Below, one piece after another: positions 1-64,000 of a stretch of DNA of 64,000 bases (its first letter is position 1; every line of letters begins with the position of its first letter). The notes below the pieces were generated by a model. It made no database searches. It had not been told where the DNA came from and saw only the letters and a program-made list of their open reading frames with translations. Source of the DNA: Gottschalkiaceae bacterium SANA (GTDB lineage Bacteria; Bacillota; Clostridia; Tissierellales; GPF-1); assembly GCA_036323355.1 (NCBI GenBank), contig AP028876.1:2294001-2358000 (forward strand). The letters are read 5' to 3'. Both the position numbers and the translations under genes were made by a program.

Positions 1-2076
1 AAACCACCCTTCTGGCATCCGATACGGACTGCCATCTGGATTCTTCACCGCAAAACCTTGTTTGATAAAATAGGCTTCATCCATGATTTTTTGTCGATGT
101 TGAAGGCTCGTAATCTGCTTGATAACCGGAATTTGCCATAAAATACATTTCAAATCATTTTCATGGAGATATTCTACCATTCCCTTTGGATCTGGCCAAC
201 GACCCCATTCCGGAAAAGAAAAGTCATCATATTGAAGAATACCCCCCTCTGGTTTTTCTTCATAAACCGCATCGTTGAAAATGTAAAAAGTAGCTTCATC
301 ACTCCATGCTTCAATCACCAAAACGGTAGACGGAATGCCATGTTTTTTCGTCAATTCCACCTGTTTGCGTACTTCCGCCTCACTGTCCCAATTGTTACTA
401 GACATCCACGGTCCCAATGCCCAAGTCGGCACCATCTCGGCTGGTCCATTCATTTGATTAATTCTTCTTACTTGCTCCTGAATCGAACCCGTCACTAAAA
501 GGCCTTCCATGACGTCTGCTTCTACACCCAAGCGCAGGGTATTCTCTGACTGACTTCCGCAATCTATCCATGAGTAATAATCAGTCTTGATCTGCATGCC
601 GTATCCACCAGTTGTATAGAATAGCGGCATTGGAATATAGGTACGCAATCCCTGCCCCTTGTATTGGTTATAGACATACTGGTCAACAAACTCGCCACGT
701 TGATTCAGCGCGTTATATCGCTCGCCCAAGCCATAAATCTTCTCATCCTTCAACTCAAGCGCAAGTTCCGCCCCTACCAATTGACCATCAACTAGGTGTA
801 GGCACACTCCACCGTCTTCTGCTGACCGCATCCGCTCTTCTCCGTTTTCATAGAGAACAAAGGAAAAGGGACTCGCTGTCACTTCAAGGGTATATTTCTC
901 GCAGATGTCTTTCCAATTTCCTGGCAAACTGTTCGTTTTACTTTTAATTATATCCGCCTTTTCAATTGACCATGCTAACCCGTCACTACTTAAATTGGCA
1001 ATAAATCGTATGCCGTCGCCTTCGTAGGCCGTATTGATGCCATCAAGAACGATGGCTTCTAGGTTTTTCAACCACCGCTTCTCCCCGATCTGAACACGGA
1101 ATACTTTTGTTTTCACTTCCGGATGCTTTTCAAATGACAAGAAATAATCACAATTCTGATCCGCCGCCTGCGGCGAAACTTCAAATTGCCAACCACCCTC
1201 TACGAGTGTTCCAGCAAGTACTTTTCCGTTCCAATTCAAAACAAGAGGGTCTAACTGATCCAAGGGAACTGCCGCCGCTTGAATAACAATTGTCTCCCCC
1301 GCCATCGGTTGAAGGGGCTTTCGCTCTTCGAAACAAGCTTCATACCGATTGCCGTTGCCGGCTGGTCGATGCAAAATAAAGCGTGTTTCCAATTGCCCCA
1401 AGGCTTCCAATTTCATCGAAAGCAAGGGATACAAGGCCTCTTCCTTTGATGAAGCAAAGAGCAAATCCCGCGCCCTTTGAAAGCTCCCCTGCTCCACATA
1501 ATACCAAGATAAGAGCAAACGCTCCTCATCGGAGACCATGTTCTCTTCTATTTTCTGAGCCAACACTTTCACCGCTGCCACCAAGACAAGATCTTCCGGT
1601 TCAAACAATCCAAAAGGGACGCATGCCAATAACGTATCGAAGCGAACTTCTTTCTTTCGGGTATCGGAAGCAAGGGTTACACCAGAGATTAAATGTTGAA
1701 AGACAAAGGCCCGCATCTCTCGAATTTTTTTTCGAATATCATCGCGTTTTAAAAACAAATTGACGTTTCGCAAGCTCCCATAAAACAAGCCAAGACTTGA
1801 GGTATGATGGCTACTGCTTTCATCGTAACAAACGGCACGAATGGGTTCCATGGCACCCATTACCAGCCGATCCACCATCTTCCCGATCTTTTCCTCTTTC
1901 AAGAAATTTGCATCCATGGTGCCACTTGCCAGCAAACCTGCCAAATACACGGTTAGTCCATCGTCCACTAAATCCTGATCCGATCGACTCATCCGCTTTT
2001 CAATTATTTGACTAAGCGCGCTCCAGTTTTTGTTGGCAGCAAATTGATAACCTCGATATAAATCGTCCATTTTCAT
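1..2076 (-). CDS. GH31 family alpha-glycosidase, C-terminus beyond window edge
   Basis: The minus-strand frame is open from the window edge to an ATG at 2076 (692 codons visible). GGAG lies 6 nt upstream of that ATG, a better start than the in-frame ATG at 2070. From about residue 220 to 540 it reads as the GH31 N-terminal beta-sandwich (KIYGLGERYNALNQRGE is typical). From about 540 the TIM barrel begins (GPAEMVPTWALGPWMSSNNW, then IPSTVLVIEAWSDEATF). The catalytic Asp motif would lie beyond the edge. GH31 enzymes cleave alpha-glucosides or alpha-xylosides. No signal peptide is seen, so it should act in the cytoplasm on imported sugar. The first ~210 residues are helical and unlike standard GH31; around plus 1550-1650 they resemble the end of a GH15 (alpha/alpha)6 domain. 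It is the last visible gene of the lacI-ABC-glycosidase operon. Confidence 0.85.
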   Translation of the reverse strand, partial: MKMDDLYRGYQFAANKNWSALSQIIEKRMSRSDQDLVDDGLTVYLAGLLASGTMDANFLKEEKIGKMVDRLVMGAMEPIRAVCYDESSSHHTSSLGLFYGSLRNVNLFLKRDDIRKKIREMRAFVFQHLISGVTLASDTRKKEVRFDTLLACVPFGLFEPEDLVLVAAVKVLAQKIEENMVSDEERLLLSWYYVEQGSFQRARDLLFASSKEEALYPLLSMKLEALGQLETRFILHRPAGNGNRYEACFEERKPLQPMAGETIVIQAAAVPLDQLDPLVLNWNGKVLAGTLVEGGWQFEVSPQAADQNCDYFLSFEKHPEVKTKVFRVQIGEKRWLKNLEAIVLDGINTAYEGDGIRFIANLSSDGLAWSIEKADIIKSKTNSLPGNWKDICEKYTLEVTASPFSFVLYENGEERMRSAEDGGVCLHLVDGQLVGAELALELKDEKIYGLGERYNALNQRGEFVDQYVYNQYKGQGLRTYIPMPLFYTTGGYGMQIKTDYYSWIDCGSQSENTLRLGVEADVMEGLLVTGSIQEQVRRINQMNGPAEMVPTWALGPWMSSNNWDSEAEVRKQVELTKKHGIPSTVLVIEAWSDEATFYIFNDAVYEEKPEGGILQYDDFSFPEWGRWPDPKGMVEYLHENDLKCILWQIPVIKQITSLQHRQKIMDEAYFIKQGFAVKNPDGSPYRMPEGWF

Positions 2077-2085
2077 TTCAAGCTC

Positions 2086-3906
2086 CTACGTATTTTTAAT
2101 ATGACAGGTTGACACATATTCCGCACACGCCCAAATCAAAGGGTTGATATAACACTGATTCTCATCATCACCATTAATCGCTTCCGGCATTAAACCGTAA
2201 TCGTTGCCGTGATCGCTGATCCATTCAAGCTTTCGAATATAGGTATTCTCATCACCAACAAGATGCGCGTACTGGGCGCAGGCCCCGGTGTTGAAAATCC
2301 AAGGACCATGGTGATACTCCTGCTCACTGTAACCAATCCCATCTTCATAAAAGGCCGCATGATCAATCAGATGCTGATGGGTCAAGCGCATATTTTCAGT
2401 ATCTTCAAAGCCATAAAGCAGGCCGAAATACTGGGGCGTATCATACTTTTTAACCAATTCGTTATGGTAGGATACATACCCATATTGATAACCTTCGCCC
2501 TCTAGGTAGGTTGATTCCACACCCCTAAGAATTTCGGCATTCAAGTCTTTTAATTGCTTGCAAAAATCCGGATCCTCGATCATCTTCAAGGCTGCCTTCA
2601 CTCCACCATAGATAAACATATTAGACGAGGTAATAAATGCCGGTCCGAAAACGCCCTCGTTGACGCCCCCTTCTGGCCCTACCATGCCATTCTTTTTCTC
2701 ACAGGTCAACAATGCGGTCAGCAAGCTTTTCAACTCCTGCTCAGCCATCAGCTGCCTGCCAGTCATGGTCTTATAGACCCACAGGTTATGGGCGAAGTAT
2801 CCAATCGAATCCAATTGATGAAAGACATTGTTGTTTGCCCCTTCCGATGGATTCCCCTCTCCATTATATCGCTGATAAAACTCACCACTGGATTTTCTCT
2901 TCCGATTCTTCAAATAACAAATAATCTCTTTTGCTTCCTTCAAATGACCCGCCGATAAAAAGGCACGCGCAACCATCATCGAATCCCTGGCATAATAACT
3001 CGGCATGCCATCGGAATAATAATGCCCGGTCAAATCGGCCGGAACAAATCCACCAATCATTGCACTTTTAATGGCAATCCGATTGACCCTTTCCTGTTCT
3101 TGATGCCGAGGATCCTGCAGGGTATTGCCTTGTTGAATAAATGTATCCCAATAGGTCTGCGCCTTGTTTTTCAATCGGCTAGCTTGGCTTATATTTGTTT
3201 CCAGTGCTTCTATCGTTCGTTCAAACTGCATCTTCCACTCAAAAGAAACTGATCCCATCGCAGGCAAGGTCACTTTTTTTCCCAATAAGATCCCTGTTAA
3301 AGAATCATCACGCGGTTCTATCGTCGCATCATGTCCTTCATCGTACAAAAGAGCGCTTGTTAGACGATAAATAAATCCGGTTGGTCCTTCTTCCACAATC
3401 GTAATTAAATCACAATCTTCTGCACGCACTTCAATAGCACTATGCGCACCAGCAGCAATGACTCGGCTCTCTTTTTTCTCTACTTTCATCTTCGCCTGGG
3501 GCCGTAGCAAGACATAGGCATACACTTCAATTTCCCGACTTTTATTTTGTTGATCTGTAATATCACATTGAAAACCCAAACTACTTTGGCCAAATCCAAA
3601 TCCACGATCAGTCTTTGTCAACCCGTCCATTTCAAACCGATCTGTAAAGCAGAATCCCTCTTCGGTTTTGCTCTCTACCGGCTTAATATGAACCGGATGC
3701 CCAGCTTTACGCTCCAGGCGGTTTCCATAATAAATGCGATCGCCATCCTTGATTAAAGTGACCGCACTATGAACCAAATCCAGATCAAACCCATCGTAGA
3801 AAAGATGCCGTACACCGGTTCCCTTGCCATCAATGATTCCTTCATTGACACCATACATCCCCGCCAATTTTTCACAGCCTATTATTCCTAATCCTGGATA
3901 TCTCAT
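2086..3906 (-). CDS. GH15-like six-hairpin glycosidase (glucoamylase type)
   Basis: 606 aa. The ATG at 3906 overlaps the upstream stop as ATGA and has a GGAAGGGAAG ribosome site; a longer in-frame extension to 3987 would run into the neighbour without reason. The N-terminal ~250 residues are beta-rich; the rest looks like an (alpha/alpha)6 barrel. Family-like motifs include YYARDSMMVARAFL (the RDS loop near the active site) and, near the C-terminus, GLMPEAING followed by INPLIWACAEYV, matching the GH15 pattern GL.PE...PL.WA.AE. GH15 enzymes release beta-glucose from alpha-1,4/1,6-glucans. No signal peptide is present, so it should hydrolyse imported oligosaccharide in the cytoplasm. The exact linkage is not visible. 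Confidence 0.75.
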   Translation of the reverse strand: MRYPGLGIIGCEKLAGMYGVNEGIIDGKGTGVRHLFYDGFDLDLVHSAVTLIKDGDRIYYGNRLERKAGHPVHIKPVESKTEEGFCFTDRFEMDGLTKTDRGFGFGQSSLGFQCDITDQQNKSREIEVYAYVLLRPQAKMKVEKKESRVIAAGAHSAIEVRAEDCDLITIVEEGPTGFIYRLTSALLYDEGHDATIEPRDDSLTGILLGKKVTLPAMGSVSFEWKMQFERTIEALETNISQASRLKNKAQTYWDTFIQQGNTLQDPRHQEQERVNRIAIKSAMIGGFVPADLTGHYYSDGMPSYYARDSMMVARAFLSAGHLKEAKEIICYLKNRKRKSSGEFYQRYNGEGNPSEGANNNVFHQLDSIGYFAHNLWVYKTMTGRQLMAEQELKSLLTALLTCEKKNGMVGPEGGVNEGVFGPAFITSSNMFIYGGVKAALKMIEDPDFCKQLKDLNAEILRGVESTYLEGEGYQYGYVSYHNELVKKYDTPQYFGLLYGFEDTENMRLTHQHLIDHAAFYEDGIGYSEQEYHHGPWIFNTGACAQYAHLVGDENTYIRKLEWISDHGNDYGLMPEAINGDDENQCYINPLIWACAEYVSTCHIKNT

Positions 3907-5696
3907 TTGCCATCTTCCCTTCCTGCTACAGCTAACGCGTGAACCAAAAATCCCGCGCAGGTCGCAAAGTGCGCACCGGTCGCCCACTCGCCAGTTTCTT
4001 CATCAATGCTTTCGCATGCGATGGTATTATCCATGTCTGTCCGCGACAACATCTCTAGGGCTTCTACTTTTCGCCCGTTTAACAAGCTATTGCAGATACT
4101 CAAAATCCATGGATGATCCGCATGAGAACAGCCCAGTTCTTGGAAAGATGAGTCGCTGAAGTAATGGTTAAAAGCAGATGAATACAGTCTCGCCTTGGTA
4201 TTTTGAACCACTTCATTTTCCGCTTCTACAAATCCATAATAAGAAAACATCGTCAAAGATCCTGGCGGCTCATCATAGAAATCACTCTGCCCTTCCAAAT
4301 CCGTACTCCAACAGAAGACCTTTTTCCCATCAAGTTCAATCACCATATGTGACCAAATCGCCTGCTTCACCCCATCAGCCAAGGCACCAGCTTCTCTTTC
4401 CCGGTTCCCTAGCTTCTCGTCGATTTTTCCAAAGATTCGCAAGGCTTTCCATACCAGAACATTGTTGTAAGTCAAATACGGGTACACACGCATATCATCA
4501 GTCGGCATGAGGAAGGTTCCAAATAGATCCACACTCTCATGCTTCCAACTCATCATGCGATTCCAAATGACTTGCAATCCTTTTTTCACCATCGGTTCCG
4601 ATATAAATGACCAGTCACCAGTAGCCTCTAGGTATTGATTCAATGCCAACAGCGGCGCACAAAGCTCGTCCATTTCAAAGCCGGGTTCTAAGACAACTCC
4701 GTCGATATACCGACTATGTACACCAATATTCTTGATCTGACGGGTAAAGACATATTCCAAGGCTTCCTTGGCCGTTTCTGGTTCAGTCAACAACAAAGCA
4801 GGAAAGCTCCAAATCAAACTGTCCCGGTCCCAATAGGCCGCACTTACATAATACCGAGGACTTCTTGATGTGCAAAGAATCCGTTCCTCTGTATCCAAGG
4901 TTTTCCCTGTTGCATAAAAGTAATTGAAAAATTGATTCACATTTAAAATTCGGTTCATATGGTCCTCATACAAATTCAGAACTCTTTCGTTCAGCCAATT
5001 TTTCAATTGCTGAACAAGCACGTCTCCCGTTTCCCTCTGCATATGAATGGCCTGGGTCACTGCGCCCACTTCTTCAAGCCCAATGCCCATAAAAAGATCC
5101 ACTCTACCTGTCGAACCCAATTTTTCTGACTTCCACTCCACCTTTTTTTCAAGAGAGAAGACCGATTCTTCCTCATTCCACTCCTGCTGATCAAAGCCTC
5201 CCTCCGTTAAAAAACCAAAGGAAAACATCGTCACTCCCGTTCGAAAATCAAAGACCAAGCCTTGATTCCATAGGCTGTGATAAACTTGGCGGTTTCCTTG
5301 AACAGGCTTGCTTTCATTGATACTGTGGAGGACTTGACCAAAGTTACCATTGACTTTAATCAACACTTCAGGCCTCTCGCCGTCTGTTTCCACTTCAATC
5401 CGAAGAAAAAATCCCTTGCTATGTTGAGGCGCAACATATTTTCCACAAATGCGTACGCCGTTGCTTTCGATTGTAAAGGTTGGAATCCAGTATGATTCCC
5501 ATTCCCAAATTAAATGATCCATGGGGACGACTTCCCCATTTACGGTAAGAATCGGCACTAAAAACGGATCGCCCGTGAGTTCGATCACACCTCGGTCCCT
5601 CATCGATAAATAATTGATACTTTCAATGGCACCATTCTCTGCAATGGTTGGCAAAGCGATATATTCATTTCCTGTTGGATAATATCGTTTCTTCAT
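3903..5696 (-). CDS. Six-hairpin glycosidase, GH125/GH15-like
   Basis: 597 aa; ATG preceded by AGGAGAAAATC. The N-terminal ~250 residues are beta-rich. The catalytic half contains YYVSAAYWDRDSLIWSFPALL, then a FEMDELCAPLLALNQYL segment followed by TGDW. This resembles GH125 exo-alpha-mannosidases (RDS..., E.DSLC.P...), but also amylo-1,6-glucosidase-type six-hairpin proteins. It starts the glycosidase part of the operon, 81 bp after the binding-protein gene, and its stop overlaps the next start (ATGA), so it is translationally coupled to the GH15-like gene. It is cytoplasmic by absence of a signal peptide. Family assignment is tentative; membership of an alpha-glycan catabolic operon is firm. 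Confidence 0.7.
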   Translation of the reverse strand: MKKRYYPTGNEYIALPTIAENGAIESINYLSMRDRGVIELTGDPFLVPILTVNGEVVPMDHLIWEWESYWIPTFTIESNGVRICGKYVAPQHSKGFFLRIEVETDGERPEVLIKVNGNFGQVLHSINESKPVQGNRQVYHSLWNQGLVFDFRTGVTMFSFGFLTEGGFDQQEWNEEESVFSLEKKVEWKSEKLGSTGRVDLFMGIGLEEVGAVTQAIHMQRETGDVLVQQLKNWLNERVLNLYEDHMNRILNVNQFFNYFYATGKTLDTEERILCTSRSPRYYVSAAYWDRDSLIWSFPALLLTEPETAKEALEYVFTRQIKNIGVHSRYIDGVVLEPGFEMDELCAPLLALNQYLEATGDWSFISEPMVKKGLQVIWNRMMSWKHESVDLFGTFLMPTDDMRVYPYLTYNNVLVWKALRIFGKIDEKLGNREREAGALADGVKQAIWSHMVIELDGKKVFCWSTDLEGQSDFYDEPPGSLTMFSYYGFVEAENEVVQNTKARLYSSAFNHYFSDSSFQELGCSHADHPWILSICNSLLNGRKVEALEMLSRTDMDNTIACESIDEETGEWATGAHFATCAGFLVHALAVAGREDGK

Positions 5697-5744
5697 GATT
5701 TTCTCCTAATTTTTCTGTCGGTTCACCCTGTAAAAGGGGAACGC

Positions 5745-5766
5745 GGGGTTGCGCACATGCAACCCC
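5745..5766 (-). other. Intra-operon stem-loop after binding-protein gene
   Basis: A perfect 8-bp stem (GGGGTTGC / GCAACCCC) with a 6-nt loop sits 12 nt downstream of the binding-protein stop and has no T-run. Such hairpins between a binding-protein gene and its downstream genes often protect the upstream mRNA from 3' decay, giving more binding protein than enzyme. The structure is seen directly; the function is inferred. Confidence 0.55.
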
Positions 5767-5777
5767 ACATTCTGAAA

Positions 5778-7088
5778 CTATTGAATCAATTGCTCCAATG
5801 CAACTTTCGCATCTTGCAAGGCTTGCTCTGGTGTTTTTTGTCCCAATTTTGCTTGTTCCAGTTCTTGACCCACGATATCAGTCAATTCATTCCAGCTTTC
5901 AATTACTGGAGGAACCACCAAGGTATTCAATGCTTCAAATACAACTTCTCTGCTTTCTGGTGGGCTTTGCTCCAAGTATGCCGCCAATATAGTTTCATCT
6001 GTTAACGCCGGTAATTCCCAGCTGGATGCAACGCGAATCTCAGCCGATTCTTGGCTTGACGTATAGAATTTCACCCATTCCCATGCTGCTTCAGGATTCT
6101 TCGTATTTTTAGAAATCGCAACTCCGTTTGAGAAGAAGTGATGGGCTTTTTGCGTGTTTCCTGGTTCTAGTGCAATGTCCCAATTGAAATCCGCATCCGC
6201 AAATGATCCAAACATCCAAATCCCGGATCGAAGCATGGCAATCTTACCGGCTTTAAACATATCGCCATCAGATTGACCGCTCATTTTCGCATCGTTCGGT
6301 GTTACATTGTATTTGTTGATCTTGTCGATCATCCATGTTAATGTCTCTACATTTTCTTTTGAATCAATCAAGACTTCTGTTTTGTCTTCGTTGAAGATCT
6401 TTCCACCATTTTGCTCGATAGTTTTGTAGAATTCCCAGAACTGAATCGGAGCAAATGTACCCCAAACACCCGCATCGGCATCGGTTAATTTTTGTGCCGC
6501 CGCTAGCTCATCTTGCCATGTCCATGATGCATCCGGATAGGCAAGGCCTGCTGCGTCAAAAAGATCTTTGTTGTAAAACATCACGACGTTCGAGAAGCTT
6601 TCCACCAAACCATATTGTTTTCCGTTTAATTGGAAGGCATTCAAGGCGGTCTCATTAAAGACAGAAGGATCAAATGCTGTATCCTTTGCCATCAATGCAT
6701 CCATGTCATATAGAGCATTCTTAGACGCGTAGGTCACAAAGTTTTCATAGTTTAACTCAAAAGTGTCCGCTTCTGTTTTTGATGCGACTTGAGTCTGTAG
6801 TTTTGTAAAATAATCATCCCAGCCTACTGTTTCGTAGTCCACTTTGATCCCTGGGTTTTCCATTTCAAAGGCTGCAATCATCGCTTCTAAATCTGCAATA
6901 TGATCCGGTGCTGCTGAAAAGGTCATATACTTCACTGTTACGGGTTCAGCTGCCGGTTCTTCGGTCGTTGCCGGTTCTTCGCTTGCTGCTGGTTGATCTG
7001 CCGCAGCTGGTGCTTCCGTTGACGCACAACCACTAAGTACAGAAACTACAAGAATTAAAACTAATGCAAAACTGGTCCACTTCTTCAT
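5778..7088 (-). CDS. CUT1 ABC transporter sugar-binding lipoprotein
   Basis: 436 aa, solute-binding protein family 1. The signal peptide MKKWTSFALVLILVVSVLSG ends in a lipobox (LSGC), so Cys21 should be lipid-anchored. An acidic Ala/Pro/Glu linker follows (about residues 23-47), then the mature domain from VTVKYMTFSAAPDHIADLE. Features typical of maltose/oligosaccharide binders include GLVESFSNVVMFYNKDLFDAAGL, NGVAISKNTKNPEAAWEWVKFY. It delivers the oligosaccharide to the two permeases encoded just upstream. RBS GGGAGGAAAAAGA. No ATPase gene is in the operon, so a shared MsmK/UgpC-type ATPase elsewhere is likely. Confidence 0.92.
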   Translation of the reverse strand: MKKWTSFALVLILVVSVLSGCASTEAPAAADQPAASEEPATTEEPAAEPVTVKYMTFSAAPDHIADLEAMIAAFEMENPGIKVDYETVGWDDYFTKLQTQVASKTEADTFELNYENFVTYASKNALYDMDALMAKDTAFDPSVFNETALNAFQLNGKQYGLVESFSNVVMFYNKDLFDAAGLAYPDASWTWQDELAAAQKLTDADAGVWGTFAPIQFWEFYKTIEQNGGKIFNEDKTEVLIDSKENVETLTWMIDKINKYNVTPNDAKMSGQSDGDMFKAGKIAMLRSGIWMFGSFADADFNWDIALEPGNTQKAHHFFSNGVAISKNTKNPEAAWEWVKFYTSSQESAEIRVASSWELPALTDETILAAYLEQSPPESREVVFEALNTLVVPPVIESWNELTDIVGQELEQAKLGQKTPEQALQDAKVALEQLIQ

Positions 7089-7101
7089 TCTTTTTCCTCC
7101 C

Positions 7102-7923
7102 TTATTTTAGACCCGTATGGGTCAAGCCTTTAATGATATACTTCTGCGTAAAGATGTACACAAACATCATGGGTACAATGCTGACGAGAGTCCCCGCCAT
7201 TAACACATTCCAATCCGTCGTCCAACGTCCTTTCAAACTCGCCAATCCTAGCGGCAAGGTCATATGAGTCGTATCTGTGGTAATAATCAACGGCCACAAG
7301 AAATTGTTCCAGCTCGCCATAAATGCGAAGATGAACAAGGTTGCAAAGACTGGCTTAGCCAAATGAATGATGATCCGAAAGAAAATGGTGACATATCCAG
7401 CTCCATCGATAAAAGCTGCCTCTTCAATCGAGTTAGGAATCCCCTGAAAAAACTGCCTCATCAGGAAGGTTCCAAATGCGCTAAAGATCCCCGGTAAAAT
7501 CAATGCTTGATAGGTATTTGCCCAGCCCAACATATTCATCATAATAAACAGTGGTGTCAGGGTTACCTGTTGCGGTACCATCAAGGTAGCAAGATACACA
7601 TAGAAGAGAACCTCTCTTCCCTTAAACTGAATGCGTGCAAAGGCATAGCCTGCCATTGAGCAGATCAACACCTGAAAAAAGGTTGAGATCGCCGCCACGA
7701 AAATACTGTTGAAGAAAAATCGTCCCATCGGCACGGTTTCGAACACCTGCCGATAGCTATCCAATTTCGGATTTTCAGGAATCCATTTTGGCGGCAATAC
7801 AAAGGTTACATTGGAACTCTTAAGTGATGTCGATAGCATCCACAAAAATGGTAAAATCATGGCAATTGCACCGATCGTTAAGAACAAGTACATCCCTATT
7901 TTTTTCATTCTACTTTTATTCAT
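7102..7923 (-). CDS. Sugar ABC transporter permease, MalG type
   Basis: 273 aa from the ATG at 7923. A longer in-frame reading to 8040 lies inside the upstream permease gene and is rejected. Six predicted membrane segments; the EAA loop is EEAAFIDGAGYVTIFFRIIIHLAKP, which contacts the ATPase. Overlaps the upstream permease by 8 nt with a GTGGGGGT site before the ATG. Forms the channel with the other permease for uptake of the oligosaccharide bound by the downstream lipoprotein. 13 nt separate it from the binding-protein gene. Confidence 0.92.
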   Translation of the reverse strand: MNKSRMKKIGMYLFLTIGAIAMILPFLWMLSTSLKSSNVTFVLPPKWIPENPKLDSYRQVFETVPMGRFFFNSIFVAAISTFFQVLICSMAGYAFARIQFKGREVLFYVYLATLMVPQQVTLTPLFIMMNMLGWANTYQALILPGIFSAFGTFLMRQFFQGIPNSIEEAAFIDGAGYVTIFFRIIIHLAKPVFATLFIFAFMASWNNFLWPLIITTDTTHMTLPLGLASLKGRWTTDWNVLMAGTLVSIVPMMFVYIFTQKYIIKGLTHTGLK

Positions 7924-8800
7924 CGCTATACCCCCACTTCTTCTGCATCCGATTTTGTGCAAATGTGAAAGCGAAGATAATAATAAACAAGACCCATGAA
8001 ATTGCTGAAGCGTATCCCATCTTATAGTAGCGGAATGCATTTAAGTAAATCTGTTGAACCATTACGCTGGTTGCACCCGCCGGTCCCCCTTCTGTCATAA
8101 CCCAAACCTGATCAAATACTTGGAATGAATTGATTAAGGAGATCGTTACAACAAAGAAGGTCGTTGATGAGAGCATCGGCCAAGTAATATGACGAAATTT
8201 TTGCCATCCATTAACACCGTCAATGGCTGCTGCCTCATATAAATGATCGGGAATTTCTTGAAGACCCGCCAGATAAATGACCGTAATAAATCCAATATCT
8301 TTCCAAACCGAGGTTAAAATGACCCCGATCATAGCCCAATCGGCATCGACCAACCAACCCGGACCCGCAATTCCAATCAAGGAAAGCAAGTAGTTCACAA
8401 TCCCATATTCTGGATTCAAGAGCCATTTCCAAATCATTGATACTGCAACCCAAGAGGTGATAACTGGGATAAAATACAGGGCCCGATAAAAGACAACTCC
8501 TTTTAACTTTTGATTGAGGAGCATGGCCACTCCCAATGAAATAATCATTACGCTTGGCAGGTATCCTGCTATAAATTGCAGGGTGTGCAATAGAGCACCA
8601 TGAATATTGGGATCTCTGATGACCCGGCTATAATTCGCTAGTCCAACCCATTGAATGTCTCCAATTAAATCCCACTTTGTGAAGCTCAGCCCCAAGGATG
8701 AAACGATGGGTATAATAACAAACACCGTCATTCCAATTAGGCTGGGAAGCAAAAATATTGCAAGGGTTTTTGCTTTGTTCCATTTAGTAAATCCAACCAT
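7916..8800 (-). CDS. Sugar ABC transporter permease, MalF type
   Basis: 294 aa with six or so membrane segments and the CUT1 EAA motif YEAAAIDGVNGWQKFRHITWPML. Starts 12 nt after lacI with AGGAGG 8 nt before the ATG. The N-terminal LPSLIGMTVFVIIPIVSSLGLSF is typical of MalF/UgpA-like subunits. Pairs with the MalG-type gene that follows. Substrate is presumably the alpha-linked oligosaccharide cut by the downstream glycosidases. Confidence 0.92.
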   Translation of the reverse strand: MVGFTKWNKAKTLAIFLLPSLIGMTVFVIIPIVSSLGLSFTKWDLIGDIQWVGLANYSRVIRDPNIHGALLHTLQFIAGYLPSVMIISLGVAMLLNQKLKGVVFYRALYFIPVITSWVAVSMIWKWLLNPEYGIVNYLLSLIGIAGPGWLVDADWAMIGVILTSVWKDIGFITVIYLAGLQEIPDHLYEAAAIDGVNGWQKFRHITWPMLSSTTFFVVTISLINSFQVFDQVWVMTEGGPAGATSVMVQQIYLNAFRYYKMGYASAISWVLFIIIFAFTFAQNRMQKKWGYSDE

Positions 8801-8812
8801 CTTGCACGCCTC

Positions 8813-9838
8813 CTATCGCTCAAACTCTTTCACGGTTCCCCGTTCAAGAATTGAGATCTCCATCCATTGTTCTTTCTCAACGGAATTGATCCCCTTATTC
8901 ACAATTTCCAATACCGTCTCTGCCGCCCTGGCTCCCTTGGAGAATATATTTTGATTCACAGTTGTCAAGGCAGGATAGGTCATCTTGGAAATCGACAAGT
9001 TATCAAATCCAATGACACTCATTTCACTGGGTACATTCACCCCAGCATTGTGAAACCCTGTTAACACGCCTGTCGCAATCAAATCCGCTGTGCAACAGAC
9101 CGCCGAAACATCCGGCAAGCCACAAATCTTTGCTGCGGCTTCCACACCCCATTCATAACTGACTGAATCCTCAAAAAGATATTCTTCCTTATAAGGAATT
9201 CCGCTTTCTTCAAGGGCTCGTATGTATCCGGCAAATCGCTTATCCGAAACTCCATTTTCCTTTAATTGCCCCGTTACCATGGCAATTTCTCGGTGCCCCT
9301 TATCAATCAGGTGCTTGGTTGCCAGATAGCCGCCCAACTCGTCGTCAATGCGCAAATGATGAAAATACTGATCCTCCACATAACTATCTATCAGCAAAAC
9401 GGGCACCTTCACTTCTTTTAGCTGCTCGTAAAGCCCTTCCTTGTAGATGCCCAAAAGAACAATGGCATCCAAATTCCAGTTAACCAGCACATCCAAATAC
9501 GTAGTGTCCTTATCCACCCCCGTCAGCATCATATAATAGCCTTCTGCTCGCAGCTTGTTTTCAATACCACTGATAAATTCTGAGTAGAATGGGTTTTCCA
9601 ATAAGAATTGTCGATGTTCCTCTGTCTGAGGAATAATCACCCCAATCATCCGCGACCGCTTAGAAACCAAACTACGGGCTGAGAAATCCGGTACATAATT
9701 CAATTCCTCAATCACCGCGTTAATCTTTCGAATGGTGTCGCTCGACACCTTGCCATGTCGGCCGTTAATCACATTGGAAACCGTAGTGGGTGATACCGCC
9801 ACACGCTTCGCTATGTCTTTAATCGTTACTTTCGCCAT
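8813..9838 (-). CDS. LacI family repressor of the oligosaccharide operon
   Basis: 341 aa. N-terminal LacI HTH and hinge (TIKDIAKRVAVSPTTVSNVINGRHGKVSSDTIRKINAVIEELNY.PDFSARSLVSKRS), followed by a periplasmic-binding-protein-like effector domain. First gene of the operon it should control; RBS AAGGAGG before the ATG. Two perfect palindromes of LacI type lie just upstream, so autoregulation is likely. The effector is probably the imported sugar or a breakdown product. Confidence 0.92.
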   Translation of the reverse strand: MAKVTIKDIAKRVAVSPTTVSNVINGRHGKVSSDTIRKINAVIEELNYVPDFSARSLVSKRSRMIGVIIPQTEEHRQFLLENPFYSEFISGIENKLRAEGYYMMLTGVDKDTTYLDVLVNWNLDAIVLLGIYKEGLYEQLKEVKVPVLLIDSYVEDQYFHHLRIDDELGGYLATKHLIDKGHREIAMVTGQLKENGVSDKRFAGYIRALEESGIPYKEEYLFEDSVSYEWGVEAAAKICGLPDVSAVCCTADLIATGVLTGFHNAGVNVPSEMSVIGFDNLSISKMTYPALTTVNQNIFSKGARAAETVLEIVNKGINSVEKEQWMEISILERGTVKEFER

Positions 9839-9850
9839 AATGCCTCCTTC

Positions 9851-9926
9851 TAGGTTTAACGTTAAACGTACCGGTAAAAAGAATAGCTATTCCAAATAGC
9901 CCTCATTACGTTTAACGTTAAACCTA
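9851..9926. promoter_or_regulatory. Twin LacI operators upstream of the sugar operon
   Basis: The 14-bp perfect palindrome GTTTAACGTTAAAC occurs at 9854-9867 and again at 9910-9923, centre-to-centre 56 bp. The flanks make 9851-9870 and 9907-9926 exact reverse complements over 20 bp. The central CG step is typical of LacI-family sites. The spacing allows looping, or repression of a promoter lying between them. The upstream copy could also act on promoter access; no convincing -35/-10 pair was picked. Confidence 0.85.
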
Positions 9927-9940
9927 CCTTCAAAAAAAAT

Positions 9941-9994
9941 AAAACCCCTTACGTTCGAAACGTTTTCTTGTTTTAATCATAAGGGGTTTTTTTT
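9941..9994. terminator. Bidirectional terminator between lysE and lacI units
   Basis: AAAACCCCTTA (9941-9951) pairs with TAAGGGGTTTT (9980-9990), an 11-bp stem with a 28-nt loop. A T-run follows on the plus strand and, on the minus strand, TTTTATTTTTTTT follows. It most likely ends the lysE transcript on the minus strand. Confidence 0.65.
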
Positions 9995-10066
9995 AGGTTT
10001 GTCAAGTGGTTTTGCAAAGTTCTTTTCTTCATACAATAAAGCATTCATAAACGAATTTCTCTTAAA

Positions 10067-10687
10067 CTATCTCACCATCGCAATAAATGAAAGAATCAAC
10101 TTCATTCCGTACGCCATCAAAATTCCCCCACAAACCACATTGATGCCTTTGAGAATTCTTGTAGTGAAGTTCTTTTTAAACAAGGTCGTTGCGATGGCAA
10201 GCCCCATAAACCAGATAAAAGACGCCAATGCCACACCAATAATAAAGGAATTAATGGCCTGAGTCGGCAAGGAAGCCCGAAAGCCTCCAAATAAAAGAGT
10301 GCCGTCAATAATCGCCTGTGGATTTGCCCAGGTTACCAAGAAGGCCGAGGCAATAATCTTTGGCACTGACTCATCCAGTTTGACTTCTTGATCTTCCTCA
10401 ATCTTGCTGCGGATTAAATTAAACCCAATGGCAGCAACCGCGACTCCACCAAAGAGTAAAATGCCTTGCTTTAGCAGCTGATACTTTTGCAGTACCCCAC
10501 CAATTCCGTAGAAGCACAAGAGGGCCAGCGCGATATCAAAAAAGATCACAATCATACTGACAAGAAAGGCATCCTTTGGGCGCTTTCTCAATCCTGTGTT
10601 GATGACATATAAATTCTGCATCCCTATGGGAGCGACATAAGAGATTCCCAATACAAATCCCTGTAAGATAAATGACAATTCCACCAC
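10067..10687 (-). CDS. LysE family amino-acid exporter (ArgO-like)
   Basis: About 206 aa, six membrane segments; ISYVAPIGMQNLYVINTGLRKRP near the N-terminus and LVTWANPQAIIDG in the middle are characteristic of LysE/ArgO. Exports basic or other amino acids. The start is uncertain: two tandem GTGs (10687, 10684) overlap the AGAGGAG site, while a TTG at 10678 has better spacing; the protein changes by only three residues. Third gene of a ridA-AlkZ-like-lysE unit, 6 nt after its neighbour, ending at the terminator at 9941-9994. Confidence 0.88.
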   Translation of the reverse strand: MVELSFILQGFVLGISYVAPIGMQNLYVINTGLRKRPKDAFLVSMIVIFFDIALALLCFYGIGGVLQKYQLLKQGILLFGGVAVAAIGFNLIRSKIEEDQEVKLDESVPKIIASAFLVTWANPQAIIDGTLLFGGFRASLPTQAINSFIIGVALASFIWFMGLAIATTLFKKNFTTRILKGINVVCGGILMAYGMKLILSFIAMVR

Positions 10688-10693
10688 TCCTCT

Positions 10694-11839
10694 CTAGACC
10701 ATTATTTCTGAAAATTGCTTGACCTGATCTCTCACTCTTTTTTTATTCTCTTTGGTATGATCCGCCTTGTCTTCCCACCAGATATTCAGAATCTCCATTT
10801 TCTTTTTCTTACGATTCCGCTTGATTTCGATTCGGCCAATAAAGCGGTCACCGAGTAAAATTGGCAATACATAATAGCCAAACTTTCGGTCGACGATTGG
10901 TGTATAGATCTCCCACTTATAGGAAAAATCAAAAAGTTCTTCAATCATTTTTCTATCCCAGATCAAATTGTCCAAGGGTGCGACAAATTCTAAGCGGTCT
11001 GATTCTTCAACGCCTGCTATTACCTGATTCATCAAAGCCTGATCATCGGCTAAATAATAATAGGGCAGTTTACAGTCTTCAACCTCGATTTCCCGAATTT
11101 TCTTTTCTTCCAGCAAAGTGGTGAACACTTGGCCCCGCTCCTTGGCTTTTAGGCCATCGATCCCAATATAGGCATAACTATTGTTTGCGTGCAACAACCC
11201 CACACCGCCGATTCTTCTTAATACCTTCCAGCACCATTGCTCATGACGGGTTCGGTTGGGGTTCTCCGCTTCCAATACTTCTTTTTGAATATGACGTTCT
11301 GGAAGGTCATAGTACTTCCTGGTGTTCTGTTTGCGGCTGATGACTAGTCTTCCCTGATCGTAGAGCGTATCCAGTACAGCCCTTGCCAGGCTGCTTGGTA
11401 CACCCCAATACCAGTCCACTTTGCCCTGCATGGACAGATCTTTTGAATTTACTTCTCCATTTTCTTTAATATAGGCGATCACCTCATCCATTGCTTGCGG
11501 AATGGCTTGATGACTCTTCTTTCCCGTAAATGCCCACTCTCTCTGAAAAGAGAAATATGGCCAGTCTTCACGCAGGCAGATACTCATATTCTTGTCAAAC
11601 CAATCGATGAGCACCCTGTCTTTGTACAAAAGGTCATAAACCTGGCTTTTTTCAAATCCTTCCACTCTAGATTGCAGTACAAGCTCATGGTTTTTGCCGC
11701 AAACATCGATTGGATCGAATTGCACACAGGCCGCTTGTTGCACGAATTCAAGAATGCCTGTTTTTCCATGAAATTTTTTTGATCCATACAGTCCCTGTTT
11801 TAACAACAAAAACTGCCTGGCTTGCTTTTTTGTAATCAT
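10694..11839 (-). CDS. AlkZ/YcaQ-like winged-helix DNA glycosylase
   Basis: 381 aa, HTH_42 (DUF1006) family. The N-terminus MITKKQARQFLLLKQGL and the segment VQFDPIDVCGKNHELVLQSRV match the family. QFD near residue 39 fits the QxD/QxQ catalytic signature of AZL-type glycosylases, which unhook crosslinked or alkylated bases. The C-terminal part holds the PLDNLIWDRKMIEELFDFSYKWEIY block and ends basic. ATGA overlap with ridA shows translational coupling. The enzymatic role is inferred from the family. Confidence 0.82.
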   Translation of the reverse strand: MITKKQARQFLLLKQGLYGSKKFHGKTGILEFVQQAACVQFDPIDVCGKNHELVLQSRVEGFEKSQVYDLLYKDRVLIDWFDKNMSICLREDWPYFSFQREWAFTGKKSHQAIPQAMDEVIAYIKENGEVNSKDLSMQGKVDWYWGVPSSLARAVLDTLYDQGRLVISRKQNTRKYYDLPERHIQKEVLEAENPNRTRHEQWCWKVLRRIGGVGLLHANNSYAYIGIDGLKAKERGQVFTTLLEEKKIREIEVEDCKLPYYYLADDQALMNQVIAGVEESDRLEFVAPLDNLIWDRKMIEELFDFSYKWEIYTPIVDRKFGYYVLPILLGDRFIGRIEIKRNRKKKKMEILNIWWEDKADHTKENKKRVRDQVKQFSEIMV

Positions 11840-12198
11840 TTTTTGTCCTCTTTATAGGCCACACCATCCATCATACACAAACATCTCTCATCAAAGAAAT
11901 CTGTTGTGAGTGTCATTCTCGCTGGCGGATGCTCCCCAAAAACCTCTGTAAACACATCGCATGCCTCTCGCAAATCTTTGATATTCCTTAAATAAAGGTT
12001 GATTTGAATGATTTCCTGCAAGGACGCTCCAGCTTGTTCAAGGGTTTCTTGCATGGATTCGAAGGTCTTTCGCATTTGATAGGCAACATTTTGTTCTGCA
12101 TATCCCCCTGCATGATGAGCCAGATAAATAAATCCGCCTGCCTCCACACAGGAAGCGCATGTGTCATCCCCGCAATGAGTCGGGTATCGATTAATCAT
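11836..12198 (-). CDS. RidA/YjgF family imine deaminase
   Basis: 120 aa from the ATG at 12198, preceded by AGGGGGAAAAAAGAC; an upstream in-frame start at 12222 lacks a ribosome site. YjgF fold. The active-site Arg is present in HPPARMTLTT. RidA hydrolyses reactive enamine/imine products of PLP enzymes. The pairing with a LysE exporter suggests amino-acid handling. An N-terminal CGDDTCASC Cys cluster is unusual for the family. First gene of its operon. Confidence 0.85.
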   Translation of the reverse strand: MINRYPTHCGDDTCASCVEAGGFIYLAHHAGGYAEQNVAYQMRKTFESMQETLEQAGASLQEIIQINLYLRNIKDLREACDVFTEVFGEHPPARMTLTTDFFDERCLCMMDGVAYKEDKK

Positions 12199-12290
12199 GT
12201 CTTTTTTCCCCCTTAATCTCATTCTTCCTTTTCTTTATTCTACCATGTGTCGGTTTGTTTCATTTGGAAATTTTCCATTCTTTGTATATA

Positions 12291-12320
12291 ACAAGCCATT
12301 CGATTGCTCGAATGGCTTGT
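12291..12320 (-). terminator. Hairpin terminator after esterase gene
   Basis: Perfect 13-bp stem ACAAGCCATTCGA / TCGAATGGCTTGT with a 4-nt loop, 3 nt beyond the esterase stop. The T-run is weak (GTTATATAC), so termination efficiency is uncertain. Confidence 0.7.
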
Positions 12321-12323
12321 CAA

Positions 12324-13238
12324 TTACTCGTGGCGTATTAAAAAAGTTTTCATCAGCTGAAAGGCAAAATTACTTTCTTCAAATGGCATGATTGCCCAAA
12401 CATGCGGCATAAATGCGTAGCGAAATCCTTCGATGGGCAAATCCTGTTCTTCCGCAATTTGCAAAAGTTCCGCGCATTCTGGTTCTAGAATTTCGTGTGT
12501 ACCAAAATAGACTTGAATCTCTCCTAAATCATGCAAATCACCAAAGATCGGAGAAATCAAGGGATTGGTTCGATCGTCTCCTTTGGAATAGGCCTTGGCC
12601 ACATCCTCCAAGATCTTTTTAGAAAGCAAGTCGTCTTTCGCTTCCGCTTCTTCCAATTTGGGATGGGTCATGGTCAGATCGACCCATGGCGAATAAAGCA
12701 CCACTTTTCTTGGCCGTCTTTCAACCCCTTTGTCTCTTAACACTTGTGCAAATGACAAGGCCAAACCACCCCCTGCTGAATCACCCATCAAAACAAAGTC
12801 ATCTTCCGGATAATTACTCATCAAAAGTTGAAATCCTTCAGAGACTACATGATGGGTGTCACGATAACAAAAATCAGGTGCTGTCGGGTAGTCGATAAAG
12901 GTAACACGTCCACCCAAATCGCGTAATAATTTGTCGATAAAATACCAATGCAAGGTAGAACCTTGGGATACATAACCGCCGCCATGCAAGTATAAGATAT
13001 GTCGATTTGATTGATTGTCTTCCTTCCACATGGTGATCATTTGATGCTGCTGAATCCACTCTCGATCAAATTGATAGGCACGGCGAAATAAATACGGAGG
13101 CAAATTTTCGATTTCTGATTCCTCCAAGGGAAAATGATCATCAAACAGTTTTCTGTTTTGCATACGGCTCAAGGCATTCATGGCATTGAGCATAAATCGG
13201 GTCGACCCACTGATTTCTGTAAAATCCGTTAGTTTCAT
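12324..13238 (-). CDS. Alpha/beta hydrolase, HSL-type esterase/lipase
   Basis: 304 aa; the ATG at 13238 has AGAGGAGGGG upstream, so the longer frame to 13271 is not used. Oxyanion motif HGGGYVSQGS, nucleophile elbow GDSAGGG and a C-terminal His in AFMPHVW form the hormone-sensitive-lipase family triad together with a late Asp/Glu. No signal peptide, hence cytoplasmic. Substrate is unknown: a short-chain ester or acylated small molecule. Monocistronic between two terminators. Confidence 0.85.
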   Translation of the reverse strand: MKLTDFTEISGSTRFMLNAMNALSRMQNRKLFDDHFPLEESEIENLPPYLFRRAYQFDREWIQQHQMITMWKEDNQSNRHILYLHGGGYVSQGSTLHWYFIDKLLRDLGGRVTFIDYPTAPDFCYRDTHHVVSEGFQLLMSNYPEDDFVLMGDSAGGGLALSFAQVLRDKGVERRPRKVVLYSPWVDLTMTHPKLEEAEAKDDLLSKKILEDVAKAYSKGDDRTNPLISPIFGDLHDLGEIQVYFGTHEILEPECAELLQIAEEQDLPIEGFRYAFMPHVWAIMPFEESNFAFQLMKTFLIRHE

Positions 13239-13296
13239 TATGCACTCCCCTCCTCTATCAAGTACTCTCATTTTACCAAATCACTTCTGTGATAAA

Positions 13297-13325
13297 AAGA
13301 AAACCACTTAAAAGTGGCTTTTCTT
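13297..13325 (-). terminator. Terminator after flavoprotein gene
   Basis: Hairpin CCACTT-AA-AAGTGG extended by an A-rich/T-rich stem, directly at the stop of the FMN-reductase gene. T-rich on the minus strand. Confidence 0.65.
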
Positions 13326-13885
13326 TATACCGTTAATAATCTTCTTCCAAGCTCATAAACATCGTTTAATGCCTGATCATTCTCTGCAACCGCATCTGGT
13401 CGCATTTTTGTTGACACCCCATACACCTGTACCAAGTCTGTCTTTGTATAATTGGCAAGATACTCCATAATGCCAACCAAGTTCACAGCACCGGAATCCT
13501 CTTCATCATCACCGCCATAAGTCATCAGCAATACGATTTTCTTTCCTCGCCATTTTTCAAATGGAACAGCATAAAGTCGATCAATAAAGGCTTTCATCTG
13601 TGCAGTCATGCTAAAAAAATAAATAGGCGTAGCAAAAACAAGAATGTTTGCTTCCTCAAAATAATCATAAAGCTCAGTCATATCATCCTTGATGGCACAA
13701 TGCTTGATTTTTCCCAAATCACAACTCATGCAAGCCGAACAAGCTTGAATCTTCTTCTCCTGAAGAAAGATCTCGGTAATCTCACTACCTGGCTGACCCT
13801 CCAGTAAACCTTTTTCATACATGTGTAAGAGCGTAGCCGTATTTCCATTTCGAATTGGACTTGCCAGTATAGAAAGCACCTTCAT
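13325..13885 (-). CDS. Flavodoxin-like NAD(P)H-dependent oxidoreductase
   Basis: 186 aa. FMN-binding loop SPIRNGNTATLL at the N-terminus, CSACMSCDLGKIKHC (four Cys, as in iron-sulfur flavoproteins and related reductases) near residue 50, and FATPIYFFSMTAQMKAFIDRLYA for flavin and dimer contacts. Probably reduces quinones, nitro compounds or iron-sulfur partners. Downstream of a DMT exporter with a 32-bp gap, likely co-transcribed. Confidence 0.88.
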   Translation of the reverse strand: MKVLSILASPIRNGNTATLLHMYEKGLLEGQPGSEITEIFLQEKKIQACSACMSCDLGKIKHCAIKDDMTELYDYFEEANILVFATPIYFFSMTAQMKAFIDRLYAVPFEKWRGKKIVLLMTYGGDDEEDSGAVNLVGIMEYLANYTKTDLVQVYGVSTKMRPDAVAENDQALNDVYELGRRLLTV

Positions 13886-13917
13886 TTTCGACCCCCCATG
13901 GTTTAATCCTTAGGCCA

Positions 13918-14814
13918 TTAAGAGGCCTCTTCATATTTTGGAAAGAGAAACTGAAACACCAGTTTTGTATTGACCGCTAAGCCAAAGAACAGCACAATCA
14001 ATCCGAAACCTTGAATCATAGTGATCTGCTCATGTAAAACAAACAAGCCAAGAAGCGTTGCCGTCAATGGTTCTACTAGGGTTAAGGTTACAGCCGTTGG
14101 CGCATCCACGGATTGAAGTCCACGCGCGAACAAGGTGAATGCTAGGGCAGCTGAAAAAACACCCAAATGCAAGACTACCATGCTTCCTCGTATACTCCAT
14201 ACCCAAGTCAGATCACTCATCAATAAAAAGGGAAGTAAAATCATTCCAGAGACTAAAAACATAAGTCCATTAGCCAGTTGATTGGGCCCCAAAACTAAAA
14301 CTTTTTGTGCCGCTTTCACATATAAGGCATAAACCATTCCTGCAAGTAAAGAACAAATTACACCCATCACATCCAATTGAATGGTAGGATCAACACCGAT
14401 TAATAAAAGACATCCTAAAAGAGAAATCATTGTCGATACTTTCCATTGTAAACTGAGTTGATTCCCGGTCATCTTATCAATCATTCCTGAAAAAACAGGT
14501 GCGCTTCCAATGGCGATCAATGTTCCAATCGCGACCCCCGATCTCTGAACACCCGTAAAAAATAGTGGCTGATAGGCCGCTATGCAAACTGAAGCCAGCA
14601 ATATAAATTTCTTTCTTGGAATATTTCCAATATGAAAGCGCTGTTTGACTAAGGGAATCATCACCATAATGACACCACCTAAAATCATGCGTATCGCCCC
14701 GATAGAAAGGGGACCCGCCCCAGAGGGAGCAAATGCTTGCGCAGTACCCGTTGTTCCCCAAAGAATGGCAGCAAGTGCCACAAATCCATATCCGCTATTC
14801 CGACGCTCTTTCAT
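13918..14814 (-). CDS. EamA/DMT family transporter
   Basis: 298 aa, ten membrane segments made of two EamA repeats (AAILWGTTGTAQAF in the first; LTLVEPLTATLLGLFVLHEQ in the second). Drug/metabolite exporters of this type move amino acids, nucleosides or toxic metabolites. First gene of a two-gene unit with the flavoprotein. RBS GAGGAAG. Specific substrate cannot be read. Confidence 0.88.
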   Translation of the reverse strand: MKERRNSGYGFVALAAILWGTTGTAQAFAPSGAGPLSIGAIRMILGGVIMVMIPLVKQRFHIGNIPRKKFILLASVCIAAYQPLFFTGVQRSGVAIGTLIAIGSAPVFSGMIDKMTGNQLSLQWKVSTMISLLGCLLLIGVDPTIQLDVMGVICSLLAGMVYALYVKAAQKVLVLGPNQLANGLMFLVSGMILLPFLLMSDLTWVWSIRGSMVVLHLGVFSAALAFTLFARGLQSVDAPTAVTLTLVEPLTATLLGLFVLHEQITMIQGFGLIVLFFGLAVNTKLVFQFLFPKYEEAS

Positions 14815-14979
14815 TTACATCTTCCTCTACTTTCTGCACATTTACCTGTCTAGACGTAAATTCCGTCGATTACAATTCTGACTATGTTGAATTGATTCAT
14901 TGTAATATGATCACTTGAGTTTATTGGGTCATAAATATTGATTCGATCATATAATACTTCAGAATAATAGGCAAATACC

Positions 14980-15008
14980 TTGACATCAAATTCCTCGAAC
15001 TATACGAT
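14980..15008 (+). promoter_or_regulatory. Sigma-A promoter for phosphatase gene
   Basis: TTGACA at 14980-14985, 17-nt spacer, TACGAT at 15003-15008. Places the transcript start about 20 nt before the ATG at 15034. This rules out the longer in-frame start near 14980. Confidence 0.65.
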
Positions 15009-15033
15009 TATAAGCAACTACGGAGGAACTGTA

Positions 15034-16137
15034 ATGAATGACATCAGAAAACCCATTATCAAACTTCAAACGAACGACAACTACAGAATCATAGCGATCA
15101 GTGATATTCATGCTCATGCAGACCATTTTCAAACCATGCTTACGCAACTTGCAATGGCTGAAGATGATATTCTAGTCATTGTCGGCGATTTTATTAATCG
15201 CGGACCTTCAAGTCTAAAAACGGTCCAATTAATCAAAGAGATTCAAACACGTCCAAATACGTATATATTGAAAGGAAACCATGAATCCTTTGTCTATGGC
15301 TCTTTGATGGACGAATCTCGTACCGATCGTTTTCTTCGATTTCTCCAGCATACGTATTACCCAACCATCGTACACGAAATGGCAAAAGAGACAGGCTTTG
15401 ATCTCGCTTCCTGTCCCGATGGGAAAACACTTCGTGACCATGTGTTGAATCACTTTATGCCGCTTTTAGAAGATTTAAATCAACTGCCGATCATGCTTGA
15501 AAATGAGGATTTCATCTTCGTTCATGGCGGCTATGAACCTGGCTTGGATCCGATGAAAGATGAATCTAAATTCTTGAAATACGACAACTATAATGAACTT
15601 AGTGGCATCAATACCAAACCAGTCGTTGTCGGGCACTGGCCTGCCAGTAATCTTCGAAGTGATTCTTTCACCAACGTTCCCTTGTTCAATACTGAGAAAA
15701 AGATCATTACCATTGATGGCGGACTGGGTGTGAAATCATCTGGAGAGCTTAATGCCTTAATCATCGAAAAGAAGAATGGCGAGATTACCTACCATCATCG
15801 ACAAGTGAACGACTTCAAACAAGCAACCATAAAAGAAACTCATCAGTTTCAAATTGAAGATCCAATCTATGTTTCGTTTCCACATTTTGAAGTGGATATC
15901 GTTCTAGAACAGAAGGACTTTGTTCTTTGCACCCATCAACACACAAAGAAACCCTTGTCTGTCTTTCCCTCTCTGCTTGAAAAAGAAGATGGGCAATACA
16001 GAATTAAAACAACCTATATCAACAAGTTCTTTACTCTACCCATCGGTCAAAAGGTCGAAGTCTGTCAAACCTTTGAAGATTGCGCCCTGGTGAAAGTGAA
16101 CGAGGAGTTTGGATGGATACTCAGCAGCCAATTATAA
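15034..16137 (+). CDS. PPP-type metallophosphoesterase (Ser/Thr phosphatase-like)
   Basis: 367 aa from ATG 15034 with CGGAGGAACTGTA before it. The catalytic motifs of the PPP family are all present: SDIHAHADHF (GDxH variant), GDFINRGPSS, GNHESF, and two later His-containing segments (VHGG and VVGHWP). Binds two metal ions and removes phosphate from protein or from dinucleotides such as Ap4A. The C-terminal ~110 residues after LNALIIEKK form an extra region not needed for catalysis. Monocistronic and divergent from the DMT unit. Confidence 0.85.
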   Translation: MNDIRKPIIKLQTNDNYRIIAISDIHAHADHFQTMLTQLAMAEDDILVIVGDFINRGPSSLKTVQLIKEIQTRPNTYILKGNHESFVYGSLMDESRTDRFLRFLQHTYYPTIVHEMAKETGFDLASCPDGKTLRDHVLNHFMPLLEDLNQLPIMLENEDFIFVHGGYEPGLDPMKDESKFLKYDNYNELSGINTKPVVVGHWPASNLRSDSFTNVPLFNTEKKIITIDGGLGVKSSGELNALIIEKKNGEITYHHRQVNDFKQATIKETHQFQIEDPIYVSFPHFEVDIVLEQKDFVLCTHQHTKKPLSVFPSLLEKEDGQYRIKTTYINKFFTLPIGQKVEVCQTFEDCALVKVNEEFGWILSSQL

Positions 16138-16140
16138 TGA

Positions 16141-16164
16141 AGAGCCACCCCGAAGGGTGACTCT
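16141..16164. terminator. Bidirectional terminator between convergent genes
   Basis: AGAG.CACCC-CGAA-GGGTG.CTCT hairpin with one internal mismatch, lying between the convergent phosphatase and CPBP protease genes. Confidence 0.6.
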
Positions 16165-16168
16165 TACT

Positions 16169-16978
16169 TTATGCGGTTTCAATAGACCGCCTGACTTTAT
16201 ACAATGCCTGTTTCGGATTCACCGCAACCAATACCAAAGCAAACAAGCCATATGCGGTCGCCGTATATACTAAAATGTCCAGCAGATCTCCTTGATTTAA
16301 GGCCAACAAAAAATTAAATGATTGATGAATAATAATTGGAACGATCAGATTATGATTCAAATTATAAAATACCGTTATAATCACCGAAATTCCAAGTACA
16401 GCAATCATAAACAAGACACTATACTTGACAAGCTCTAATCCGACATATCCTGAAAAGAACCAAAGCGGTGTATGCCAAAATCCCCAGAGGACCCCGATTA
16501 TAAGCGCAGCTTTTATGGAACTCATTTTCTTCTGCAGTTCATTAAGGGCGTATCCTCTCCACCCAAGTTCCTCCCCAAGAGAACCTCTCGCAAGCAAATC
16601 AAAAAATGTAAGAATAAGCATTCCCATTCCTGGCAAAGAAAGTGCCAAGTTTAATTTTGCACCCGAGAATCCTTTGGCTATTAGAAAAATCAAAATCTGA
16701 ATGATGGTCACAATGATAATGATTGAGATTTTGATTCTTGGTTCAAATTGCCTTTTCACATAATCTTTTATTTTGTCACCGGGAACATTTTTTTTAAAAA
16801 GAAGCAAAAACGCGAATGTTGACGACCATGCAGCAACAATCTGCATGCCATATAAAATACTTTCTGGAAGCCCAAGCATCATACCAAATCCAATACTTGC
16901 TAAAAAGAGCCAGAAAATCAGATTGCTCAAAAGAACAAATCGAACAAACGGCCTTTTTGTAAATATTGCGATTTTCAT
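16169..16978 (-). CDS. CPBP family intramembrane metalloprotease
   Basis: 269 aa; start is the ATG at 16978 behind GAAGGGGTG. Multi-pass membrane protein with the ABI/CAAX signature: LGEELGWRGYALNELQ (EExxxR) and the second-motif His in WGFWHTPLWFF. Members process CAAX proteins in eukaryotes; in bacteria they are often tied to bacteriocin self-protection or stress. Its promoter has the MerR-type layout and the next gene upstream encodes a MerR regulator, so it is probably the regulated target. Confidence 0.88.
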   Translation of the reverse strand: MKIAIFTKRPFVRFVLLSNLIFWLFLASIGFGMMLGLPESILYGMQIVAAWSSTFAFLLLFKKNVPGDKIKDYVKRQFEPRIKISIIIIVTIIQILIFLIAKGFSGAKLNLALSLPGMGMLILTFFDLLARGSLGEELGWRGYALNELQKKMSSIKAALIIGVLWGFWHTPLWFFSGYVGLELVKYSVLFMIAVLGISVIITVFYNLNHNLIVPIIIHQSFNFLLALNQGDLLDILVYTATAYGLFALVLVAVNPKQALYKVRRSIETA

Positions 16979-17016
16979 TTTAAAACACCCCTTCAAACTG
17001 AATTTCTTACACCTTC

Positions 17017-17047
17017 AGTCTAAACCTGTGGCTTAGGCCCTAGTCAA
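17017..17047 (-). promoter_or_regulatory. MerR-type promoter with 19-bp spacer
   Basis: On the minus strand, TTGACT (17042-17047) and TAGACT (17017-17022) are separated by exactly 19 bp. The spacer carries the dyad CTAAGCC-ACA-GGTTTAG (6 of 7 positions symmetric). Over-long spacers with a central dyad are the hallmark of MerR-family activation by DNA untwisting. It lies between the merR stop and the CPBP start. Confidence 0.85.
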
Positions 17048-17052
17048 ATCTT

Positions 17053-17847
17053 TTATTCAATCGGTGCATACAATTCTAAAAAAATACGCTCCAGTCCATC
17101 TTTATATGCCGTCATCAGGGTACTTACATAGACCACACCCTTCAGTTTATACCCACTCTCGAATGCGATTTTCCTTAATTGATCACCCACTTGCTCATCA
17201 ATCCGTGCTCCTCCCGTTGTATATCGCCCGTCTTCTATAATGGTGTAGAGACATCTTGGATGCGCCCAGACTTCCTCTTCAACCGTCTTCTCAACTGGAT
17301 CAAGCTCTCGACCAACAACAAATTTATCTTCAATAATTCCTCTTTCATCAAATCGAATAACCCGCCATAAATCCGTTACTGTGACTGCTTTTTTCACACT
17401 TCTCGTATTCTTTTTAAGAATATCATACTCATCATAGGCCGTGAACTCAGAGATCTCCCCCTTCACCACAAAGGGTTTCAATTCTCGAATGGAATACTCG
17501 CCGACATGATGCATAATTTTTTTGCAATCATTCCTCACGCATTGAATGCGTTCCAACAAAAGTCGCTTACTTTCCAAGTCTGCACGAAGTCGTTCTTCCT
17601 TGTCTTGCAAGATTAATTCGATCTCTTCGATACCCGGGCTCTGTCTAATCTCTTGAATTTTCTTGATCTCCAGTTCGATTTCTCGGTAGAAATTGGTTGT
17701 TAACACATCATAAATATCGAAATGACTATATTGTCGATATCCATTTTCCTCATTCTGTTTGGGATTGACCAATCCCTTTTCCTCGTAAAACTTTAAGGTA
17801 TCACGTGTTATGCCCAAAAATTTGGCTACTTGTCCGATCGTATACAT
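17053..17847 (-). CDS. MerR family regulator with GyrI-like effector domain
   Basis: 264 aa. MerR HTH at residues 1-70 (YTIGQVAKFLGITRDTLKFYEEKGLVNPKQ...GYRQYSHFDIYDV), coiled-coil dimer helix at about 75-110, then a C-terminal GyrI/BmrR-like ligand domain (AYDEYDI to LELYAPIE). BmrR-type proteins bind cationic or hydrophobic compounds and activate a nearby promoter. The 19-bp-spacer promoter sits 6 bp beyond its stop, pointing to the CPBP protease as target. Confidence 0.9.
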   Translation of the reverse strand: MYTIGQVAKFLGITRDTLKFYEEKGLVNPKQNEENGYRQYSHFDIYDVLTTNFYREIELEIKKIQEIRQSPGIEEIELILQDKEERLRADLESKRLLLERIQCVRNDCKKIMHHVGEYSIRELKPFVVKGEISEFTAYDEYDILKKNTRSVKKAVTVTDLWRVIRFDERGIIEDKFVVGRELDPVEKTVEEEVWAHPRCLYTIIEDGRYTTGGARIDEQVGDQLRKIAFESGYKLKGVVYVSTLMTAYKDGLERIFLELYAPIE

Positions 17848-17948
17848 GCAACCCCTCCCACCTCATTATCATTAACTTGCAATTTATCTTCTCCACATCC
17901 ATTTACCCGAAATTAAATTCAGAAAAACATTTGACTCCTTTCACAAAA

Positions 17949-17975
17949 AAATCCCTCGGATTTCTCCAAGGGATT
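17949..17975 (-). terminator. Terminator of nfeD-SPFH-pspC operon
   Basis: Stem AATCCCT / AGGGATT with T-run on the minus strand, 10 nt past the pspC-like stop. Confidence 0.7.
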
Positions 17976-17984
17976 AAAAAATTC

Positions 17985-18251
17985 TTATTCTGATTCAAAA
18001 TAGCCAGCATCTTTTGCACGCCGCATTTCAGCTGATAATTCATCTTCTCGCAATACATTTACAACATCGCGCCTCTCTGGCAATAGGATCCAGCAAGCCA
18101 GATACAACCAAAATCCAAAACTTGCTGCAAAAACCAATACCAGACAAATGATACGGACAATGGCCACATCGAGTTTAAAAGAGTCCGCAATTCCTGCACA
18201 TACACCAGCAATTTTCCCTTTTTTTGAATCCCGATAAAATCTTCCTGCCAT
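17985..18251 (-). CDS. PspC domain membrane protein
   Basis: 88 aa. A PspC domain fills residues 1-60 (FYRDSKKGKIAGVCAGIADSFKLDVAIVRIICLVL) with one or two membrane segments, then an acidic soluble tail. PspC proteins sense or resist envelope stress. Starts 1 nt after the SPFH stop with GAGGAGAACTAAG. Its place behind nfeD and an SPFH gene supports a membrane-homeostasis role. Confidence 0.88.
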   Translation of the reverse strand: MAGRFYRDSKKGKIAGVCAGIADSFKLDVAIVRIICLVLVFAASFGFWLYLACWILLPERRDVVNVLREDELSAEMRRAKDAGYFESE

Positions 18252-18252
18252 C

Positions 18253-19185
18253 TTAGTTCTCCTCTGTTTCCACCACGCCTTTCAAGGATGCTGCCAATCC
18301 AGCCAACCCTTGAATCTCGGATGGGATAATAATCTTTGTTGCTTGTCCATCAGCTACCTTCGCTAATGCCTCAAAGGATTTCAATGTCAAAACAGCTTGA
18401 TCTGTCTTCGCTTCTTTCAACATCTTCAAGCCTTCAGCCGTTGCGCTTTGAACCTTCAAAATCGCTTCTGCTTCCCCTTCGGCCTCTCGAATTGCAGCTT
18501 CACGGTTCGCTTCGGCACGTAGAATCATCGATCGTTTTTCCGCTTCTGCTTTCAAAATTTCTGATTCCTTGTCTCCTTCAGCAACCAAGATTGTCGATCT
18601 TTTCTCGCCTTCAGCACGTAAAATGGATTCACGACGCTGACGTTCAGCCTTCATCTGTTTCTCCATGGCATCTTGAATTTCAGCTGGTGGCAAAATATTT
18701 TTCAATTCTACCCGGTTCACTTTAATGCCCCATGGATCTGTGGCTTCATCCAAAATCGAACGCATCTTGGTGTTAATCGTATCTCGGGAAGTTAATGTTT
18801 CATCCAGTTCCAAATCCCCGATGATATTACGAAGAGTGGTTGCCGTCAAGTTTTCAATGGCTGCTATTGGATGGCTTACCCCATAGGTATAGGCCTTTGG
18901 ATCTGTAATTTGATAATAAATCACCGTATCAATCTGCATGGTGACATTATCTTTGGTAATTACTGGTTGTGGCGGAAAATCCACAACTTGCTCTTTTAAA
19001 GAAACCTTGTTCGCGATACGATCAAGCAGGGGAATTTTGATATGCAATCCAACACTCCATGTGCCCTGATAAGCCCCCAAACGCTCCAATACAAACCCAT
19101 AGGCTTGTGGTACAATGCGAATATTTGTTGCGATTAATGAAATAACAACTGCGACAATAACAATAAAACCAATAAATCCACCCAT
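18253..19185 (-). CDS. SPFH/Band 7 membrane scaffold protein (paraslipin-like)
   Basis: 310 aa. One N-terminal membrane helix (VVISLIATNIRIVPQAYGFVLERLG), the Band 7 domain to about residue 190, then an Ala/Glu/Arg coiled coil (EGEKRSTILVAEGDKESEILKAEAEKRSMILRAEANREA; repeated motif) typical of QmcA/paraslipin proteins. Forms large membrane microdomain rings and is coupled to the NfeD protein encoded just upstream. Confidence 0.92.
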   Translation of the reverse strand: MGGFIGFIVIVAVVISLIATNIRIVPQAYGFVLERLGAYQGTWSVGLHIKIPLLDRIANKVSLKEQVVDFPPQPVITKDNVTMQIDTVIYYQITDPKAYTYGVSHPIAAIENLTATTLRNIIGDLELDETLTSRDTINTKMRSILDEATDPWGIKVNRVELKNILPPAEIQDAMEKQMKAERQRRESILRAEGEKRSTILVAEGDKESEILKAEAEKRSMILRAEANREAAIREAEGEAEAILKVQSATAEGLKMLKEAKTDQAVLTLKSFEALAKVADGQATKIIIPSEIQGLAGLAASLKGVVETEEN

Positions 19186-19629
19186 CTATACTTCCTCCTT
19201 CTCAGCTCGTTTTACGACGAGCTTAACCCCTTGAATTTCCAAAACACGTACCTTTTCTCCAACTGCCAAACTTGCATCGCTAACAGCCGTCCAAATTTGT
19301 GAATTCACTTTAATCTGGCCTGTCCTGCTCAGCGGTTCAATCGGTTTCAATACGAACCCTTGCTGTCCAACCAAGGCATCTGCATTGGTGCGATGGCGCC
19401 CGATCTTCAATCCCTTCACTGCAAATGGTCGAATACCAATCAACAAACCTAGCGAAACCAACAAAAACACGGTGATCTGTACCATAATAGAGCCCACTGC
19501 TAATGATACCAACCATGCCGCCAAAGCCCCAAAAGCGAACCATACACTTGTCAGTCCCAGCGATGCCGCCTCTATTCCTATCGCTGCAACCATAAGAATC
19601 AGCCATCCATATTGCTGTAAAAGTTCCAT
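19186..19629 (-). CDS. NfeD family protein
   Basis: 147 aa, short NfeD: three or four membrane segments (1-70) followed by a C-terminal OB fold (GQQGFVLKPIEPLSRTGQIKVNSQIWTAVSD). NfeD proteins work with SPFH proteins, whose gene follows with no gap. RBS AAGGAGGGG. First gene of the three-gene unit ending at 17949. Confidence 0.9.
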   Translation of the reverse strand: MELLQQYGWLILMVAAIGIEAASLGLTSVWFAFGALAAWLVSLAVGSIMVQITVFLLVSLGLLIGIRPFAVKGLKIGRHRTNADALVGQQGFVLKPIEPLSRTGQIKVNSQIWTAVSDASLAVGEKVRVLEIQGVKLVVKRAEKEEV

Positions 19630-19698
19630 ATAACCCCTCCTTTATTTCAAGCCTAGTTTCCTTTCCCTTTTGTCAATAAGATAAGGATTTGATTCATT

Positions 19699-21282
19699 TT
19701 ACTCGATCGACTGATTTTCAAAATTTATTGCATCAATCTTCTCTGTTTCTTCTGTTTTCAAATATGAAATTACCACTTGATCTCCAGATTCTGTCAAAGC
19801 GATCATTGGATATTGATCCGATGAAACGGTGAACAAAGTGTCATTGCCTGTTATTTTTACCAAGAAGTATCCATCTCCAATTGCCCCAACACGAGATACA
19901 AGGCCTGTTGCCTTTTCCAAGGAATCAAACTGATCACTCAATGCATTACTGCTAGATCCTTCGGAAATCAAAATGCGATTGTATGCCATCTGAGCATCAC
20001 GCAGGGTTTTTCCCCAGGCAACTGCACGATAGTTTTTCACGGATGCCATGGCATATCCTACAACATTCCCACTATTGCCTTTCAACGTGGATAAATAGGT
20101 TGGTTCTCCATTAATGTTGACTAGATATGGATATTTCGCCGTATAGCCTGCATTTTGAACCAGCTCTTCCATCAAGCCCATGGCCTTTTGTTCAGTTGAA
20201 CCCGAAATTCGATTGTATTGTGCTTGGCTGGTCCTGGGGTTATAAATGATGAATCCTGTGGTCGCTTCATCTCCACCGTAGGATGTGATCCCTGAATAGA
20301 AGAATAGATTGCCGTCTTTAAACACATATCCAATTCCATCGGTGAATTTTAACTTACCCGTATCAGAGGGGTTCCACCATCCATTCACATATCTTCCCCA
20401 ATCACTTAAATGCTCTGAAAAGATCTTCATGGACGATACTCGGTCCACCCAGCTTGGTTCTTCCCCTCTTGCAAAGAACTCAACGTCTTTGCTTGCAGGA
20501 TCTACGATCACGACACCCACTACATTTTTTGTAGACAAGCCCGTCTTATGTGTATACGCGGTGATGACCCATTGTGGATGACCATCTTCATCTTCCTCAA
20601 AGGAATAATCCGTAAGTGCAATATCCTTATACTTTGCATAAACCACACGCTTTAAGTCATCAGAAAAATAAGCTGACGGTGCAATCGTGAATTCATTGTC
20701 CACAAAGATAGCATCTCCCGTCGTTGCATTCACCTTAATATATCCAGGAATCGATTGATTCTTCATATATTTGAAAAATCCAGAATGCTCCAATGGAAAC
20801 AACCAAAAAGGTTTCCCTTGAATCACTGACAAGGTGCCATAATCTTTTGAAATGGTATACATGGATCCCAAAGAAGGATCCTTTTCTGTAATCAGTTTTT
20901 CTCCAAATCGAATGGCATCCGATTCATCCCAAATAATCAAATTATCCATATCCACATTGGGTACCGTTTCATCAAAAACGACTTCTTCCACATCCAGCAT
21001 TCCATATTTTGCTTCGGCTCGAAAAATTCCAGATGAAGCAATCGATCCAAATACCAAATAGGCAAGGGATAATCCAAAGATCACACCACCTATCTTTGCA
21101 TGCTTGTGGGTCATGGCTTTCCGATCTTGGGTCAAATATCCCACCCCGATAAATAGTATGGAAAAAATCATGATCAAAAGTACAATGCCAGCAAAACTGA
21201 AGCTCAATACAGGAAGTACGAGCAGAGAAATAAGTAAAATAACAATCGCTCCAACAATAGAAGCTTTTATCATATGTTTCAT
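19699..21282 (-). CDS. Conserved membrane-anchored protein, function unknown
   Basis: 527 aa; RBS GTGAGGAAACC. Three N-terminal membrane segments (about 7-30, 33-50, 65-85) followed by a ~430-residue extracellular or cytoplasmic domain rich in aromatic residues (WGRYVNGWWNPSD, GIGYVFKDGNLFFYSGITSYGGDEATTGF) and repeated beta-like stretches. No catalytic motif recognised. Separated from nfeD by 69 bp. I do not recognise the family with certainty. Confidence 0.7.
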   Translation of the reverse strand: MKHMIKASIVGAIVILLISLLVLPVLSFSFAGIVLLIMIFSILFIGVGYLTQDRKAMTHKHAKIGGVIFGLSLAYLVFGSIASSGIFRAEAKYGMLDVEEVVFDETVPNVDMDNLIIWDESDAIRFGEKLITEKDPSLGSMYTISKDYGTLSVIQGKPFWLFPLEHSGFFKYMKNQSIPGYIKVNATTGDAIFVDNEFTIAPSAYFSDDLKRVVYAKYKDIALTDYSFEEDEDGHPQWVITAYTHKTGLSTKNVVGVVIVDPASKDVEFFARGEEPSWVDRVSSMKIFSEHLSDWGRYVNGWWNPSDTGKLKFTDGIGYVFKDGNLFFYSGITSYGGDEATTGFIIYNPRTSQAQYNRISGSTEQKAMGLMEELVQNAGYTAKYPYLVNINGEPTYLSTLKGNSGNVVGYAMASVKNYRAVAWGKTLRDAQMAYNRILISEGSSSNALSDQFDSLEKATGLVSRVGAIGDGYFLVKITGNDTLFTVSSDQYPMIALTESGDQVVISYLKTEETEKIDAINFENQSIE

Positions 21283-21408
21283 GGTTTCCTCACTTTCTAA
21301 CTTTTATGTATTTTGCGAACGCGATTCGCAAGTCGGTGTAAGGCAATACCTGTTCCACCGGTGATACTCATATTATAGAAAATCTTACGCATTCCCTCCA
21401 TACAATAA

Positions 21409-21469
21409 ATGCTAGATTTTCCCTGTGATAAATGCACAATTGCAACTTTTCACAAGGAAATCTAGCATC
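21409..21469. repeat. Long imperfect hairpin downstream of the XRE gene
   Basis: ATGCTAGATTTTCCCTGTGA on the left mirrors ATGCTAGATTTCCTTGTGA read from the right arm. The whole 61-bp stretch folds into about 25 pairs with small bulges, ending in a TGCA-CAAT-TGCA apex. It lies beyond the XRE stop; no clean T-run follows. Could be a terminator, an mRNA-stabilising structure or a small MITE-like repeat. Confidence 0.5.
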
Positions 21470-21496
21470 CGTTAGTTCAAATCATTTTTATTGCTT

Positions 21497-21976
21497 TTAC
21501 TCCAGGCTTTCATAGCGTAAAGAACGCTTTTCAATTTCAATTTCTATATCACTCAACAATTTCTGAATATCCTTGATTTGTGGAATCATATTACGAAGCT
21601 TTACAATTTCCTTCTCATCAACAATTCCATCAGATAGAATTTCAAATAACTCAGTTTTAAATACATCCAAAACTCGATTGGCATTAATCAAGCCATATCC
21701 AGATTCGAAAAGTGTTTTGGGTGCGCTATAGGGATGGTCTTCCTTGCCAATCAAACAGCACTCCGAACAATACTTTCTTCGCAATGCTGGGTTTTCGTAC
21801 ACCTTGCTCATGGCATGTACCACATCCGGATTGGGTTCGCTCTCCCCATTCTCATATCGCCCCAAGGTTGCAACGCTAATATGTAATCTCTCAACAGCCT
21901 CTTCACGGCTCATGGGGTTTGGATTTTCATCATTGTATTTTTCACGCGCTTCGCGATAGATATTCTCTTTTTTCAT
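21497..21976 (-). CDS. XRE family helix-turn-helix protein
   Basis: 159 aa. HTH_3-like domain at about residues 20-65 (MSREEAVERLHISVATLGRYENGESEPNPDVVHAMSKVY), then a Cys motif YCSECC and a helical C-terminal half. Helix-turn-helix regulator of unknown target. Divergent from the MFS gene, so it might act on the shared intergenic region. RBS AAGGGTGG. Confidence 0.82.
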   Translation of the reverse strand: MKKENIYREAREKYNDENPNPMSREEAVERLHISVATLGRYENGESEPNPDVVHAMSKVYENPALRRKYCSECCLIGKEDHPYSAPKTLFESGYGLINANRVLDVFKTELFEILSDGIVDEKEIVKLRNMIPQIKDIQKLLSDIEIEIEKRSLRYESLE

Positions 21977-22148
21977 TTCACGACCACCCTTATATTTTCT
22001 TGACCATACAATCTATCTTACCATAAATTAGAAACATCCATCGAATAATCGCTTTGTTTTCAGATATATTTAAGATTCACTTGAAACCCTTTCGATGAAT
22101 GCATTAGACAAAGCGAGCATGAACGTCACTAGTTCCTTTTGTAAATGC

Positions 22149-22202
22149 TTGACATTTGTTTGCTGCTTCGTTAAAATATTTTTATCGTTAAATAATATTT
22201 AT
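22149..22202 (+). promoter_or_regulatory. Promoter with tandem 17-bp repeats (MFS operon)
   Basis: TTGACA (22149-22154), 17 nt, TAAAAT (22172-22177). Two adjoining copies of a 17-bp unit, CGTTAAAATATTTTTAT at 22169-22185 and CGTTAAATAATATTTAT at 22186-22202 (14 of 17 identical), cover the -10 and the start point. This is a good operator candidate for the regulator encoded in the same operon. Confidence 0.75.
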
Positions 22203-22216
22203 CACGGAGGTCTCAT

Positions 22217-23440
22217 GTGTTTTATTTACTTCGCAATAAAAATATCCGCAAGCTCATTCTGTCTGCTAGTGTTAGTCGTTTTGGTGACAGTGTTGAAACC
22301 ATCTCGTTCAGCTGGCTTGTTTATCAGCTGACCGGATCACTCTCTCTTATGGGGCTTGTGTTTGCCATAAACTTCATTCCGAATATTCTCTTTGCACCGT
22401 TTGCGGGTGTTTATGCCGACCGTCACAACCGAAAAAAAATCGTTGTATTCTCCGATTTATTTCGTGGCTTAAACGCAACACTCATTTCCCTTCTTATCTT
22501 TAACGATTCTGCTACCATCCTCATAATCATCGGATTTTCATTTGTCAATTCAACATTAGAGAGTTTTGCTAATCCGGCACGCCATGCGCTTTATGCAGAT
22601 CTTATTGATTCGACATCTTTTCTAGAAGTGACCGCCATTGCTTCTTCTTCATCATCTGCGGCTGAACTCCTTGGCTTGGGCACAGCCGGAATCATTGTTG
22701 CTTTCGGTGGCAATGGCATGGCCTTTGCAGTGGATGCTGGGACTTTTTTCCTCTCTGCATTTGCGATTGCGCGATTGATAACCCCTCCCCGTCCTCCACA
22801 ACAAACAAATATTGGCCAAACTTACTTCAAAGACATTCAAGTTGGATTTGAGTTTCTTTTACATGATCATCTGATGATGATTTGCATCGCTGCTAGTGCC
22901 TTGCTAAATTTTTTCTTTACACCGATCAATGTACTCCTGCCCAAGTATTCTGACGAAGTTCTTCATATGGGTGTGTATGGCGTTAGCCTGATCGAGTCAT
23001 CCATGACACTGGGCATTATCTTTGGTGGCATCATGGTTGCAAAACTGGGAAAGAAAGGAAAATTATCCACCATGAGCATTTCGGGCTTTTCCATATTGGG
23101 GCTTTCCTATTTATTACTCGGCTTACTTCCTGTTTTTCATTTCAGTAATCGTTTTAGTCTTTACAGTGCTTTAGCAATCTCTTTTACTTTCGGTGTGGCT
23201 GTACCAACAATCTCTGCACCAATCCGTACCCACATCATGCGAGTAATCCCATCAGACAAACGCGGAATCATTTCCGCTGTCATGGGAACCACTCTATTGA
23301 TGGCAATCCCATTGGGCGGCGCTCTTGTTGGTGTAATTGGTGATCGATTGACACTCCACGGCTACTTTTTCTCAGCAGCAATTGGAATCTTCATGCTCGC
23401 AGGCTTTCTATTCACCAATCACTCTTATCGAGAAATCTGA
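22217..23440 (+). CDS. MFS transporter (DHA3/EntS-like efflux)
   Basis: 407 aa; GTG start at 22217, 6 nt after GGAGG (an out-of-frame ATG overlaps it). Twelve predicted membrane segments; FGDSVETISFSWLVYQLTGS in helix 1 and AGVYADRHNRKKIVVFSDLFRG in loop 2-3 are typical of DHA3 exporters of macrolides or siderophores. Followed 26 bp later by an ArsR-like regulator, an arrangement typical for inducible drug efflux. Confidence 0.9.
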   Translation: MFYLLRNKNIRKLILSASVSRFGDSVETISFSWLVYQLTGSLSLMGLVFAINFIPNILFAPFAGVYADRHNRKKIVVFSDLFRGLNATLISLLIFNDSATILIIIGFSFVNSTLESFANPARHALYADLIDSTSFLEVTAIASSSSSAAELLGLGTAGIIVAFGGNGMAFAVDAGTFFLSAFAIARLITPPRPPQQTNIGQTYFKDIQVGFEFLLHDHLMMICIAASALLNFFFTPINVLLPKYSDEVLHMGVYGVSLIESSMTLGIIFGGIMVAKLGKKGKLSTMSISGFSILGLSYLLLGLLPVFHFSNRFSLYSALAISFTFGVAVPTISAPIRTHIMRVIPSDKRGIISAVMGTTLLMAIPLGGALVGVIGDRLTLHGYFFSAAIGIFMLAGFLFTNHSYREI

Positions 23441-23466
23441 TATAATAACGAAAAAGGAGCGATTTG

Positions 23467-24015
23467 ATGCAGCCATTTTTTGTGAAGACAGAAGAAGAAT
23501 TTAATATCATCTACCATTCGTACCGCATGAAGATTATTACAGCATTCAGTCAATGTGAAAATCAGACAGCTACTTTTAAGCAGATCGGCGACATGCTTGG
23601 TGATCATTCTTCCAAGGTAACATACCATGGAAAAATGCTGATTAAAATCGGCTTGTTATCTTTAGATCATACTGAGAACATACATGGAATCACCGCAAAG
23701 TATTATCGGCTAGTCAGCGAAAGCTTTCGAGTCCAATATGGAAAAGATGGAGATTCGATCGTCAAAAAGAAAATTATGAAGCACCAGGCCACCATCGTCC
23801 TCGATTCCTTGGATGAAATGATAGAACTCGTTAGCGATTTGAACAACGACAATCGCTCCATTCAAATGGCCTCAAATGATCTCTACTTAACCGAAGAAGA
23901 ACGAATTGAAATGATAGAATTTATCAACCGATTTGCTCAAAAGAAAGAGAAAAGAGCGAATACGAAAAAAGTAACTTGTTACTCTCTGATCGTTGAACAT
24001 AAGAACGAAAAATAA
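23467..24015 (+). CDS. ArsR-like winged-helix regulator
   Basis: 182 aa from ATG 23467 (GGAG 7 nt upstream; a TTG one codon earlier is not needed). The winged-helix N-terminal half (IIYHSYRMKIITAFSQCENQTATFKQIGDMLGDHSSKVTYHGKMLIKIGLL) resembles HTH_20 ArsR-type proteins; the helical C-terminal half (MIELVSDLNNDNRS..ERIEMIEFINRFAQKKEKR) probably dimerises. Second gene of the MFS operon and likely its repressor, with the tandem repeats at 22169-22202 as candidate site. Confidence 0.8.
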   Translation: MQPFFVKTEEEFNIIYHSYRMKIITAFSQCENQTATFKQIGDMLGDHSSKVTYHGKMLIKIGLLSLDHTENIHGITAKYYRLVSESFRVQYGKDGDSIVKKKIMKHQATIVLDSLDEMIELVSDLNNDNRSIQMASNDLYLTEEERIEMIEFINRFAQKKEKRANTKKVTCYSLIVEHKNEK

Positions 24016-24022
24016 TCCCCAA

Positions 24023-24052
24023 AAAACCACCTGAAAATAATCAGGTGGTTTT
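24023..24052. terminator. Bidirectional terminator
   Basis: Perfect 12-bp stem AAAACCACCTGA / TCAGGTGGTTTT with a 6-nt loop and T-rich tails both ways, between convergent genes. Confidence 0.85.
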
Positions 24053-24067
24053 CATTTTATCCACTTC

Positions 24068-26638
24068 CTATTCTTTTATAATTCGTACCACGCCTTGGGT
24101 GCCGTCAACTTCAATTAAGTCTCCATCTTGAATCATTTGGCATGCGTCACGGATCCCACTGACACATGGAATGCCATATTCTCTGGCGATAATCGCCCCA
24201 TGTTGAAGAATGCCTCCAATTTCAAGAACAACCCCCGCAGCATTGATAAAGATCGGCGTCCATGCGGGTTCTGTTGCATGGGTCACCAAAATCTCTCCCG
24301 CTTCAATGGACTTTTCATAAGGACTATGAAGTACCTTGGCACGGCCTCGTACAACCCCTCTTGAAATTGCCTCTCCAATCAACCCGTCCGTCGTACTCTT
24401 CCGTTTCAAAAAAAGAATTTTCCCACGGCTATCAATATTCGTCGGCCATTTTTTTATATGGGCAACTCGTCGATAAGGAGTCAGGTTTTTTTCTCGCGCG
24501 TCCTTCAAAGAAAAATCAAAATCATGTTCTACTTTTTCAATTTCGTCTAGATGCAAATCAAAGATTTCATCGGCAGATGTAAGCCTCCCCTGGCGCACAA
24601 GGTCCTCACCTACTTCCATCGCCAGGTCATGTAGCCGTCCAATCAAAATAGCCACCATGTACTTGGGTGTTTCCCGAAATCCAAATAGCCGCTCATACAC
24701 TTCCGCATTCTTATCAAACTTTCTAAGCTTGCCTATTTTCTTTGCTTCGTTCCTTAAGCCTTCATAAGCCTTCATTTTTCGCTTCTCAGCATGGATCAAC
24801 TGATTGTCGTCAATATGGATTCGACTCAATTGCTCATATAAGTCTTTCATCTGATTTCGTAAGCGTGGAGTCGCAATATCAATTTCTTTGAATCCGCGAT
24901 CCCCATACAAAGATGCATGCTTTTCCACCTTTTCCAAAAAATCCTTAGAATAGGTCTTCGAAAGAATCCGATCTTCAAATTCTTTTCCATCCTTGGTTTC
25001 TTGAAGTTCAGGTTGGCAGGCCAATGCAACCTGGCTTTTCCCCATAGCAACCGTCGGATTGCTAGTTATCATCATTTGGATCGCCGCAATCTCATCCTCT
25101 AGCCCTTTCCCTTTGAACAATCGTTTAATCCTGCTCATGGCGAGTTCGCCTGGTGCGTAGGTGGCGCTGTGTTTCATGACAATCTGCAAATGCTCAAACC
25201 CATTCTCAACAACCTGACCAAAACCTTGGACCACTTCCAAATGCTTCACTTGATCCATAAATACTTCAGATAATTTTGTATATAGAATTTCTTGTTTTTT
25301 TGGATTGAGCAACATGCCAATCATCATGGGAAGCATTGTGAATGCAACCTTAACCATGGCCCATTTCGCCTGACGCATCTCTTTTGTTTTATATAGGGTC
25401 TTGTATTCTCTAATTATCTTTTCTTTCTGTTCCTTAATCACCAAATCGTGATTACCGACAGTAACAATCCCCAATCGGTTTCCCATGCCTTTCAACATAT
25501 TGGATACATGAAAATATTGCCGTCCATGAAGATTCAATAGGTAACCGCCTTCGCCGGACGGCATAATCCCTTGGCCCCCGATCATGCCCATCACCTTGGC
25601 CCAAATATCCAAGCCCAAAACGGATAGAGGCTCAGCAAATCCTTGGGATACATTCAAGAGATCCACATAGAGTTTTTTCCGTTCTCCGGGTTCTGTCATC
25701 ATCTCTGGAAAGATTGGAATATGTGTGGTAATCGGCCGCACTTGCAACAGATAGAGTTCATTTTTTTCATATGCCCATTCAATGTCGACCGGTACGCCAT
25801 AATGAGACTCACAACGACCAATCAATTCTGCAACCCCTACAATTCTTTCATCACTTAAAGCTTGTGCTTTCGGATTTTTGCATGGCCCTTGATCAAGGCC
25901 ACCCTCTGCATGTAGCCAGATTCCCTTTTCCTTATAATTGACTTTTTTTTCAAGAATTCGGTTTTTAAATTTTTCTACAACATAGATATCTGGTGTAACA
26001 AGTCCACTCACAATCGCTTCCCCTAGACCAAAGCTCGCATTGATTACAGCTTCGTCATAGGCATTATTTTGTGGATTCAAGGAAAAACCAACCCCACTGA
26101 TTTCGGAATTCAATTGTACTTGAACAATTACAGCCATCCCTAGTTTCTTATGGCTGATCCCTACTTGGCTTTTATAGGACATCACCCGATAATCAAATAA
26201 AGAAATAAAAACCTGCCGAATACGATTTCCTAGATCACCTGACTTAACTCCTAAAAATGTCTTGTACATACCGGCAAAACTATTGTCGAATTGATCTTCT
26301 TCTGGGGAGGAAGAACGTACTGCGAATAATCCCTCTTCACCCAGTATGGCAAGTGCCTCATTGATCAGATCCTGTTGCTCTATAGTAAAAGCCAAAGCCC
26401 CCGCCCGTATTTTAAGACGATCGCATTTTTCTTTTTGGGGGTTTTCCTTTGCTTCTGTCCACTCTTGTGTGCTTGTGATTTCTTGCAGCCACGGTTCAAA
26501 AAAATCAATGGTTAAAACCAGTCCGTCTGGAACCCTAAAGTTTTTCTGTGTAAGTAGAATTAAAGCATGCGCCTTTGCGCCGACTTTCACCCGTGGCGGA
26601 TCTTCAATTGTGGTAAACGAATAAGATAATGGTCTCAT
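24068..26638 (-). CDS. Rifampin phosphotransferase-like PEP/pyruvate-binding enzyme
   Basis: 856 aa, RBS AAGGAGGTCATC. N-terminal ATP-grasp (PPDK_N) domain with LFAVRSSSPEEDQFDNSFAG and GLGEAIVSGLVTPD; a long helical middle domain (~330-760) with hydrophobic MVKVAFTMLPMMIGMLL; a C-terminal swivelling phosphohistidine domain with GGILQHGAIIAREYGIPCVSG, catalytic His near residue 813. Size and order match Rph (ATP-binding, substrate-binding, His domain), not full PEP synthase, which has a PEP barrel. Family members phosphorylate rifamycins; whether this one does, or acts on another substrate, cannot be told. Confidence 0.8.
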   Translation of the reverse strand: MRPLSYSFTTIEDPPRVKVGAKAHALILLTQKNFRVPDGLVLTIDFFEPWLQEITSTQEWTEAKENPQKEKCDRLKIRAGALAFTIEQQDLINEALAILGEEGLFAVRSSSPEEDQFDNSFAGMYKTFLGVKSGDLGNRIRQVFISLFDYRVMSYKSQVGISHKKLGMAVIVQVQLNSEISGVGFSLNPQNNAYDEAVINASFGLGEAIVSGLVTPDIYVVEKFKNRILEKKVNYKEKGIWLHAEGGLDQGPCKNPKAQALSDERIVGVAELIGRCESHYGVPVDIEWAYEKNELYLLQVRPITTHIPIFPEMMTEPGERKKLYVDLLNVSQGFAEPLSVLGLDIWAKVMGMIGGQGIMPSGEGGYLLNLHGRQYFHVSNMLKGMGNRLGIVTVGNHDLVIKEQKEKIIREYKTLYKTKEMRQAKWAMVKVAFTMLPMMIGMLLNPKKQEILYTKLSEVFMDQVKHLEVVQGFGQVVENGFEHLQIVMKHSATYAPGELAMSRIKRLFKGKGLEDEIAAIQMMITSNPTVAMGKSQVALACQPELQETKDGKEFEDRILSKTYSKDFLEKVEKHASLYGDRGFKEIDIATPRLRNQMKDLYEQLSRIHIDDNQLIHAEKRKMKAYEGLRNEAKKIGKLRKFDKNAEVYERLFGFRETPKYMVAILIGRLHDLAMEVGEDLVRQGRLTSADEIFDLHLDEIEKVEHDFDFSLKDAREKNLTPYRRVAHIKKWPTNIDSRGKILFLKRKSTTDGLIGEAISRGVVRGRAKVLHSPYEKSIEAGEILVTHATEPAWTPIFINAAGVVLEIGGILQHGAIIAREYGIPCVSGIRDACQMIQDGDLIEVDGTQGVVRIIKE

Positions 26639-26810
26639 GATGACCTCCTTAAAAAGGAATTCATTTCATAACCTTCTTGTCTCCATTAAATCAAATAAGA
26701 CCTTAGGCTGCAATCTTTATCCTAGATAACAAAACCAAACTCTATAATCCTTCATTTCATGCTATACTCAATCTAAGTCAATTTTTATAATCTATCATTC
26801 AGGAGGCCTT

Positions 26811-27707
26811 ATGCGGAAGATTCATCCCATGATCATCGGTACCATTCCATCTATTATTTTCGGATTTTCATTTATGTTTACACGAATTACGTTAGAAAAA
26901 ATTTCTGATCCCTTTCATCTATTAGGCTTGCGCTTTGGTTTTGCTGCAATCGCCCTCACCCTTTGTGTCGCTTTGAAGTTTGTTCGCATTGATTATCGAG
27001 GGAAAAAGGTCGCTCTTCTTTTGATCTTGTCGTCCGTTCAACCAATAGCCTATTTTATATTTGAAACCTTTGGCATCGCGCGTTCAACAGCTTCTCAAGC
27101 AGGCGTCATGATTGCTTTTGTTCCTGTTGCAGTATCTCTCCTTGCCATGCTGTTTTTAAAAGAACGTACCAATAATAAACAAATGCTCTTTATCGGCCTA
27201 TCCATTTTAGGCGTTTTAGTCATTAACTCCGATGTTCGATTCTCGTCAGATAATATGCTCGGTACTCTCTTATTATTGGGTGCGGTGGGCTCTGCAGCAA
27301 TTTATCAGATCTTGTCGCGAAAATACTCCACCAATTTTACGCCCATTGAAATCACCTTTGTTATGATGTGGGTAGGTGCCATCGTCTTCAACATCATTGG
27401 CATGGCCCGTACCTTACAATATGGTGGGCTTGGCAATTATTTTGCTCCCTTGATGGATTTAAATATCTTAGGTGCATTGCTTTACCTAGGTGTTTTATCT
27501 TCTGTCATTGCCTTCTTCTTTATGAACTTTGTACTTTCCAAAGTTCAAGCAACAAAGGCAGCCATATTAGCCAATTTAACTACGGTTGTTGCGATCTTCG
27601 CTGGCGTATTTATTCTTCATGAACCTTTCAACCTAATTAAATTGGCTGGAAGTATCATGATTCTGATCGGGGTCTATGGAACCACCAAGGTGAAGACCAA
27701 AAATTAA
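26811..27707 (+). CDS. EamA/DMT family transporter
   Basis: 298 aa, ten membrane segments in two EamA repeats (IIFGFSFMFTRITLEKISDPFHLLGLRFGFA; LTTVVAIFAGVFILHEPFNLIKLAGSIMILIGVYG). RBS AGGAGGCCTT; a TATAAT at 26786-26791 suits its promoter. Exporter of unknown metabolite. The gene after it starts 90 bp on. Confidence 0.88.
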   Translation: MRKIHPMIIGTIPSIIFGFSFMFTRITLEKISDPFHLLGLRFGFAAIALTLCVALKFVRIDYRGKKVALLLILSSVQPIAYFIFETFGIARSTASQAGVMIAFVPVAVSLLAMLFLKERTNNKQMLFIGLSILGVLVINSDVRFSSDNMLGTLLLLGAVGSAAIYQILSRKYSTNFTPIEITFVMMWVGAIVFNIIGMARTLQYGGLGNYFAPLMDLNILGALLYLGVLSSVIAFFFMNFVLSKVQATKAAILANLTTVVAIFAGVFILHEPFNLIKLAGSIMILIGVYGTTKVKTKN

Positions 27708-27797
27708 TTATCCATAAACGTCCATATTTTTGATTATTTTCTAGTTATAAGCGAATGATATAAATAGGAATAGCATTCAAACATATGGGAGGCGCTT

Positions 27798-29300
27798 ATG
27801 AAGATCGGAATACAAAATAATGAATTTGTTTCTATGGTTCCCAAAATGGCCAATCGACACGGCCTAATCACTGGTGCAACCGGTACAGGAAAAACAGTTA
27901 CCCTAAAGGTCTTAGCTGAACAGTTCAGTGAACTCGGTGTTCCCGTTTTCTTGCAAGATGTGAAAGGCGATTTGACTGGGTTTATCGAAGAAGGATCAGA
28001 AAGCAAAAGATTTCGCGAAAGATTGGATTTGATCGGTCTCGAATCTGCTGCATTCACAACCTACCCAACTACCTTTTGGGATATCTTTGGAAAGGAAGGT
28101 CATCCGGTAAGAACGACCGTTTCTGACATGGGTCCACTGATGATCTCCAAGCTGCTCGATCTAAACGATGTGCAAACCTCTGTGCTTTACACCCTATTTA
28201 ATTATGTAGATGAAGAAGGTTTGCTTTTATTGGATTTCAAAGATTTAATGGCAACGATTAATTTTGTGTCCCTTCATAAAAAAGAACTTCCGGATGAATA
28301 CAGAACCATTAGTTCTGCCTCAATTGGCGCCATCAAGCGAAAACTAATGGTTTTGGAACAAGAAGGCATCGAAAACTTCTTCGGGGAACCCGCTTTAGAC
28401 ATTAACGATTTAATGGTTGTTGACAACCTAGGACGAGGCATGATCAATGTTTTGGCATCCTCTCAATTGTCCATGTCTCCAAGCCTCTACTCCACCTTCT
28501 TACTTTGGCTTCTTTCCGAGCTTTTTGAAGAACTGGATGAAGTCGGCGACGTCGAAAAGCCACGCCTCGTCTTCTTTTTTGACGAAGCCCACCTCATCTT
28601 CGATGATATGTCGGATTATTTACTAGAAAAATTCGAGCAAGTCGTTAAGTTAATTCGTTCAAAAGGGGTTGGTGTTTACTTTATCACCCAAACGCCTTTG
28701 GATATTCCAGATTCTGTTTTGGGTCAACTGGGGAATCGTGTTCAACACGCTTTACGCGCCTATACACCGCGAGATAAAAAAGCGGTAGACACAGCTGCGG
28801 ATACCTTCCGCCAGAACCCAGACTTTGATACAGCGGATGTCATAACCAATCTAGGTGTAGGGGAAGCCCTCCTCTCCTTCTTGGATGAAAAAGGAATTCC
28901 AGGGATTGTCGAACGAGCCTATATTATGCCGCCAAAAAGCAAGATCGGTCCCGCCTCTGATCCAGAGGCTTTAAAACGATACATTGGCATGTCCTATATC
29001 GGGACCAAATATAATCAAAGCGTTGACCGGCCGTCCGCCTACGAGATGCTAACTCAAAAAGCAGAACACTTGGCAGCAAAAAAAGAAGAAACAGAAAAAC
29101 AAACAAAACAAAAATCAGTAAAAAGAAAACCTGAACCAGAAAAGGAAAGCATGTTAGGAAATATTTTTAAAAGCGCAACGAAAAAAGGAAGACGATCCGA
29201 TTCTACCATGGAAAAATTCCTAAAATCGACCGCTTCCTCCATAGGTACCCAAGCGGGTCGAGCTCTCGTTAGAGGGATCTTGGGTTCTCTAACTAAATAA
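27798..29300 (+). CDS. HerA-like ATPase, DUF853/YjgR family
   Basis: 500 aa. Walker A GATGTGKT near residue 28 and Walker B LVFFFDEAHLIFDD near residue 257; VYFITQTPLDIPDSVLGQLGNRVQHALRAYTPRDKKAV contains the sensor/arginine-finger region of FtsK/HerA ATPases. C-terminal charged coiled coil followed by an AGRALVRGILGSL tail, as in E. coli YjgR. Cytoplasmic, hexameric by family; role unknown (DNA translocation or processing). RBS GGGAGGCGCTT. Confidence 0.92.
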   Translation: MKIGIQNNEFVSMVPKMANRHGLITGATGTGKTVTLKVLAEQFSELGVPVFLQDVKGDLTGFIEEGSESKRFRERLDLIGLESAAFTTYPTTFWDIFGKEGHPVRTTVSDMGPLMISKLLDLNDVQTSVLYTLFNYVDEEGLLLLDFKDLMATINFVSLHKKELPDEYRTISSASIGAIKRKLMVLEQEGIENFFGEPALDINDLMVVDNLGRGMINVLASSQLSMSPSLYSTFLLWLLSELFEELDEVGDVEKPRLVFFFDEAHLIFDDMSDYLLEKFEQVVKLIRSKGVGVYFITQTPLDIPDSVLGQLGNRVQHALRAYTPRDKKAVDTAADTFRQNPDFDTADVITNLGVGEALLSFLDEKGIPGIVERAYIMPPKSKIGPASDPEALKRYIGMSYIGTKYNQSVDRPSAYEMLTQKAEHLAAKKEETEKQTKQKSVKRKPEPEKESMLGNIFKSATKKGRRSDSTMEKFLKSTASSIGTQAGRALVRGILGSLTK

Positions 29301-29304
29301 AAAA

Positions 29305-29328
29305 GGAAGGTGATTTTTTTCACCTTCC
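29305..29328. terminator. Bidirectional terminator
   Basis: GGAAGGTG / CACCTTCC stem with a T-rich loop and flanking T/A runs, between convergent genes. Confidence 0.75.
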
Positions 29329-29339
29329 TCTCTTTATGT

Positions 29340-29690
29340 CTATTTAGTCGCCGCTGTTACCGACATTTCTACAAGTAAAGTATCTCTCGCCATTCTCGCT
29401 TCGACACATGCGCGTGCCGGTTCGTGACCATCTTCTACCCATGCATCCCAAACCTCATTCATGGCTGCAAAGTCCTTCATATCCCGAATATAGATCGTCA
29501 CTGACAAGATATGCTGCTTGTCAGAACCATACTTGTCCAATAAGTCCTCGATTTTCTGAAGAGTTACCTTCGTTTGTCCCTGAATACCAACTTCGTCCCC
29601 ACAAGTTTGTCCACACAAGTAAACGGTATTATTATGAACAACCGCTCGACTCATTCTTCCAGTTCCCTCAAAACGTTTAATTTCCATCAT
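29340..29690 (-). CDS. RidA family protein
   Basis: 116 aa (115 if the second ATG, better spaced from AAGGAGAG, is used). YjgF fold with [24 protein letters not shown]; the conserved Arg is in EPARAC. Second RidA paralogue of the window, here 14 nt downstream of a DMT exporter. Deaminates reactive enamines. Confidence 0.9.
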
Positions 29691-29704
29691 ACTCTCCTTT
29701 ATCC

Positions 29705-30547
29705 TTAGGTATTTTTGCTTTCAATTCCAATCTTGCTCTTTTGAATATTATTCCACACAATCGCAATTACAACCACGGTCCCACCGATAATCGCCATGCC
29801 ACCAGGCACTTCTCCATTAAAGAAAAATACCCAAACCGGATTCAACAAGGGTTCAATCACGGCAATCAAGACCGCTTCAATCGCCGATACATACCGGCTT
29901 CCTTCCGTGAATAAGATATAAGCAATTCCAATTTGAAAAATTCCCAGTACTAAAATTGCCAAAACACTTTTTATATCAAGTGTAATGCCCGATAAAAATG
30001 GCAAACAAACTAAAAATGTCAACAGATTACCTAGTAAAGGAATTTCCGCTGGCGAACTATCTTTCACCAATTTCAGCGAAACAATTGCACCGGCAAAAGC
30101 AATTCCAGATAATACAGCCAGTCCATTCCCTAGCATAGCACCGGTTTGCAAGTCTCCCATAAAGAAAAGAATCATGCCGCCCATAACAACCGCGATCGTC
30201 ACCCATTCTCTTTTTTGAATCTTTTCTTTCAATATAATCCCGGATAAAATTGCAACCCAAATTGGTGCTGAATACTGCAACAGAATCGCATTGGCTGCAG
30301 TGGTCATCTTGGTTGCAGTGACAAACAAAATCATCATGGCACAATAAAATATACTGCCAACAACTTTAAACTTCTTTAGTTTTATCGGCTTGCGAATATA
30401 AGCCATCATAACAACCGCCGCAATACCGCTACGCATACCCGCAATGGTGATTGGACTCCATGGGATGTACTTGATCAATACGCCACCTGTGCTCCATAAC
30501 ATAGATGCCATAATTAAGAATATGATTGCTTTCGTTCTATTTTTCAT
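29705..30547 (-). CDS. EamA/DMT family transporter
   Basis: 280 aa, ten membrane segments: [34 protein letters not shown] (first EamA repeat) and [35 protein letters not shown] (second). Co-directional with ridA, 14 nt apart, so exporter and enamine deaminase are probably one unit for amino-acid or amine metabolism. Confidence 0.88.
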
Positions 30548-30725
30548 CTTCCAATTGTCCTACCTTTTTCTTATTCAGTCTATCTTGCTTTATTATGACT
30601 CATCATCTTATTTTCAATGACTTCTTGCTTTTTGTCAACTGCTATTTAATGGCTAGGTCTCTACGCAATCTATGCAGATTCTTTAACCCAAAATCGTCTT
30701 GTTCCTGCTGGAATCGCTAAAAAAA

Positions 30726-30748
30726 CAAGCCCGAAAAAATCAGGCTTG
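30726..30748 (-). terminator. Terminator after EAL gene
   Basis: CAAGCCCG / CAGGCTTG stem (7 of 8) overlapping the stop, with TTTTTTT following on the minus strand. Confidence 0.75.
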
Positions 30749-33094
30749 CTCATTTGCTTCTTTTTGCCATTTTTGAATATAGGCAATCAATTCTTCAATC
30801 GGTTGCGGTTTACAATAATAGTATCCTTGGATATACACTTCTTTCAATTGCTTTAAAAAGGATATTTGATTTTCTGTTTCTACCCCCTCTAACACCACAT
30901 CATACTTTAATTGTTTGGATATGTTATAGAGATTCTTAACAATAATCCACTTACGCTGACTCTTATCGATATTATTCATAAGAGACCGATCAATCTTGAT
31001 TGTGTCAACATGAATTTCACTCAAATGATTGATCGATGAGTATCCTGTGCCAAAATCATCCAAAGCGATCTTCACTTGCTGTTCTCTCAATTTATTGATG
31101 TTTTGTGTCACATTATCCATAATGTTGAGAATAGAAAGTTCCGTAATTTCCAATTCGACCAATTGCGGTTTCATCTTCCACTTGTCCATAAGAGCAATCA
31201 CTTTGTCGGCAAAATCAATTCTTTGAATCTGAGCTGCAGAGACATTTATCGATATCAAAAACTCCTTATTAAATAGTTTATTGATTTTTTGAATTTCAGC
31301 AAATGCATGCTCCATTACCCATTCATCAATTTGTTTGATCAATCCACTCTGTTCTGCAATCAAAATGAATTCACTAGGGCCAACTTTCCCTAACCGAGCG
31401 TTATCCCATCGCAACAAAGCCTCAAATCCTCGAATATGTTTCCCCTTGCTTTCAATCTGCGGCTGAAGATGTAAACAGAATTCCTGATTGTCAATTGCTT
31501 TTGCTAGTTCGTTTTCGATGGCAATTCTTCGCCTAACCTTTTTAGACAATTCCTCATTAAAAAGAATGGTCCTTCCTGTTTCAATCACTTCCGACTCGTG
31601 CATCACAAGATCTAAGTTTCTAATCAATGTATTGAGATCTTCTCCATCCAATGGATATTGTGTCATCCCGATTGTAAATGCCATGGGAATTTCAATGTTA
31701 TTAAAAGCAACTGGTTGTTCAAATGCTATGTGTATGCGCTCAGCACGTTCAAGTAAAACATCCACACCCTTGAAATTAGGAATTAAAATGATGAACTTAT
31801 CTCCCCAGAATCGTCCAATTACACCCTCATCCACTTCGAATTGTCTAAGTCTATCAGCAAATTTAGCCAATGCTGCATCGCCATTTCTATGACCATAAAC
31901 ATCATTGATATTTCCAAATTTACGAATATCCAAAAATAGTAATCCGAAGTTTTTAATACCTTTATCTGCAATCCATCGATTAATCTGTTCAAAGATCATA
32001 GCTTTATTATTCAGACCTGTCAAAGCATCCTGATAGGCCAATGTATGAAGTTGATCGTTCCTAGATCGAATGCTTCCTTTCATAACTTCGAAATCATCCA
32101 TCAACTGCTTGAATTCAGAATAAGTATCAATCTCTATACTGTGATTAAAGTCACCGCCCGCAATCGTATGGGTTTCTTGACTGATTTTGTTCATCTCTCT
32201 CGAAATTTTCCTCACTTGACGAAATGCATAAAACAAACCAAGTAGAATAGCCGTAATCGCAGTCAATAAGAATACCCGATTAAGTTCTGTCATTTCTCGT
32301 ATAATTTCAGTATATGGCTGGAATACGATGATATACCAGCCGGATTTTTCAATATAGGTGACGTTTGCAATTGTACTTTCCCCCAAATGATCCAACGTGC
32401 CATAGGGTTCATCATTTTCGTAGATACTGCAAATTTCATCAAAGCGATTAATGATCCTGCGTTGGTAAACAAACTCTCTGTTTTTCGCAGAGATATATTC
32501 ACCATGCGATCCAACGATAGAGATATGAAACTCGTGGTTATAGTTTTTTGAAAAATTCTCGGCAACATTTGCGATATGATCGATATTGACATATCCGACA
32601 ATTGTCTTATCCCCAATCTGTCTCGCCAAAGTAACAACGGGATTCCCAGAACGTGGTGAAATAAAACTAGAAGACCAGCACGTATCAGCACCTGTGGCAA
32701 AAGTTTCATAGTAACATTCCGCTGACTTATCCGATCCAATCAAAACATTTGTGGATGGATAGGCATTCAAAAGAATTCCCTTTTCATCCACGACTTCAAC
32801 CAATTCAAACTGGTCGCCGTGCGAATCCAACACCTTCAATATTTGGTCCACATCCGCATGCTCTTCAATGATCAAATTTCCGATCAAATATAGAGACGTC
32901 TCTGCATTGATCAGGGTCTCGTCAATAATCGTTTCAATATTCCCCATCACAATTCGATTTTCAAGTACAGCATCATCCAAATAATCTGCACGCAAAAACA
33001 TCGAAACAAAAACCCAAACAAATAAAATTGGGATTAAAATAAGTAATATAAAATAAAACCGCAATTGCGATACAAATTTCCCTTTTCTCATCAT
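30740..33094 (-). CDS. CACHE-HAMP-GGDEF(degenerate)-EAL membrane sensor
   Basis: 784 aa from the ATG at 33094 (or 33091); the longer TTG start at 33103 has no separate ribosome site. An N-terminal membrane helix, an extracellular dCACHE-like domain (~40-280), a second helix near FLLTAITAILLGLFYAF and a HAMP segment (ISQETHTIAGGDFNHSIEIDTYSEFKQL) come first. A GGDEF domain follows (DALTGLNNKAMIF) with RFWGDKF in place of GG[DE]EF, so cyclase activity is unlikely. The EAL domain keeps FEALLRW, ALDDFGTGYSS, KIDRSL and VLEGVETE, so c-di-GMP hydrolysis is likely. Its start is 17 nt past the stop of a LivK-like lipoprotein gene, which may sense the ligand. Confidence 0.9.
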   Translation of the reverse strand: MMRKGKFVSQLRFYFILLILIPILFVWVFVSMFLRADYLDDAVLENRIVMGNIETIIDETLINAETSLYLIGNLIIEEHADVDQILKVLDSHGDQFELVEVVDEKGILLNAYPSTNVLIGSDKSAECYYETFATGADTCWSSSFISPRSGNPVVTLARQIGDKTIVGYVNIDHIANVAENFSKNYNHEFHISIVGSHGEYISAKNREFVYQRRIINRFDEICSIYENDEPYGTLDHLGESTIANVTYIEKSGWYIIVFQPYTEIIREMTELNRVFLLTAITAILLGLFYAFRQVRKISREMNKISQETHTIAGGDFNHSIEIDTYSEFKQLMDDFEVMKGSIRSRNDQLHTLAYQDALTGLNNKAMIFEQINRWIADKGIKNFGLLFLDIRKFGNINDVYGHRNGDAALAKFADRLRQFEVDEGVIGRFWGDKFIILIPNFKGVDVLLERAERIHIAFEQPVAFNNIEIPMAFTIGMTQYPLDGEDLNTLIRNLDLVMHESEVIETGRTILFNEELSKKVRRRIAIENELAKAIDNQEFCLHLQPQIESKGKHIRGFEALLRWDNARLGKVGPSEFILIAEQSGLIKQIDEWVMEHAFAEIQKINKLFNKEFLISINVSAAQIQRIDFADKVIALMDKWKMKPQLVELEITELSILNIMDNVTQNINKLREQQVKIALDDFGTGYSSINHLSEIHVDTIKIDRSLMNNIDKSQRKWIIVKNLYNISKQLKYDVVLEGVETENQISFLKQLKEVYIQGYYYCKPQPIEELIAYIQKWQKEANEQA

Positions 33095-33110
33095 CTTCCC
33101 CAATTCATTA

Positions 33111-34220
33111 CTACTTTTTCATGGTGAATTTGCCGTCTTTAACCTGATACAAATAAACCTCTCGTTCAACATCTCCATATGCGTCAAATACTATGTCCGA
33201 CTGCAATCCCCCAAATTTCCCTTGTTCCAAAATATATGTTCGAATATTTTCAGATGAAATTTCATTCACATTAAGCAATGCTTCTTTTAAAATCATGATT
33301 GACTCGTATGTGAAAACCGCCGAGAATGAAGGTTCCATCTGATATTTCTTTCGATACGATTCTGAAAATGCCAAGTATTTGGGATTTTCACTCTCCAGAT
33401 CCAAGAAATTCACTCCTGTAACATTTTCTACCGTTTTCCCCCCATATACTAAGAGGTCGTTGGTTGTCCCCCATGCAGGAATGTAGATTGTCACGTCACA
33501 CTCTAGTATATGCAATGCTTGCGCAAATGCTGCAACATCGTATGCAGAAGCAAGGATAAGCAAACTATCAACATCTTTTTCTTTAATATCGGAAGCAATT
33601 CCCATATAATCCAGCTCGTCAGCGCTTACAAATGCAACCATATGATCAACTGATCTCTCTTTGCTTTCGACAATTTCCAAGAAAAAATCTGCCAACACTT
33701 TTGTAAAGATTGAATTATTCTTTTCATATAACACAGCTATATGTTGTTGATTATCTTGAAAAATTCCCTCAGCAAGCTTCTCAGCTTGATCAAAATTGCT
33801 CGGGATCACACGGATAAAATAATCGTCTTTCCCCGTCAATGTATCCGTTGCAATCGTAGGTGAAATCATCAGCATGTGATTCTCATTCATAAGTGGAACT
33901 GTATGAATCATAGAACTAATTGTGTGGCCAACGATTGCAACTACACCTTCATCAATCAATTCTTGATCAACCTCACGTGCAATTTCAGCATCGCTTCGAT
34001 CGTCTTTAATAATCAATTCGAGTTCACGACCATGAATACCACCCTCGGCATTGATTTCTTCAATCGCAAGTTCTGCTCCATACATGGACGCCACACCCAA
34101 TTGAGAATATTTCCCTGTAATCCCTGCAGCATATCCAATTTTAATGGGAGATGACTCTGTTTGACAACCGCTAAAAAAAACAATGAGTACAACAATTCCC
34201 ACTATCAAGTTTTTTTTCAT
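33111..34220 (-). CDS. LivK-like periplasmic-binding lipoprotein, likely sensory
   Basis: 369 aa; start at the second of two tandem ATGs (34220), 6 nt after GGAGGGAG. Lipoprotein signal with FFSGC lipobox near residue 18. Type I periplasmic-binding fold of the branched-chain amino-acid class (IKIGYAAGITGKYSQLGVASMYGAELAIEEINAEGGIHGRELELIIKDDRSD). No permease or ATPase genes are nearby. The only partner is the CACHE-GGDEF-EAL gene just downstream, so a ligand-sensing role is inferred rather than uptake. Confidence 0.85.
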   Translation of the reverse strand: MKKNLIVGIVVLIVFFSGCQTESSPIKIGYAAGITGKYSQLGVASMYGAELAIEEINAEGGIHGRELELIIKDDRSDAEIAREVDQELIDEGVVAIVGHTISSMIHTVPLMNENHMLMISPTIATDTLTGKDDYFIRVIPSNFDQAEKLAEGIFQDNQQHIAVLYEKNNSIFTKVLADFFLEIVESKERSVDHMVAFVSADELDYMGIASDIKEKDVDSLLILASAYDVAAFAQALHILECDVTIYIPAWGTTNDLLVYGGKTVENVTGVNFLDLESENPKYLAFSESYRKKYQMEPSFSAVFTYESIMILKEALLNVNEISSENIRTYILEQGKFGGLQSDIVFDAYGDVEREVYLYQVKDGKFTMKK

Positions 34221-34463
34221 CATTCTCCCTCCATTCAACAGCTATGCGAAATAAGAACGTTTCAATCTAGTAAATAAAAAGCAAAAGCTTACGTTAATAA
34301 TATCACGATTTATAAGTTAAATGCCAATTTCATACAATTTACATCGATTTAATTTAATATAATACCCATTTGCAAAAAAAAACCACTCTAAAAGAATGGC
34401 TTTCAATGCTCGTTTCCATTTTTTTATAATCCTCTAACCACAGCATTCATGTGAAGACCCTTC

Positions 34464-35156
34464 TTACACATTTTTCAACATATCAGTAAGAATTGCAATC
34501 GAGTTCTTGATTGCCAATGGTGAAAATTTTTCATAATCCATATGACTTCCATTAATCGCATTGTCTGAGATTGAACGAATCACGACAAAAGGAATCTTAT
34601 TCAGGTAACAAACCTGGCCGATACTTGCACCTTCCATTTCACAGGCATGTGCACGAAAATGTTCACCTAAGAATTTTTGTTTTCCCGCATCACTAATGAA
34701 TTGATCTCCCGAGACAACTCTGCCTACAAAACCGTTTGCATCCTCAATCTTATCAATCGCACGTTTTGCTTTCTCCACTAAGTCTTCATCACACATAAAG
34801 TCAAAGGTATCCAATCGAGAAATTTGCCCCAATGGCATATCGAAAAAAGTAACATCCACATCATGTTGAACCAAATTGTTTGCTACAACAATATCTCCTG
34901 GGTAAATATCTTCGTTCAATCCACCTGCAATACCAACGTTAATAATTTGATCCGCTCTGAATCTATCAATCAAAATTTGTGTACATACCGCCGCATTGAC
35001 TTTCCCGACTCCACAGGTTACAACAACAACTTCATTTCCTAAAAGCTCACCAGCGTAGAAAGTCATATTGGCTTTGCTGACCTTCTCTTTTACAACCATT
35101 TCATCTTTTAGCATTTCCACTTCTTCTGCCATGGCACCAATAATCCCTATTTTCAT
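34464..35156 (-). CDS. mtnN: MTA/SAH nucleosidase
   Basis: 230 aa, the usual family length; the ATG at 35156 follows GGGGGAATTTGGGAG, and the promoter at 35198-35226 excludes the upstream start. Hydrolyses 5'-methylthioadenosine and S-adenosylhomocysteine to adenine plus thioribose or ribosyl-homocysteine. Motifs: IGIIGAMAEEVE (N-terminal Glu), VVTCGVGKVNAA, NVGIAGGL, CEMEGASIGQV and RSISDNA with the catalytic Asp. Links methionine salvage and the activated-methyl cycle to the sulfur genes further right. Monocistronic. Confidence 0.95.
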   Translation of the reverse strand: MKIGIIGAMAEEVEMLKDEMVVKEKVSKANMTFYAGELLGNEVVVVTCGVGKVNAAVCTQILIDRFRADQIINVGIAGGLNEDIYPGDIVVANNLVQHDVDVTFFDMPLGQISRLDTFDFMCDEDLVEKAKRAIDKIEDANGFVGRVVSGDQFISDAGKQKFLGEHFRAHACEMEGASIGQVCYLNKIPFVVIRSISDNAINGSHMDYEKFSPLAIKNSIAILTDMLKNV

Positions 35157-35197
35157 CTCCCAAATTCCCCCGCTTTCATTCAATACATACTCTTTCA

Positions 35198-35226
35198 ATA
35201 TTATTCGAATTCCGAATAATTAGCAA
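35198..35226 (-). promoter_or_regulatory. mtnN promoter with palindrome in the spacer
   Basis: TTGCTA (35221-35226), 17-bp spacer, TAATAT (35198-35203). The perfect palindrome ATTATTCG-5-CGAATAAT (35200-35220) fills the spacer and overlaps the -10, a classic repressor position. The regulator is not in sight. Confidence 0.7.
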
Positions 35227-35333
35227 GGTGAATTCATCCTGTTGCTAGCCACACTTTGTAAAAAGAACTCACGATCCATTTTACATGTAACCGAACAGAG
35301 TTTATCGAGAATCTATAAAGAAAATATATCTAC

Positions 35334-35789
35334 TTAATGGTTCAAGACGCCTCTTGTAATCCGTTTTTCCAAAAACTCAATAAAATCTTTTGCATACTCT
35401 TCTTCCGAGCTCAATGCATAGATGGGCATTTCATTCTCTCCACTATTCTTTGATAAGTTAAAATAGAACACATCGTCTACCGATTCACTAACCACAAGAA
35501 TATTACTCTTATACTTCTGCTTTTGCTGATAGAGTTCATGCATGTAAACAATATCGCCTTCCCGAATATTATCCAAATCCATTTCAAAAATACTGTATAT
35601 CTCTTCGCCGTGTATTTCTCCACCGCCATAAGACCTTAACCACCATTTGTAGCTTTCCGGCAAAGTAAAACCTAATCTCATTTCTGCTTTATTGATCCAT
35701 TCTTCTGATGTCCCATCGCCATATTCTGAGAATTCAACTTGATCTTTTGCAACGGATATTAACTTCTTCAATTCTACAAACCTTTCCAT
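35334..35789 (-). CDS. SMI1/KNR4 (SUKH) family protein
   Basis: 151 aa from the ATG at 35789 behind GTGGAGGGAAA. SUKH fold: AEMRLGFTLPESYKWWLRSYGGGEIHGEEIYSIFEMDLDNI, then FYFNLSKNSGENEMPIYAL. SUKH proteins are common immunity proteins of polymorphic toxins but also occur alone. Located 124 bp downstream of agrB on the same strand, so possibly read through from the agrDB promoter. No toxin gene is visible in the window. Confidence 0.82.
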   Translation of the reverse strand: MERFVELKKLISVAKDQVEFSEYGDGTSEEWINKAEMRLGFTLPESYKWWLRSYGGGEIHGEEIYSIFEMDLDNIREGDIVYMHELYQQKQKYKSNILVVSESVDDVFYFNLSKNSGENEMPIYALSSEEEYAKDFIEFLEKRITRGVLNH

Positions 35790-35913
35790 TTTCCCTCCAC
35801 TTCTCCTTACAAATATACCGATGATCGTATTCTCATCCAAACAAACCGACTAAACAGGTCGCCTCAATCTCTGACAATGAGTCTAATCTCAAAAATAATT
35901 GAACATATAACTG

Positions 35914-36498
35914 TTAATCTGTTTTCTGAGGATGCGTTAGTCTTTGCAAGTTTTTAACAGCCCAATCTATAATCAACAGTGATGCAATCAAAAAAAGTGC
36001 AAGACTCATACATGCAAAAAACTTTTCAAGTTCTAACCCGATCATCCCTATTGCTATCAAAGCATCCATACTTAAAATCAATAAGCTCCTCTTGCGATAA
36101 ACCTGTTTGTCATCGTCTTCATATGGTTTGTTCTCATTCTCCCTTGGAGCCAATATGGCAATAATTGCATATGAAGCGAGTGCTACTATTTGATAGTAAA
36201 GTATACCCATCCCGTTCATTTTCAATATGGTTAAAACACCTATGACTGTTGTGACCGAAAGTAGAAAGCAAGTCAACTGGCTTCTTGCATGGTATCCTCC
36301 TGCATAGGAACGTAAGGGGATAAAGAAGGCAAGAAACACCAAAAGGAGCCTGATTTCGTGATAGCAATAAGCAATCGCAATATAGGTGACAAGATGGTAC
36401 ACAATGATCTTAAGTTGCTTAAAGCCATAAAGATACAAATCAGACTCTTCTCTGTCAATAATTTCATGTTCGATTAAATGATCAATTATTTTTTCCAT
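35914..36498 (-). CDS. agrB: AgrB-like autoinducer-processing membrane peptidase
   Basis: 194 aa, five or six membrane segments. The accessory-gene-regulator B catalytic pair is His70 in RSYAGGYHAR and Cys77 in SQLTCFLL, with the same seven-residue spacing as the staphylococcal enzyme. It cuts AgrD after the ring sequence and makes the thiolactone. Starts 6 nt after the agrD stop with a weak AGGGCTGG site, so it is co-expressed with agrD. Downstream of its own substrate gene, reversed from the usual agrB-agrD order. Confidence 0.93.
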   Translation of the reverse strand: MEKIIDHLIEHEIIDREESDLYLYGFKQLKIIVYHLVTYIAIAYCYHEIRLLLVFLAFFIPLRSYAGGYHARSQLTCFLLSVTTVIGVLTILKMNGMGILYYQIVALASYAIIAILAPRENENKPYEDDDKQVYRKRSLLILSMDALIAIGMIGLELEKFFACMSLALFLIASLLIIDWAVKNLQRLTHPQKTD

Positions 36499-36504
36499 CC
36501 AGCC

Positions 36505-36654
36505 CTATCGATTTTTCTTTTTCAGCCTATTGGCACCTTTTGGCAATTCAGGTTGATGCGCCATAAAAAAACAACTAGAATTCACATTGACCACAGTAAC
36601 CAATAGTGCTAACGATGCAAAAATATGCGCAAACTTATACATAACTTTTTTCAT
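36505..36654 (-). CDS. agrD: AgrD-like cyclic autoinducer peptide precursor
   Basis: 49 aa, missed by length cut-offs; ATG at 36654 with a strong TAGGAGGATGGAAA. Layout is canonical: amphipathic/hydrophobic N-terminal membrane leader (residues 1-24, MKKVMYKFAHIFASLALLVT...), a core SSCFFMA (Cys28), then the recognition tail HQPELPKG and a basic end. Cleavage by AgrB after the ring would give a five-residue thiolactone C-F-F-M-A with a short N-terminal tail, close to the Listeria ring CFMFV. Ring limits are inferred by analogy. Confidence 0.9.
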   Translation of the reverse strand: MKKVMYKFAHIFASLALLVTVVNVNSSCFFMAHQPELPKGANRLKKKNR

Positions 36655-36681
36655 TTTCCATCCTCCTATTTTTATAATTTA

Positions 36682-36745
36682 ATTATATGATTTTTTCTAC
36701 ACTGTGCCGGTTTTTGTAACGAAACGTAGTCTTTTGGTAACGAAA
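36682..36745 (-). promoter_or_regulatory. agrDB promoter with LytTR (AgrA) direct repeats
   Basis: TTTCGTTAC occurs twice on the minus strand (plus positions 36737-36745 and 36716-36724), 21 bp apart, two helical turns as required by LytTR regulators. A TATAAT (36682-36687) lies downstream; the hexamer 17 bp before it (CCGGCA) is a poor -35, as expected for an activated promoter. The nearer repeat ends a few bp upstream of that hexamer. Confidence 0.82.
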
Positions 36746-36805
36746 TACTATAAACTATTATATATTCTCTGCGGAATAGTTTATTTCCTTCTATATACCA
36801 TGAAA

Positions 36806-36835
36806 TCAAAAAAAAAGAAGGGGAATATCCCCTTC
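36806..36835 (-). terminator. Terminator between agrC and agrD
   Basis: Perfect GAAGGGGA / TCCCCTTC stem, 3-nt loop, with a run of at least ten T on the minus strand, 2 nt past the agrC stop. Separates the agrAC transcript from agrDB. Confidence 0.9.
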
Positions 36836-36836
36836 T

Positions 36837-38117
36837 TCAACTTGCTACATATAAAATCACTGATGCGATAAATTTTTTATCGTCGACCTCATAATCGTAA
36901 ATACCCCTATATTTTTCAACACTTCGTTTAATATTCTCAATTCCAAAGCCATGATTGACTTTATCCTTATTACTTGTCATTAATTTTCCCCGTTGCACTT
37001 TTATATGTCCATCAAAGGTATTCTTTACATGAATAAACAACTGATCCATACTGCATCGTATTTGAATGTCAATCCTACGATTCTCCGTTAGCGTCTTGGT
37101 TCCATCAATCGCGTTATCCAATAAATTTCCAAGGATTGTGGTTAGATCAAATGCCGAAATCTGCATCTGTTCTGGAACTACAATATCTGTTGTTATCACC
37201 ACTTCACTTTGCATAGCTTCCTGTATTTTAAAATTAACGACACTATCTAATGCTGCAATACCAGTAGAAACAAATTCACCATATGAACTGCGGATATTTG
37301 AAATTTCCAACACATAGTCAGTAATATCTTTGGCATTATGTTTTTTCGCCATTGAAGTAATCGCTGTAAAATGATTATTCATATCATGTCTCAAAGCTCG
37401 AGTTGATTTTAATGATGACTGCATGACCGACAATTGTTTTTCATAATAGCGATTTTGCGCTTGAATCACTCGCTTATCAGCATTTTCTGCAAATACTCTT
37501 GAAAGACTATCATACAAATAAAAGACTGAGAAGTTAATGAACAACACACCCAACATACTCCAAATCAAATGTTTATCTTCTAAATTCTTGGAGTAAATCA
37601 AGAGCAATAAATACAATGAGATCGTTGGTATAAAAAATATACAAAACCAATAATAGCCTGGAATCTTCTTTCCTTGTCGAACACTTTTAAAGTTATTCAT
37701 GAGTAATGCAACCACATAACTGACAATTTTAATTAAAATGAGACCATAGATTGATTGAAAACGACTCTCGTGAATGATCGTTATATCAACAGCTCCCGTG
37801 ATCACAACAATTATCATTTCTATACAGAGAAAGATAATGCTAATGAAAACAATCGATAGAATACGATTCAATAAATTGGACTGATAATTGAACGTCAAGC
37901 CAAATAACAATAGTAGATTTGAAACTAACATGACAATTGGAATTTTCAAATAAAGAAAGAGTAGTGCAATGATTAAGCAATACAGCCCATAGCTAATCGC
38001 TTCCACCTTTTTATTCACATTGTCTCGTTTAAAAAAGACCATCATAAATTTATAAATTGTATAAGTCCCAAATATATTGGTGATAATAAAAGTCCATTCA
38101 AATACGCCTAAATCCAT
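36837..38117 (-). CDS. agrC: AgrC-like HPK10 sensor histidine kinase
   Basis: 426 aa. Six membrane segments in the first ~205 residues form the peptide sensor. Then a helical linker, H-box ALRHDMNNHF (His244), N-box ILGNLLDNAIDG and G-box HGFGIENIKRSVEKY of the HPK10 class. Detects the AgrD-derived thiolactone outside the cell and phosphorylates the LytTR regulator encoded just upstream. Start overlaps agrA by 10 nt (GGAGATGACTTC before the ATG), indicating coupling. Confidence 0.93.
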   Translation of the reverse strand: MDLGVFEWTFIITNIFGTYTIYKFMMVFFKRDNVNKKVEAISYGLYCLIIALLFLYLKIPIVMLVSNLLLLFGLTFNYQSNLLNRILSIVFISIIFLCIEMIIVVITGAVDITIIHESRFQSIYGLILIKIVSYVVALLMNNFKSVRQGKKIPGYYWFCIFFIPTISLYLLLLIYSKNLEDKHLIWSMLGVLFINFSVFYLYDSLSRVFAENADKRVIQAQNRYYEKQLSVMQSSLKSTRALRHDMNNHFTAITSMAKKHNAKDITDYVLEISNIRSSYGEFVSTGIAALDSVVNFKIQEAMQSEVVITTDIVVPEQMQISAFDLTTILGNLLDNAIDGTKTLTENRRIDIQIRCSMDQLFIHVKNTFDGHIKVQRGKLMTSNKDKVNHGFGIENIKRSVEKYRGIYDYEVDDKKFIASVILYVAS

Positions 38118-38836
38118 GAAGTCATCTCCTTTGAACGTTCTAATTGCATGTCACGCACCGCTTGCCTCCGTTTCTGTCCGATCGACAAACACTTGTTATC
38201 TTGCATCATAACCTTGTCATAAGAGAAAACCTTAACGTGATTATAGTTAATGATATAGGAACGATGGATTTGCAAAAAACTTTTTTGTGGCAACTCATGA
38301 AGTACGTGCTCAATGGTCCCATAAAAAAGATATTCCTGCTCCAGTGTTACAATTCGTACCTTTCGCCCTTTTGATTCAAAATAGAGAATTTTATTCATGG
38401 GGATTCGATTCATATCGTGACCCGTTTTAAAAGAAAAAATATGATTATTTTTCTTAAATAGTTTAATCGCTAGCTCTAAATCTGCAAAGATTTTTTTCTT
38501 TTCGATCGGTTTTGATAAAAAATGCAGGGGTTGAAAATCAAACAACTTTCTATCATAGCCATCTTTTCCTGAGACATAGATAATACTAGTTCGATAATCA
38601 TTCATTTCCACCCGAATTTTTTCACCAATTTCAATCCCATCCATATCCTCCATCTCAATATCAAGAAAAATCAGATCAACAGAATTTCCTTTTTTCAAAT
38701 AGGCATAGAGCTCTACACCTGATTCGAATACCTCGATTTCAAATTCACTGCGAATCATTTGCTGATACTCGAGAATCAAAGATTCAATTTCCGACCCAAT
38801 CACTTTATCATCATCACAAATTGCTATGCGTAACAA
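38108..38836 (-). CDS. agrA: AgrA-like LytTR response regulator
   Basis: About 242 aa. Receiver domain with DDD at the N-terminus, phospho-acceptor Asp in VDLIFLDIEMEDMDG and the conserved Lys in HFLSKPIEKK. C-terminal LytTR DNA-binding domain (MNKILYFESKGRKVRIVT...SFLQIHRSYIINYNHVKV). The start is taken as the TTG at 38836, five nt after AAGGTGGTGA; a longer reading to 38863 is possible. First gene of the agrAC unit; probable activator of agrDB via the 21-bp-spaced repeats. Confidence 0.9.
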   Translation of the reverse strand: MLRIAICDDDKVIGSEIESLILEYQQMIRSEFEIEVFESGVELYAYLKKGNSVDLIFLDIEMEDMDGIEIGEKIRVEMNDYRTSIIYVSGKDGYDRKLFDFQPLHFLSKPIEKKKIFADLELAIKLFKKNNHIFSFKTGHDMNRIPMNKILYFESKGRKVRIVTLEQEYLFYGTIEHVLHELPQKSFLQIHRSYIINYNHVKVFSYDKVMMQDNKCLSIGQKRRQAVRDMQLERSKEMTSWI

Positions 38837-38882
38837 AGCCCTCACCACCTTTACAAATTCCATATAACGCTAGAATACGTTC

Positions 38883-38891
38883 ATTATAACA
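38883..38891 (-). promoter_or_regulatory. Extended -10 promoter of agrAC
   Basis: TGTTATAAT on the minus strand (TGnTATAAT) with no good -35; transcript start about 40 nt upstream of the TTG start. Confidence 0.6.
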
Positions 38892-39208
38892 CAGTCGTTT
38901 TCAATTCTACCCCTTCTACTGACATCCCGTCTCACAATATGAAGCAGATCATCTATCAAGCAATGAAGTGATCTTTATGATTCCCGTCATAGTCCTTGCA
39001 GGTGATATTTCAGGCTTATTTACACGACTTATTGTCTTTTTATCAGCTTTTTATAAAGAGACTTCTCTCCCAATAAATTGAAAATAAATGTTATTCGCCT
39101 CCCGCCAATTCGGTGAGTTGCATCCGCAAATAGAAATGCCGTCTAAAAGCTAATTATTCATTCCTAAAGATATCTCGAATTTCCCCAAGTTAAAATCAAG
39201 CCTCTTCA
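38892..39208. other. Gene-free stretch between MATE and agrA genes
   Basis: No convincing gene. A plus-strand 34-codon ORF from about 38978 (MIPVIVLAGDISG...) reads like a fragment but has only a weak ribosome site. No terminator hairpin was found directly after the MATE stop. Confidence 0.5.
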
Positions 39209-40561
39209 TCAACTTACTTCTGTATGCTCATTCACTAAGTTCTGAGTTTCCTTTAGAAATCGCTTCCTACCGACTAGTGCAATCAACCCATAATTTAAAA
39301 GCAGTGCGACAGCACACAGAATTAGAAAAATAAGGCTATTCCCTTTTGCAAAGGTTGCGCAAGCCAACACAAAGGCTAATATAATCGCATTGATCAGAGC
39401 GCTACGATATAACACAAATCGACTAAGTCCTATTGCCTGCAAAGCGTATGAGTAGACTGTCGATGGAATTCTCATGAGATTGGCCAGCAGGTAAAGAAAA
39501 AATAGACTTGAAGCCAAGGAAACAACATTCAAATTCGGGTTGATCAAAGCAAAAATTGATTCCCGAAACCCAAACCCAAGTATGCCAAGACTTCCATAAA
39601 AACATAAGGCACAAGCAACTGCTAACCTTGGTATAGACTTCACCAATTGCCAATTTGTTTCCATTTTCTCACTGACAATCGTCAAGGCTGCAGAGGCATA
39701 CATAAACATAGGCATCTGTAGGATACTGATAACCTGAACAATCAGAAGATAGGATGCAAGGGCTACTTCACCCTGCCGTGAGACAATGGCGGTAATCACC
39801 ATCATAAACACATTGCTCTCCAATACTTCCAAGCCCATAATGGGCAAACTCGCCTGAAAATTCAACTTGATGCGACTCAAATACACTGTCATCCGCTTAT
39901 ATTTGAATTGAATATCTCCACTTGCCATAAGTGTATAAACCAAAAGACTCATAAGCAAAGAAGCCACTGTCGCATAACCCGCTCCCCGTACTCCCATAGG
40001 CTTAAATCCTAATTTGCCGAAAATCAGTACATAATCCAAAAGCAAGTTCATCAATGAGGCTATAAGAGACACCCACAAGATATGCTTTGTTTTTTGAATT
40101 ACCTTAAAATACGTAGTGAACGAAAAGACGAGCATTTGTATCACAATGCTCCATTTAACAATACCAAGATACGCTTCTGCATCCGACAAAATTTCACCTT
40201 GAAATCCAAAGATTCCAGTTAACAAACTCCGATGGAAGACCATGATTCCAATCAATAGAGTCCCACCCAGAATAAGACTCAATAATAGAGATGAAATCAA
40301 TTCATCACAAAAGCTTTCTTTATCTTGTCTTCCCAAGGCCCTTGATCCGTTGATATTAAAAACGATGACCGTGCAACCCATAATGCCAACTAGCATGTAA
40401 ATCAACTGATACACCGACCCCACTGCTCCAAAGGCTGAAACTGAAATTCTTCCAATCATTGCCTGATCTGTGGTGCTAATAATCATTGAACTAATGGACT
40501 GAATGATCAAGGGAATCGCCAAAGCATTCAATGATTGAATTGTACTCTTTTGCTCTTTCAT
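39209..40561 (-). CDS. MATE family multidrug/metabolite exporter
   Basis: 450 aa, twelve membrane segments in two MatE repeats (PLIIQSISSMIISTTDQAMIGRISVSAFGAVGS; LPIMGLEVLESNVFMMVITAIVSRQG). NorM/DinF-like cation antiporter. Preceded 35 bp upstream by a small membrane-anchored protein gene and located next to agr. Whether it is quorum-controlled cannot be read from the sequence. Confidence 0.9.
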   Translation of the reverse strand: MKEQKSTIQSLNALAIPLIIQSISSMIISTTDQAMIGRISVSAFGAVGSVYQLIYMLVGIMGCTVIVFNINGSRALGRQDKESFCDELISSLLLSLILGGTLLIGIMVFHRSLLTGIFGFQGEILSDAEAYLGIVKWSIVIQMLVFSFTTYFKVIQKTKHILWVSLIASLMNLLLDYVLIFGKLGFKPMGVRGAGYATVASLLMSLLVYTLMASGDIQFKYKRMTVYLSRIKLNFQASLPIMGLEVLESNVFMMVITAIVSRQGEVALASYLLIVQVISILQMPMFMYASAALTIVSEKMETNWQLVKSIPRLAVACALCFYGSLGILGFGFRESIFALINPNLNVVSLASSLFFLYLLANLMRIPSTVYSYALQAIGLSRFVLYRSALINAIILAFVLACATFAKGNSLIFLILCAVALLLNYGLIALVGRKRFLKETQNLVNEHTEVS

Positions 40562-40596
40562 CCGGTCCCCCCAACGCTACAAGTCTTTCACAAACG

Positions 40597-41043
40597 TTAT
40601 TTGTTTCTCTCACTCTCAACCAATTCATCAAAGAAGAATATACCTTCTGTAAGATTGATGAAAACAATCCCATGATCGCCCTTTAGACGATATTCTTTCC
40701 CATTCATCATTGCCCTTTCTTCATTTGCGCTGATGACAAACAAACCCCCGTCCTTCAAATGAATCTTCATCTCAATGACAAGTTCTCCCCCATCAGACTC
40801 TCCCGGTAAATAGGTAAGCAAATTGGTTAGATTCAATGCTGTTTCCACATCATCAATTTCTGTCAATCTTCTACTGTGATTATCCAATTTGTAATCCGTT
40901 ATTTCAATAAAGGAGATTTCCTCTAGCTCTGGAATAGTCAACAAAGGAATACCATTCATTAGTACAAAACCAATAGCAACAATAACAGCCGTTATCATGC
41001 CTACTTGCCAAAAATAATTTTTCTTACACTTACCTGTTTTCAT
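40597..41043 (-). CDS. Small membrane-anchored protein, unknown
   Basis: 148 aa from the ATG at 41043 (161 aa if the upstream ATG at 41082 is used). One membrane helix near residues 11-33 (VGMITAVIVAIGFVLMNGIPLL), then a ~110-residue extracellular domain with alternating beta-like segments (ISFIEITDYKLDNHSRRLTEIDD, GGELVIEMKIHLKDGGLFVIS). Resembles small lipoprotein-type DUF domains but no family is assigned. Same strand and 35 bp upstream of the MATE gene. Confidence 0.65.
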   Translation of the reverse strand: MKTGKCKKNYFWQVGMITAVIVAIGFVLMNGIPLLTIPELEEISFIEITDYKLDNHSRRLTEIDDVETALNLTNLLTYLPGESDGGELVIEMKIHLKDGGLFVISANEERAMMNGKEYRLKGDHGIVFINLTEGIFFFDELVESERNK

Positions 41044-41082
41044 TAAATTATGCTCTCTTTCATGTGTATTACCAAACTGCAA

Positions 41083-41560
41083 TCACTTCATCCATATATA
41101 TTGCCATTCATTTTCCAGTTATTATGAATGTTACGCAACGTATAAATTATAACATACAAATTTAACCAGCCCCTGAACTCGACGAAGTATGCGAGATACA
41201 AAACGCCTCGCAAACAAAAAAACTATTCTCATCCTTATCATTCAATGGGTAAAGAACATGCGATTACGTAAGAAGAGCATTCGTATCTCGCACAAGTAAC
41301 GATGGCCTTTTTTATGTGAACTCTATCAATAAAAAAATGAACTATTTTAACTGGACGAGTTATCTTGTCAAAGAGATCTCTCGTTTTTGTTCGAACCCCA
41401 CTTCCCTTCCCAAGATCAAATAAGGCATAAGTCAAACACCCTTTATCAGTAGAGTCCTTAAAATCACGAGTAGAAGATTCATCATTAGCCACTTTATAGA
41501 GTGACGATCAATGCGGTGATTTTTTTATTCCCCATCTTTATCTACTTCGACAAATGAAAA
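41083..41560. other. Gene-poor 0.5-kb stretch
   Basis: No gene is supported. An 84-codon minus-strand ORF (41238-41492) has no ribosome site. A 9-bp inverted pair GCGAGATAC / GTATCTCGC lies at about 41190 and 41283. Composition is patchy, as in a decayed insertion. Confidence 0.5.
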
Positions 41561-41582
41561 AAACGACCTAAAAAGGTCGTTT
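41561..41582 (-). terminator. Terminator after FNT gene
   Basis: AAACGACCT-AAAA-AGGTCGTTT, perfect 9-bp stem with T-run on the minus strand, overlapping the FNT stop. Confidence 0.85.
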
Positions 41583-42415
41583 TACATGTAAAGAGAATCC
41601 GTTTTTACCATTTGCATTTTGTCTGACTCGGGTTTTGAACTAGAGCTGCTTCCAAGATAATAATAAACAGCACCTATTGCTCCTCCACCCACAATATTTC
41701 CAAGGGTTACAGGGATGATGTTGCTTATGGTTCCCGCAAGTGATATTTCTGACGTCGTGAATGGAGTAATCATACTCATAACAAATAGCGCCATATTGGC
41801 TATACTATGCTCAAAACCACTGGTACAAAAGCCATATACACACCACACCAAAATCATCATTTTTGCGGGTTCTGATTTTAATTTGGCACAAGACCATGTA
41901 GCAAGAACAACCATCATATTACAAAGAATTCCTCTTGCAAAACTGTGCATAATCGGAAGCTGCATCTTTGCCACACTACTACTTACAATATAATTTGCAG
42001 TTACGGAATTATCCAATAATCCACCAGCACCGATCAATAGAGCGATTACCGTTGCACCAAGGAAGTTCCCCACATAGACAAAACAAGCCAATTTTATCCC
42101 ATCTTTTACTGTAATGGATCGATTGAGAACACCGATGGTCATTACCCCTACATTTCCCGTAAAAAGCTCACTTCCTGCATATACAATCAATGTAAAGCTA
42201 AGAGCAAATGATATTCCAAAAATAATTTTTGCAAAGCCTACTGTAAATTCATTATTGACTAAAGAACCGCCTGCAGAATATGCCAAGATCATGCCTAATC
42301 CACAAAAAACGCCCGCCATCATGGAATATATAAAAAATTTCATGGGTTCATTTATAAAATTATGCATTTTCTTTTTTGCTATTTCAGATACCTCAACTAC
42401 ACCTGCTTGCTCCAT
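41582..42415 (-). CDS. FNT family anion channel (formate/nitrite/hydrosulfide)
   Basis: 277 aa from the ATG at 42415; an upstream ATG at 42454 lacks a ribosome site. Six membrane segments. Family motifs: LIVYAGSELFTGN, RGILCNMMVVLATW and SGFEHSIANMALF with the central His. FNT channels pass formate, nitrite, acetate or hydrosulfide with protons. Third gene after a C-S lyase and an M20 hydrolase, so export of HS- or of a released small acid is a fair inference; substrate selectivity cannot be decided here. Confidence 0.9.
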   Translation of the reverse strand: MEQAGVVEVSEIAKKKMHNFINEPMKFFIYSMMAGVFCGLGMILAYSAGGSLVNNEFTVGFAKIIFGISFALSFTLIVYAGSELFTGNVGVMTIGVLNRSITVKDGIKLACFVYVGNFLGATVIALLIGAGGLLDNSVTANYIVSSSVAKMQLPIMHSFARGILCNMMVVLATWSCAKLKSEPAKMMILVWCVYGFCTSGFEHSIANMALFVMSMITPFTTSEISLAGTISNIIPVTLGNIVGGGAIGAVYYYLGSSSSSKPESDKMQMVKTDSLYM

Positions 42416-42474
42416 ATAGTAAACACTCTCTTTACTTGCCCCCCAATGATCCATAGAAAATCAGGGGGCCTATT

Positions 42475-43677
42475 TTATTTTTGGATATTCGATAAACTTT
42501 CTGTAATTGCAAGGCAGCCTGCAATTCCTTCTTTGAGCATATTTAAATCAATATTGTCTTTTGTTGTATGGCAGTATTTTATTTCAGCAGGTGAATACCC
42601 GATCACTTGAACACCTTTTGAGGCATAATGGCCACTGTCCGTGGCAAAAGCCCATGGCTTTGTTTTTACCTCTCGCCCAAATGTTTTCTCAAGCGCACTT
42701 TTTGCCGCCAGAACGAGTTCGCTATTTTTATCGATTTGAAAAGCCGGGAGGCCATTGAGACCGCGCCCCTTAAATCCTGTATAGGTAGTAATATCAACCA
42801 TGATAATTTCCATATCAACGGTTATTCCTTCAAACATACATTGGTCTACGATGCTTCTGACTCTCTCAATGATCGATTCATTGGTTTCCGATGGTACGCT
42901 TCTATAATCCAATGTAAGCACGACTGTACTCGGCACAATGTTTGTCCCCTCTTCAGAGGATGTAATTCTTGTAGGTGTGATTTTAGAAGAACCAAAATTC
43001 TCATCATACGCCACCGGAAAATCGTTTAACGCTTCAAGAAACTTGTGCAAATAGTCAAAAGGATTTACTCCGCTTTCAGGAATACTTGCATGACAAGACC
43101 TACCGTTTATGGTTACATCAATCGCAATTCTCCCTTTACAGGCAATCGCTATGTCATTTTCAGTCGCTTCGCCGACTAGAGCGAAATCAGTTAAAAACTT
43201 TTCCTCTGCTGCCATATGCATAGCACCGAATCCAGCAACCTCTTCCTGAACAACGCAAACGCAATATACATCTCCCTTCGGCATGATTCCGGCTTTTTTT
43301 AGGATATAGGGGGTATACAGCATTGGTGCAAGCGTACCTTTTGTATCACTGGCTCCCCGTCCCCAAATTTTACCTTCCGCTACAACACCAGAAAAAGGAG
43401 GATATTTCCATTTATCAAGCTGGCCTTCTTCCACTGTGTCCATATGGCAATAAAGCATGGTGCTTTTCCCGCCTCCGCTACCTTTCATAATTCCAATAAC
43501 ATTTCCTACTTCATCAACATGAATTTCATCGTAATCCAAGGCATGCATCTTCTCTTTTATATAATCAGCAACTCCGCCTTCATTTCCTGAAACACTTGGT
43601 ATTTGTAATAGTTCAGAAGCTGTTATGACAATTTCATCGAAGTATGTTTCCGCAAGTTCATTGAAATTTTTACTCAT
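42475..43677 (-). CDS. M20 family metallohydrolase (ArgE/DapE/YgeY-like)
   Basis: 400 aa from the ATG at 43677 (GGAGG 9 nt upstream; 43683 also possible). Metal ligands and general base: YCHMDTV, GRGASDTKG, QEEVAGFGA, GEATEND and a late CHTTKDNIDL. A lid/dimerisation domain sits in the middle (GRIAIDVTINGRSCHASIPESGVNP). Hydrolyses an amide or short peptide bond next to a free carboxylate. Between a PLP C-S lyase and an FNT channel; likely frees an amino acid such as acylated Met or Cys for the lyase. Confidence 0.9.
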   Translation of the reverse strand: MSKNFNELAETYFDEIVITASELLQIPSVSGNEGGVADYIKEKMHALDYDEIHVDEVGNVIGIMKGSGGGKSTMLYCHMDTVEEGQLDKWKYPPFSGVVAEGKIWGRGASDTKGTLAPMLYTPYILKKAGIMPKGDVYCVCVVQEEVAGFGAMHMAAEEKFLTDFALVGEATENDIAIACKGRIAIDVTINGRSCHASIPESGVNPFDYLHKFLEALNDFPVAYDENFGSSKITPTRITSSEEGTNIVPSTVVLTLDYRSVPSETNESIIERVRSIVDQCMFEGITVDMEIIMVDITTYTGFKGRGLNGLPAFQIDKNSELVLAAKSALEKTFGREVKTKPWAFATDSGHYASKGVQVIGYSPAEIKYCHTTKDNIDLNMLKEGIAGCLAITESLSNIQK

Positions 43678-43705
43678 TTTCATCTTCCTCCTTATTTCAC
43701 CGAAT

Positions 43706-44902
43706 TTATATTCGATCAAGTGCAGATTTTAATTCTTCGATTATATCATCAACATCTTCAAGTCCGATTGAAAACCTCAACTGACCGTTTGATATTCCAA
43801 CCCTTTGCAACTCATCTTTACTATATGCCCGATGAGATGTTTTAGCTGGATACGACAAAGTCGTGCTTACACCTGCTAGGCTTGGAACAAATTTAATGCT
43901 TTCACATTCTTTTATAAATTTAGTAGCCGCCTCTTCGCCTCCTGCAAGATCTGCACTCAGCATTCCGCCGCACCTTCCGTTAATAAAGAATTTTTGAGCC
44001 AACTCATAGGAAGGAGAAGATTCGAGTCCAGGATAATAAACGTTCTCAATTTTGGGATGGCTTTCAAGAAACTTTGCCACTTTCAAGGCATTTTTGCTGT
44101 GCTTTTCTATCCTAATTTCCAATGTGCGCAAGCTTCTGGCTAAGAGCCATGCATCAAAAGGACTCATTGTGGCACCATAAAGAATGCTAAATCTGCGCAG
44201 ATGATCTGTTGTTTCCTTATCTGCTAGTAGTGCGCCACCGATGATGTCGCTATGGCCGCCTAAAAATTTTGTTGTACTATATGCGACAATATCTGCGCCG
44301 AAAGAAAGAGGCTTAACAATAGCAGCCGTTGCAAATGTATTGTCAACGATCAGCTTGCAGTCGTGCTTATGCGCAATCATGCTAATTTTTGAGATGTCCA
44401 TGACTTCCATTAGTGGATTTGAAATGGTTTCCGTGTAAATGATTTTTGTATTTGCTTTGATATATTTTTCAATATCATCATTTACAAAATCAACAAAGGT
44501 AACTTCTACTCCAAATCGTTTTATTTCATTGGTAAAGTAATCATACACGCCCCCATAAAGAACCGGTGATGAAATAATATGATCTCCAGATTCTACGTTG
44601 GCAAGTATTGCCGTAATAATTGCAGCCATACCAGATGAAAATACCAAAGCGCCATCACAGTCTTCTGCAGCAGCTAATATTTCACCCACACCATCTGTTG
44701 TTGGATTTGACATTCGCGAATAGACATACCCCTCAGCGGTTCCATCATAGACCGATTCTAAAGAGTCGACATCGTCAAAAGAAAAAACTGAACTCATGAA
44801 AATTGGAGGTACTTTTGGTACTGAAACAGAACGTAATACCTTTTTTGTAAACTCCACTTCCCCAGAATGAATAATTTTAGTGCTAGGCTTTTTTTGTGAC
44901 AT
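43706..44902 (-). CDS. Cys/Met metabolism PLP enzyme (methionine gamma-lyase-like)
   Basis: 398 aa from the ATG at 44902 behind GAAGGAGGAAATTATT. Transsulfuration-family fold: YVYSRMSNPTTDGVGEILAAAE, FSSGMAAI, VDNTFATAAIVKPLSFGADIVAYSTTKFLGGHSD with the PLP Lys, and STTLSYPAKTSHRAY. Resembles methionine gamma-lyase, but LYGG replaces the LYGC of classical MGL, so substrate preference (Met, Cys, homocysteine or a cystathionine) is open. Products would include a thiol or H2S plus an oxo acid. First gene of the lyase-M20-FNT operon. Confidence 0.88.
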   Translation of the reverse strand: MSQKKPSTKIIHSGEVEFTKKVLRSVSVPKVPPIFMSSVFSFDDVDSLESVYDGTAEGYVYSRMSNPTTDGVGEILAAAEDCDGALVFSSGMAAIITAILANVESGDHIISSPVLYGGVYDYFTNEIKRFGVEVTFVDFVNDDIEKYIKANTKIIYTETISNPLMEVMDISKISMIAHKHDCKLIVDNTFATAAIVKPLSFGADIVAYSTTKFLGGHSDIIGGALLADKETTDHLRRFSILYGATMSPFDAWLLARSLRTLEIRIEKHSKNALKVAKFLESHPKIENVYYPGLESSPSYELAQKFFINGRCGGMLSADLAGGEEAATKFIKECESIKFVPSLAGVSTTLSYPAKTSHRAYSKDELQRVGISNGQLRFSIGLEDVDDIIEELKSALDRI

Positions 44903-44950
44903 AATAATTTCCTCCTTCAATTTTTCCAATGATTAAAATGGTTATCTATT

Positions 44951-45054
44951 CGTCAACCGTATATCCGAATATAACTATAAAAAATATATAAATATTGAAT
45001 ACTCCTCTACGTTTCATTGACTATTATAAATTTATCACATACAGTTATAGCTGT
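44951..45054. promoter_or_regulatory. Divergent lyase/LysR control region
   Basis: Leftward: TTGACG (44951-44956) directly abuts the near-palindrome TATATCCGAATATA (44960-44973), the usual place for a LysR activator site. Rightward: TTGACT (45017-45022), 17 nt, TACAGT (45040-45045), whose -10 lies inside ACAGTTATAGCTGT (45041-45054), suggesting autoregulation. The leftward -10 is weak. Confidence 0.55.
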
Positions 45055-45164
45055 AAAATATCAATAATTTATTACTTTTAATAACTTAACTCTATAACTC
45101 GATAAATTTACTATGTAACATGGTCTTTTGCTAGATTAACAAATAAAAGAAAGGAGACGACGTT

Positions 45165-46073
45165 ATGACCATTCAACAATTAAAGTACTTGGTTGAAATA
45201 TCAAGGTGTGGTTCTATGAATAAAGCGGCAAAGAATTTATTTGTTTCTCAACCAAGCATTAGTAAAGCAATTCGTGAACTAGAGGATGATCTTCGAATAG
45301 AAATTTTCCACCGTGATCATACAAAAAAACTTAAATTCACTCTTGAAGGAACCGAACTTCTACTTCATGCCAAGAGCATAATTGAGCAATCCGATAATAT
45401 TGAGCAACTTTTCGCCAGTAAAAACAAACAGGAGTATTTACGCCTTATCGTTTCTTCTCAGCACTATGCATTTGTCGTAAAATCATTCATCGAATTTATG
45501 AACAATCATAATTTCAACGATTACGAGCTTCTCCTCAGAGAAAGAAAAACCTATCAAATCATTGAAGACGTGTATACCCAGCAAAGCAATGCAGGCATCA
45601 TTTGCCTTTCTACTTCAACAGAGAAATTCGTGAGAAAATATCTTCTCTCAAAAAATATCGAATTTCACTCTCTTGCAATCGTAAATCTTCACGCCTTCCT
45701 GCGAAAGGATCATCCCCTGGCAGGACAAAAAATGGTAAGTCTCGAAGAGCTTTCAAAATATCCTTATATCCAATATGAACAAGAGAATAACTCCCTTAAC
45801 TTTTCAGAAGAAGCGATTGTAATCCATGCAAAACAATCAGTCCATGTTCTGGATCGCGCCACAATGAACAACATCATATGTCACACTGATAGTTTCAATA
45901 TAGGAACAGGCTTTTTAATTGAAGGAATTATCGAACGGGATTTAATCAGCATCCCAGTGAGCAACATTAATGAAAAACTGAACGTAGGCTGGATCAAAAT
46001 CAAGAATTTCTCTCTGGCGACAGAAACAAAAGAATTTATTGATTTATGTTATAAAAACATACAAACACAATGA
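45165..46073 (+). CDS. LysR family regulator of the lyase operon
   Basis: 302 aa, RBS AAAGGAGACGACGTT. N-terminal HTH (LKYLVEISRCGSMNKAAKNLFVSQPSISKAIRELEDDLRIEIFHRD) and a C-terminal substrate-binding domain. Divergent from the PLP lyase-M20-FNT operon, the standard LysR layout. Likely senses a sulfur amino acid or derived metabolite, as CmbR/CysB-type regulators do. Confidence 0.9.
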   Translation: MTIQQLKYLVEISRCGSMNKAAKNLFVSQPSISKAIRELEDDLRIEIFHRDHTKKLKFTLEGTELLLHAKSIIEQSDNIEQLFASKNKQEYLRLIVSSQHYAFVVKSFIEFMNNHNFNDYELLLRERKTYQIIEDVYTQQSNAGIICLSTSTEKFVRKYLLSKNIEFHSLAIVNLHAFLRKDHPLAGQKMVSLEELSKYPYIQYEQENNSLNFSEEAIVIHAKQSVHVLDRATMNNIICHTDSFNIGTGFLIEGIIERDLISIPVSNINEKLNVGWIKIKNFSLATETKEFIDLCYKNIQTQ

Positions 46074-46188
46074 ATCTTAAGATCAGACCGCACGTCTTCC
46101 CTCTATGGTATTTATATTTGAAAAGTTTTGAAGGCCGATGACTTGTTATGAACACTCTTCTTCGGCTCGATAAAATTTGACAAAGAAA

Positions 46189-46206
46189 AACGACCCGAGG
46201 GTCGTT
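46189..46206 (-). terminator. Terminator now separated from exoA by the IS
   Basis: AACGACCC-GA-GGGTCGTT stem followed on the minus strand by TTTTTCTTTG. It faces minus-strand transcripts. Without the IS it would lie about 80 bp after exoA. Confidence 0.65.
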
Positions 46207-46284
46207 GAACCGCTCCCTGTCAAGTGGACAGTGGAAATAATAAAAACTATGGTGATGCTGATCAACAGATTGGCATCACTATTT

Positions 46285-47184
46285 TTATGCCGCCAACTCA
46301 TTTAGATAATGGCGGTATTGAAATGGCGTCATCTCATTAAGCCGTTTCTGATAACGATAGTGATTGTAGTAAGATATGTACTCATCAATCGCCTGCTCCA
46401 ATTCTTCATAGCTTTGAAATCTACGCCAATGATACGTTTCCGTTTTCAGAATAGCCCAAAATCCTTCCATCGGACCATTGTCAATGCAGCGTCCAACACG
46501 CGACATGCTTTGGGTCATGCCTGCGTCATTCAGCTTAGTTTTAAATACCTTGTTGGTGTATTGAAACCCCCTGTCGCTATGAAATAGCGGAGTAGCATCC
46601 GGATATGCCTCAACTGCGCGATCAAAGGTCTCGAATACGAGAGGGTTGTTGTTGGATTTTCCAATTACATAGGAAACAATACTCCGATCACCTAGGTCCA
46701 AAATCGCGCTCAAATAAGCCTTCTTGCCGTTTCCGTACTTGAATTCAGTCACATCGGTCAGCCATTTTTGATGAATGTTTTCAGCGTTAAAATCGCGATT
46801 CAAGAGATTCTCGGCAGTAATCTCAGGCGTGGATGGCGTGTATCTCCGTTTCTTCCGTCGACAGATCGACTTCAGGCCAGCAATCTTCATCAGCCGATAT
46901 ACGCGTTTATAGTTGACGTGCAGGTTTTCGTCATTTCGCAAATGCATAGTAACTTGCCGATAACCAGCAGCGCCATTCTTCTCCTCGTAAAACTCGATGA
47001 TCTTTCCGAGAATTTCTTCATTCTGCTTCTCATTTTCGCTTTTATCTCGTTTTAACCATTTATAGTACGAAGATCTGTATACGCCAAGAATCTCGCACAT
47101 GATCATAATTGGATAATTTCTTTCCTTGTTCAGCTCGTAGATCGCAAGGTATTTACTCTCTTGCCGCACGAGGCTCAGCGTCAC
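46285..47184 (-). CDS. IS3-family transposase OrfB (DDE)
   Basis: 299 aa. HTH_21 region (AGYRQVTMHLRNDENLHVNYKRVYRLMKIAGLKS) and the rve integrase core with catalytic residues WLTDVTEF (Asp), FHSDRGFQY (Asp) and DNGPMEGFWAILKTE (Glu). Uses a GTG start overlapping the orfA stop, with AGAAGG upstream, so re-initiation is possible as an alternative to the usual -1 frameshift. Appears intact. Confidence 0.93.
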   Translation of the reverse strand: MTLSLVRQESKYLAIYELNKERNYPIMIMCEILGVYRSSYYKWLKRDKSENEKQNEEILGKIIEFYEEKNGAAGYRQVTMHLRNDENLHVNYKRVYRLMKIAGLKSICRRKKRRYTPSTPEITAENLLNRDFNAENIHQKWLTDVTEFKYGNGKKAYLSAILDLGDRSIVSYVIGKSNNNPLVFETFDRAVEAYPDATPLFHSDRGFQYTNKVFKTKLNDAGMTQSMSRVGRCIDNGPMEGFWAILKTETYHWRRFQSYEELEQAIDEYISYYNHYRYQKRLNEMTPFQYRHYLNELAA

Positions 47185-47852
47185 CTTCTTTCTATCTCCT
47201 CCAACTTTTTTAGCAGTTCGTTCTCAATTTCAAGACGCTTGTTTTTTGCTTTCAGCAACTCAATCTCTGCTTTCATTCGTTCCGCTTCTGTAAGCTCGCT
47301 TTCTGGTTTTCGCTTGCCCCTGCGGTCTTCCAGTCCTTCCAGACCCTTTTCTTCATACTTCAAGACCCAATTTCGAACCTGCTGATAGGAAACCTCAAAC
47401 TTCTCTGATGTTTCCTTGTAATTATTATCATTGGCGATGCAATGAATCACGATTTGCACACGCTCCGCAAGCGTTGTTTTTCTTCCCTTAGTCATGATTG
47501 GATTCCCTCCACTTGATTTTATCTTCTCATGGCTATTATACTTGCAAATCCAGTCTAGGAGTTGTTTCTTTGATCGTAAACCATACTTAGAACTTATTGT
47601 CTGTAGTGATCTTCCACCCGACAAATAATCTTGAACCGCCGCTAATTTGGTCTCAGTTGAATACGAATGATTCGTGTTTGATGGAAGTAAACCTGCCACT
47701 CCAGTTGCTCTGTAAATATATATCCAATCGCGAACTGTTGATTGTGACACCGACAACTGGTCTACAATTTGCAATCTACTTTTTTCTCCACGGAGATATG
47801 CTTCAACTGCCTTGATCTTTACCTCAGCAGATACCTTGCTTTTTCTTCCCAT
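47181..47852 (-). CDS. IS3-family OrfA, multi-HTH
   Basis: 223 aa. Contains up to three successive helix-turn-helix units (residues ~7-50, 65-105, 125-170: SVSQSTVRDWIYIYRATG; SSKYGLRSKKQLLDWICKY; FEVSYQQVRNWVLKYEEKG) and a C-terminal Leu-rich coiled coil (AEIELLKAKNKRLEIENELL). This is the IS150-group type of OrfA, longer than the ~100-aa form. Binds the IS ends with OrfB. Confidence 0.92.
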   Translation of the reverse strand: MGRKSKVSAEVKIKAVEAYLRGEKSRLQIVDQLSVSQSTVRDWIYIYRATGVAGLLPSNTNHSYSTETKLAAVQDYLSGGRSLQTISSKYGLRSKKQLLDWICKYNSHEKIKSSGGNPIMTKGRKTTLAERVQIVIHCIANDNNYKETSEKFEVSYQQVRNWVLKYEEKGLEGLEDRRGKRKPESELTEAERMKAEIELLKAKNKRLEIENELLKKLEEIERR

Positions 47853-47986
47853 ACGAAAACTCCCCTTGTAAAAGACAGTTTTATTATTTCTACTGTCTCC
47901 TACAGGGGGAGCATATCACGTTTCACATTATTTTCGTATATTAAAACCATGCTTCTTCAAATTCTTATGCTAACGAATTCCAAGAA

Positions 47987-48826
47987 TTATTTTTCTGAAT
48001 TTAAATCTATTTCCAATAAAATTGGCGCGTGATCCTGTCTTGCTCCAGAATCCACCATCTCAGACTTAACAACTTTGTTTGCTAGTCGATCACTCACTAG
48101 CCAATAATCAATTCTCCAGCCTGAATTATTGATCTTACTCGTTTTCACCCTTTGCGCCCACCATGAATATGCACCAGTCACATCTCCATGAACAAGTCTG
48201 AATGTATCTGTAAAACCTTTGTTTAATAAATTTGTGAAGCCTTCTCGTTCCTCATCCGTAAAACCTGCTGACCTACGGTTATTCTGTGGATGCGCCAAAT
48301 CGATCTCTTTATGGGCTACATTATAGTCTCCTGTTGCTAAAACAGGTTTCTTTTGATCTAGGCTCTGAAGATACTCAGCATACTTCTCATCCCAAACTTG
48401 TCTTTCATTCAATCGTTTTAGCCCATCTCCGGCATTAGGCGTATATACCTGAGTGAGATAAAATTCACCAAAATCCAAAGTAATAATTCTTCCTTCTAGA
48501 TCCATTGTATCAGGAGCCTGAATCTCAGGATAAAATACTTCTGGAAGGTATTTGTCTTTATATAAAAACATCGTCCCCGCATAGCCTTTTCTAGCTGGTT
48601 CCTTAGAACTTCTCCATTGATAAGAGTATCCCTTAAAATACTCGGCTAAATGCTGCATATGCTTCTTGCTTGGCCCATTGGTTGGTAATTTGGTTTCTTG
48701 CAAAGCAATTACATCCGCATCCTTTTCCAAAATTGTATCAATTACTTTTCTTGTTAGTATCGCCCTATTTGAATCACTTGTTAAGGCCGCATTTAATGAA
48801 TCAATATTCCACGAAATGAATCTCAC
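47987..48826 (-). CDS. Exodeoxyribonuclease III / AP endonuclease
   Basis: 279 aa, ExoIII (xth) family. Motifs in order: ISWNIDSLNA, ALQETK, QVYTPNAGDGLKRL, TGDYNVAHKEIDL, IDYWLVSDRL and DHAPILLEI (catalytic Asp-His). Cuts DNA at abasic sites and degrades 3' ends in base-excision repair. Monocistronic; the IS lies between it and its probable terminator. RBS weak (AAGGAGGATTAATG-type leader). Confidence 0.94.
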   Translation of the reverse strand: MRFISWNIDSLNAALTSDSNRAILTRKVIDTILEKDADVIALQETKLPTNGPSKKHMQHLAEYFKGYSYQWRSSKEPARKGYAGTMFLYKDKYLPEVFYPEIQAPDTMDLEGRIITLDFGEFYLTQVYTPNAGDGLKRLNERQVWDEKYAEYLQSLDQKKPVLATGDYNVAHKEIDLAHPQNNRRSAGFTDEEREGFTNLLNKGFTDTFRLVHGDVTGAYSWWAQRVKTSKINNSGWRIDYWLVSDRLANKVVKSEMVDSGARQDHAPILLEIDLNSEK

Positions 48827-48952
48827 ATTAATCCTCCTTAATTGTTTAAATAATTTTCATCCAAACTTAAATTCACCTGTTTATTATACCCATAAGCTTG
48901 TAAAATATTGTATCACATATTCGCTTATATAAATTTAGGTTTCCTTACAAAA

Positions 48953-48976
48953 AAACACCCTATTTCTAGAGTGTTT
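48953..48976 (-). terminator. Terminator after persulfide dioxygenase gene
   Basis: AAACACCCTA / TAGAGTGTTT stem (9 of 10), T-run on the minus strand, 4 nt past the stop. Confidence 0.75.
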
Positions 48977-48979
48977 CCA

Positions 48980-50365
48980 TCAGTTCTCATCATCTTCAGC
49001 AACCAAAGGATATCCGAGGGACAACCAAGCTGTCATTCCCCCAATGACGTTAATGACATTTTGTGCTTTGCTGAAATTCAACATCAAACTCGCAGCAAGT
49101 AGTGACCGATTGCCAGAATTACATATAAAAGCAAGAGTTTTATTCCCTTCTAGTTGATGAAAATTATGTCTCACATCCGGAGCGGGTACGTGACTCGAAC
49201 CTTGAATATGTCCTCGATCCCATTCACTTTTCAATCGGTTATCGATAAGACGTAAACTCCCTTCCTCATATCGTTCCTTCGCTTCAGAAGCTGAAACACT
49301 TTCAAATCTCGCCGTTATAAGACCACTCGCCGCATAGGCTGGCATCCCCCCTTTAAGGAATCCCGTAACATTATCAAGTCCCACACTATATAAGGCTCGA
49401 AGTACCCTTTGCATATCCTGCCTATCTTCTAAAACAAGCAAAATCGGCTGATCCGGTGGCAAAACCCAACCCGCGAAAGTAGCAAAATTGCCTTTTAGAC
49501 TAAGGGCATATGCCCCTGGAACATGCGCCGAGGCAAATGCAAGTTGATCCCTAGTATCTACCACGATATATCCATGTTGACTACATTCCAAAAACTTTTC
49601 CGGCGAAAAAGCGACAGGCCTTTTCACTTCCGACACAGGCATAGCACCCCTTCTATTCAGTTCAGAACAGCGTGAAAAATGATCAGGTGCCTCGGGCATT
49701 TCTTTCAGGAAACTTTTGATAAAGGCTTCCTCTGGATGCTTCAGCATTGCTGTATTCTGCAGTTTCTCCGTTCCAATTGTAGATGAAAGTTTGGAAGAAA
49801 GCGCCTTTCCACACAGTGAACCCGCACCATGCGCTGGATACACTTCTATGTAGTCACCAAGTTTTTCAAGTCTTCTAAGACTCCGATATAACTTGGACGC
49901 TAGCTCTTCTTTTTTATCTGGGAACAAATCTGGTCTTCCAACGTCCCCCACTAAAAGTGTATCTCCAGTAAAGGCGACTACTGGTTCATTGCCTCTTTCA
50001 AGGTCTGTCACAAGATAAACAGTTGATTCTGGTGTATGTCCAGGCGTATCAAGCATTTTGAACAGCAATGTATCGATTTGGAATTCCTCTTCATCCTTGA
50101 CAAGGTGATGCTCAAACTCAGCATTAGCCTTAGCCGTTACATAGATCGTTGCACCGGTCAGTTGTTTAAGCTCCACATGGCCAGAAACAAAATCTGCATG
50201 CAAATGGGTTTCAATAATCCCCTTGATCGGAAGCCCCAATGACTTCGCGATGGCAATATACTGCTTCACTTCTCTTGCAGGGTCTATGACAACGCAGGCA
50301 GATTTTCCTCCAATCACATACGAACAATGTGCAAGCCCCGGTGTGTACACTTGTTTAAACTCCAT
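48980..50365 (-). CDS. CstB-like persulfide dioxygenase with tandem rhodanese domains
   Basis: 461 aa from the ATG at 50365 (AAGGAGGGAAAGCAA). Metallo-beta-lactamase domain at 1-240 with ETHLHADFVSGH, DTPGHTPEST, TGDTLLVGDVGRPDL and YPAHGAGS, the ETHE1-type mononuclear iron persulfide dioxygenase pattern. A first rhodanese fold (~270-360) has LVLEDRQD in place of the Cys loop and should be inactive. A second one (~370-455) has FICNSGNRS with the active Cys. This three-part layout matches staphylococcal CstB, which turns cellular persulfides into thiosulfate. Monocistronic, with a C-tract motif in its leader. Confidence 0.88.
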   Translation of the reverse strand: MEFKQVYTPGLAHCSYVIGGKSACVVIDPAREVKQYIAIAKSLGLPIKGIIETHLHADFVSGHVELKQLTGATIYVTAKANAEFEHHLVKDEEEFQIDTLLFKMLDTPGHTPESTVYLVTDLERGNEPVVAFTGDTLLVGDVGRPDLFPDKKEELASKLYRSLRRLEKLGDYIEVYPAHGAGSLCGKALSSKLSSTIGTEKLQNTAMLKHPEEAFIKSFLKEMPEAPDHFSRCSELNRRGAMPVSEVKRPVAFSPEKFLECSQHGYIVVDTRDQLAFASAHVPGAYALSLKGNFATFAGWVLPPDQPILLVLEDRQDMQRVLRALYSVGLDNVTGFLKGGMPAYAASGLITARFESVSASEAKERYEEGSLRLIDNRLKSEWDRGHIQGSSHVPAPDVRHNFHQLEGNKTLAFICNSGNRSLLAASLMLNFSKAQNVINVIGGMTAWLSLGYPLVAEDDEN

Positions 50366-50400
50366 TTGCTTTCCCTCCTTGGTCGCTATTAAATAAATTT

Positions 50401-50419
50401 TACCCCGTCTCACCCCTTA
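50401..50419. promoter_or_regulatory. C-tract motif upstream of persulfide dioxygenase
   Basis: TACCCCGTCTCACCCCTTA lies 36 bp before the start codon, the same place and character as ATACCCCCCACCCGTAT before the CoA-disulfide-reductase gene. Such tracts are typical of CsoR/CstR-family operators. Assignment is inference. Confidence 0.4.
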
Positions 50420-50599
50420 TCTATCATGCTTTGATATTTTTTACTACAAGTTAAATCCTGCTTTGTAATTCTTTACCCGCAAAGTCTACCAGCTTAAATA
50501 CTCTCTCCCATAAAGATTGAATCCTATATCATTAAGCCATCTGTGATTTGCACCACCAATTTTACGATCTTAAAATTCAACTTTCAAACATAACAAAAA

Positions 50600-50624
50600 G
50601 GCTGTCTCAGTTTTGAAGACAGCC
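50600..50624 (-). terminator. Terminator after DUF1846 gene
   Basis: GGCTGTCT / AGACAGCC 8-bp stem with TTTTTG following on the minus strand. Confidence 0.8.
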
Positions 50625-50648
50625 CTCATTTCACACATTAAACCATTT

Positions 50649-52154
50649 TTACTTCATATACAAATCATTGCTTGGGAACAAGGGGTCTGATGTTAAGCTG
50701 ATCCCAATTTTTCTAATTTCTGACTCGTCGCCAGGAATAAGCATGTGCGTACAGTGAAGTTCGCACCCTGACAGTTCTTCCAATGTTTCCAGAGCAACTT
50801 TAGCCGTGTGGTTCGACGTCGCACTGATGCTTAATGCAATGAGTGTTTCCTGCAAGCTCAAGGCTTCAAAGTTCTCCTTAAGACGCTTCTTCAGCGCAAT
50901 AATTGATTCAATAATACTTGGCGTCAGCAAGTAAATATTATCAGGAATCTTTGCCATATGCTTGATCGCATTCAAAATCACACTTGATGTTGCATTCATA
51001 ATTTCAGAATTCTTACCTGTAATAATGGTACCATCTTTCAACATGATCGCTGCGCCACAAGAAATGATATCCAGATTCTTGTGTTTACAGCCCTTGGCTG
51101 CCTCACGAGCAGGCGTGACCACAAGACGATCTTCTTTGGCAAGACCTAGATTATCCATAATCAGCTCAGCACGTTCAACCGTTTCTTTATCTACAAGACC
51201 TTTCATATACTCACATTCATATACGAAACATCTTCTTATTATTTCCTGATGAGATGCTCGTCTCACAACATCATCATCGATAATGCCGTAACCGACCATA
51301 TTTACACCCATGTCTGTTGGTGACTGATATACAGATTCTTCACCCGTGATTTTCTCTAGAATTCTTTTTAAAAGCGGAAAACTATCCACATCTCTGTTGT
51401 AGTTTACGGTTGTCTTATTGTATGCACCAAGATGGAAGGGATCAATAACATTGAAATCCTTTAAATCTGCTGTTGCCGATTCATAAGCAATATTCACCGG
51501 ATGATTAAGCGGCACATTCCAAACGGGGAAGGTCTCGAACTTGGCATATCCAGACTTCTTTCCTCGTAGAGAATCATGATACAACTGACTCAAACACGTA
51601 GCTAGCTTTCCGCTACCCGGACCGGGAGCCGTTACAATAACCAGTTTGTTCTCCGTTATAATATATGGGTTAGCACCATAGCCTTCTTCACTGACAACCT
51701 TATTAATATCTGTTGGATAGCCTTTTGTAAATCCATGCGTATAGGTCTTAATACCGCGACGCTCCAGCTTATTCTTAAACTGTGTGGCAGCAGGCTGTCC
51801 TTCATAACGCGTGATGACAACACCAGCCACATTCAGTCCCCATTTTTTAAAATCATCAATCAGTTTTAAACATTCCATGTCATAAGTGATACCAAAGTCA
51901 GCGCGCATTTTTTTACGCTCAATATCCCCTGCATAGATAGCGATGATAATATCTGCATCATCTTTCAGTCGGCTGAGCAACTTCACCTTTACATTGGGAT
52001 CATATCCAGGCAGAACGCGTGCCGCATGAAAATCATACATGAGTTTGCCTCCAAACTCTAAATACAACTTTCCATCATATCCTTTAACTCGTTCCAAAAT
52101 ATTTTCAAATTGCTGATTTAAGTACTTTTCATTATCAAACCCTTGTCTGTACAT
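50649..52154 (-). CDS. DUF1846 (UPF0371) family protein
   Basis: 501 aa, the family's normal length; RBS AAGGAGGACCT. Opens with [19 protein letters not shown] and contains [29 protein letters not shown], a P-loop-like glycine-rich segment, and [28 protein letters not shown]. Widespread in Firmicutes and likely nucleotide-binding, with an unknown cytoplasmic function. Monocistronic. Confidence 0.92.
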
Positions 52155-52509
52155 AGGTCCTCCTTCTCTTACGTTTTCACCCTATCTATCTTACACAATT
52201 TCCGGTGATATGAACACCTATTTTGTTATAATGTTCAAATATTCATCGATCAGCTGTACAGCCATCTGTTTCAGCGCTAACCACGTCCCCACTTGGTCCA
52301 TGAATTCTCACATTCTACACTTGCTTTATGACATGATAAACACCATCCTCCATCTGATCTGAGACCACAAAATACACTTCGCTGAATTAAACTACTCATA
52401 TTCTTTCAAATTGAAGAGGTGAAAGTTTGTACACTAAGCAGGTTAGAGTCTAATTGCTTAGGCTTTGACGCACTACCTCTTGTTAATATGTGTGCCTTAA
52501 AGGTTCATA
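52155..52509. other. Gene-free stretch with possible gene fragment
   Basis: No complete gene. On the minus strand near 52345-52395 a stop-bounded frame reads SEVYFVVSDQMEDGVYHV..., protein-like but only about 23 codons, perhaps a gene remnant. No structured RNA recognised. Confidence 0.4.
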
Positions 52510-52518
52510 TGATATAAT
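52510..52518 (+). promoter_or_regulatory. Extended -10 promoter of AlkD-like gene
   Basis: TGATATAAT (TGnTATAAT) 38 nt before the ATG; no good -35 at 17 bp. Confidence 0.6.
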
Positions 52519-52555
52519 TTAAATGGAAACAATTTTGACTATAAGGAGGTAGAAT

Positions 52556-53194
52556 ATGGCTCATACTTTAACTAGTATTTTGAAGATCATAAATAAAGAA
52601 TCAATGAAATACGGCGATTTGAAAAAGCTTGCTAAAGAGATCAAAAAAGACCATAAGCTTGCGATAGCCTTATGGGAGACCGGTCAATACCATCCAAGAC
52701 TTTTGGCAGTCTTACTTTTAGATCGAAAGTTGATCACAGAAGAGTTTTTAGATAGAGTTTCTACTGATTTATTAAAACATAAGGAAGATGAATGGAAGTA
52801 TATAACAGATTGGCTATTTGCTAATCAATTAAACAAATCTAAAAACCTTTTAGCTATGGTTGATGGATGGATGCGATCTGAGTCTCCAATAAAACGAAAG
52901 TTATTCTGGACACATCAATATCGTCTACGATGGACTGGCAAAACAGGACATGAGAACACGGAAGAGCTTATAGCCTTTATAGAAGAGACCATCATGAATG
53001 AGATACCACCAATCCAGGAATCGATGATTATGACAGCTGGATGGATTGGCGTATACAATCTCGAATATAGAGATCTATTGGTTAAATTTGGTGAGGACAC
53101 TGGCTTGTATAAAGATTTGAAAGTGCCACCAGGGTGTACTCCGTGGTATTTGCCAGAATTTATTAGAATAGAGTCTGAGAAAAAAGGACTCTAA
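52556..53194 (+). CDS. DNA alkylation repair protein, AlkD-like
   Basis: 212 aa, RBS AAGGAGGTAGAAT. All-helical HEAT-like repeats typical of the AlkD superfamily (KKLAKEIKKDHKLAIALWETGQYHPRLLAVLLLD; DEWKYITDWLFANQL; SPIKRKLFWTHQYRLRWTGK). AlkD excises bulky or cationic alkylated bases without base flipping. Smaller than B. cereus AlkD, so a subfamily member. With the AlkZ-like protein and ExoIII, a third DNA-repair gene in the window. Confidence 0.8.
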   Translation: MAHTLTSILKIINKESMKYGDLKKLAKEIKKDHKLAIALWETGQYHPRLLAVLLLDRKLITEEFLDRVSTDLLKHKEDEWKYITDWLFANQLNKSKNLLAMVDGWMRSESPIKRKLFWTHQYRLRWTGKTGHENTEELIAFIEETIMNEIPPIQESMIMTAGWIGVYNLEYRDLLVKFGEDTGLYKDLKVPPGCTPWYLPEFIRIESEKKGL

Positions 53195-53298
53195 TTTCGT
53201 TCAATAAGGTTATAGCAAGGCAAAATTATAGAATTATATAGTCTATAACATCTTTTGCATGAGTATAAAACAACCATAAAAGAATTGATTTTCACTTG

Positions 53299-53328
53299 AC
53301 GAGTTATCCCTCTTTACGGATAACTCGT
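53299..53328 (+). terminator. Terminator after AlkD-like gene
   Basis: Perfect 11-bp stem ACGAGTTATCC / GGATAACTCGT with 8-nt loop and T-rich tail. Confidence 0.8.
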
Positions 53329-53422
53329 TCTTCATTTGCTAGCTGTTTTCCAGGTAACCAATCCAGTTCTTTGTCGTGTTTTACTTAGGCAAACAAAGCT
53401 TTATTTGCAAATTTCAGCAAAA

Positions 53423-53442
53423 AAACGACCAAATGGCCGTTT
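53423..53442 (-). terminator. Terminator after GNAT remnant
   Basis: AAACGACC / GGCCGTTT stem with T-run on the minus strand, just past the remnant's stop. One of several AACGACC-type terminators in the window. Confidence 0.65.
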
Positions 53443-53447
53443 CATGT

Positions 53448-54155
53448 CTAAAGATTGATTTCCATAGTGATTAGATCTGATGACTCACGCTCAAAACCAC
53501 TATCTCTTAAGAAACTCTCAAGCTTTATATTTTCTAGAGGAATTGTAAATGTTATTTTATGAATCCCTTGAGAAGCAGCATAATTTTTAGCAAATTCTAG
53601 GCAAGAGCAATACTTCCCATCCATCATGCTTATATGTAGCGAAAGCAGCTTCTGGAACCTTGCGCCACACACAATAAAGCTAGCATTTTCTACATTTTCA
53701 AACACCTTTCCCTCCATAGATAACCCCATTACAGTAGCAGGGTTAATTCTATAAAAAGTACGATTGCTAACAAGGTAGTTGTGGTACTCATCAGCTAAAG
53801 GAATAATTAATTCAACTGCACGTTGGGGGCTAACACGCGTAAATGTATCCTTTTTTTGACTAGGAGCAAAATCTATGAGGTTGTAGCCTCTAAAGCTTTG
53901 TGCCTTTTCTAATAAGTATCTTGCTGCAAGCCCTGCACTTACAACGTTACCAGCACCTGTATACATTGCCATGGATTTACAACCATGTTTTTTTGCTTGC
54001 ACAAAATAATTCTTGTATATTTCTTTTCCAACTCCAAGACCTTGATATTTTGGATCAACTCTTAACGTTTCCAACCAAGCGCTACCATCGTAGAGTATTG
54101 TGAATTTACCTATTCCAGCCATTTTTCCATCGATATTATCCTCCCTTTTTTTCAC
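53448..54155 (-). pseudogene. GNAT acetyltransferase, N-terminus missing
   Basis: The 235-codon frame begins in the middle of a GNAT domain: MAGIGKFTILYDGSAWLETLRVDPKYQGLGVGKEIYKNYF is the beta3-beta4-acetyl-CoA loop (QGLGVG) region. The expected first ~45-60 residues are absent. The only starts are a GTG without a ribosome site and internal ATGs. The good GGGAGG upstream serves an out-of-frame ATG. The rest looks like a second GNAT-like half. Probably a gene decayed at its 5' end by deletion or frameshift. Confidence 0.65.
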
Positions 54156-54362
54156 CTATCTTGTAAAGACTTTTTTCCCCATAGTTGAATCATTTCCTTC
54201 CTTTACTCGGTACACTTTTAATTAAGCAAAGTGAGGAATAGTCATCTTGCAAAAAGTATCTCTCGATGGGGAAAAACTACCCCTTCCAATCTACCCATCG
54301 AATCAATCTAGTTGCTTGATTGAATAACCGAGAGAAAATACAGACTCTATCAGACATAATGA

Positions 54363-54395
54363 AAGCCACTTAGCTGTTAATTGTCTAAGTGGCTT
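54363..54395 (-). terminator. Terminator after CoA-disulfide reductase gene
   Basis: Perfect 10-bp stem AAGCCACTTA / TAAGTGGCTT, 13-nt loop, T-rich tail on the minus strand. Confidence 0.75.
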
Positions 54396-54414
54396 CATCT
54401 ATTTGACTATTTTG

Positions 54415-56430
54415 TTACGCTCTATAACTGGCCATCATTCTCGCAAGACCACCACCGTTTTGCGTATTTGTAAAACCATAGTGTTCGAGAATTCTAACTG
54501 CATAAGCACTACGTGCTCCTGATGCACAGTAAAGAACAATATCTCTATCCTTATTGCCTAATTCAGACATTCGACTTTCAATTTCATCAAGAGGAATATT
54601 AATGGCTCCAGGATAAGCGCCATATGCAAATTCGTTTGAAGTTCGCGTATCAACAATTAATGGACCTGATGTATTTTCTTCTTCTTCTGCCTTTATTTTT
54701 GGACTATTACCTTTTTCTTCTAGATCAGTATCTCCAATTATTTTCTGTTCCGGATCCAGCAAGTTTAAAATAAAGTTTAATGGTTTAACCGCTCTTGCAT
54801 AATTGGAAAGGCTTATAAAACCACCACTTACATTTATGATATTATCAAAACCAGCACCCTTTAATTGACGCAGTACTTGATGACCTTTTTTACCCGTTTG
54901 ATCGTAAAGCAGGATCAATTCGTCTTTTGGTAATTGATTGATCCTCGAATAAAGAAGTTCAAATGGAATATTAACAGAACCCTCAACATGAGCCTTTTCA
55001 TATGAGAACACATCTCTCAAATCAATCCAAAGTGCTTTATTCTCTTGTAAATATGGATCTAGTTCACTAATCGTCAACGTAGGTGAATAACCTGAATTTC
55101 TATTTTCAGCAACATAAGCAGCCATATTAATTGCATCGTTTGCGTTCCCGAGTGGTGGTGAATAAGCAAAATCCATATCTGCTAAATCAGAAATCGTTAG
55201 TTTGGATGCTACAGCAGTTGCCAATACATCTAATCTTCTATCAGCACCGTCATAACCAGCAGTTTGTCCACCAATAATGATTCCAGTTTCTTTCTCATAG
55301 ACAACAAGAACCGTTACTAATTCAGCTCCAGGATAATAGGATGTGTGATTCTCTTTGTGAACAACGATTGCATCTGCATCAATACCATTTGCTCTTGCAG
55401 CTTTTAAAGAGATCCCTGTAATACCCGCTACAGCTTCAAATACTTTAACGATTGACGTTCCAATCGAACCTTTATACTCATGTTTCTTACCAAGAGCATT
55501 TTCGGCGGCAATTCTACCTTGACGATTAGCTGGACCAGCAAGTGGAATTCGTACTTTTTTACCAAGTACACGATGTTCTAATTCAATCATATCACCAGCT
55601 GCATAAATATCATCATCACTGGTTTTTAATGTTGAATCAACTAATAACCCACCTGCTTGGCCCATATCAAGGCCAGCTTCTTGCGCCAGTGTTAAAGTCG
55701 GACGAACACCAATTGACAATAAAACCATATCTGCATTAACCTTTGTGCCATCTTTAAGCGTTACGCTGTTACTTTCAATTTTCGTTACTGCTTTATTCGT
55801 GAATAAATCAACGTCATAAGCGAATAATTCTTCTTGAATAAAGCCCGCTATTTCCGCTTCCATAATTCCCATTACATGAGGCATCATTTCAACAACAGAA
55901 ACTTTTATCCCTCTTTTAGCGAGAGCTTCGGTCATTTCAAGACCTATGAAGCCTCCGCCTACAACCACAGCGGTTTTTGGTTCTTTTCCTTCAATAAATG
56001 AATTTATCTTATCCATATCTTCTAACGTCCAAAGTTGAAAAACATGATCTTGGTCTGCACCAGGAATTGGCGGAGCAATTGGTTTTCCACCTTGAGCCAA
56101 AATAAGTTTTGTATATTCAAATTGCTTCTTAACACCTGATTGTGAATTCTCCGTATATACAACTCGATTTACTCTATCAATTTTTGTTGCTTTTGTGTGA
56201 ATATGAACCACTGTTTGATAGGCTTCATTAAAACTTTCAGGACTTTGTAAGATCAACTTAGAACGGCTCTTGATATCACCACCGATAAAGTATGGCAAAC
56301 CGCAGTTAGCAAATGAAATATCTGCTCCGGCTTCAAGAATTGTAATTTCAGCATCCGTCGAAAGCCTTCTCACCTTAGCCGCTGCAGTCGCTCCAGCTGC
56401 TACACCACCAATAATAACTATTTTTTCCAT
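54415..56430 (-). CDS. CoA-disulfide/persulfide reductase with two rhodanese domains
   Basis: 671 aa, RBS AAAAGGAGATTATA. FAD/NAD(P)H pyridine-nucleotide-disulfide reductase at 1-445: IVIIGGVAAGATAAAKVRR, single active Cys43 in SFANCGLPY, VVVGGGFIGLEMTEAL for the nicotinamide nucleotide, DDDIYAAGDM for FAD. A first rhodanese fold (~460-550) has LLYDQTGKKGHQ, with Asp at the Cys position, so probably inactive. A second (~585-671) has VLYCASGARSAYA with the active Cys. Known relatives carry one rhodanese and reduce CoA persulfide or polysulfide with NADH. Promoter and C-tract operator-like motif lie upstream. Confidence 0.92.
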   Translation of the reverse strand: MEKIVIIGGVAAGATAAAKVRRLSTDAEITILEAGADISFANCGLPYFIGGDIKSRSKLILQSPESFNEAYQTVVHIHTKATKIDRVNRVVYTENSQSGVKKQFEYTKLILAQGGKPIAPPIPGADQDHVFQLWTLEDMDKINSFIEGKEPKTAVVVGGGFIGLEMTEALAKRGIKVSVVEMMPHVMGIMEAEIAGFIQEELFAYDVDLFTNKAVTKIESNSVTLKDGTKVNADMVLLSIGVRPTLTLAQEAGLDMGQAGGLLVDSTLKTSDDDIYAAGDMIELEHRVLGKKVRIPLAGPANRQGRIAAENALGKKHEYKGSIGTSIVKVFEAVAGITGISLKAARANGIDADAIVVHKENHTSYYPGAELVTVLVVYEKETGIIIGGQTAGYDGADRRLDVLATAVASKLTISDLADMDFAYSPPLGNANDAINMAAYVAENRNSGYSPTLTISELDPYLQENKALWIDLRDVFSYEKAHVEGSVNIPFELLYSRINQLPKDELILLYDQTGKKGHQVLRQLKGAGFDNIINVSGGFISLSNYARAVKPLNFILNLLDPEQKIIGDTDLEEKGNSPKIKAEEEENTSGPLIVDTRTSNEFAYGAYPGAINIPLDEIESRMSELGNKDRDIVLYCASGARSAYAVRILEHYGFTNTQNGGGLARMMASYRA

Positions 56431-56474
56431 TATAATCTCCTTTTAAAGTACTTAATTGATAATTGCTTTTTTAA

Positions 56475-56535
56475 ATACCCCCCACCCGTATCAATAGGTT
56501 ATTATCAGTTTACCCGGATACTTTCTTTTTGTCAA
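56475..56535 (-). promoter_or_regulatory. Promoter and CsoR/CstR-like motif of the reductase gene
   Basis: TTGACA (56530-56535), 17-nt spacer, TAAACT (56507-56512) on the minus strand. Just downstream of the start point lies ATACCCCCCACCCGTAT (56475-56491), an ATAC...GTAT-bounded C-tract of the kind bound by CsoR-family persulfide or copper sensors, 44 bp before the ATG. The promoter is seen directly; the regulator is inferred. Confidence 0.65.
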
Positions 56536-56734
56536 GTTCCGTCCCTATTTTTTTTGTAATATTTTCTTTCCTTTTTTGCCGTTTAAAAATATTCTAACAA
56601 TCACCCTGCACGAGGTAGATCTCTTTTGCATTATTCGCACCACCAGCATGCCTGTGTAAATTGCTGATAATCTGTGCTGAATAAAAGTTTCTCTTGCTAC
56701 AATAACTGGTGTAGATCATATTTTCGTAAACAAA

Positions 56735-56754
56735 AAACGACCCGAAGGTCGTTT
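56735..56754 (-). terminator. Terminator with UUCG loop
   Basis: AAACGACC-CGAA-GGTCGTTT; on the minus strand the loop reads TTCG and TTTTTT follows. Downstream of the AzlCD-TrmB-HD operon and nearly the same as the ssrA terminator at 62063. Confidence 0.8.
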
Positions 56755-56761
56755 CAAATTT

Positions 56762-56773
56762 TGGTGGAGGTGG
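56762..56773 (-). repeat. Copy of the tmRNA acceptor 3' end
   Basis: TGGTGGAGGTGG is identical to the last 12 nt of ssrA (62090-62101, read on the plus strand). Both copies lie next to a similar UUCG terminator. The adjoining 56777-56798 can form GTGTC/GACAC, a crude T-arm, but not a real tRNA domain. Possible attachment-site remnant. Confidence 0.45.
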
Positions 56774-56893
56774 AGCGTGTCAGGAGAACCCTCGACACAA
56801 TACATGTGTTTCTCCTAATTTCATTCCACTAGACAATTCAATATATATAATGATTACTGACTAATAATCAAATCATCATTCTAGCATTGTTGA

Positions 56894-57463
56894 TTAAATA
56901 TTCAATGTCCCAACCAATGTCTTCATCGCCTCCAGTGTTTCTGCCATCAATTCATTCAATTCCCAACCAAGATTCTCAGCACCCGTACGAATTACATCGC
57001 GTGAACATCCTGCTGCAAAAGACTTATCTTTAAACTTTTTCTTCACTGATTTTAAAGTCATGTCTGATACACTCTTTGATGGACGCATCAGAGCTGCTGC
57101 ACCGATAATACCCGTCAACTCATCAACAGCAAAGAGAATTTTCTCCATTTTATGCTCTGGCTTTACCTCAGTTTTTGTAATACCGTAACCATGACTAACT
57201 GTCGAGCGAATCACAGATTCATCTAAATTCAACTCGCGCATAAGCTCAACCTGCTTTACACAATGTTCTTCAGGATACATCCCAAAATCCAGATCATGCA
57301 ATAGACCCACTACTTCCCAGAACTCAACATTATCAGGATCATGCTTTTCAGCGTAATAACGCATAACACCCCCTACAACCTGACCATGCAGAATGTGAAA
57401 TGGCTCATTGTTATATTTTTTCAACATATCCAACGACTCTTGATACTTTGGTATAAATGACAT
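56894..57463 (-). CDS. HD domain phosphohydrolase
   Basis: 189 aa, RBS GGGGAGGATATAGT. HD pattern: ILHGQVVGGVMRYYAEK, VVGLLHDLDFG (HD pair), EEHCVKQVELMRE, STVSHGYG and FAVDELTGII (late Asp). Metal-dependent phosphohydrolase acting on a nucleotide or related substrate. Last gene of the azlC-azlD-trmB-HD operon. Confidence 0.88.
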   Translation of the reverse strand: MSFIPKYQESLDMLKKYNNEPFHILHGQVVGGVMRYYAEKHDPDNVEFWEVVGLLHDLDFGMYPEEHCVKQVELMRELNLDESVIRSTVSHGYGITKTEVKPEHKMEKILFAVDELTGIIGAAALMRPSKSVSDMTLKSVKKKFKDKSFAAGCSRDVIRTGAENLGWELNELMAETLEAMKTLVGTLNI

Positions 57464-57481
57464 ACTATATCCTCCCCTTAA

Positions 57482-58285
57482 TCATAGATAGAATTTCTTT
57501 CTTACTTGATCCATCTCTTGTTCATATTTTTCTTGATCTTCTTTTGTTAACTTCTCAGAATATACATTGATCATCAAATCATGTACAATATAATCTTCCA
57601 TAATATCAATAACACCATAGTCATTGGTCCATGTAACTTGACTTTCTTCCCCTCTGGAAATAATTCCAGTTACAGCTTCCTTTTGGTCAATAATAATAAT
57701 AATATATCTTTCAGCCTTTTCCTCTAAATAAGTCATTAACCGCCGATGTGTTAATACATCCTCGAACTGGTTATCATGTCCGAAGTAAATCCCTTTAACT
57801 TGCACGCCACGATTTATAGATTCTTTAAAGGGAATGGCCAAGTCCTGATACTCTTCCTGCCAAATAGAAACATCAATTCTCCTCTGCGCCTTTTCAAGCA
57901 ACAAGCCTATAAACTCAAAAATATTCCGTCTTCCCGTTATGACTTTTGACTCATTTTTTACTTTACTTTTTACAAAGAGTTGTGTAGTTTCTTGCTCAAC
58001 ATGTCGAATCATACTCTCATAGTTTCTCTTAATTTTCTTAACTAACAGCTCTGGCTCCAAGGGATAATAAACAACTCCATTCTCTATTGTTTTTTCAAAA
58101 ACCAACTGTTTTTTCGTCAAACTCTCTAGCACTTCATATATTCTTGACCTTGGCACACCTGAGTTTTTACTCAATGCGTAGCCATTCAGCGGCCAATCCT
58201 CCAATAACTTCAAATAAGCCTTTGCTTCGTACTTATTTAATCCCAATTGCCTCATCTCTTCCAATAAAATAAGTTGATTCTCCAT
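57482..58285 (-). CDS. TrmB family transcriptional regulator
   Basis: 267 aa. N-terminal TrmB winged helix (MRQLGLNKYEAKAYLKLLEDWPLNGYALSKNSGVPRSRIYEVLESLTKKQLVFEK), a coiled coil (~85-110) and a PLD-like C-terminal domain (ISIWQEEYQDL-type, effector binding). Encoded within the azlCD operon. A similar motif overlaps both divergent promoters at 59306-59478, so it may regulate both units. Confidence 0.88.
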   Translation of the reverse strand: MENQLILLEEMRQLGLNKYEAKAYLKLLEDWPLNGYALSKNSGVPRSRIYEVLESLTKKQLVFEKTIENGVVYYPLEPELLVKKIKRNYESMIRHVEQETTQLFVKSKVKNESKVITGRRNIFEFIGLLLEKAQRRIDVSIWQEEYQDLAIPFKESINRGVQVKGIYFGHDNQFEDVLTHRRLMTYLEEKAERYIIIIIDQKEAVTGIISRGEESQVTWTNDYGVIDIMEDYIVHDLMINVYSEKLTKEDQEKYEQEMDQVRKKFYL

Positions 58286-58297
58286 GCTACCTCCCTT

Positions 58298-58606
58298 TTA
58301 AAAACCAAAACTAATAAACAGAGTACACGACAAAATTGCACCTAGGACTGGCTTTACTACCCCACCTTTCCAATATCCTATAAGAAGGGCAGTAATTACA
58401 CCCATTATAGACACCTCAACATGACCTGGAATAGCCGTCAAGAATCCTGGAATAATTAGGGCACCAAGTGCTGCATATGGAATATACCCAAAGAATTCTT
58501 CCAGGCGCGGTGAAAATTTCCGATCTGCCATAACAACAAAAGGTATGAATCTAGGCAAGTAGGTAACAACCATCATACCCATAATCAAAACAGCCATATC
58601 ATTCAC
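58298..58606 (-). CDS. azlD: AzlD-like branched-chain amino acid exporter subunit
   Basis: 102 aa, three or four membrane segments (VMADRKFSPRLEEFFGYIPYAALGALIIPGFL is typical AzlD). The GTG at 58606, 6 nt after AAGGGAAGG, is the probable start; it overlaps the azlC stop by 8 nt. Works with AzlC to export branched-chain amino acids or analogues. Confidence 0.88.
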   Translation of the reverse strand: MNDMAVLIMGMMVVTYLPRFIPFVVMADRKFSPRLEEFFGYIPYAALGALIIPGFLTAIPGHVEVSIMGVITALLIGYWKGGVVKPVLGAILSCTLFISFGF

Positions 58607-59291
58607 AACAAACCTTCCCTTCCCGAATAAACAAACCCGCAAACGAAACGATTATAATCGCCGACACGATGCTCCACCCTTGCGGGAGATGACATACACG
58701 CAAGAAAAATGTGTTCAACAAGCCAGAAAGAACTAGCATGGACACGACTTTTTTTGATTTTTTCATCTCAGGCACCAAAATCGCAATAAACATTGCATAT
58801 AAGGCAATTCCCATGCTCATCTGAACAAGTTCTGGTAAAACATTACCCAGCAAGTATCCAGCAAATGTACCTATGGCAAACGCAGAATAGGCACATAGCT
58901 CCAATACAATCATATATTCTAAAGTTAGTTCCTTTTCCTTCAAAGATGCAACGGAAAAAACTTCATCCGTCATACCAAATGCAATCAATGGTGCCATTCG
59001 TTTCCCCAACTCTGGCAATTTCGAAGCAAGAGACGCCGAAAAAAGAACATGCCGAAAATTCACTAATAATGTTGTAATTATAATCTCTCCAATTCCAACC
59101 CCTGCCAACAATAGATTCAATGCAATAAACTGACTCGCTCCTGCAAAAACGATCATGGAAAATCCCAAGCTTTCAATCCAGGAAATTCCTGCTGCCTTTG
59201 ACAAAATCCCAAAAGCCATGGCAATTGGAATAAATCCAACAATAATAGGAACTCCATCATTTAATGCATCCCTTCTGCTACACTTTTCCAT
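58599..59291 (-). CDS. azlC: AzlC-like branched-chain amino acid exporter subunit
   Basis: 230 aa, RBS TTGGAGGATTT. Family motifs DGVPIIVGFIPIAMAFGILSKAAGISW and VFAGASQFIALNLLLAG; NFRHVLFSASLA. First gene of the azlC-azlD-trmB-HD operon, transcribed from TTGACA-17-TATAGT at 59324-59352. Confidence 0.93.
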   Translation of the reverse strand: MEKCSRRDALNDGVPIIVGFIPIAMAFGILSKAAGISWIESLGFSMIVFAGASQFIALNLLLAGVGIGEIIITTLLVNFRHVLFSASLASKLPELGKRMAPLIAFGMTDEVFSVASLKEKELTLEYMIVLELCAYSAFAIGTFAGYLLGNVLPELVQMSMGIALYAMFIAILVPEMKKSKKVVSMLVLSGLLNTFFLRVCHLPQGWSIVSAIIIVSFAGLFIREGKVCCE

Positions 59292-59305
59292 AAATCCTCC
59301 AAACC

Positions 59306-59478
59306 GTATACACTTTGGTAACTACTATAACTTTTGTTTGCAGTTTTGTCAACTCATCCTTATGGTCGAGTGAGTTATCTAAATAATAGAACTGTGCTTT
59401 CATACTCTCCACCAAATAGGATTTGACAGATAAGTTTGAAAATGATAATCTGTAATTAGTAACCACTGTAGTGAACAC
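59306..59478. promoter_or_regulatory. Divergent azlC / LUD promoters with a shared motif
   Basis: Leftward: TTGACA (59347-59352), 17 nt, TATAGT (59324-59329). Rightward: TTGACA (59423-59428), 17 nt, TAATCT (59446-59451). Just downstream of each -10 lies a related ~22-bp element (59306-59329 and 59456-59478), opposite orientations, sharing GTnTnCACT and TACTA at the same spacing (14 of 22 positions). Confidence 0.75.
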
Positions 59479-59502
59479 TATTTTGAAAAAGGGGGGTAAT
59501 TT

Positions 59503-60114
59503 ATGAAAGATGCTGTTCGAAACACGATCAAAGCGCTGAAGGAAAATGGTTTTGAAGTCCAATACTTTAAGAATTCATCCGATTTAAAAACAACTTTAAT
59601 GGAGCAAATACCTTTATCGAGTAGCGTCGGTATCGGGGGGGCAAAAACAATCCATGAGCTTGGTCTCCACCGAGATCTGACAAAACGCGGTCAGCCAGTG
59701 TTTTGGCATTGGCTTGGTGATCAAAGCCAACGCACAAGCACACTTCAACTAGCTAGCCAAACAAACATCTACTTGTCTAGTGCAAATGGCATCACTGAGG
59801 ATGGAAAAATCATAAATATTGATGGAGTTGGCAACCGTACATCATCCATATGCTATGGTCATGAGAAAATATATTTTATTGTTGGTACGAACAAAATATC
59901 AAAAAATGCATCCGATTCTATCCATCGAATAAAGACAGAGGCTTGCCCCCAAAATGCTGAAAGGCTTGATTTACAAACGCCTTGTCGCTATCTCAAAAAA
60001 TGTACAGATTGCAGCTCACCTGACAGAATGTGCAATATAACGCTCATCCTTGAAAAATGCCCAATGAAAGCTGATATCTCGGTTTTCATCGTGCCTGAAA
60101 AACTCGGTTTCTAA
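59503..60114 (+). CDS. LUD domain protein (lactate-utilisation LutC-like, Cys-rich tail)
   Basis: 203 aa; RBS AAAAGGGGGGTAATTT. LUD/DUF162 fold: SSSVGIGGAKTIHELG, LASQTNIYLSSANGITEDGKIINIDGVGNRTSSICYGHEKIYFIVGTNKI. The C-terminus carries PQNAERLDLQTPCRYLKKCTDCSSPDRMC, a conserved Cys set of this clostridial subgroup that may bind metal or a cluster. Single-domain members have unclear roles. First gene of the operon divergent from azlC. Confidence 0.88.
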   Translation: MKDAVRNTIKALKENGFEVQYFKNSSDLKTTLMEQIPLSSSVGIGGAKTIHELGLHRDLTKRGQPVFWHWLGDQSQRTSTLQLASQTNIYLSSANGITEDGKIINIDGVGNRTSSICYGHEKIYFIVGTNKISKNASDSIHRIKTEACPQNAERLDLQTPCRYLKKCTDCSSPDRMCNITLILEKCPMKADISVFIVPEKLGF

Positions 60115-60144
60115 GATGAAAGCGAACAATAATTGGAGGTTGAA

Positions 60145-60483
60145 ATGTTTATAAAAAATAATCAAGTTACTACGTTTGATCTAGCAAAAGGAATATCAAG
60201 CAAAATACTTGCACATGATGAGAACCTTATGATTGTAGAAAATACCTTTTCCACAAACGCTATCGCACATATGCATCAACATCCTCACGAACAAGCAGGA
60301 TATGTATTGTCTGGAGTCTTTGAATTTGCTATTGCTAAAGAACGTCAAATTCTACAAAAAGGCGATAGTTTTGTCATCAGCAATAACATGCTGCATTCAT
60401 GTCGTGCTATAGTGGGCGGAATCATTCTCGATATTTTCACACCTTGTCGCAACGATCTTCTTGTGAAAAGTCAGAATAGCTAA
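60145..60483 (+). CDS. Cupin domain protein
   Basis: 112 aa from the ATG at 60145 (TTGGAGGTTGAA). Cupin motif 1: MHQHPHEQAGYVLSGVFEFAI with His and Glu metal ligands; motif 2 around GDSFVISNNMLHSCRAI. Small metal-binding sensor or isomerase-like protein. 30 nt after the LUD gene, so likely co-transcribed. Confidence 0.88.
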   Translation: MFIKNNQVTTFDLAKGISSKILAHDENLMIVENTFSTNAIAHMHQHPHEQAGYVLSGVFEFAIAKERQILQKGDSFVISNNMLHSCRAIVGGIILDIFTPCRNDLLVKSQNS

Positions 60484-60512
60484 TAAAATTCCAAATTTTA
60501 AAGGAGGTAATC

Positions 60513-60980
60513 ATGAAATATTCATATCCCTATCACCTTTTCCTAGTAGGTCTATTACTCTTTGGTGGCATGTGTAGTTTTGGTTTCTACACGATCACGC
60601 AGATAAGCCCACTTCCACTGCTTCTTATGGTCCTTTACGTACTGGCGTGTTGTCTTCTAGCTGTTTGGTATGTAATCTGGTATCAAACCTACAAAAATAG
60701 CTACATTATCGTTACAGATTTGACATTAACAATCGTAAAAGGCGAAAGTAAAACCGTATTGTCATCTGATCAAATTTTTTCTATTGTTGAGTTCAACAAA
60801 GAACCATACTCTAGAGTATTGAATCAACTGCATATCTCTAATACACTTGGTCAACCAATCTGCATATCAGATGAAATCAAATCTTACAACAAATTAAAGG
60901 ATCACCTCCGCAATTTATTCCCCGAGAAATACAAAACTGAATCCAGTTGTCTAGCTGAAACAACGAAGTTCATAAACTAA
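60513..60980 (+). CDS. Small two-helix membrane protein
   Basis: 155 aa, RBS AAAGGAGGTAATC. Two membrane segments (about 7-29 and 36-60: LFLVGLLLFGGMCSFGFYTI; LLLMVLYVLACCLLAVWYVIWY), then a ~90-residue cytoplasmic domain (SYIIVTDLTLTIVKGESKTVLSSDQIFSIVEF) resembling bacterial PH-like (YdbT/DUF304-type) folds. Third gene of the LUD operon; role unknown. Confidence 0.75.
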   Translation: MKYSYPYHLFLVGLLLFGGMCSFGFYTITQISPLPLLLMVLYVLACCLLAVWYVIWYQTYKNSYIIVTDLTLTIVKGESKTVLSSDQIFSIVEFNKEPYSRVLNQLHISNTLGQPICISDEIKSYNKLKDHLRNLFPEKYKTESSCLAETTKFIN

Positions 60981-61298
60981 TCGAATTCCTATCAAGTTTC
61001 AAATATAACGATTTTCATTTTCCCCATCAACTTCACAATCCAGAACTTCTATTCTTGATTGTGGAGTCTTTTTTTGATATTTATTCCAATTCATCATGCT
61101 ATTTACGATAATATACTTTTACTAGCTTATTGGTAATCATGAGCAAATAGCAGCTATGATTCATTTGAATGTTCTAATCACAGAAAATTATCTACTTTTA
61201 GATTTAAAGCACTGAAAAACTCTTCGAAAGAATTTATGCAAAATTCTAAAACTATACATTAATGCAAATACATAATGATAAAAAGGAGAAAGTATTAC
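60981..61298. other. Intergenic stretch before pilin gene
   Basis: Holds the terminator at 61031 and then an A/T-rich segment; no gene or structured RNA recognised. No clear promoter for the pilin gene was picked. Confidence 0.5.
61031..61075 (+). terminator. Terminator of LUD operon
   Basis: CTTCACAATC / GATTGTGGAG (10 pairs including one G-T), 16-nt loop, then TCTTTTTTT. Confidence 0.85.
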
Positions 61299-61877
61299 AT
61301 GAAATATGAAGAATCAGGATTTACAATAATTGAACTAATCGTTGTTTTAGCAATTCTTGGAATTATACTAGCGATAGCCATCCCAAATTATTTGGGATAT
61401 CAGGCAAGAGCGGAAGCAAAAGCCGCTGTCGCATCTCTAGAATTGATTGAGGATGCTATTATCCTTCATAAAATTGACACTGGAAGCTGGCCGCATTCTA
61501 AACAAATTAATCAAGATCCCGGTTTAGTGACAAACATCCATTCGCTCTCAAACTGGAATGGTTCCTATTTGAATGAATGGGCTCCTCCATTAGAGTCAAT
61601 CACCCAATTTTCATTTATAGATTACACAAAAAATGCGATCCCTTTGTTTGAAAATTTTAAAGCAAGACTCTTTAGTTCCAATGAAGTGTCCGACAACGTA
61701 AAACTACTAGTAATGGCTCATGTAAGCAATGAAATGATTTTACAAGCAGAACAAACCATTGATGGCAATCTTGCTTCAGCAACAGGAGACGACACTTTTG
61801 GTTTGACTGGAAAAATCCGATACAAACTTTATCCTAATAATAAGAATCTTCTTGCACTCGTTATATCGTTTGAATAA
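61299..61877 (+). CDS. Orphan type IV pilin-like (prepilin) protein
   Basis: 192 aa from the ATG at 61299, after AAAAAGGAGAAAGTATTAC. Class III prepilin signal: short leader MKYEESG, then FTIIELIVVLAILGIILAIAIPNYLGYQARAEAKAAV with Phe+1 and Glu+5, the N-methylation site and the hydrophobic assembly helix. The ~140-residue globular part is not a standard pilin. No prepilin peptidase, ATPase or secretin is near, so it would depend on a system elsewhere or be a pseudopilin. Confidence 0.9.
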   Translation: MKYEESGFTIIELIVVLAILGIILAIAIPNYLGYQARAEAKAAVASLELIEDAIILHKIDTGSWPHSKQINQDPGLVTNIHSLSNWNGSYLNEWAPPLESITQFSFIDYTKNAIPLFENFKARLFSSNEVSDNVKLLVMAHVSNEMILQAEQTIDGNLASATGDDTFGLTGKIRYKLYPNNKNLLALVISFE

Positions 61878-62062
61878 ATCACTAATAAAAATTTTCGTCA
61901 CGCACTAATTGTTTAATCATCTTGCAAACCTTCAATAATCTACGAATAATATAGCACCTAGATTTATGTTTCTATATAAAGAAGGAACGAAATGATTCTT
62001 TACCTTATTCCACCACTGGCAGCGGTGTGTTTGTGTTTGATTCCGAAATTTTAGCAAAACAA

Positions 62063-62084
62063 AAAACGGACCGAAGTCCGTTTT
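62063..62084 (-). terminator. ssrA terminator, UUCG loop
   Basis: AAAACGGAC-CGAA-GTCCGTTTT; on the minus strand a TTCG tetraloop and TTTTTTGTTTT follow, 6 nt past the tmRNA 3' end. Confidence 0.92.
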
Positions 62085-62089
62085 ATCTG

Positions 62090-62444
62090 TGGTGGAGGTG
62101 GTGGGAGTCGAACCCACGTCCGAAAGCCTTTTCCGTTCTGCTTCTACTGGGATAGTTGTTGATTAAAGTTTAACCCTTGCCGCCCCCCAACAACTAGCGG
62201 AGACCCGAGCGAGCCTGTAATACGACCACATGGACCAGGCAAGCCATGTGTCGTTTCCTGCTTTTAAATGAAGCTCAAGTCCGATCTGCAGGTCGATCGA
62301 TCAGGAGCTACTACCTTATAGCTTAGGCAGCGTAAGCGTAATTATCGTTTGCATTTGTTTTTTTGACCGCTTTTTAGATGAACGTGTCACAACATCCCCG
62401 GCTACAAAAAGTTCCAGACCCCCGTCGAAACCAATTTCACCCCC
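62090..62444 (-). ncRNA. ssrA: tmRNA
   Basis: 355 nt. The 5' end GGGGGTGAAATTGGTTTCGA pairs its first seven bases with CACCTCC before the encoded ACCA end. The T-arm GTGGG-TTCGACT-CCCAC is intact. The tag reading frame at 62323-62352 encodes ANDNYAYAA then TAA, after a charged Ala. Rescues stalled ribosomes together with SmpB, encoded just upstream. Confidence 0.97.
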
Positions 62445-62450
62445 ATGATA

Positions 62451-62903
62451 TTAATGATCGCGCATAGCGCGTTTCATTCGTCTGTCAGCATCGCGCGCAG
62501 CGATGGTATGACGCTTGTCATGAAGTTTCTTTCCTTTGGCAATGCATATCTCTATCTTTGCCTTTCCAGCCTTTAGATAAATCCTCAAGGGAATAATCGA
62601 ATATCCTTGTTTCTGCACTTGGCCAGCCAATTTGGTGATCTGGCGTTTATGCATTAACAGCTTCCGTGTGCGAACCGGATCCACATTGTAGATATTTCCT
62701 TGTTCGTAGGAACTGATATTCATCTGATGCACGAAAATCTCGCCTGCTGTTATGCCGCAATAAGACTCCTTCAAACTCACCTTGCCCTGTCGAATCGATT
62801 TGATCTCTGTACCCGTCAAAACAATACCACACTCAAAGGTGTCTTCTATGAAATACTCATGACGTACTTTTTTGTTGTTTGCAATTACGCGAATTCCGTC
62901 CAT
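62451..62903 (-). CDS. smpB: SsrA-binding protein SmpB
   Basis: 150 aa. OB-fold tmRNA-binding protein: NKKVRHEYFIEDTFECGIVLTGTEIKSIRQGKVSLKESY, HQMNISSYEQGNIYNVDPVRTRKLLMHK, and the C-terminal tail KGKKLHDKRHTIAARDADRRMKRAMR that enters the ribosomal channel. The ATG at 62903 is 3 nt after the TAG of a 20-codon ORF whose last codons contain the GAGGGG ribosome site. Part of rnr-smpB-ssrA. Confidence 0.97.
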   Translation of the reverse strand: MDGIRVIANNKKVRHEYFIEDTFECGIVLTGTEIKSIRQGKVSLKESYCGITAGEIFVHQMNISSYEQGNIYNVDPVRTRKLLMHKRQITKLAGQVQKQGYSIIPLRIYLKAGKAKIEICIAKGKKLHDKRHTIAARDADRRMKRAMRDH

Positions 62904-62906
62904 ACT

Positions 62907-62969
62907 CTACCCCTCAATTCTTCTGACGAAAAAAACATACGTTTGTTTCATCAGGAGATGCTTACTCAT
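62907..62969 (-). CDS. 20-codon ORF upstream of smpB
   Basis: GAAGGAGGTGCTATA precedes an ATG at 62969, the best Shine-Dalgarno of the area. The ORF encodes MSKHLLMKQTYVFFVRRIEG and ends 3 nt before the smpB start, whose ribosome site lies inside its final codons. The rnr stop is 23 nt upstream. Could be a translated leader that couples smpB translation, or a small basic peptide. Confidence 0.5.
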   Translation of the reverse strand: MSKHLLMKQTYVFFVRRIEG

Positions 62970-62992
62970 TATAGCACCTCCTTCAAAAGTCG

Positions 62993-64000
62993 TCAATCTA
63001 CCAAAACAAAGTCGATCAATCGACGTTCCAAATCAGTTTTTGCAACTAATATCTTAACACGATCTCCCATGTGAAAACTCTTGCCGGATAATGGATCTTC
63101 CACGCAGAATCTCGCCTCATTAAATTCGAAAGAGCCCTCGATCGTATCCAGGGGAACCATGCCCTCTACGGTGTTGTCTAGGGCCACATAAAAACCAAAG
63201 CCCGTAACACCCGAGATCACACCCTCAAAAGTTTCTCCTAAGAATTGTGACATATACTCTGTCATCTTCAGCTTCACGCTCTCACGCTCCGCGTCCTGTG
63301 CTTTTCTCTCACGTTCTGAACTAGTATCGGCTACACCCGCAAGCAATCGCTCATAGTGGCTGATTCGCTTCTCATTCATCTCTCCATGGAGTTGTTCCTT
63401 AATAATCCGATGGATCTGCAGATCGGGATATCGACGAATCGGTGAAGTGTAGTGGCTGTAGTATTCTGCTGCCAGGCCAAAGTGTCCCTCGCTTTTGGCT
63501 GAGTACTTCGCCTTTTTTAAGGATCTCAACATCACCATGCTGATCACTGCCTCTTCCGGTTTCCCCATCACCTTATCCATGACCTGTTGCAAGGCCTTAG
63601 GATGCAAGTCCGTTCTACCCTTCAAGGTAATACCGAAATGATTGACAAAATGAACGAAAGCTTCAATCCTCTCCTCATCCGGCGTTTCATGGATCCGATA
63701 CAAAAATGGAATGTCCATCCAAAAATATCGTTCCGATATGGTTTCGTTGGCCAAAAGCATAAACTCTTCAATCATGCGATTGGCAATTCGGCGATCCGCC
63801 TTCTTGATCTCAACGGGTTTCCCTGACTTGTCCAAAATCACTTTGGCTTCATCAAAGTTAAAATCAATGCTGCCTCTTAGTTCTCGCTTGCGACGTAATC
63901 GTCCGGCCAAAACCGCAGAATCTCGCAAGGCCTGAATCAATTCCTCGTTATCGAAATTCGACTCATCCATGTGTTGAATCAAATCGGAAACGTCGGTATA
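62993..64000 (-). CDS. rnr: Ribonuclease R, 3' part of gene
   Basis: 335 codons visible; the frame is open through the window edge, so the N-terminus lies outside. Shows the second half of the RNB catalytic domain (KADRRIANRMIEEFMLLANETISERYF, RIHETPDEERIEAF, HYTSPIRRYPDLQIHRIIKEQL) and the S1 RNA-binding domain (GETFEGVISGVTGFGFYVALDNTVEGMVP). Ends at ...DFVLVD without the Lys-rich tail of the E. coli enzyme. Processive 3'-5' exonuclease that degrades structured RNA and tmRNA-tagged messages. Confidence 0.95.
   Translation of the reverse strand, partial: YTDVSDLIQHMDESNFDNEELIQALRDSAVLAGRLRRKRELRGSIDFNFDEAKVILDKSGKPVEIKKADRRIANRMIEEFMLLANETISERYFWMDIPFLYRIHETPDEERIEAFVHFVNHFGITLKGRTDLHPKALQQVMDKVMGKPEEAVISMVMLRSLKKAKYSAKSEGHFGLAAEYYSHYTSPIRRYPDLQIHRIIKEQLHGEMNEKRISHYERLLAGVADTSSERERKAQDAERESVKLKMTEYMSQFLGETFEGVISGVTGFGFYVALDNTVEGMVPLDTIEGSFEFNEARFCVEDPLSGKSFHMGDRVKILVAKTDLERRLIDFVLVD

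Follow-up and report, generated by a model that had tools for sequence, protein, structure and literature searches.

Genes of the locus

We analyzed a stretch of 64,000 nucleotides from Gottschalkiaceae bacterium SANA (assembly GCA_036323355.1, contig AP028876.1, positions 2,294,001 to 2,358,000), referred to here as the window; coordinates are counted from its first letter. Open reading frames and matches to family profiles identify four agr genes on the minus strand of the window, arranged as agrA-agrC followed by agrD-agrB:

38108-38836, minus strand: agrA, LytTR-type response regulator with a TTG start (PF00072, 56 bits; PF04397, 68.4 bits)
36837-38117, minus strand: agrC, GHKL sensor histidine kinase (PF14501, 83.3 bits)
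36505-36654, minus strand: agrD, 49-aa signal precursor (TIGR04223, 40.7 bits, cut-off 19; 13-row alignment A3)
35914-36498, minus strand: agrB, peptide-processing membrane protease (PF04647, 122.5 bits, cut-off 23)

The preliminary description of this DNA had placed a complete agr set on one strand at 36505-38836. The four family matches bear out the complete set, but agrB lies outside that interval, which therefore contains three of the four genes. The length of 49 aa proposed for AgrD was correct; the peptide matches TIGR04223, and the profile search gave no Pfam match for it.

AgrA consists of REC and LytTR domains. Its TTG start (38836) has a Shine-Dalgarno-like stretch in front, an in-frame ATG is found upstream at 38863, and agrC and agrA overlap by 10 nt. 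The HD..NH and ILGNL.DN positions of AgrC are invariant (alignment A4), as are the GGYH motif of AgrB and a Cys seven residues past its His (alignment A2); these two residues, H70 and C77, are presumably the catalytic pair. The set has the composition of an agr locus, i.e., an AgrB with conserved His and Cys, an AgrD with a central Cys and a C-terminal block, and a GHKL kinase, AgrC, paired with a LytTR-type AgrA. The window AgrC and AgrA scored far below the cut-offs of the corresponding staphylococcal equivalogs in NCBIfam. The genome search detected one AgrB, and a single-sequence search of the PDB up to E 1 returned no solved relative of it. A phage origin was considered and rejected: among phages, there was just one weak tblastn match (31% identity over 68%, E 1e-5). 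The agr locus is retained in a congener (genome G001, locus L034), the AgrB of which is 67% identical to that of the window.

The AgrD precursor and its predicted ring

We aligned 13 AgrD sequences of the window type, some of them from one and the same genome (alignment A3). All 13 share the Cys and the Q-P-x-L-P block; the His ahead of this block is nearly invariant, and the four residues following the Cys are variable. The core of the window peptide, SSCFFMAHQPELPK, is unchanged in the congener G001. The codons of the predicted ring are located as follows:

36559-36573, minus strand: predicted ring CFFMA (residues 28-32), starting at the invariant Cys that precedes the QP.LP block in alignment A3

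The predicted product of AgrD is probably a five-residue thiolactone, [CFFMA], with a short N-terminal tail. This prediction is made by analogy, because comparable rings, A[CFMFV] of Listeria and [CLWFT] of C. perfringens, are tabulated in PMC12312760; the same analogy supports the earlier proposal of a small, Listeria-like thiolactone. A third species of the genus (G002, locus L035) has a different agr locus, in which agrB is followed by agrD and the ring region reads CSILYF.

Gene order in related genomes

Matches to the window AgrB were found in 69 of 249 genomes, at 96 places. Gene order was surveyed in 83 stretches (80 fetched ones, the window and two congeners), which cover 85 of these 96 places. 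The commonest layout was agrC, a gap, agrD and agrB, seen in 26 of the 83 stretches (28 units), followed by C-B-D in 11 of 83. The agrC-agrD gaps of the survey units are 59-294 nt long, as measured to the longest possible agrD start. In a set of named genomes, made up of the best 80 loci by similarity to the window AgrC among the matches listed, 29 loci have exactly the order A-C-D-B (two of the 29 are genomes of the survey); they include Acetobacterium, Alkalibaculum, Niameybacter, Lachnospiraceae, Ruminococcus and Fontibacillus.

The window order, A-C-D-B on one strand, is the agrACDB layout of the C. difficile agr2 type, printed for C. difficile R20291 in the sections of PMC3754575 that deal with the locus. 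It is not the classical single operon agrBDCA, since the order differs and a terminator is located between agrC and agrD. The preliminary description had contrasted this order with the classical agrB-agrD-agrC-agrA operon; the C. difficile description and the commonness of the layout in relatives rule out rarity, and the A-C-D-B layout is ordinary among clostridia and already known. It should be noted that three loci (L161, L164 and L167) have a divergent agrD upstream of agrA-agrC; in two of these, agrB follows agrC.

The agrC-agrD gap

The gap between agrC and agrD is 182 nt long in the window. It contains the new part of the locus, the agrD promoter with a conserved paired site:

36814-36838, minus strand: intrinsic terminator after agrC, an 11-bp stem with a T-run (-16.1 kcal/mol, z -3.4)
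36750-36784, no strand assigned: 10-nt inverted repeat, ATAAACTATT/AATAGTTTAT, immediately preceding the boxes; the congener retains part of it
36737-36745, minus strand: first half of the direct repeat, TTTCGTTAC, putative AgrA/LytTR box (distal), 21-nt spacing; conserved in the congener and, as a layout, in relatives
36716-36724, minus strand: second half of the direct repeat, TTTCGTTAC, putative AgrA/LytTR box (proximal), with the same conservation
36703-36708, minus strand: GGCACA, close to the -35 position in the agrD promoter, with a GCACA pattern in relatives
36682-36687, minus strand: TATAAT, -10 element of the agrDB promoter, read from the sequence and aligned with the congener
36662-36667, minus strand: AGGAGG, Shine-Dalgarno sequence of agrD, read from the sequence

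This is the layout of a promoter of the AgrA/LytTR type, in which a poor -35 region is preceded by a pair of direct half-sites spaced about 21 nt. The 21-nt repeat of the window has 13 matches in 14 positions, a score that was reached in none of 2000 shuffles at lag 21, in 2 of 2000 at lags 20-22, and in 3 of 1000 when all lags of 14-35 were allowed. From the repeat through GGCACA, 43 of 46 promoter bases are identical in the window and the congener G001. The congener repeat alone is not distinct from shuffles (p 0.54 and 0.37), and the box is recognized there by alignment only.

We scanned the agrC-agrD gaps of relatives for terminators and found them in 6 of 51 (shuffle mean 0.05); the scan detected none in the gap of the congener. 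A terminator between the two units is thus ruled out as a general rule, and strictly separate transcripts are not general either, because terminators are rare. The recurring element is the agrD promoter and not the terminator. In other genomes, transcription may commonly run on from agrAC into agrDB, which would agree with the single transcript suggested for C. difficile. The proposal of two transcripts made in the preliminary description therefore stands in part: in the window there is a strong terminator after agrC and the signal unit has a promoter of its own, but the counts in relatives do not support a general two-transcript arrangement. The gap of the congener (L034, 5487-5780) is 294 nt long, and part of it holds a 63-aa ORF.

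Direct repeats upstream of agrD and agrA

For each unit, we scored the best 12-nt direct repeat within 150 nt upstream of agrD. The 62 agrD-agrB units were reduced to 58 distinct ones by removing near-identical units. Five loci present in two collections (L146, L152, L159, L160 and L163) were dropped before the pooled count; also dropped were units with an AgrD lacking the Cys in the C-x4-x-Q motif, with an agrB not adjoining agrD, or with less than 120 nt of upstream sequence. Elsewhere in the analysis, the row of L171, which had wrong coordinates, was disregarded. In 51 of the 58 units, agrC is directly upstream.

A repeat with at least 10 matches of 12 at a distance of 21 or 22 nt was found in 26 of the 58 units, compared to 1.8 on average and at most 5 in shuffles, and one with at least 11 of 12 in 16 units (shuffle mean 0.18); 32 units score below 10/12. 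When nine other lag pairs were applied to the same 58 units, between 0 and 5 units reached 10/12. Half of the later-added named genomes (16 of 32) reach this score, versus a shuffle mean of 0.8 and a maximum of 3; the pattern had first been seen in the order survey and the later-added genomes are those of related organisms, so this result is a repetition and not a fully independent test. We also scored 14 agrD promoters from the closest relatives, a set that includes the window and to which one genome contributes several promoters; a 21/22-nt repeat with p <0.02 is present in 10 of them.

The repeat was also found upstream of agrD in most units of other gene order, and so it belongs with agrD and not with the end of agrC. 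For example, 6 of the 7 units in which no agrC was found in front reach 10/12. Six usable units that had failed the filters are divided equally: L164, L210 and L220 reach this score, and L161, L167 and L187 do not (the row of L155, an edge artefact, was left out). Of the loci with a divergent agrD, L164 carries in front of agrD a 12-nt repeat without mismatch at 22 nt, and L161 and L167 score 9 and 8 of 12, respectively.

The second component of the promoter, GCACA-N14-18-TANNNT, is present in 21 of the 58 agrD upstream regions (shuffle mean 0.64, maximum 3), in 13 of the 32 later-added units (shuffle mean 0.35), and in none of 46 regions upstream of agrA. These counts are descriptive, because the pattern was written after the promoters, including those of the later set, had been viewed.

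The region in front of agrA has the following element:

38883-38891, minus strand: extended -10, TGTTATAAT, read from the sequence and identical in the congener L034

Judging by its sequence, this extended -10 is probably the agrAC promoter, and it is without a direct repeat. Upstream of agrA, 3 of 46 regions reach 10/12 at 21/22 nt, which is the background level (shuffle mean 1.7). The agrA upstream region of the window scores 9/12 (p 0.09), so that a weak site there is possible.

Sites elsewhere in the genome and neighboring genes

The perfect double site occurs once in the genome of the window and once in G001, in each case at agrD. When up to three mismatches were allowed, there were 33, 27 and 30 matches in G000, G001 and G002, compared to 38, 44 and 31 for the reversed control. 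We checked 13 of 88 imperfect matches; 12 are inside stop-to-stop frames of at least 120 codons, and L050, with three mismatches, is outside. No regulon can be claimed, because all sites but the two perfect ones at agrD are at the background level. Of the site versions of other species, that of G163 occurs once, at agrD, and those of G236 and G238 occur three times each, with five of the six places at agrD. The sixth place (G236 C49; L231, 1330-1536) has a perfect agr box and begins like an agrD, but the sequence after this start is unrelated and leads into a different reading frame and a 170-aa ORF; it is possible that this is a captured agr promoter. No RNAIII-like RNA was found, i.e., there was no Rfam match at gathering score within the 4.5 kb of 35000-39500.

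The gene that follows agrB is:

35334-35789, minus strand: gene of the SUKH/SMI1-KNR4 family (PF14568, 64.3 bits)

An ORF that is similar by eye follows agrB in the congener (L034, 6712-7167). We infer that the SUKH gene is possibly co-transcribed with agrDB from the agrD promoter; in C. acetobutylicum, an agr effector gene is directly downstream of the agr genes, according to the description of that locus in PMC10301443. Two genes after agrB there is an ORF resembling, by eye, MTA/SAH nucleosidase (34464-35198, minus strand), and the congener has one likewise. On the other side of the locus, 39209-40561 (minus strand) encodes a MATE transporter; among NCBIfam profiles it fits the tryglysin-associated WgkD best, but its 321 bits fall short of the cut-off of 510. 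The 161-aa protein adjoining the MATE gene had no Pfam or NCBIfam match. ORFs similar to both are located upstream of agr in the congener L034, with one extra gene between the MATE gene and agrA.

Probable feedback on the signal unit

The reading that we consider probable, going by the arrangement of promoters and boxes, is an agr system of two units in which AgrA~P would activate agrDB alone, so that feedback acts on the signal and not on the sensor, and in which AgrB would produce the five-residue thiolactone. The agrAC unit would be transcribed, presumably constitutively, from its own extended -10 promoter and supply the receptor and the response regulator. The agrDB unit would be transcribed from a promoter with a poor -35 region (GCACA) that is nevertheless shared among relatives, where phosphorylated AgrA is expected to bind the paired half-sites and recruit RNA polymerase. 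As the peptide builds up, agrD and agrB would be induced, and the level of the sensor would stay outside the loop. AgrB would cut AgrD behind the ring, probably yielding [CFFMA] with its short tail. The preliminary description had proposed that the signal unit can be switched on separately; this idea gains support because the repeat is conserved in front of agrD and at background in front of agrA.

The terminator data bear on a different possibility, namely that agrACDB is largely one transcript with incomplete termination after agrC, in which case the sensor would be co-induced as in the RNAII of S. aureus. The scarcity of terminators in the gaps of relatives, including the congener, is consistent with this, and so is C. 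difficile, for which PMC3754575, in its part on the locus, suggests a single transcript, given that expression of the entire locus drops when agrA is mutated; we note that this mutant result would also be compatible with an AgrA-dependent agrDB. However, the terminator of the window is strong, the repeat and the -10 element occupy the agrC-agrD gap, and upstream of agrA the repeat does not exceed background. We therefore regard co-induction of the sensor as unlikely. A constitutive agrDB, with a repeat that is there by chance or for structural reasons, is highly improbable. The congener repeat, indistinct from shuffles by itself, fits such a view, but the pooled excess is found at 21/22 nt and is absent at nine other lag pairs, and both the later-added genomes and the units with other gene orders show it again.

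If the repeat is a binding site, the identity of the binding protein has to be considered. AgrA is the obvious candidate. In S. aureus, AgrA acts at two direct repeats just upstream of P2/P3, promoters with suboptimal spacers (as described in PMC4227749), and in C. difficile, the RgaR site at spoZ consists of direct repeats of the LytTR type, in which the G residues at -51 and -72 are critical (PMC10602386, in its account of this promoter). The similarity of boxes follows the relatedness of AgrA (Mantel r 0.35, p 0.001; 20 loci), but no better than that of AgrC (partial r 0.03, p 0.36), a comparison confounded with overall relatedness; AgrA is thus not singled out as the binder. Another LytTR regulator might bind the repeat, leaving agrDB without autoinduction. 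The genome encodes three LytTR proteins, i.e., two besides AgrA, AgrA-specific covariation of the boxes was not found in the 20 loci, and there is a precedent in agrB1D1 of C. difficile, a further RgaR target that is driven by RgaR, with RgaS reported as unresponsive to AgrD1 in the corresponding part of PMC10602386. Against this, a complete agrA-agrC pair adjoins agrDB, and agrC is directly upstream in 51 of the 58 units; we consider a different regulator still less likely than co-induction of the sensor, although less improbable than a chance repeat.

Returning to activation of agrDB by AgrA, its extension to the agrD-agrB layout of Clostridia is more tentative, and we would put it somewhat below an even chance: autoinduction could be confined to the signal through paired LytTR boxes and GCACA, with a loop that is nearly private. 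If this is true, agrDB would be nearly the only strong AgrA site in the examined genomes, and output would go through weaker sites or operon neighbors. The location of the feedback is important because it decides the bistability of a quorum switch, the speed of its firing and the recruitment of non-sensing cells. The promoter signature as such is well supported by sequence comparison; in open-access papers, we found no literature on such boxes upstream of agrD in agrACDB loci, for which the signature is apparently undescribed. It makes signal-only autoinduction testable across Clostridia, and a conserved signal-only feedback promoter would be a testable rule for many clostridial agr loci. The paired boxes are also a simple means to look for agr targets in these loci.

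Comparison with known systems

One of the closest known systems is C. difficile agr2, which has the same order, agrACDB, a LytTR-type AgrA and an AgrD of 46 aa, but differs in the single transcript suggested for it (the locus description in PMC3754575). Its autoinducing peptide, NSA[SSWVA], is listed under agrB2D2C2A2 in the table of PMC12312760. In C. acetobutylicum, the signal and sensor units are likewise two operons, agrBD and agrCA (PMC10301443, in the part on the agr genes); however, the order is B-D followed by C-A, and the ring tabulated in PMC12312760 has six residues, [CVLVTL]. The agrBDCA locus of S. aureus has the same four functions, and its AgrA acts on two direct repeats at promoters with suboptimal spacers (the promoter description in PMC4227749), whereas it forms one operon, has the sensor inside the loop and uses RNAIII as effector (as outlined in PMC8748961). 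The agr system of Listeria monocytogenes is alike in its five-residue hydrophobic ring, A[CFMFV], and different in its order, agrBDCA (both as entered in PMC12312760). Finally, the promoters with RgaR/VirR-like boxes in C. difficile also have direct repeats of the LytTR type, and at spoZ the key G residues are 21 nt apart; in contrast to the window locus, RgaR belongs to an orphan two-component pair, presented in the RgaR passages of PMC10602386 as lacking autoinduction and as having several other targets.
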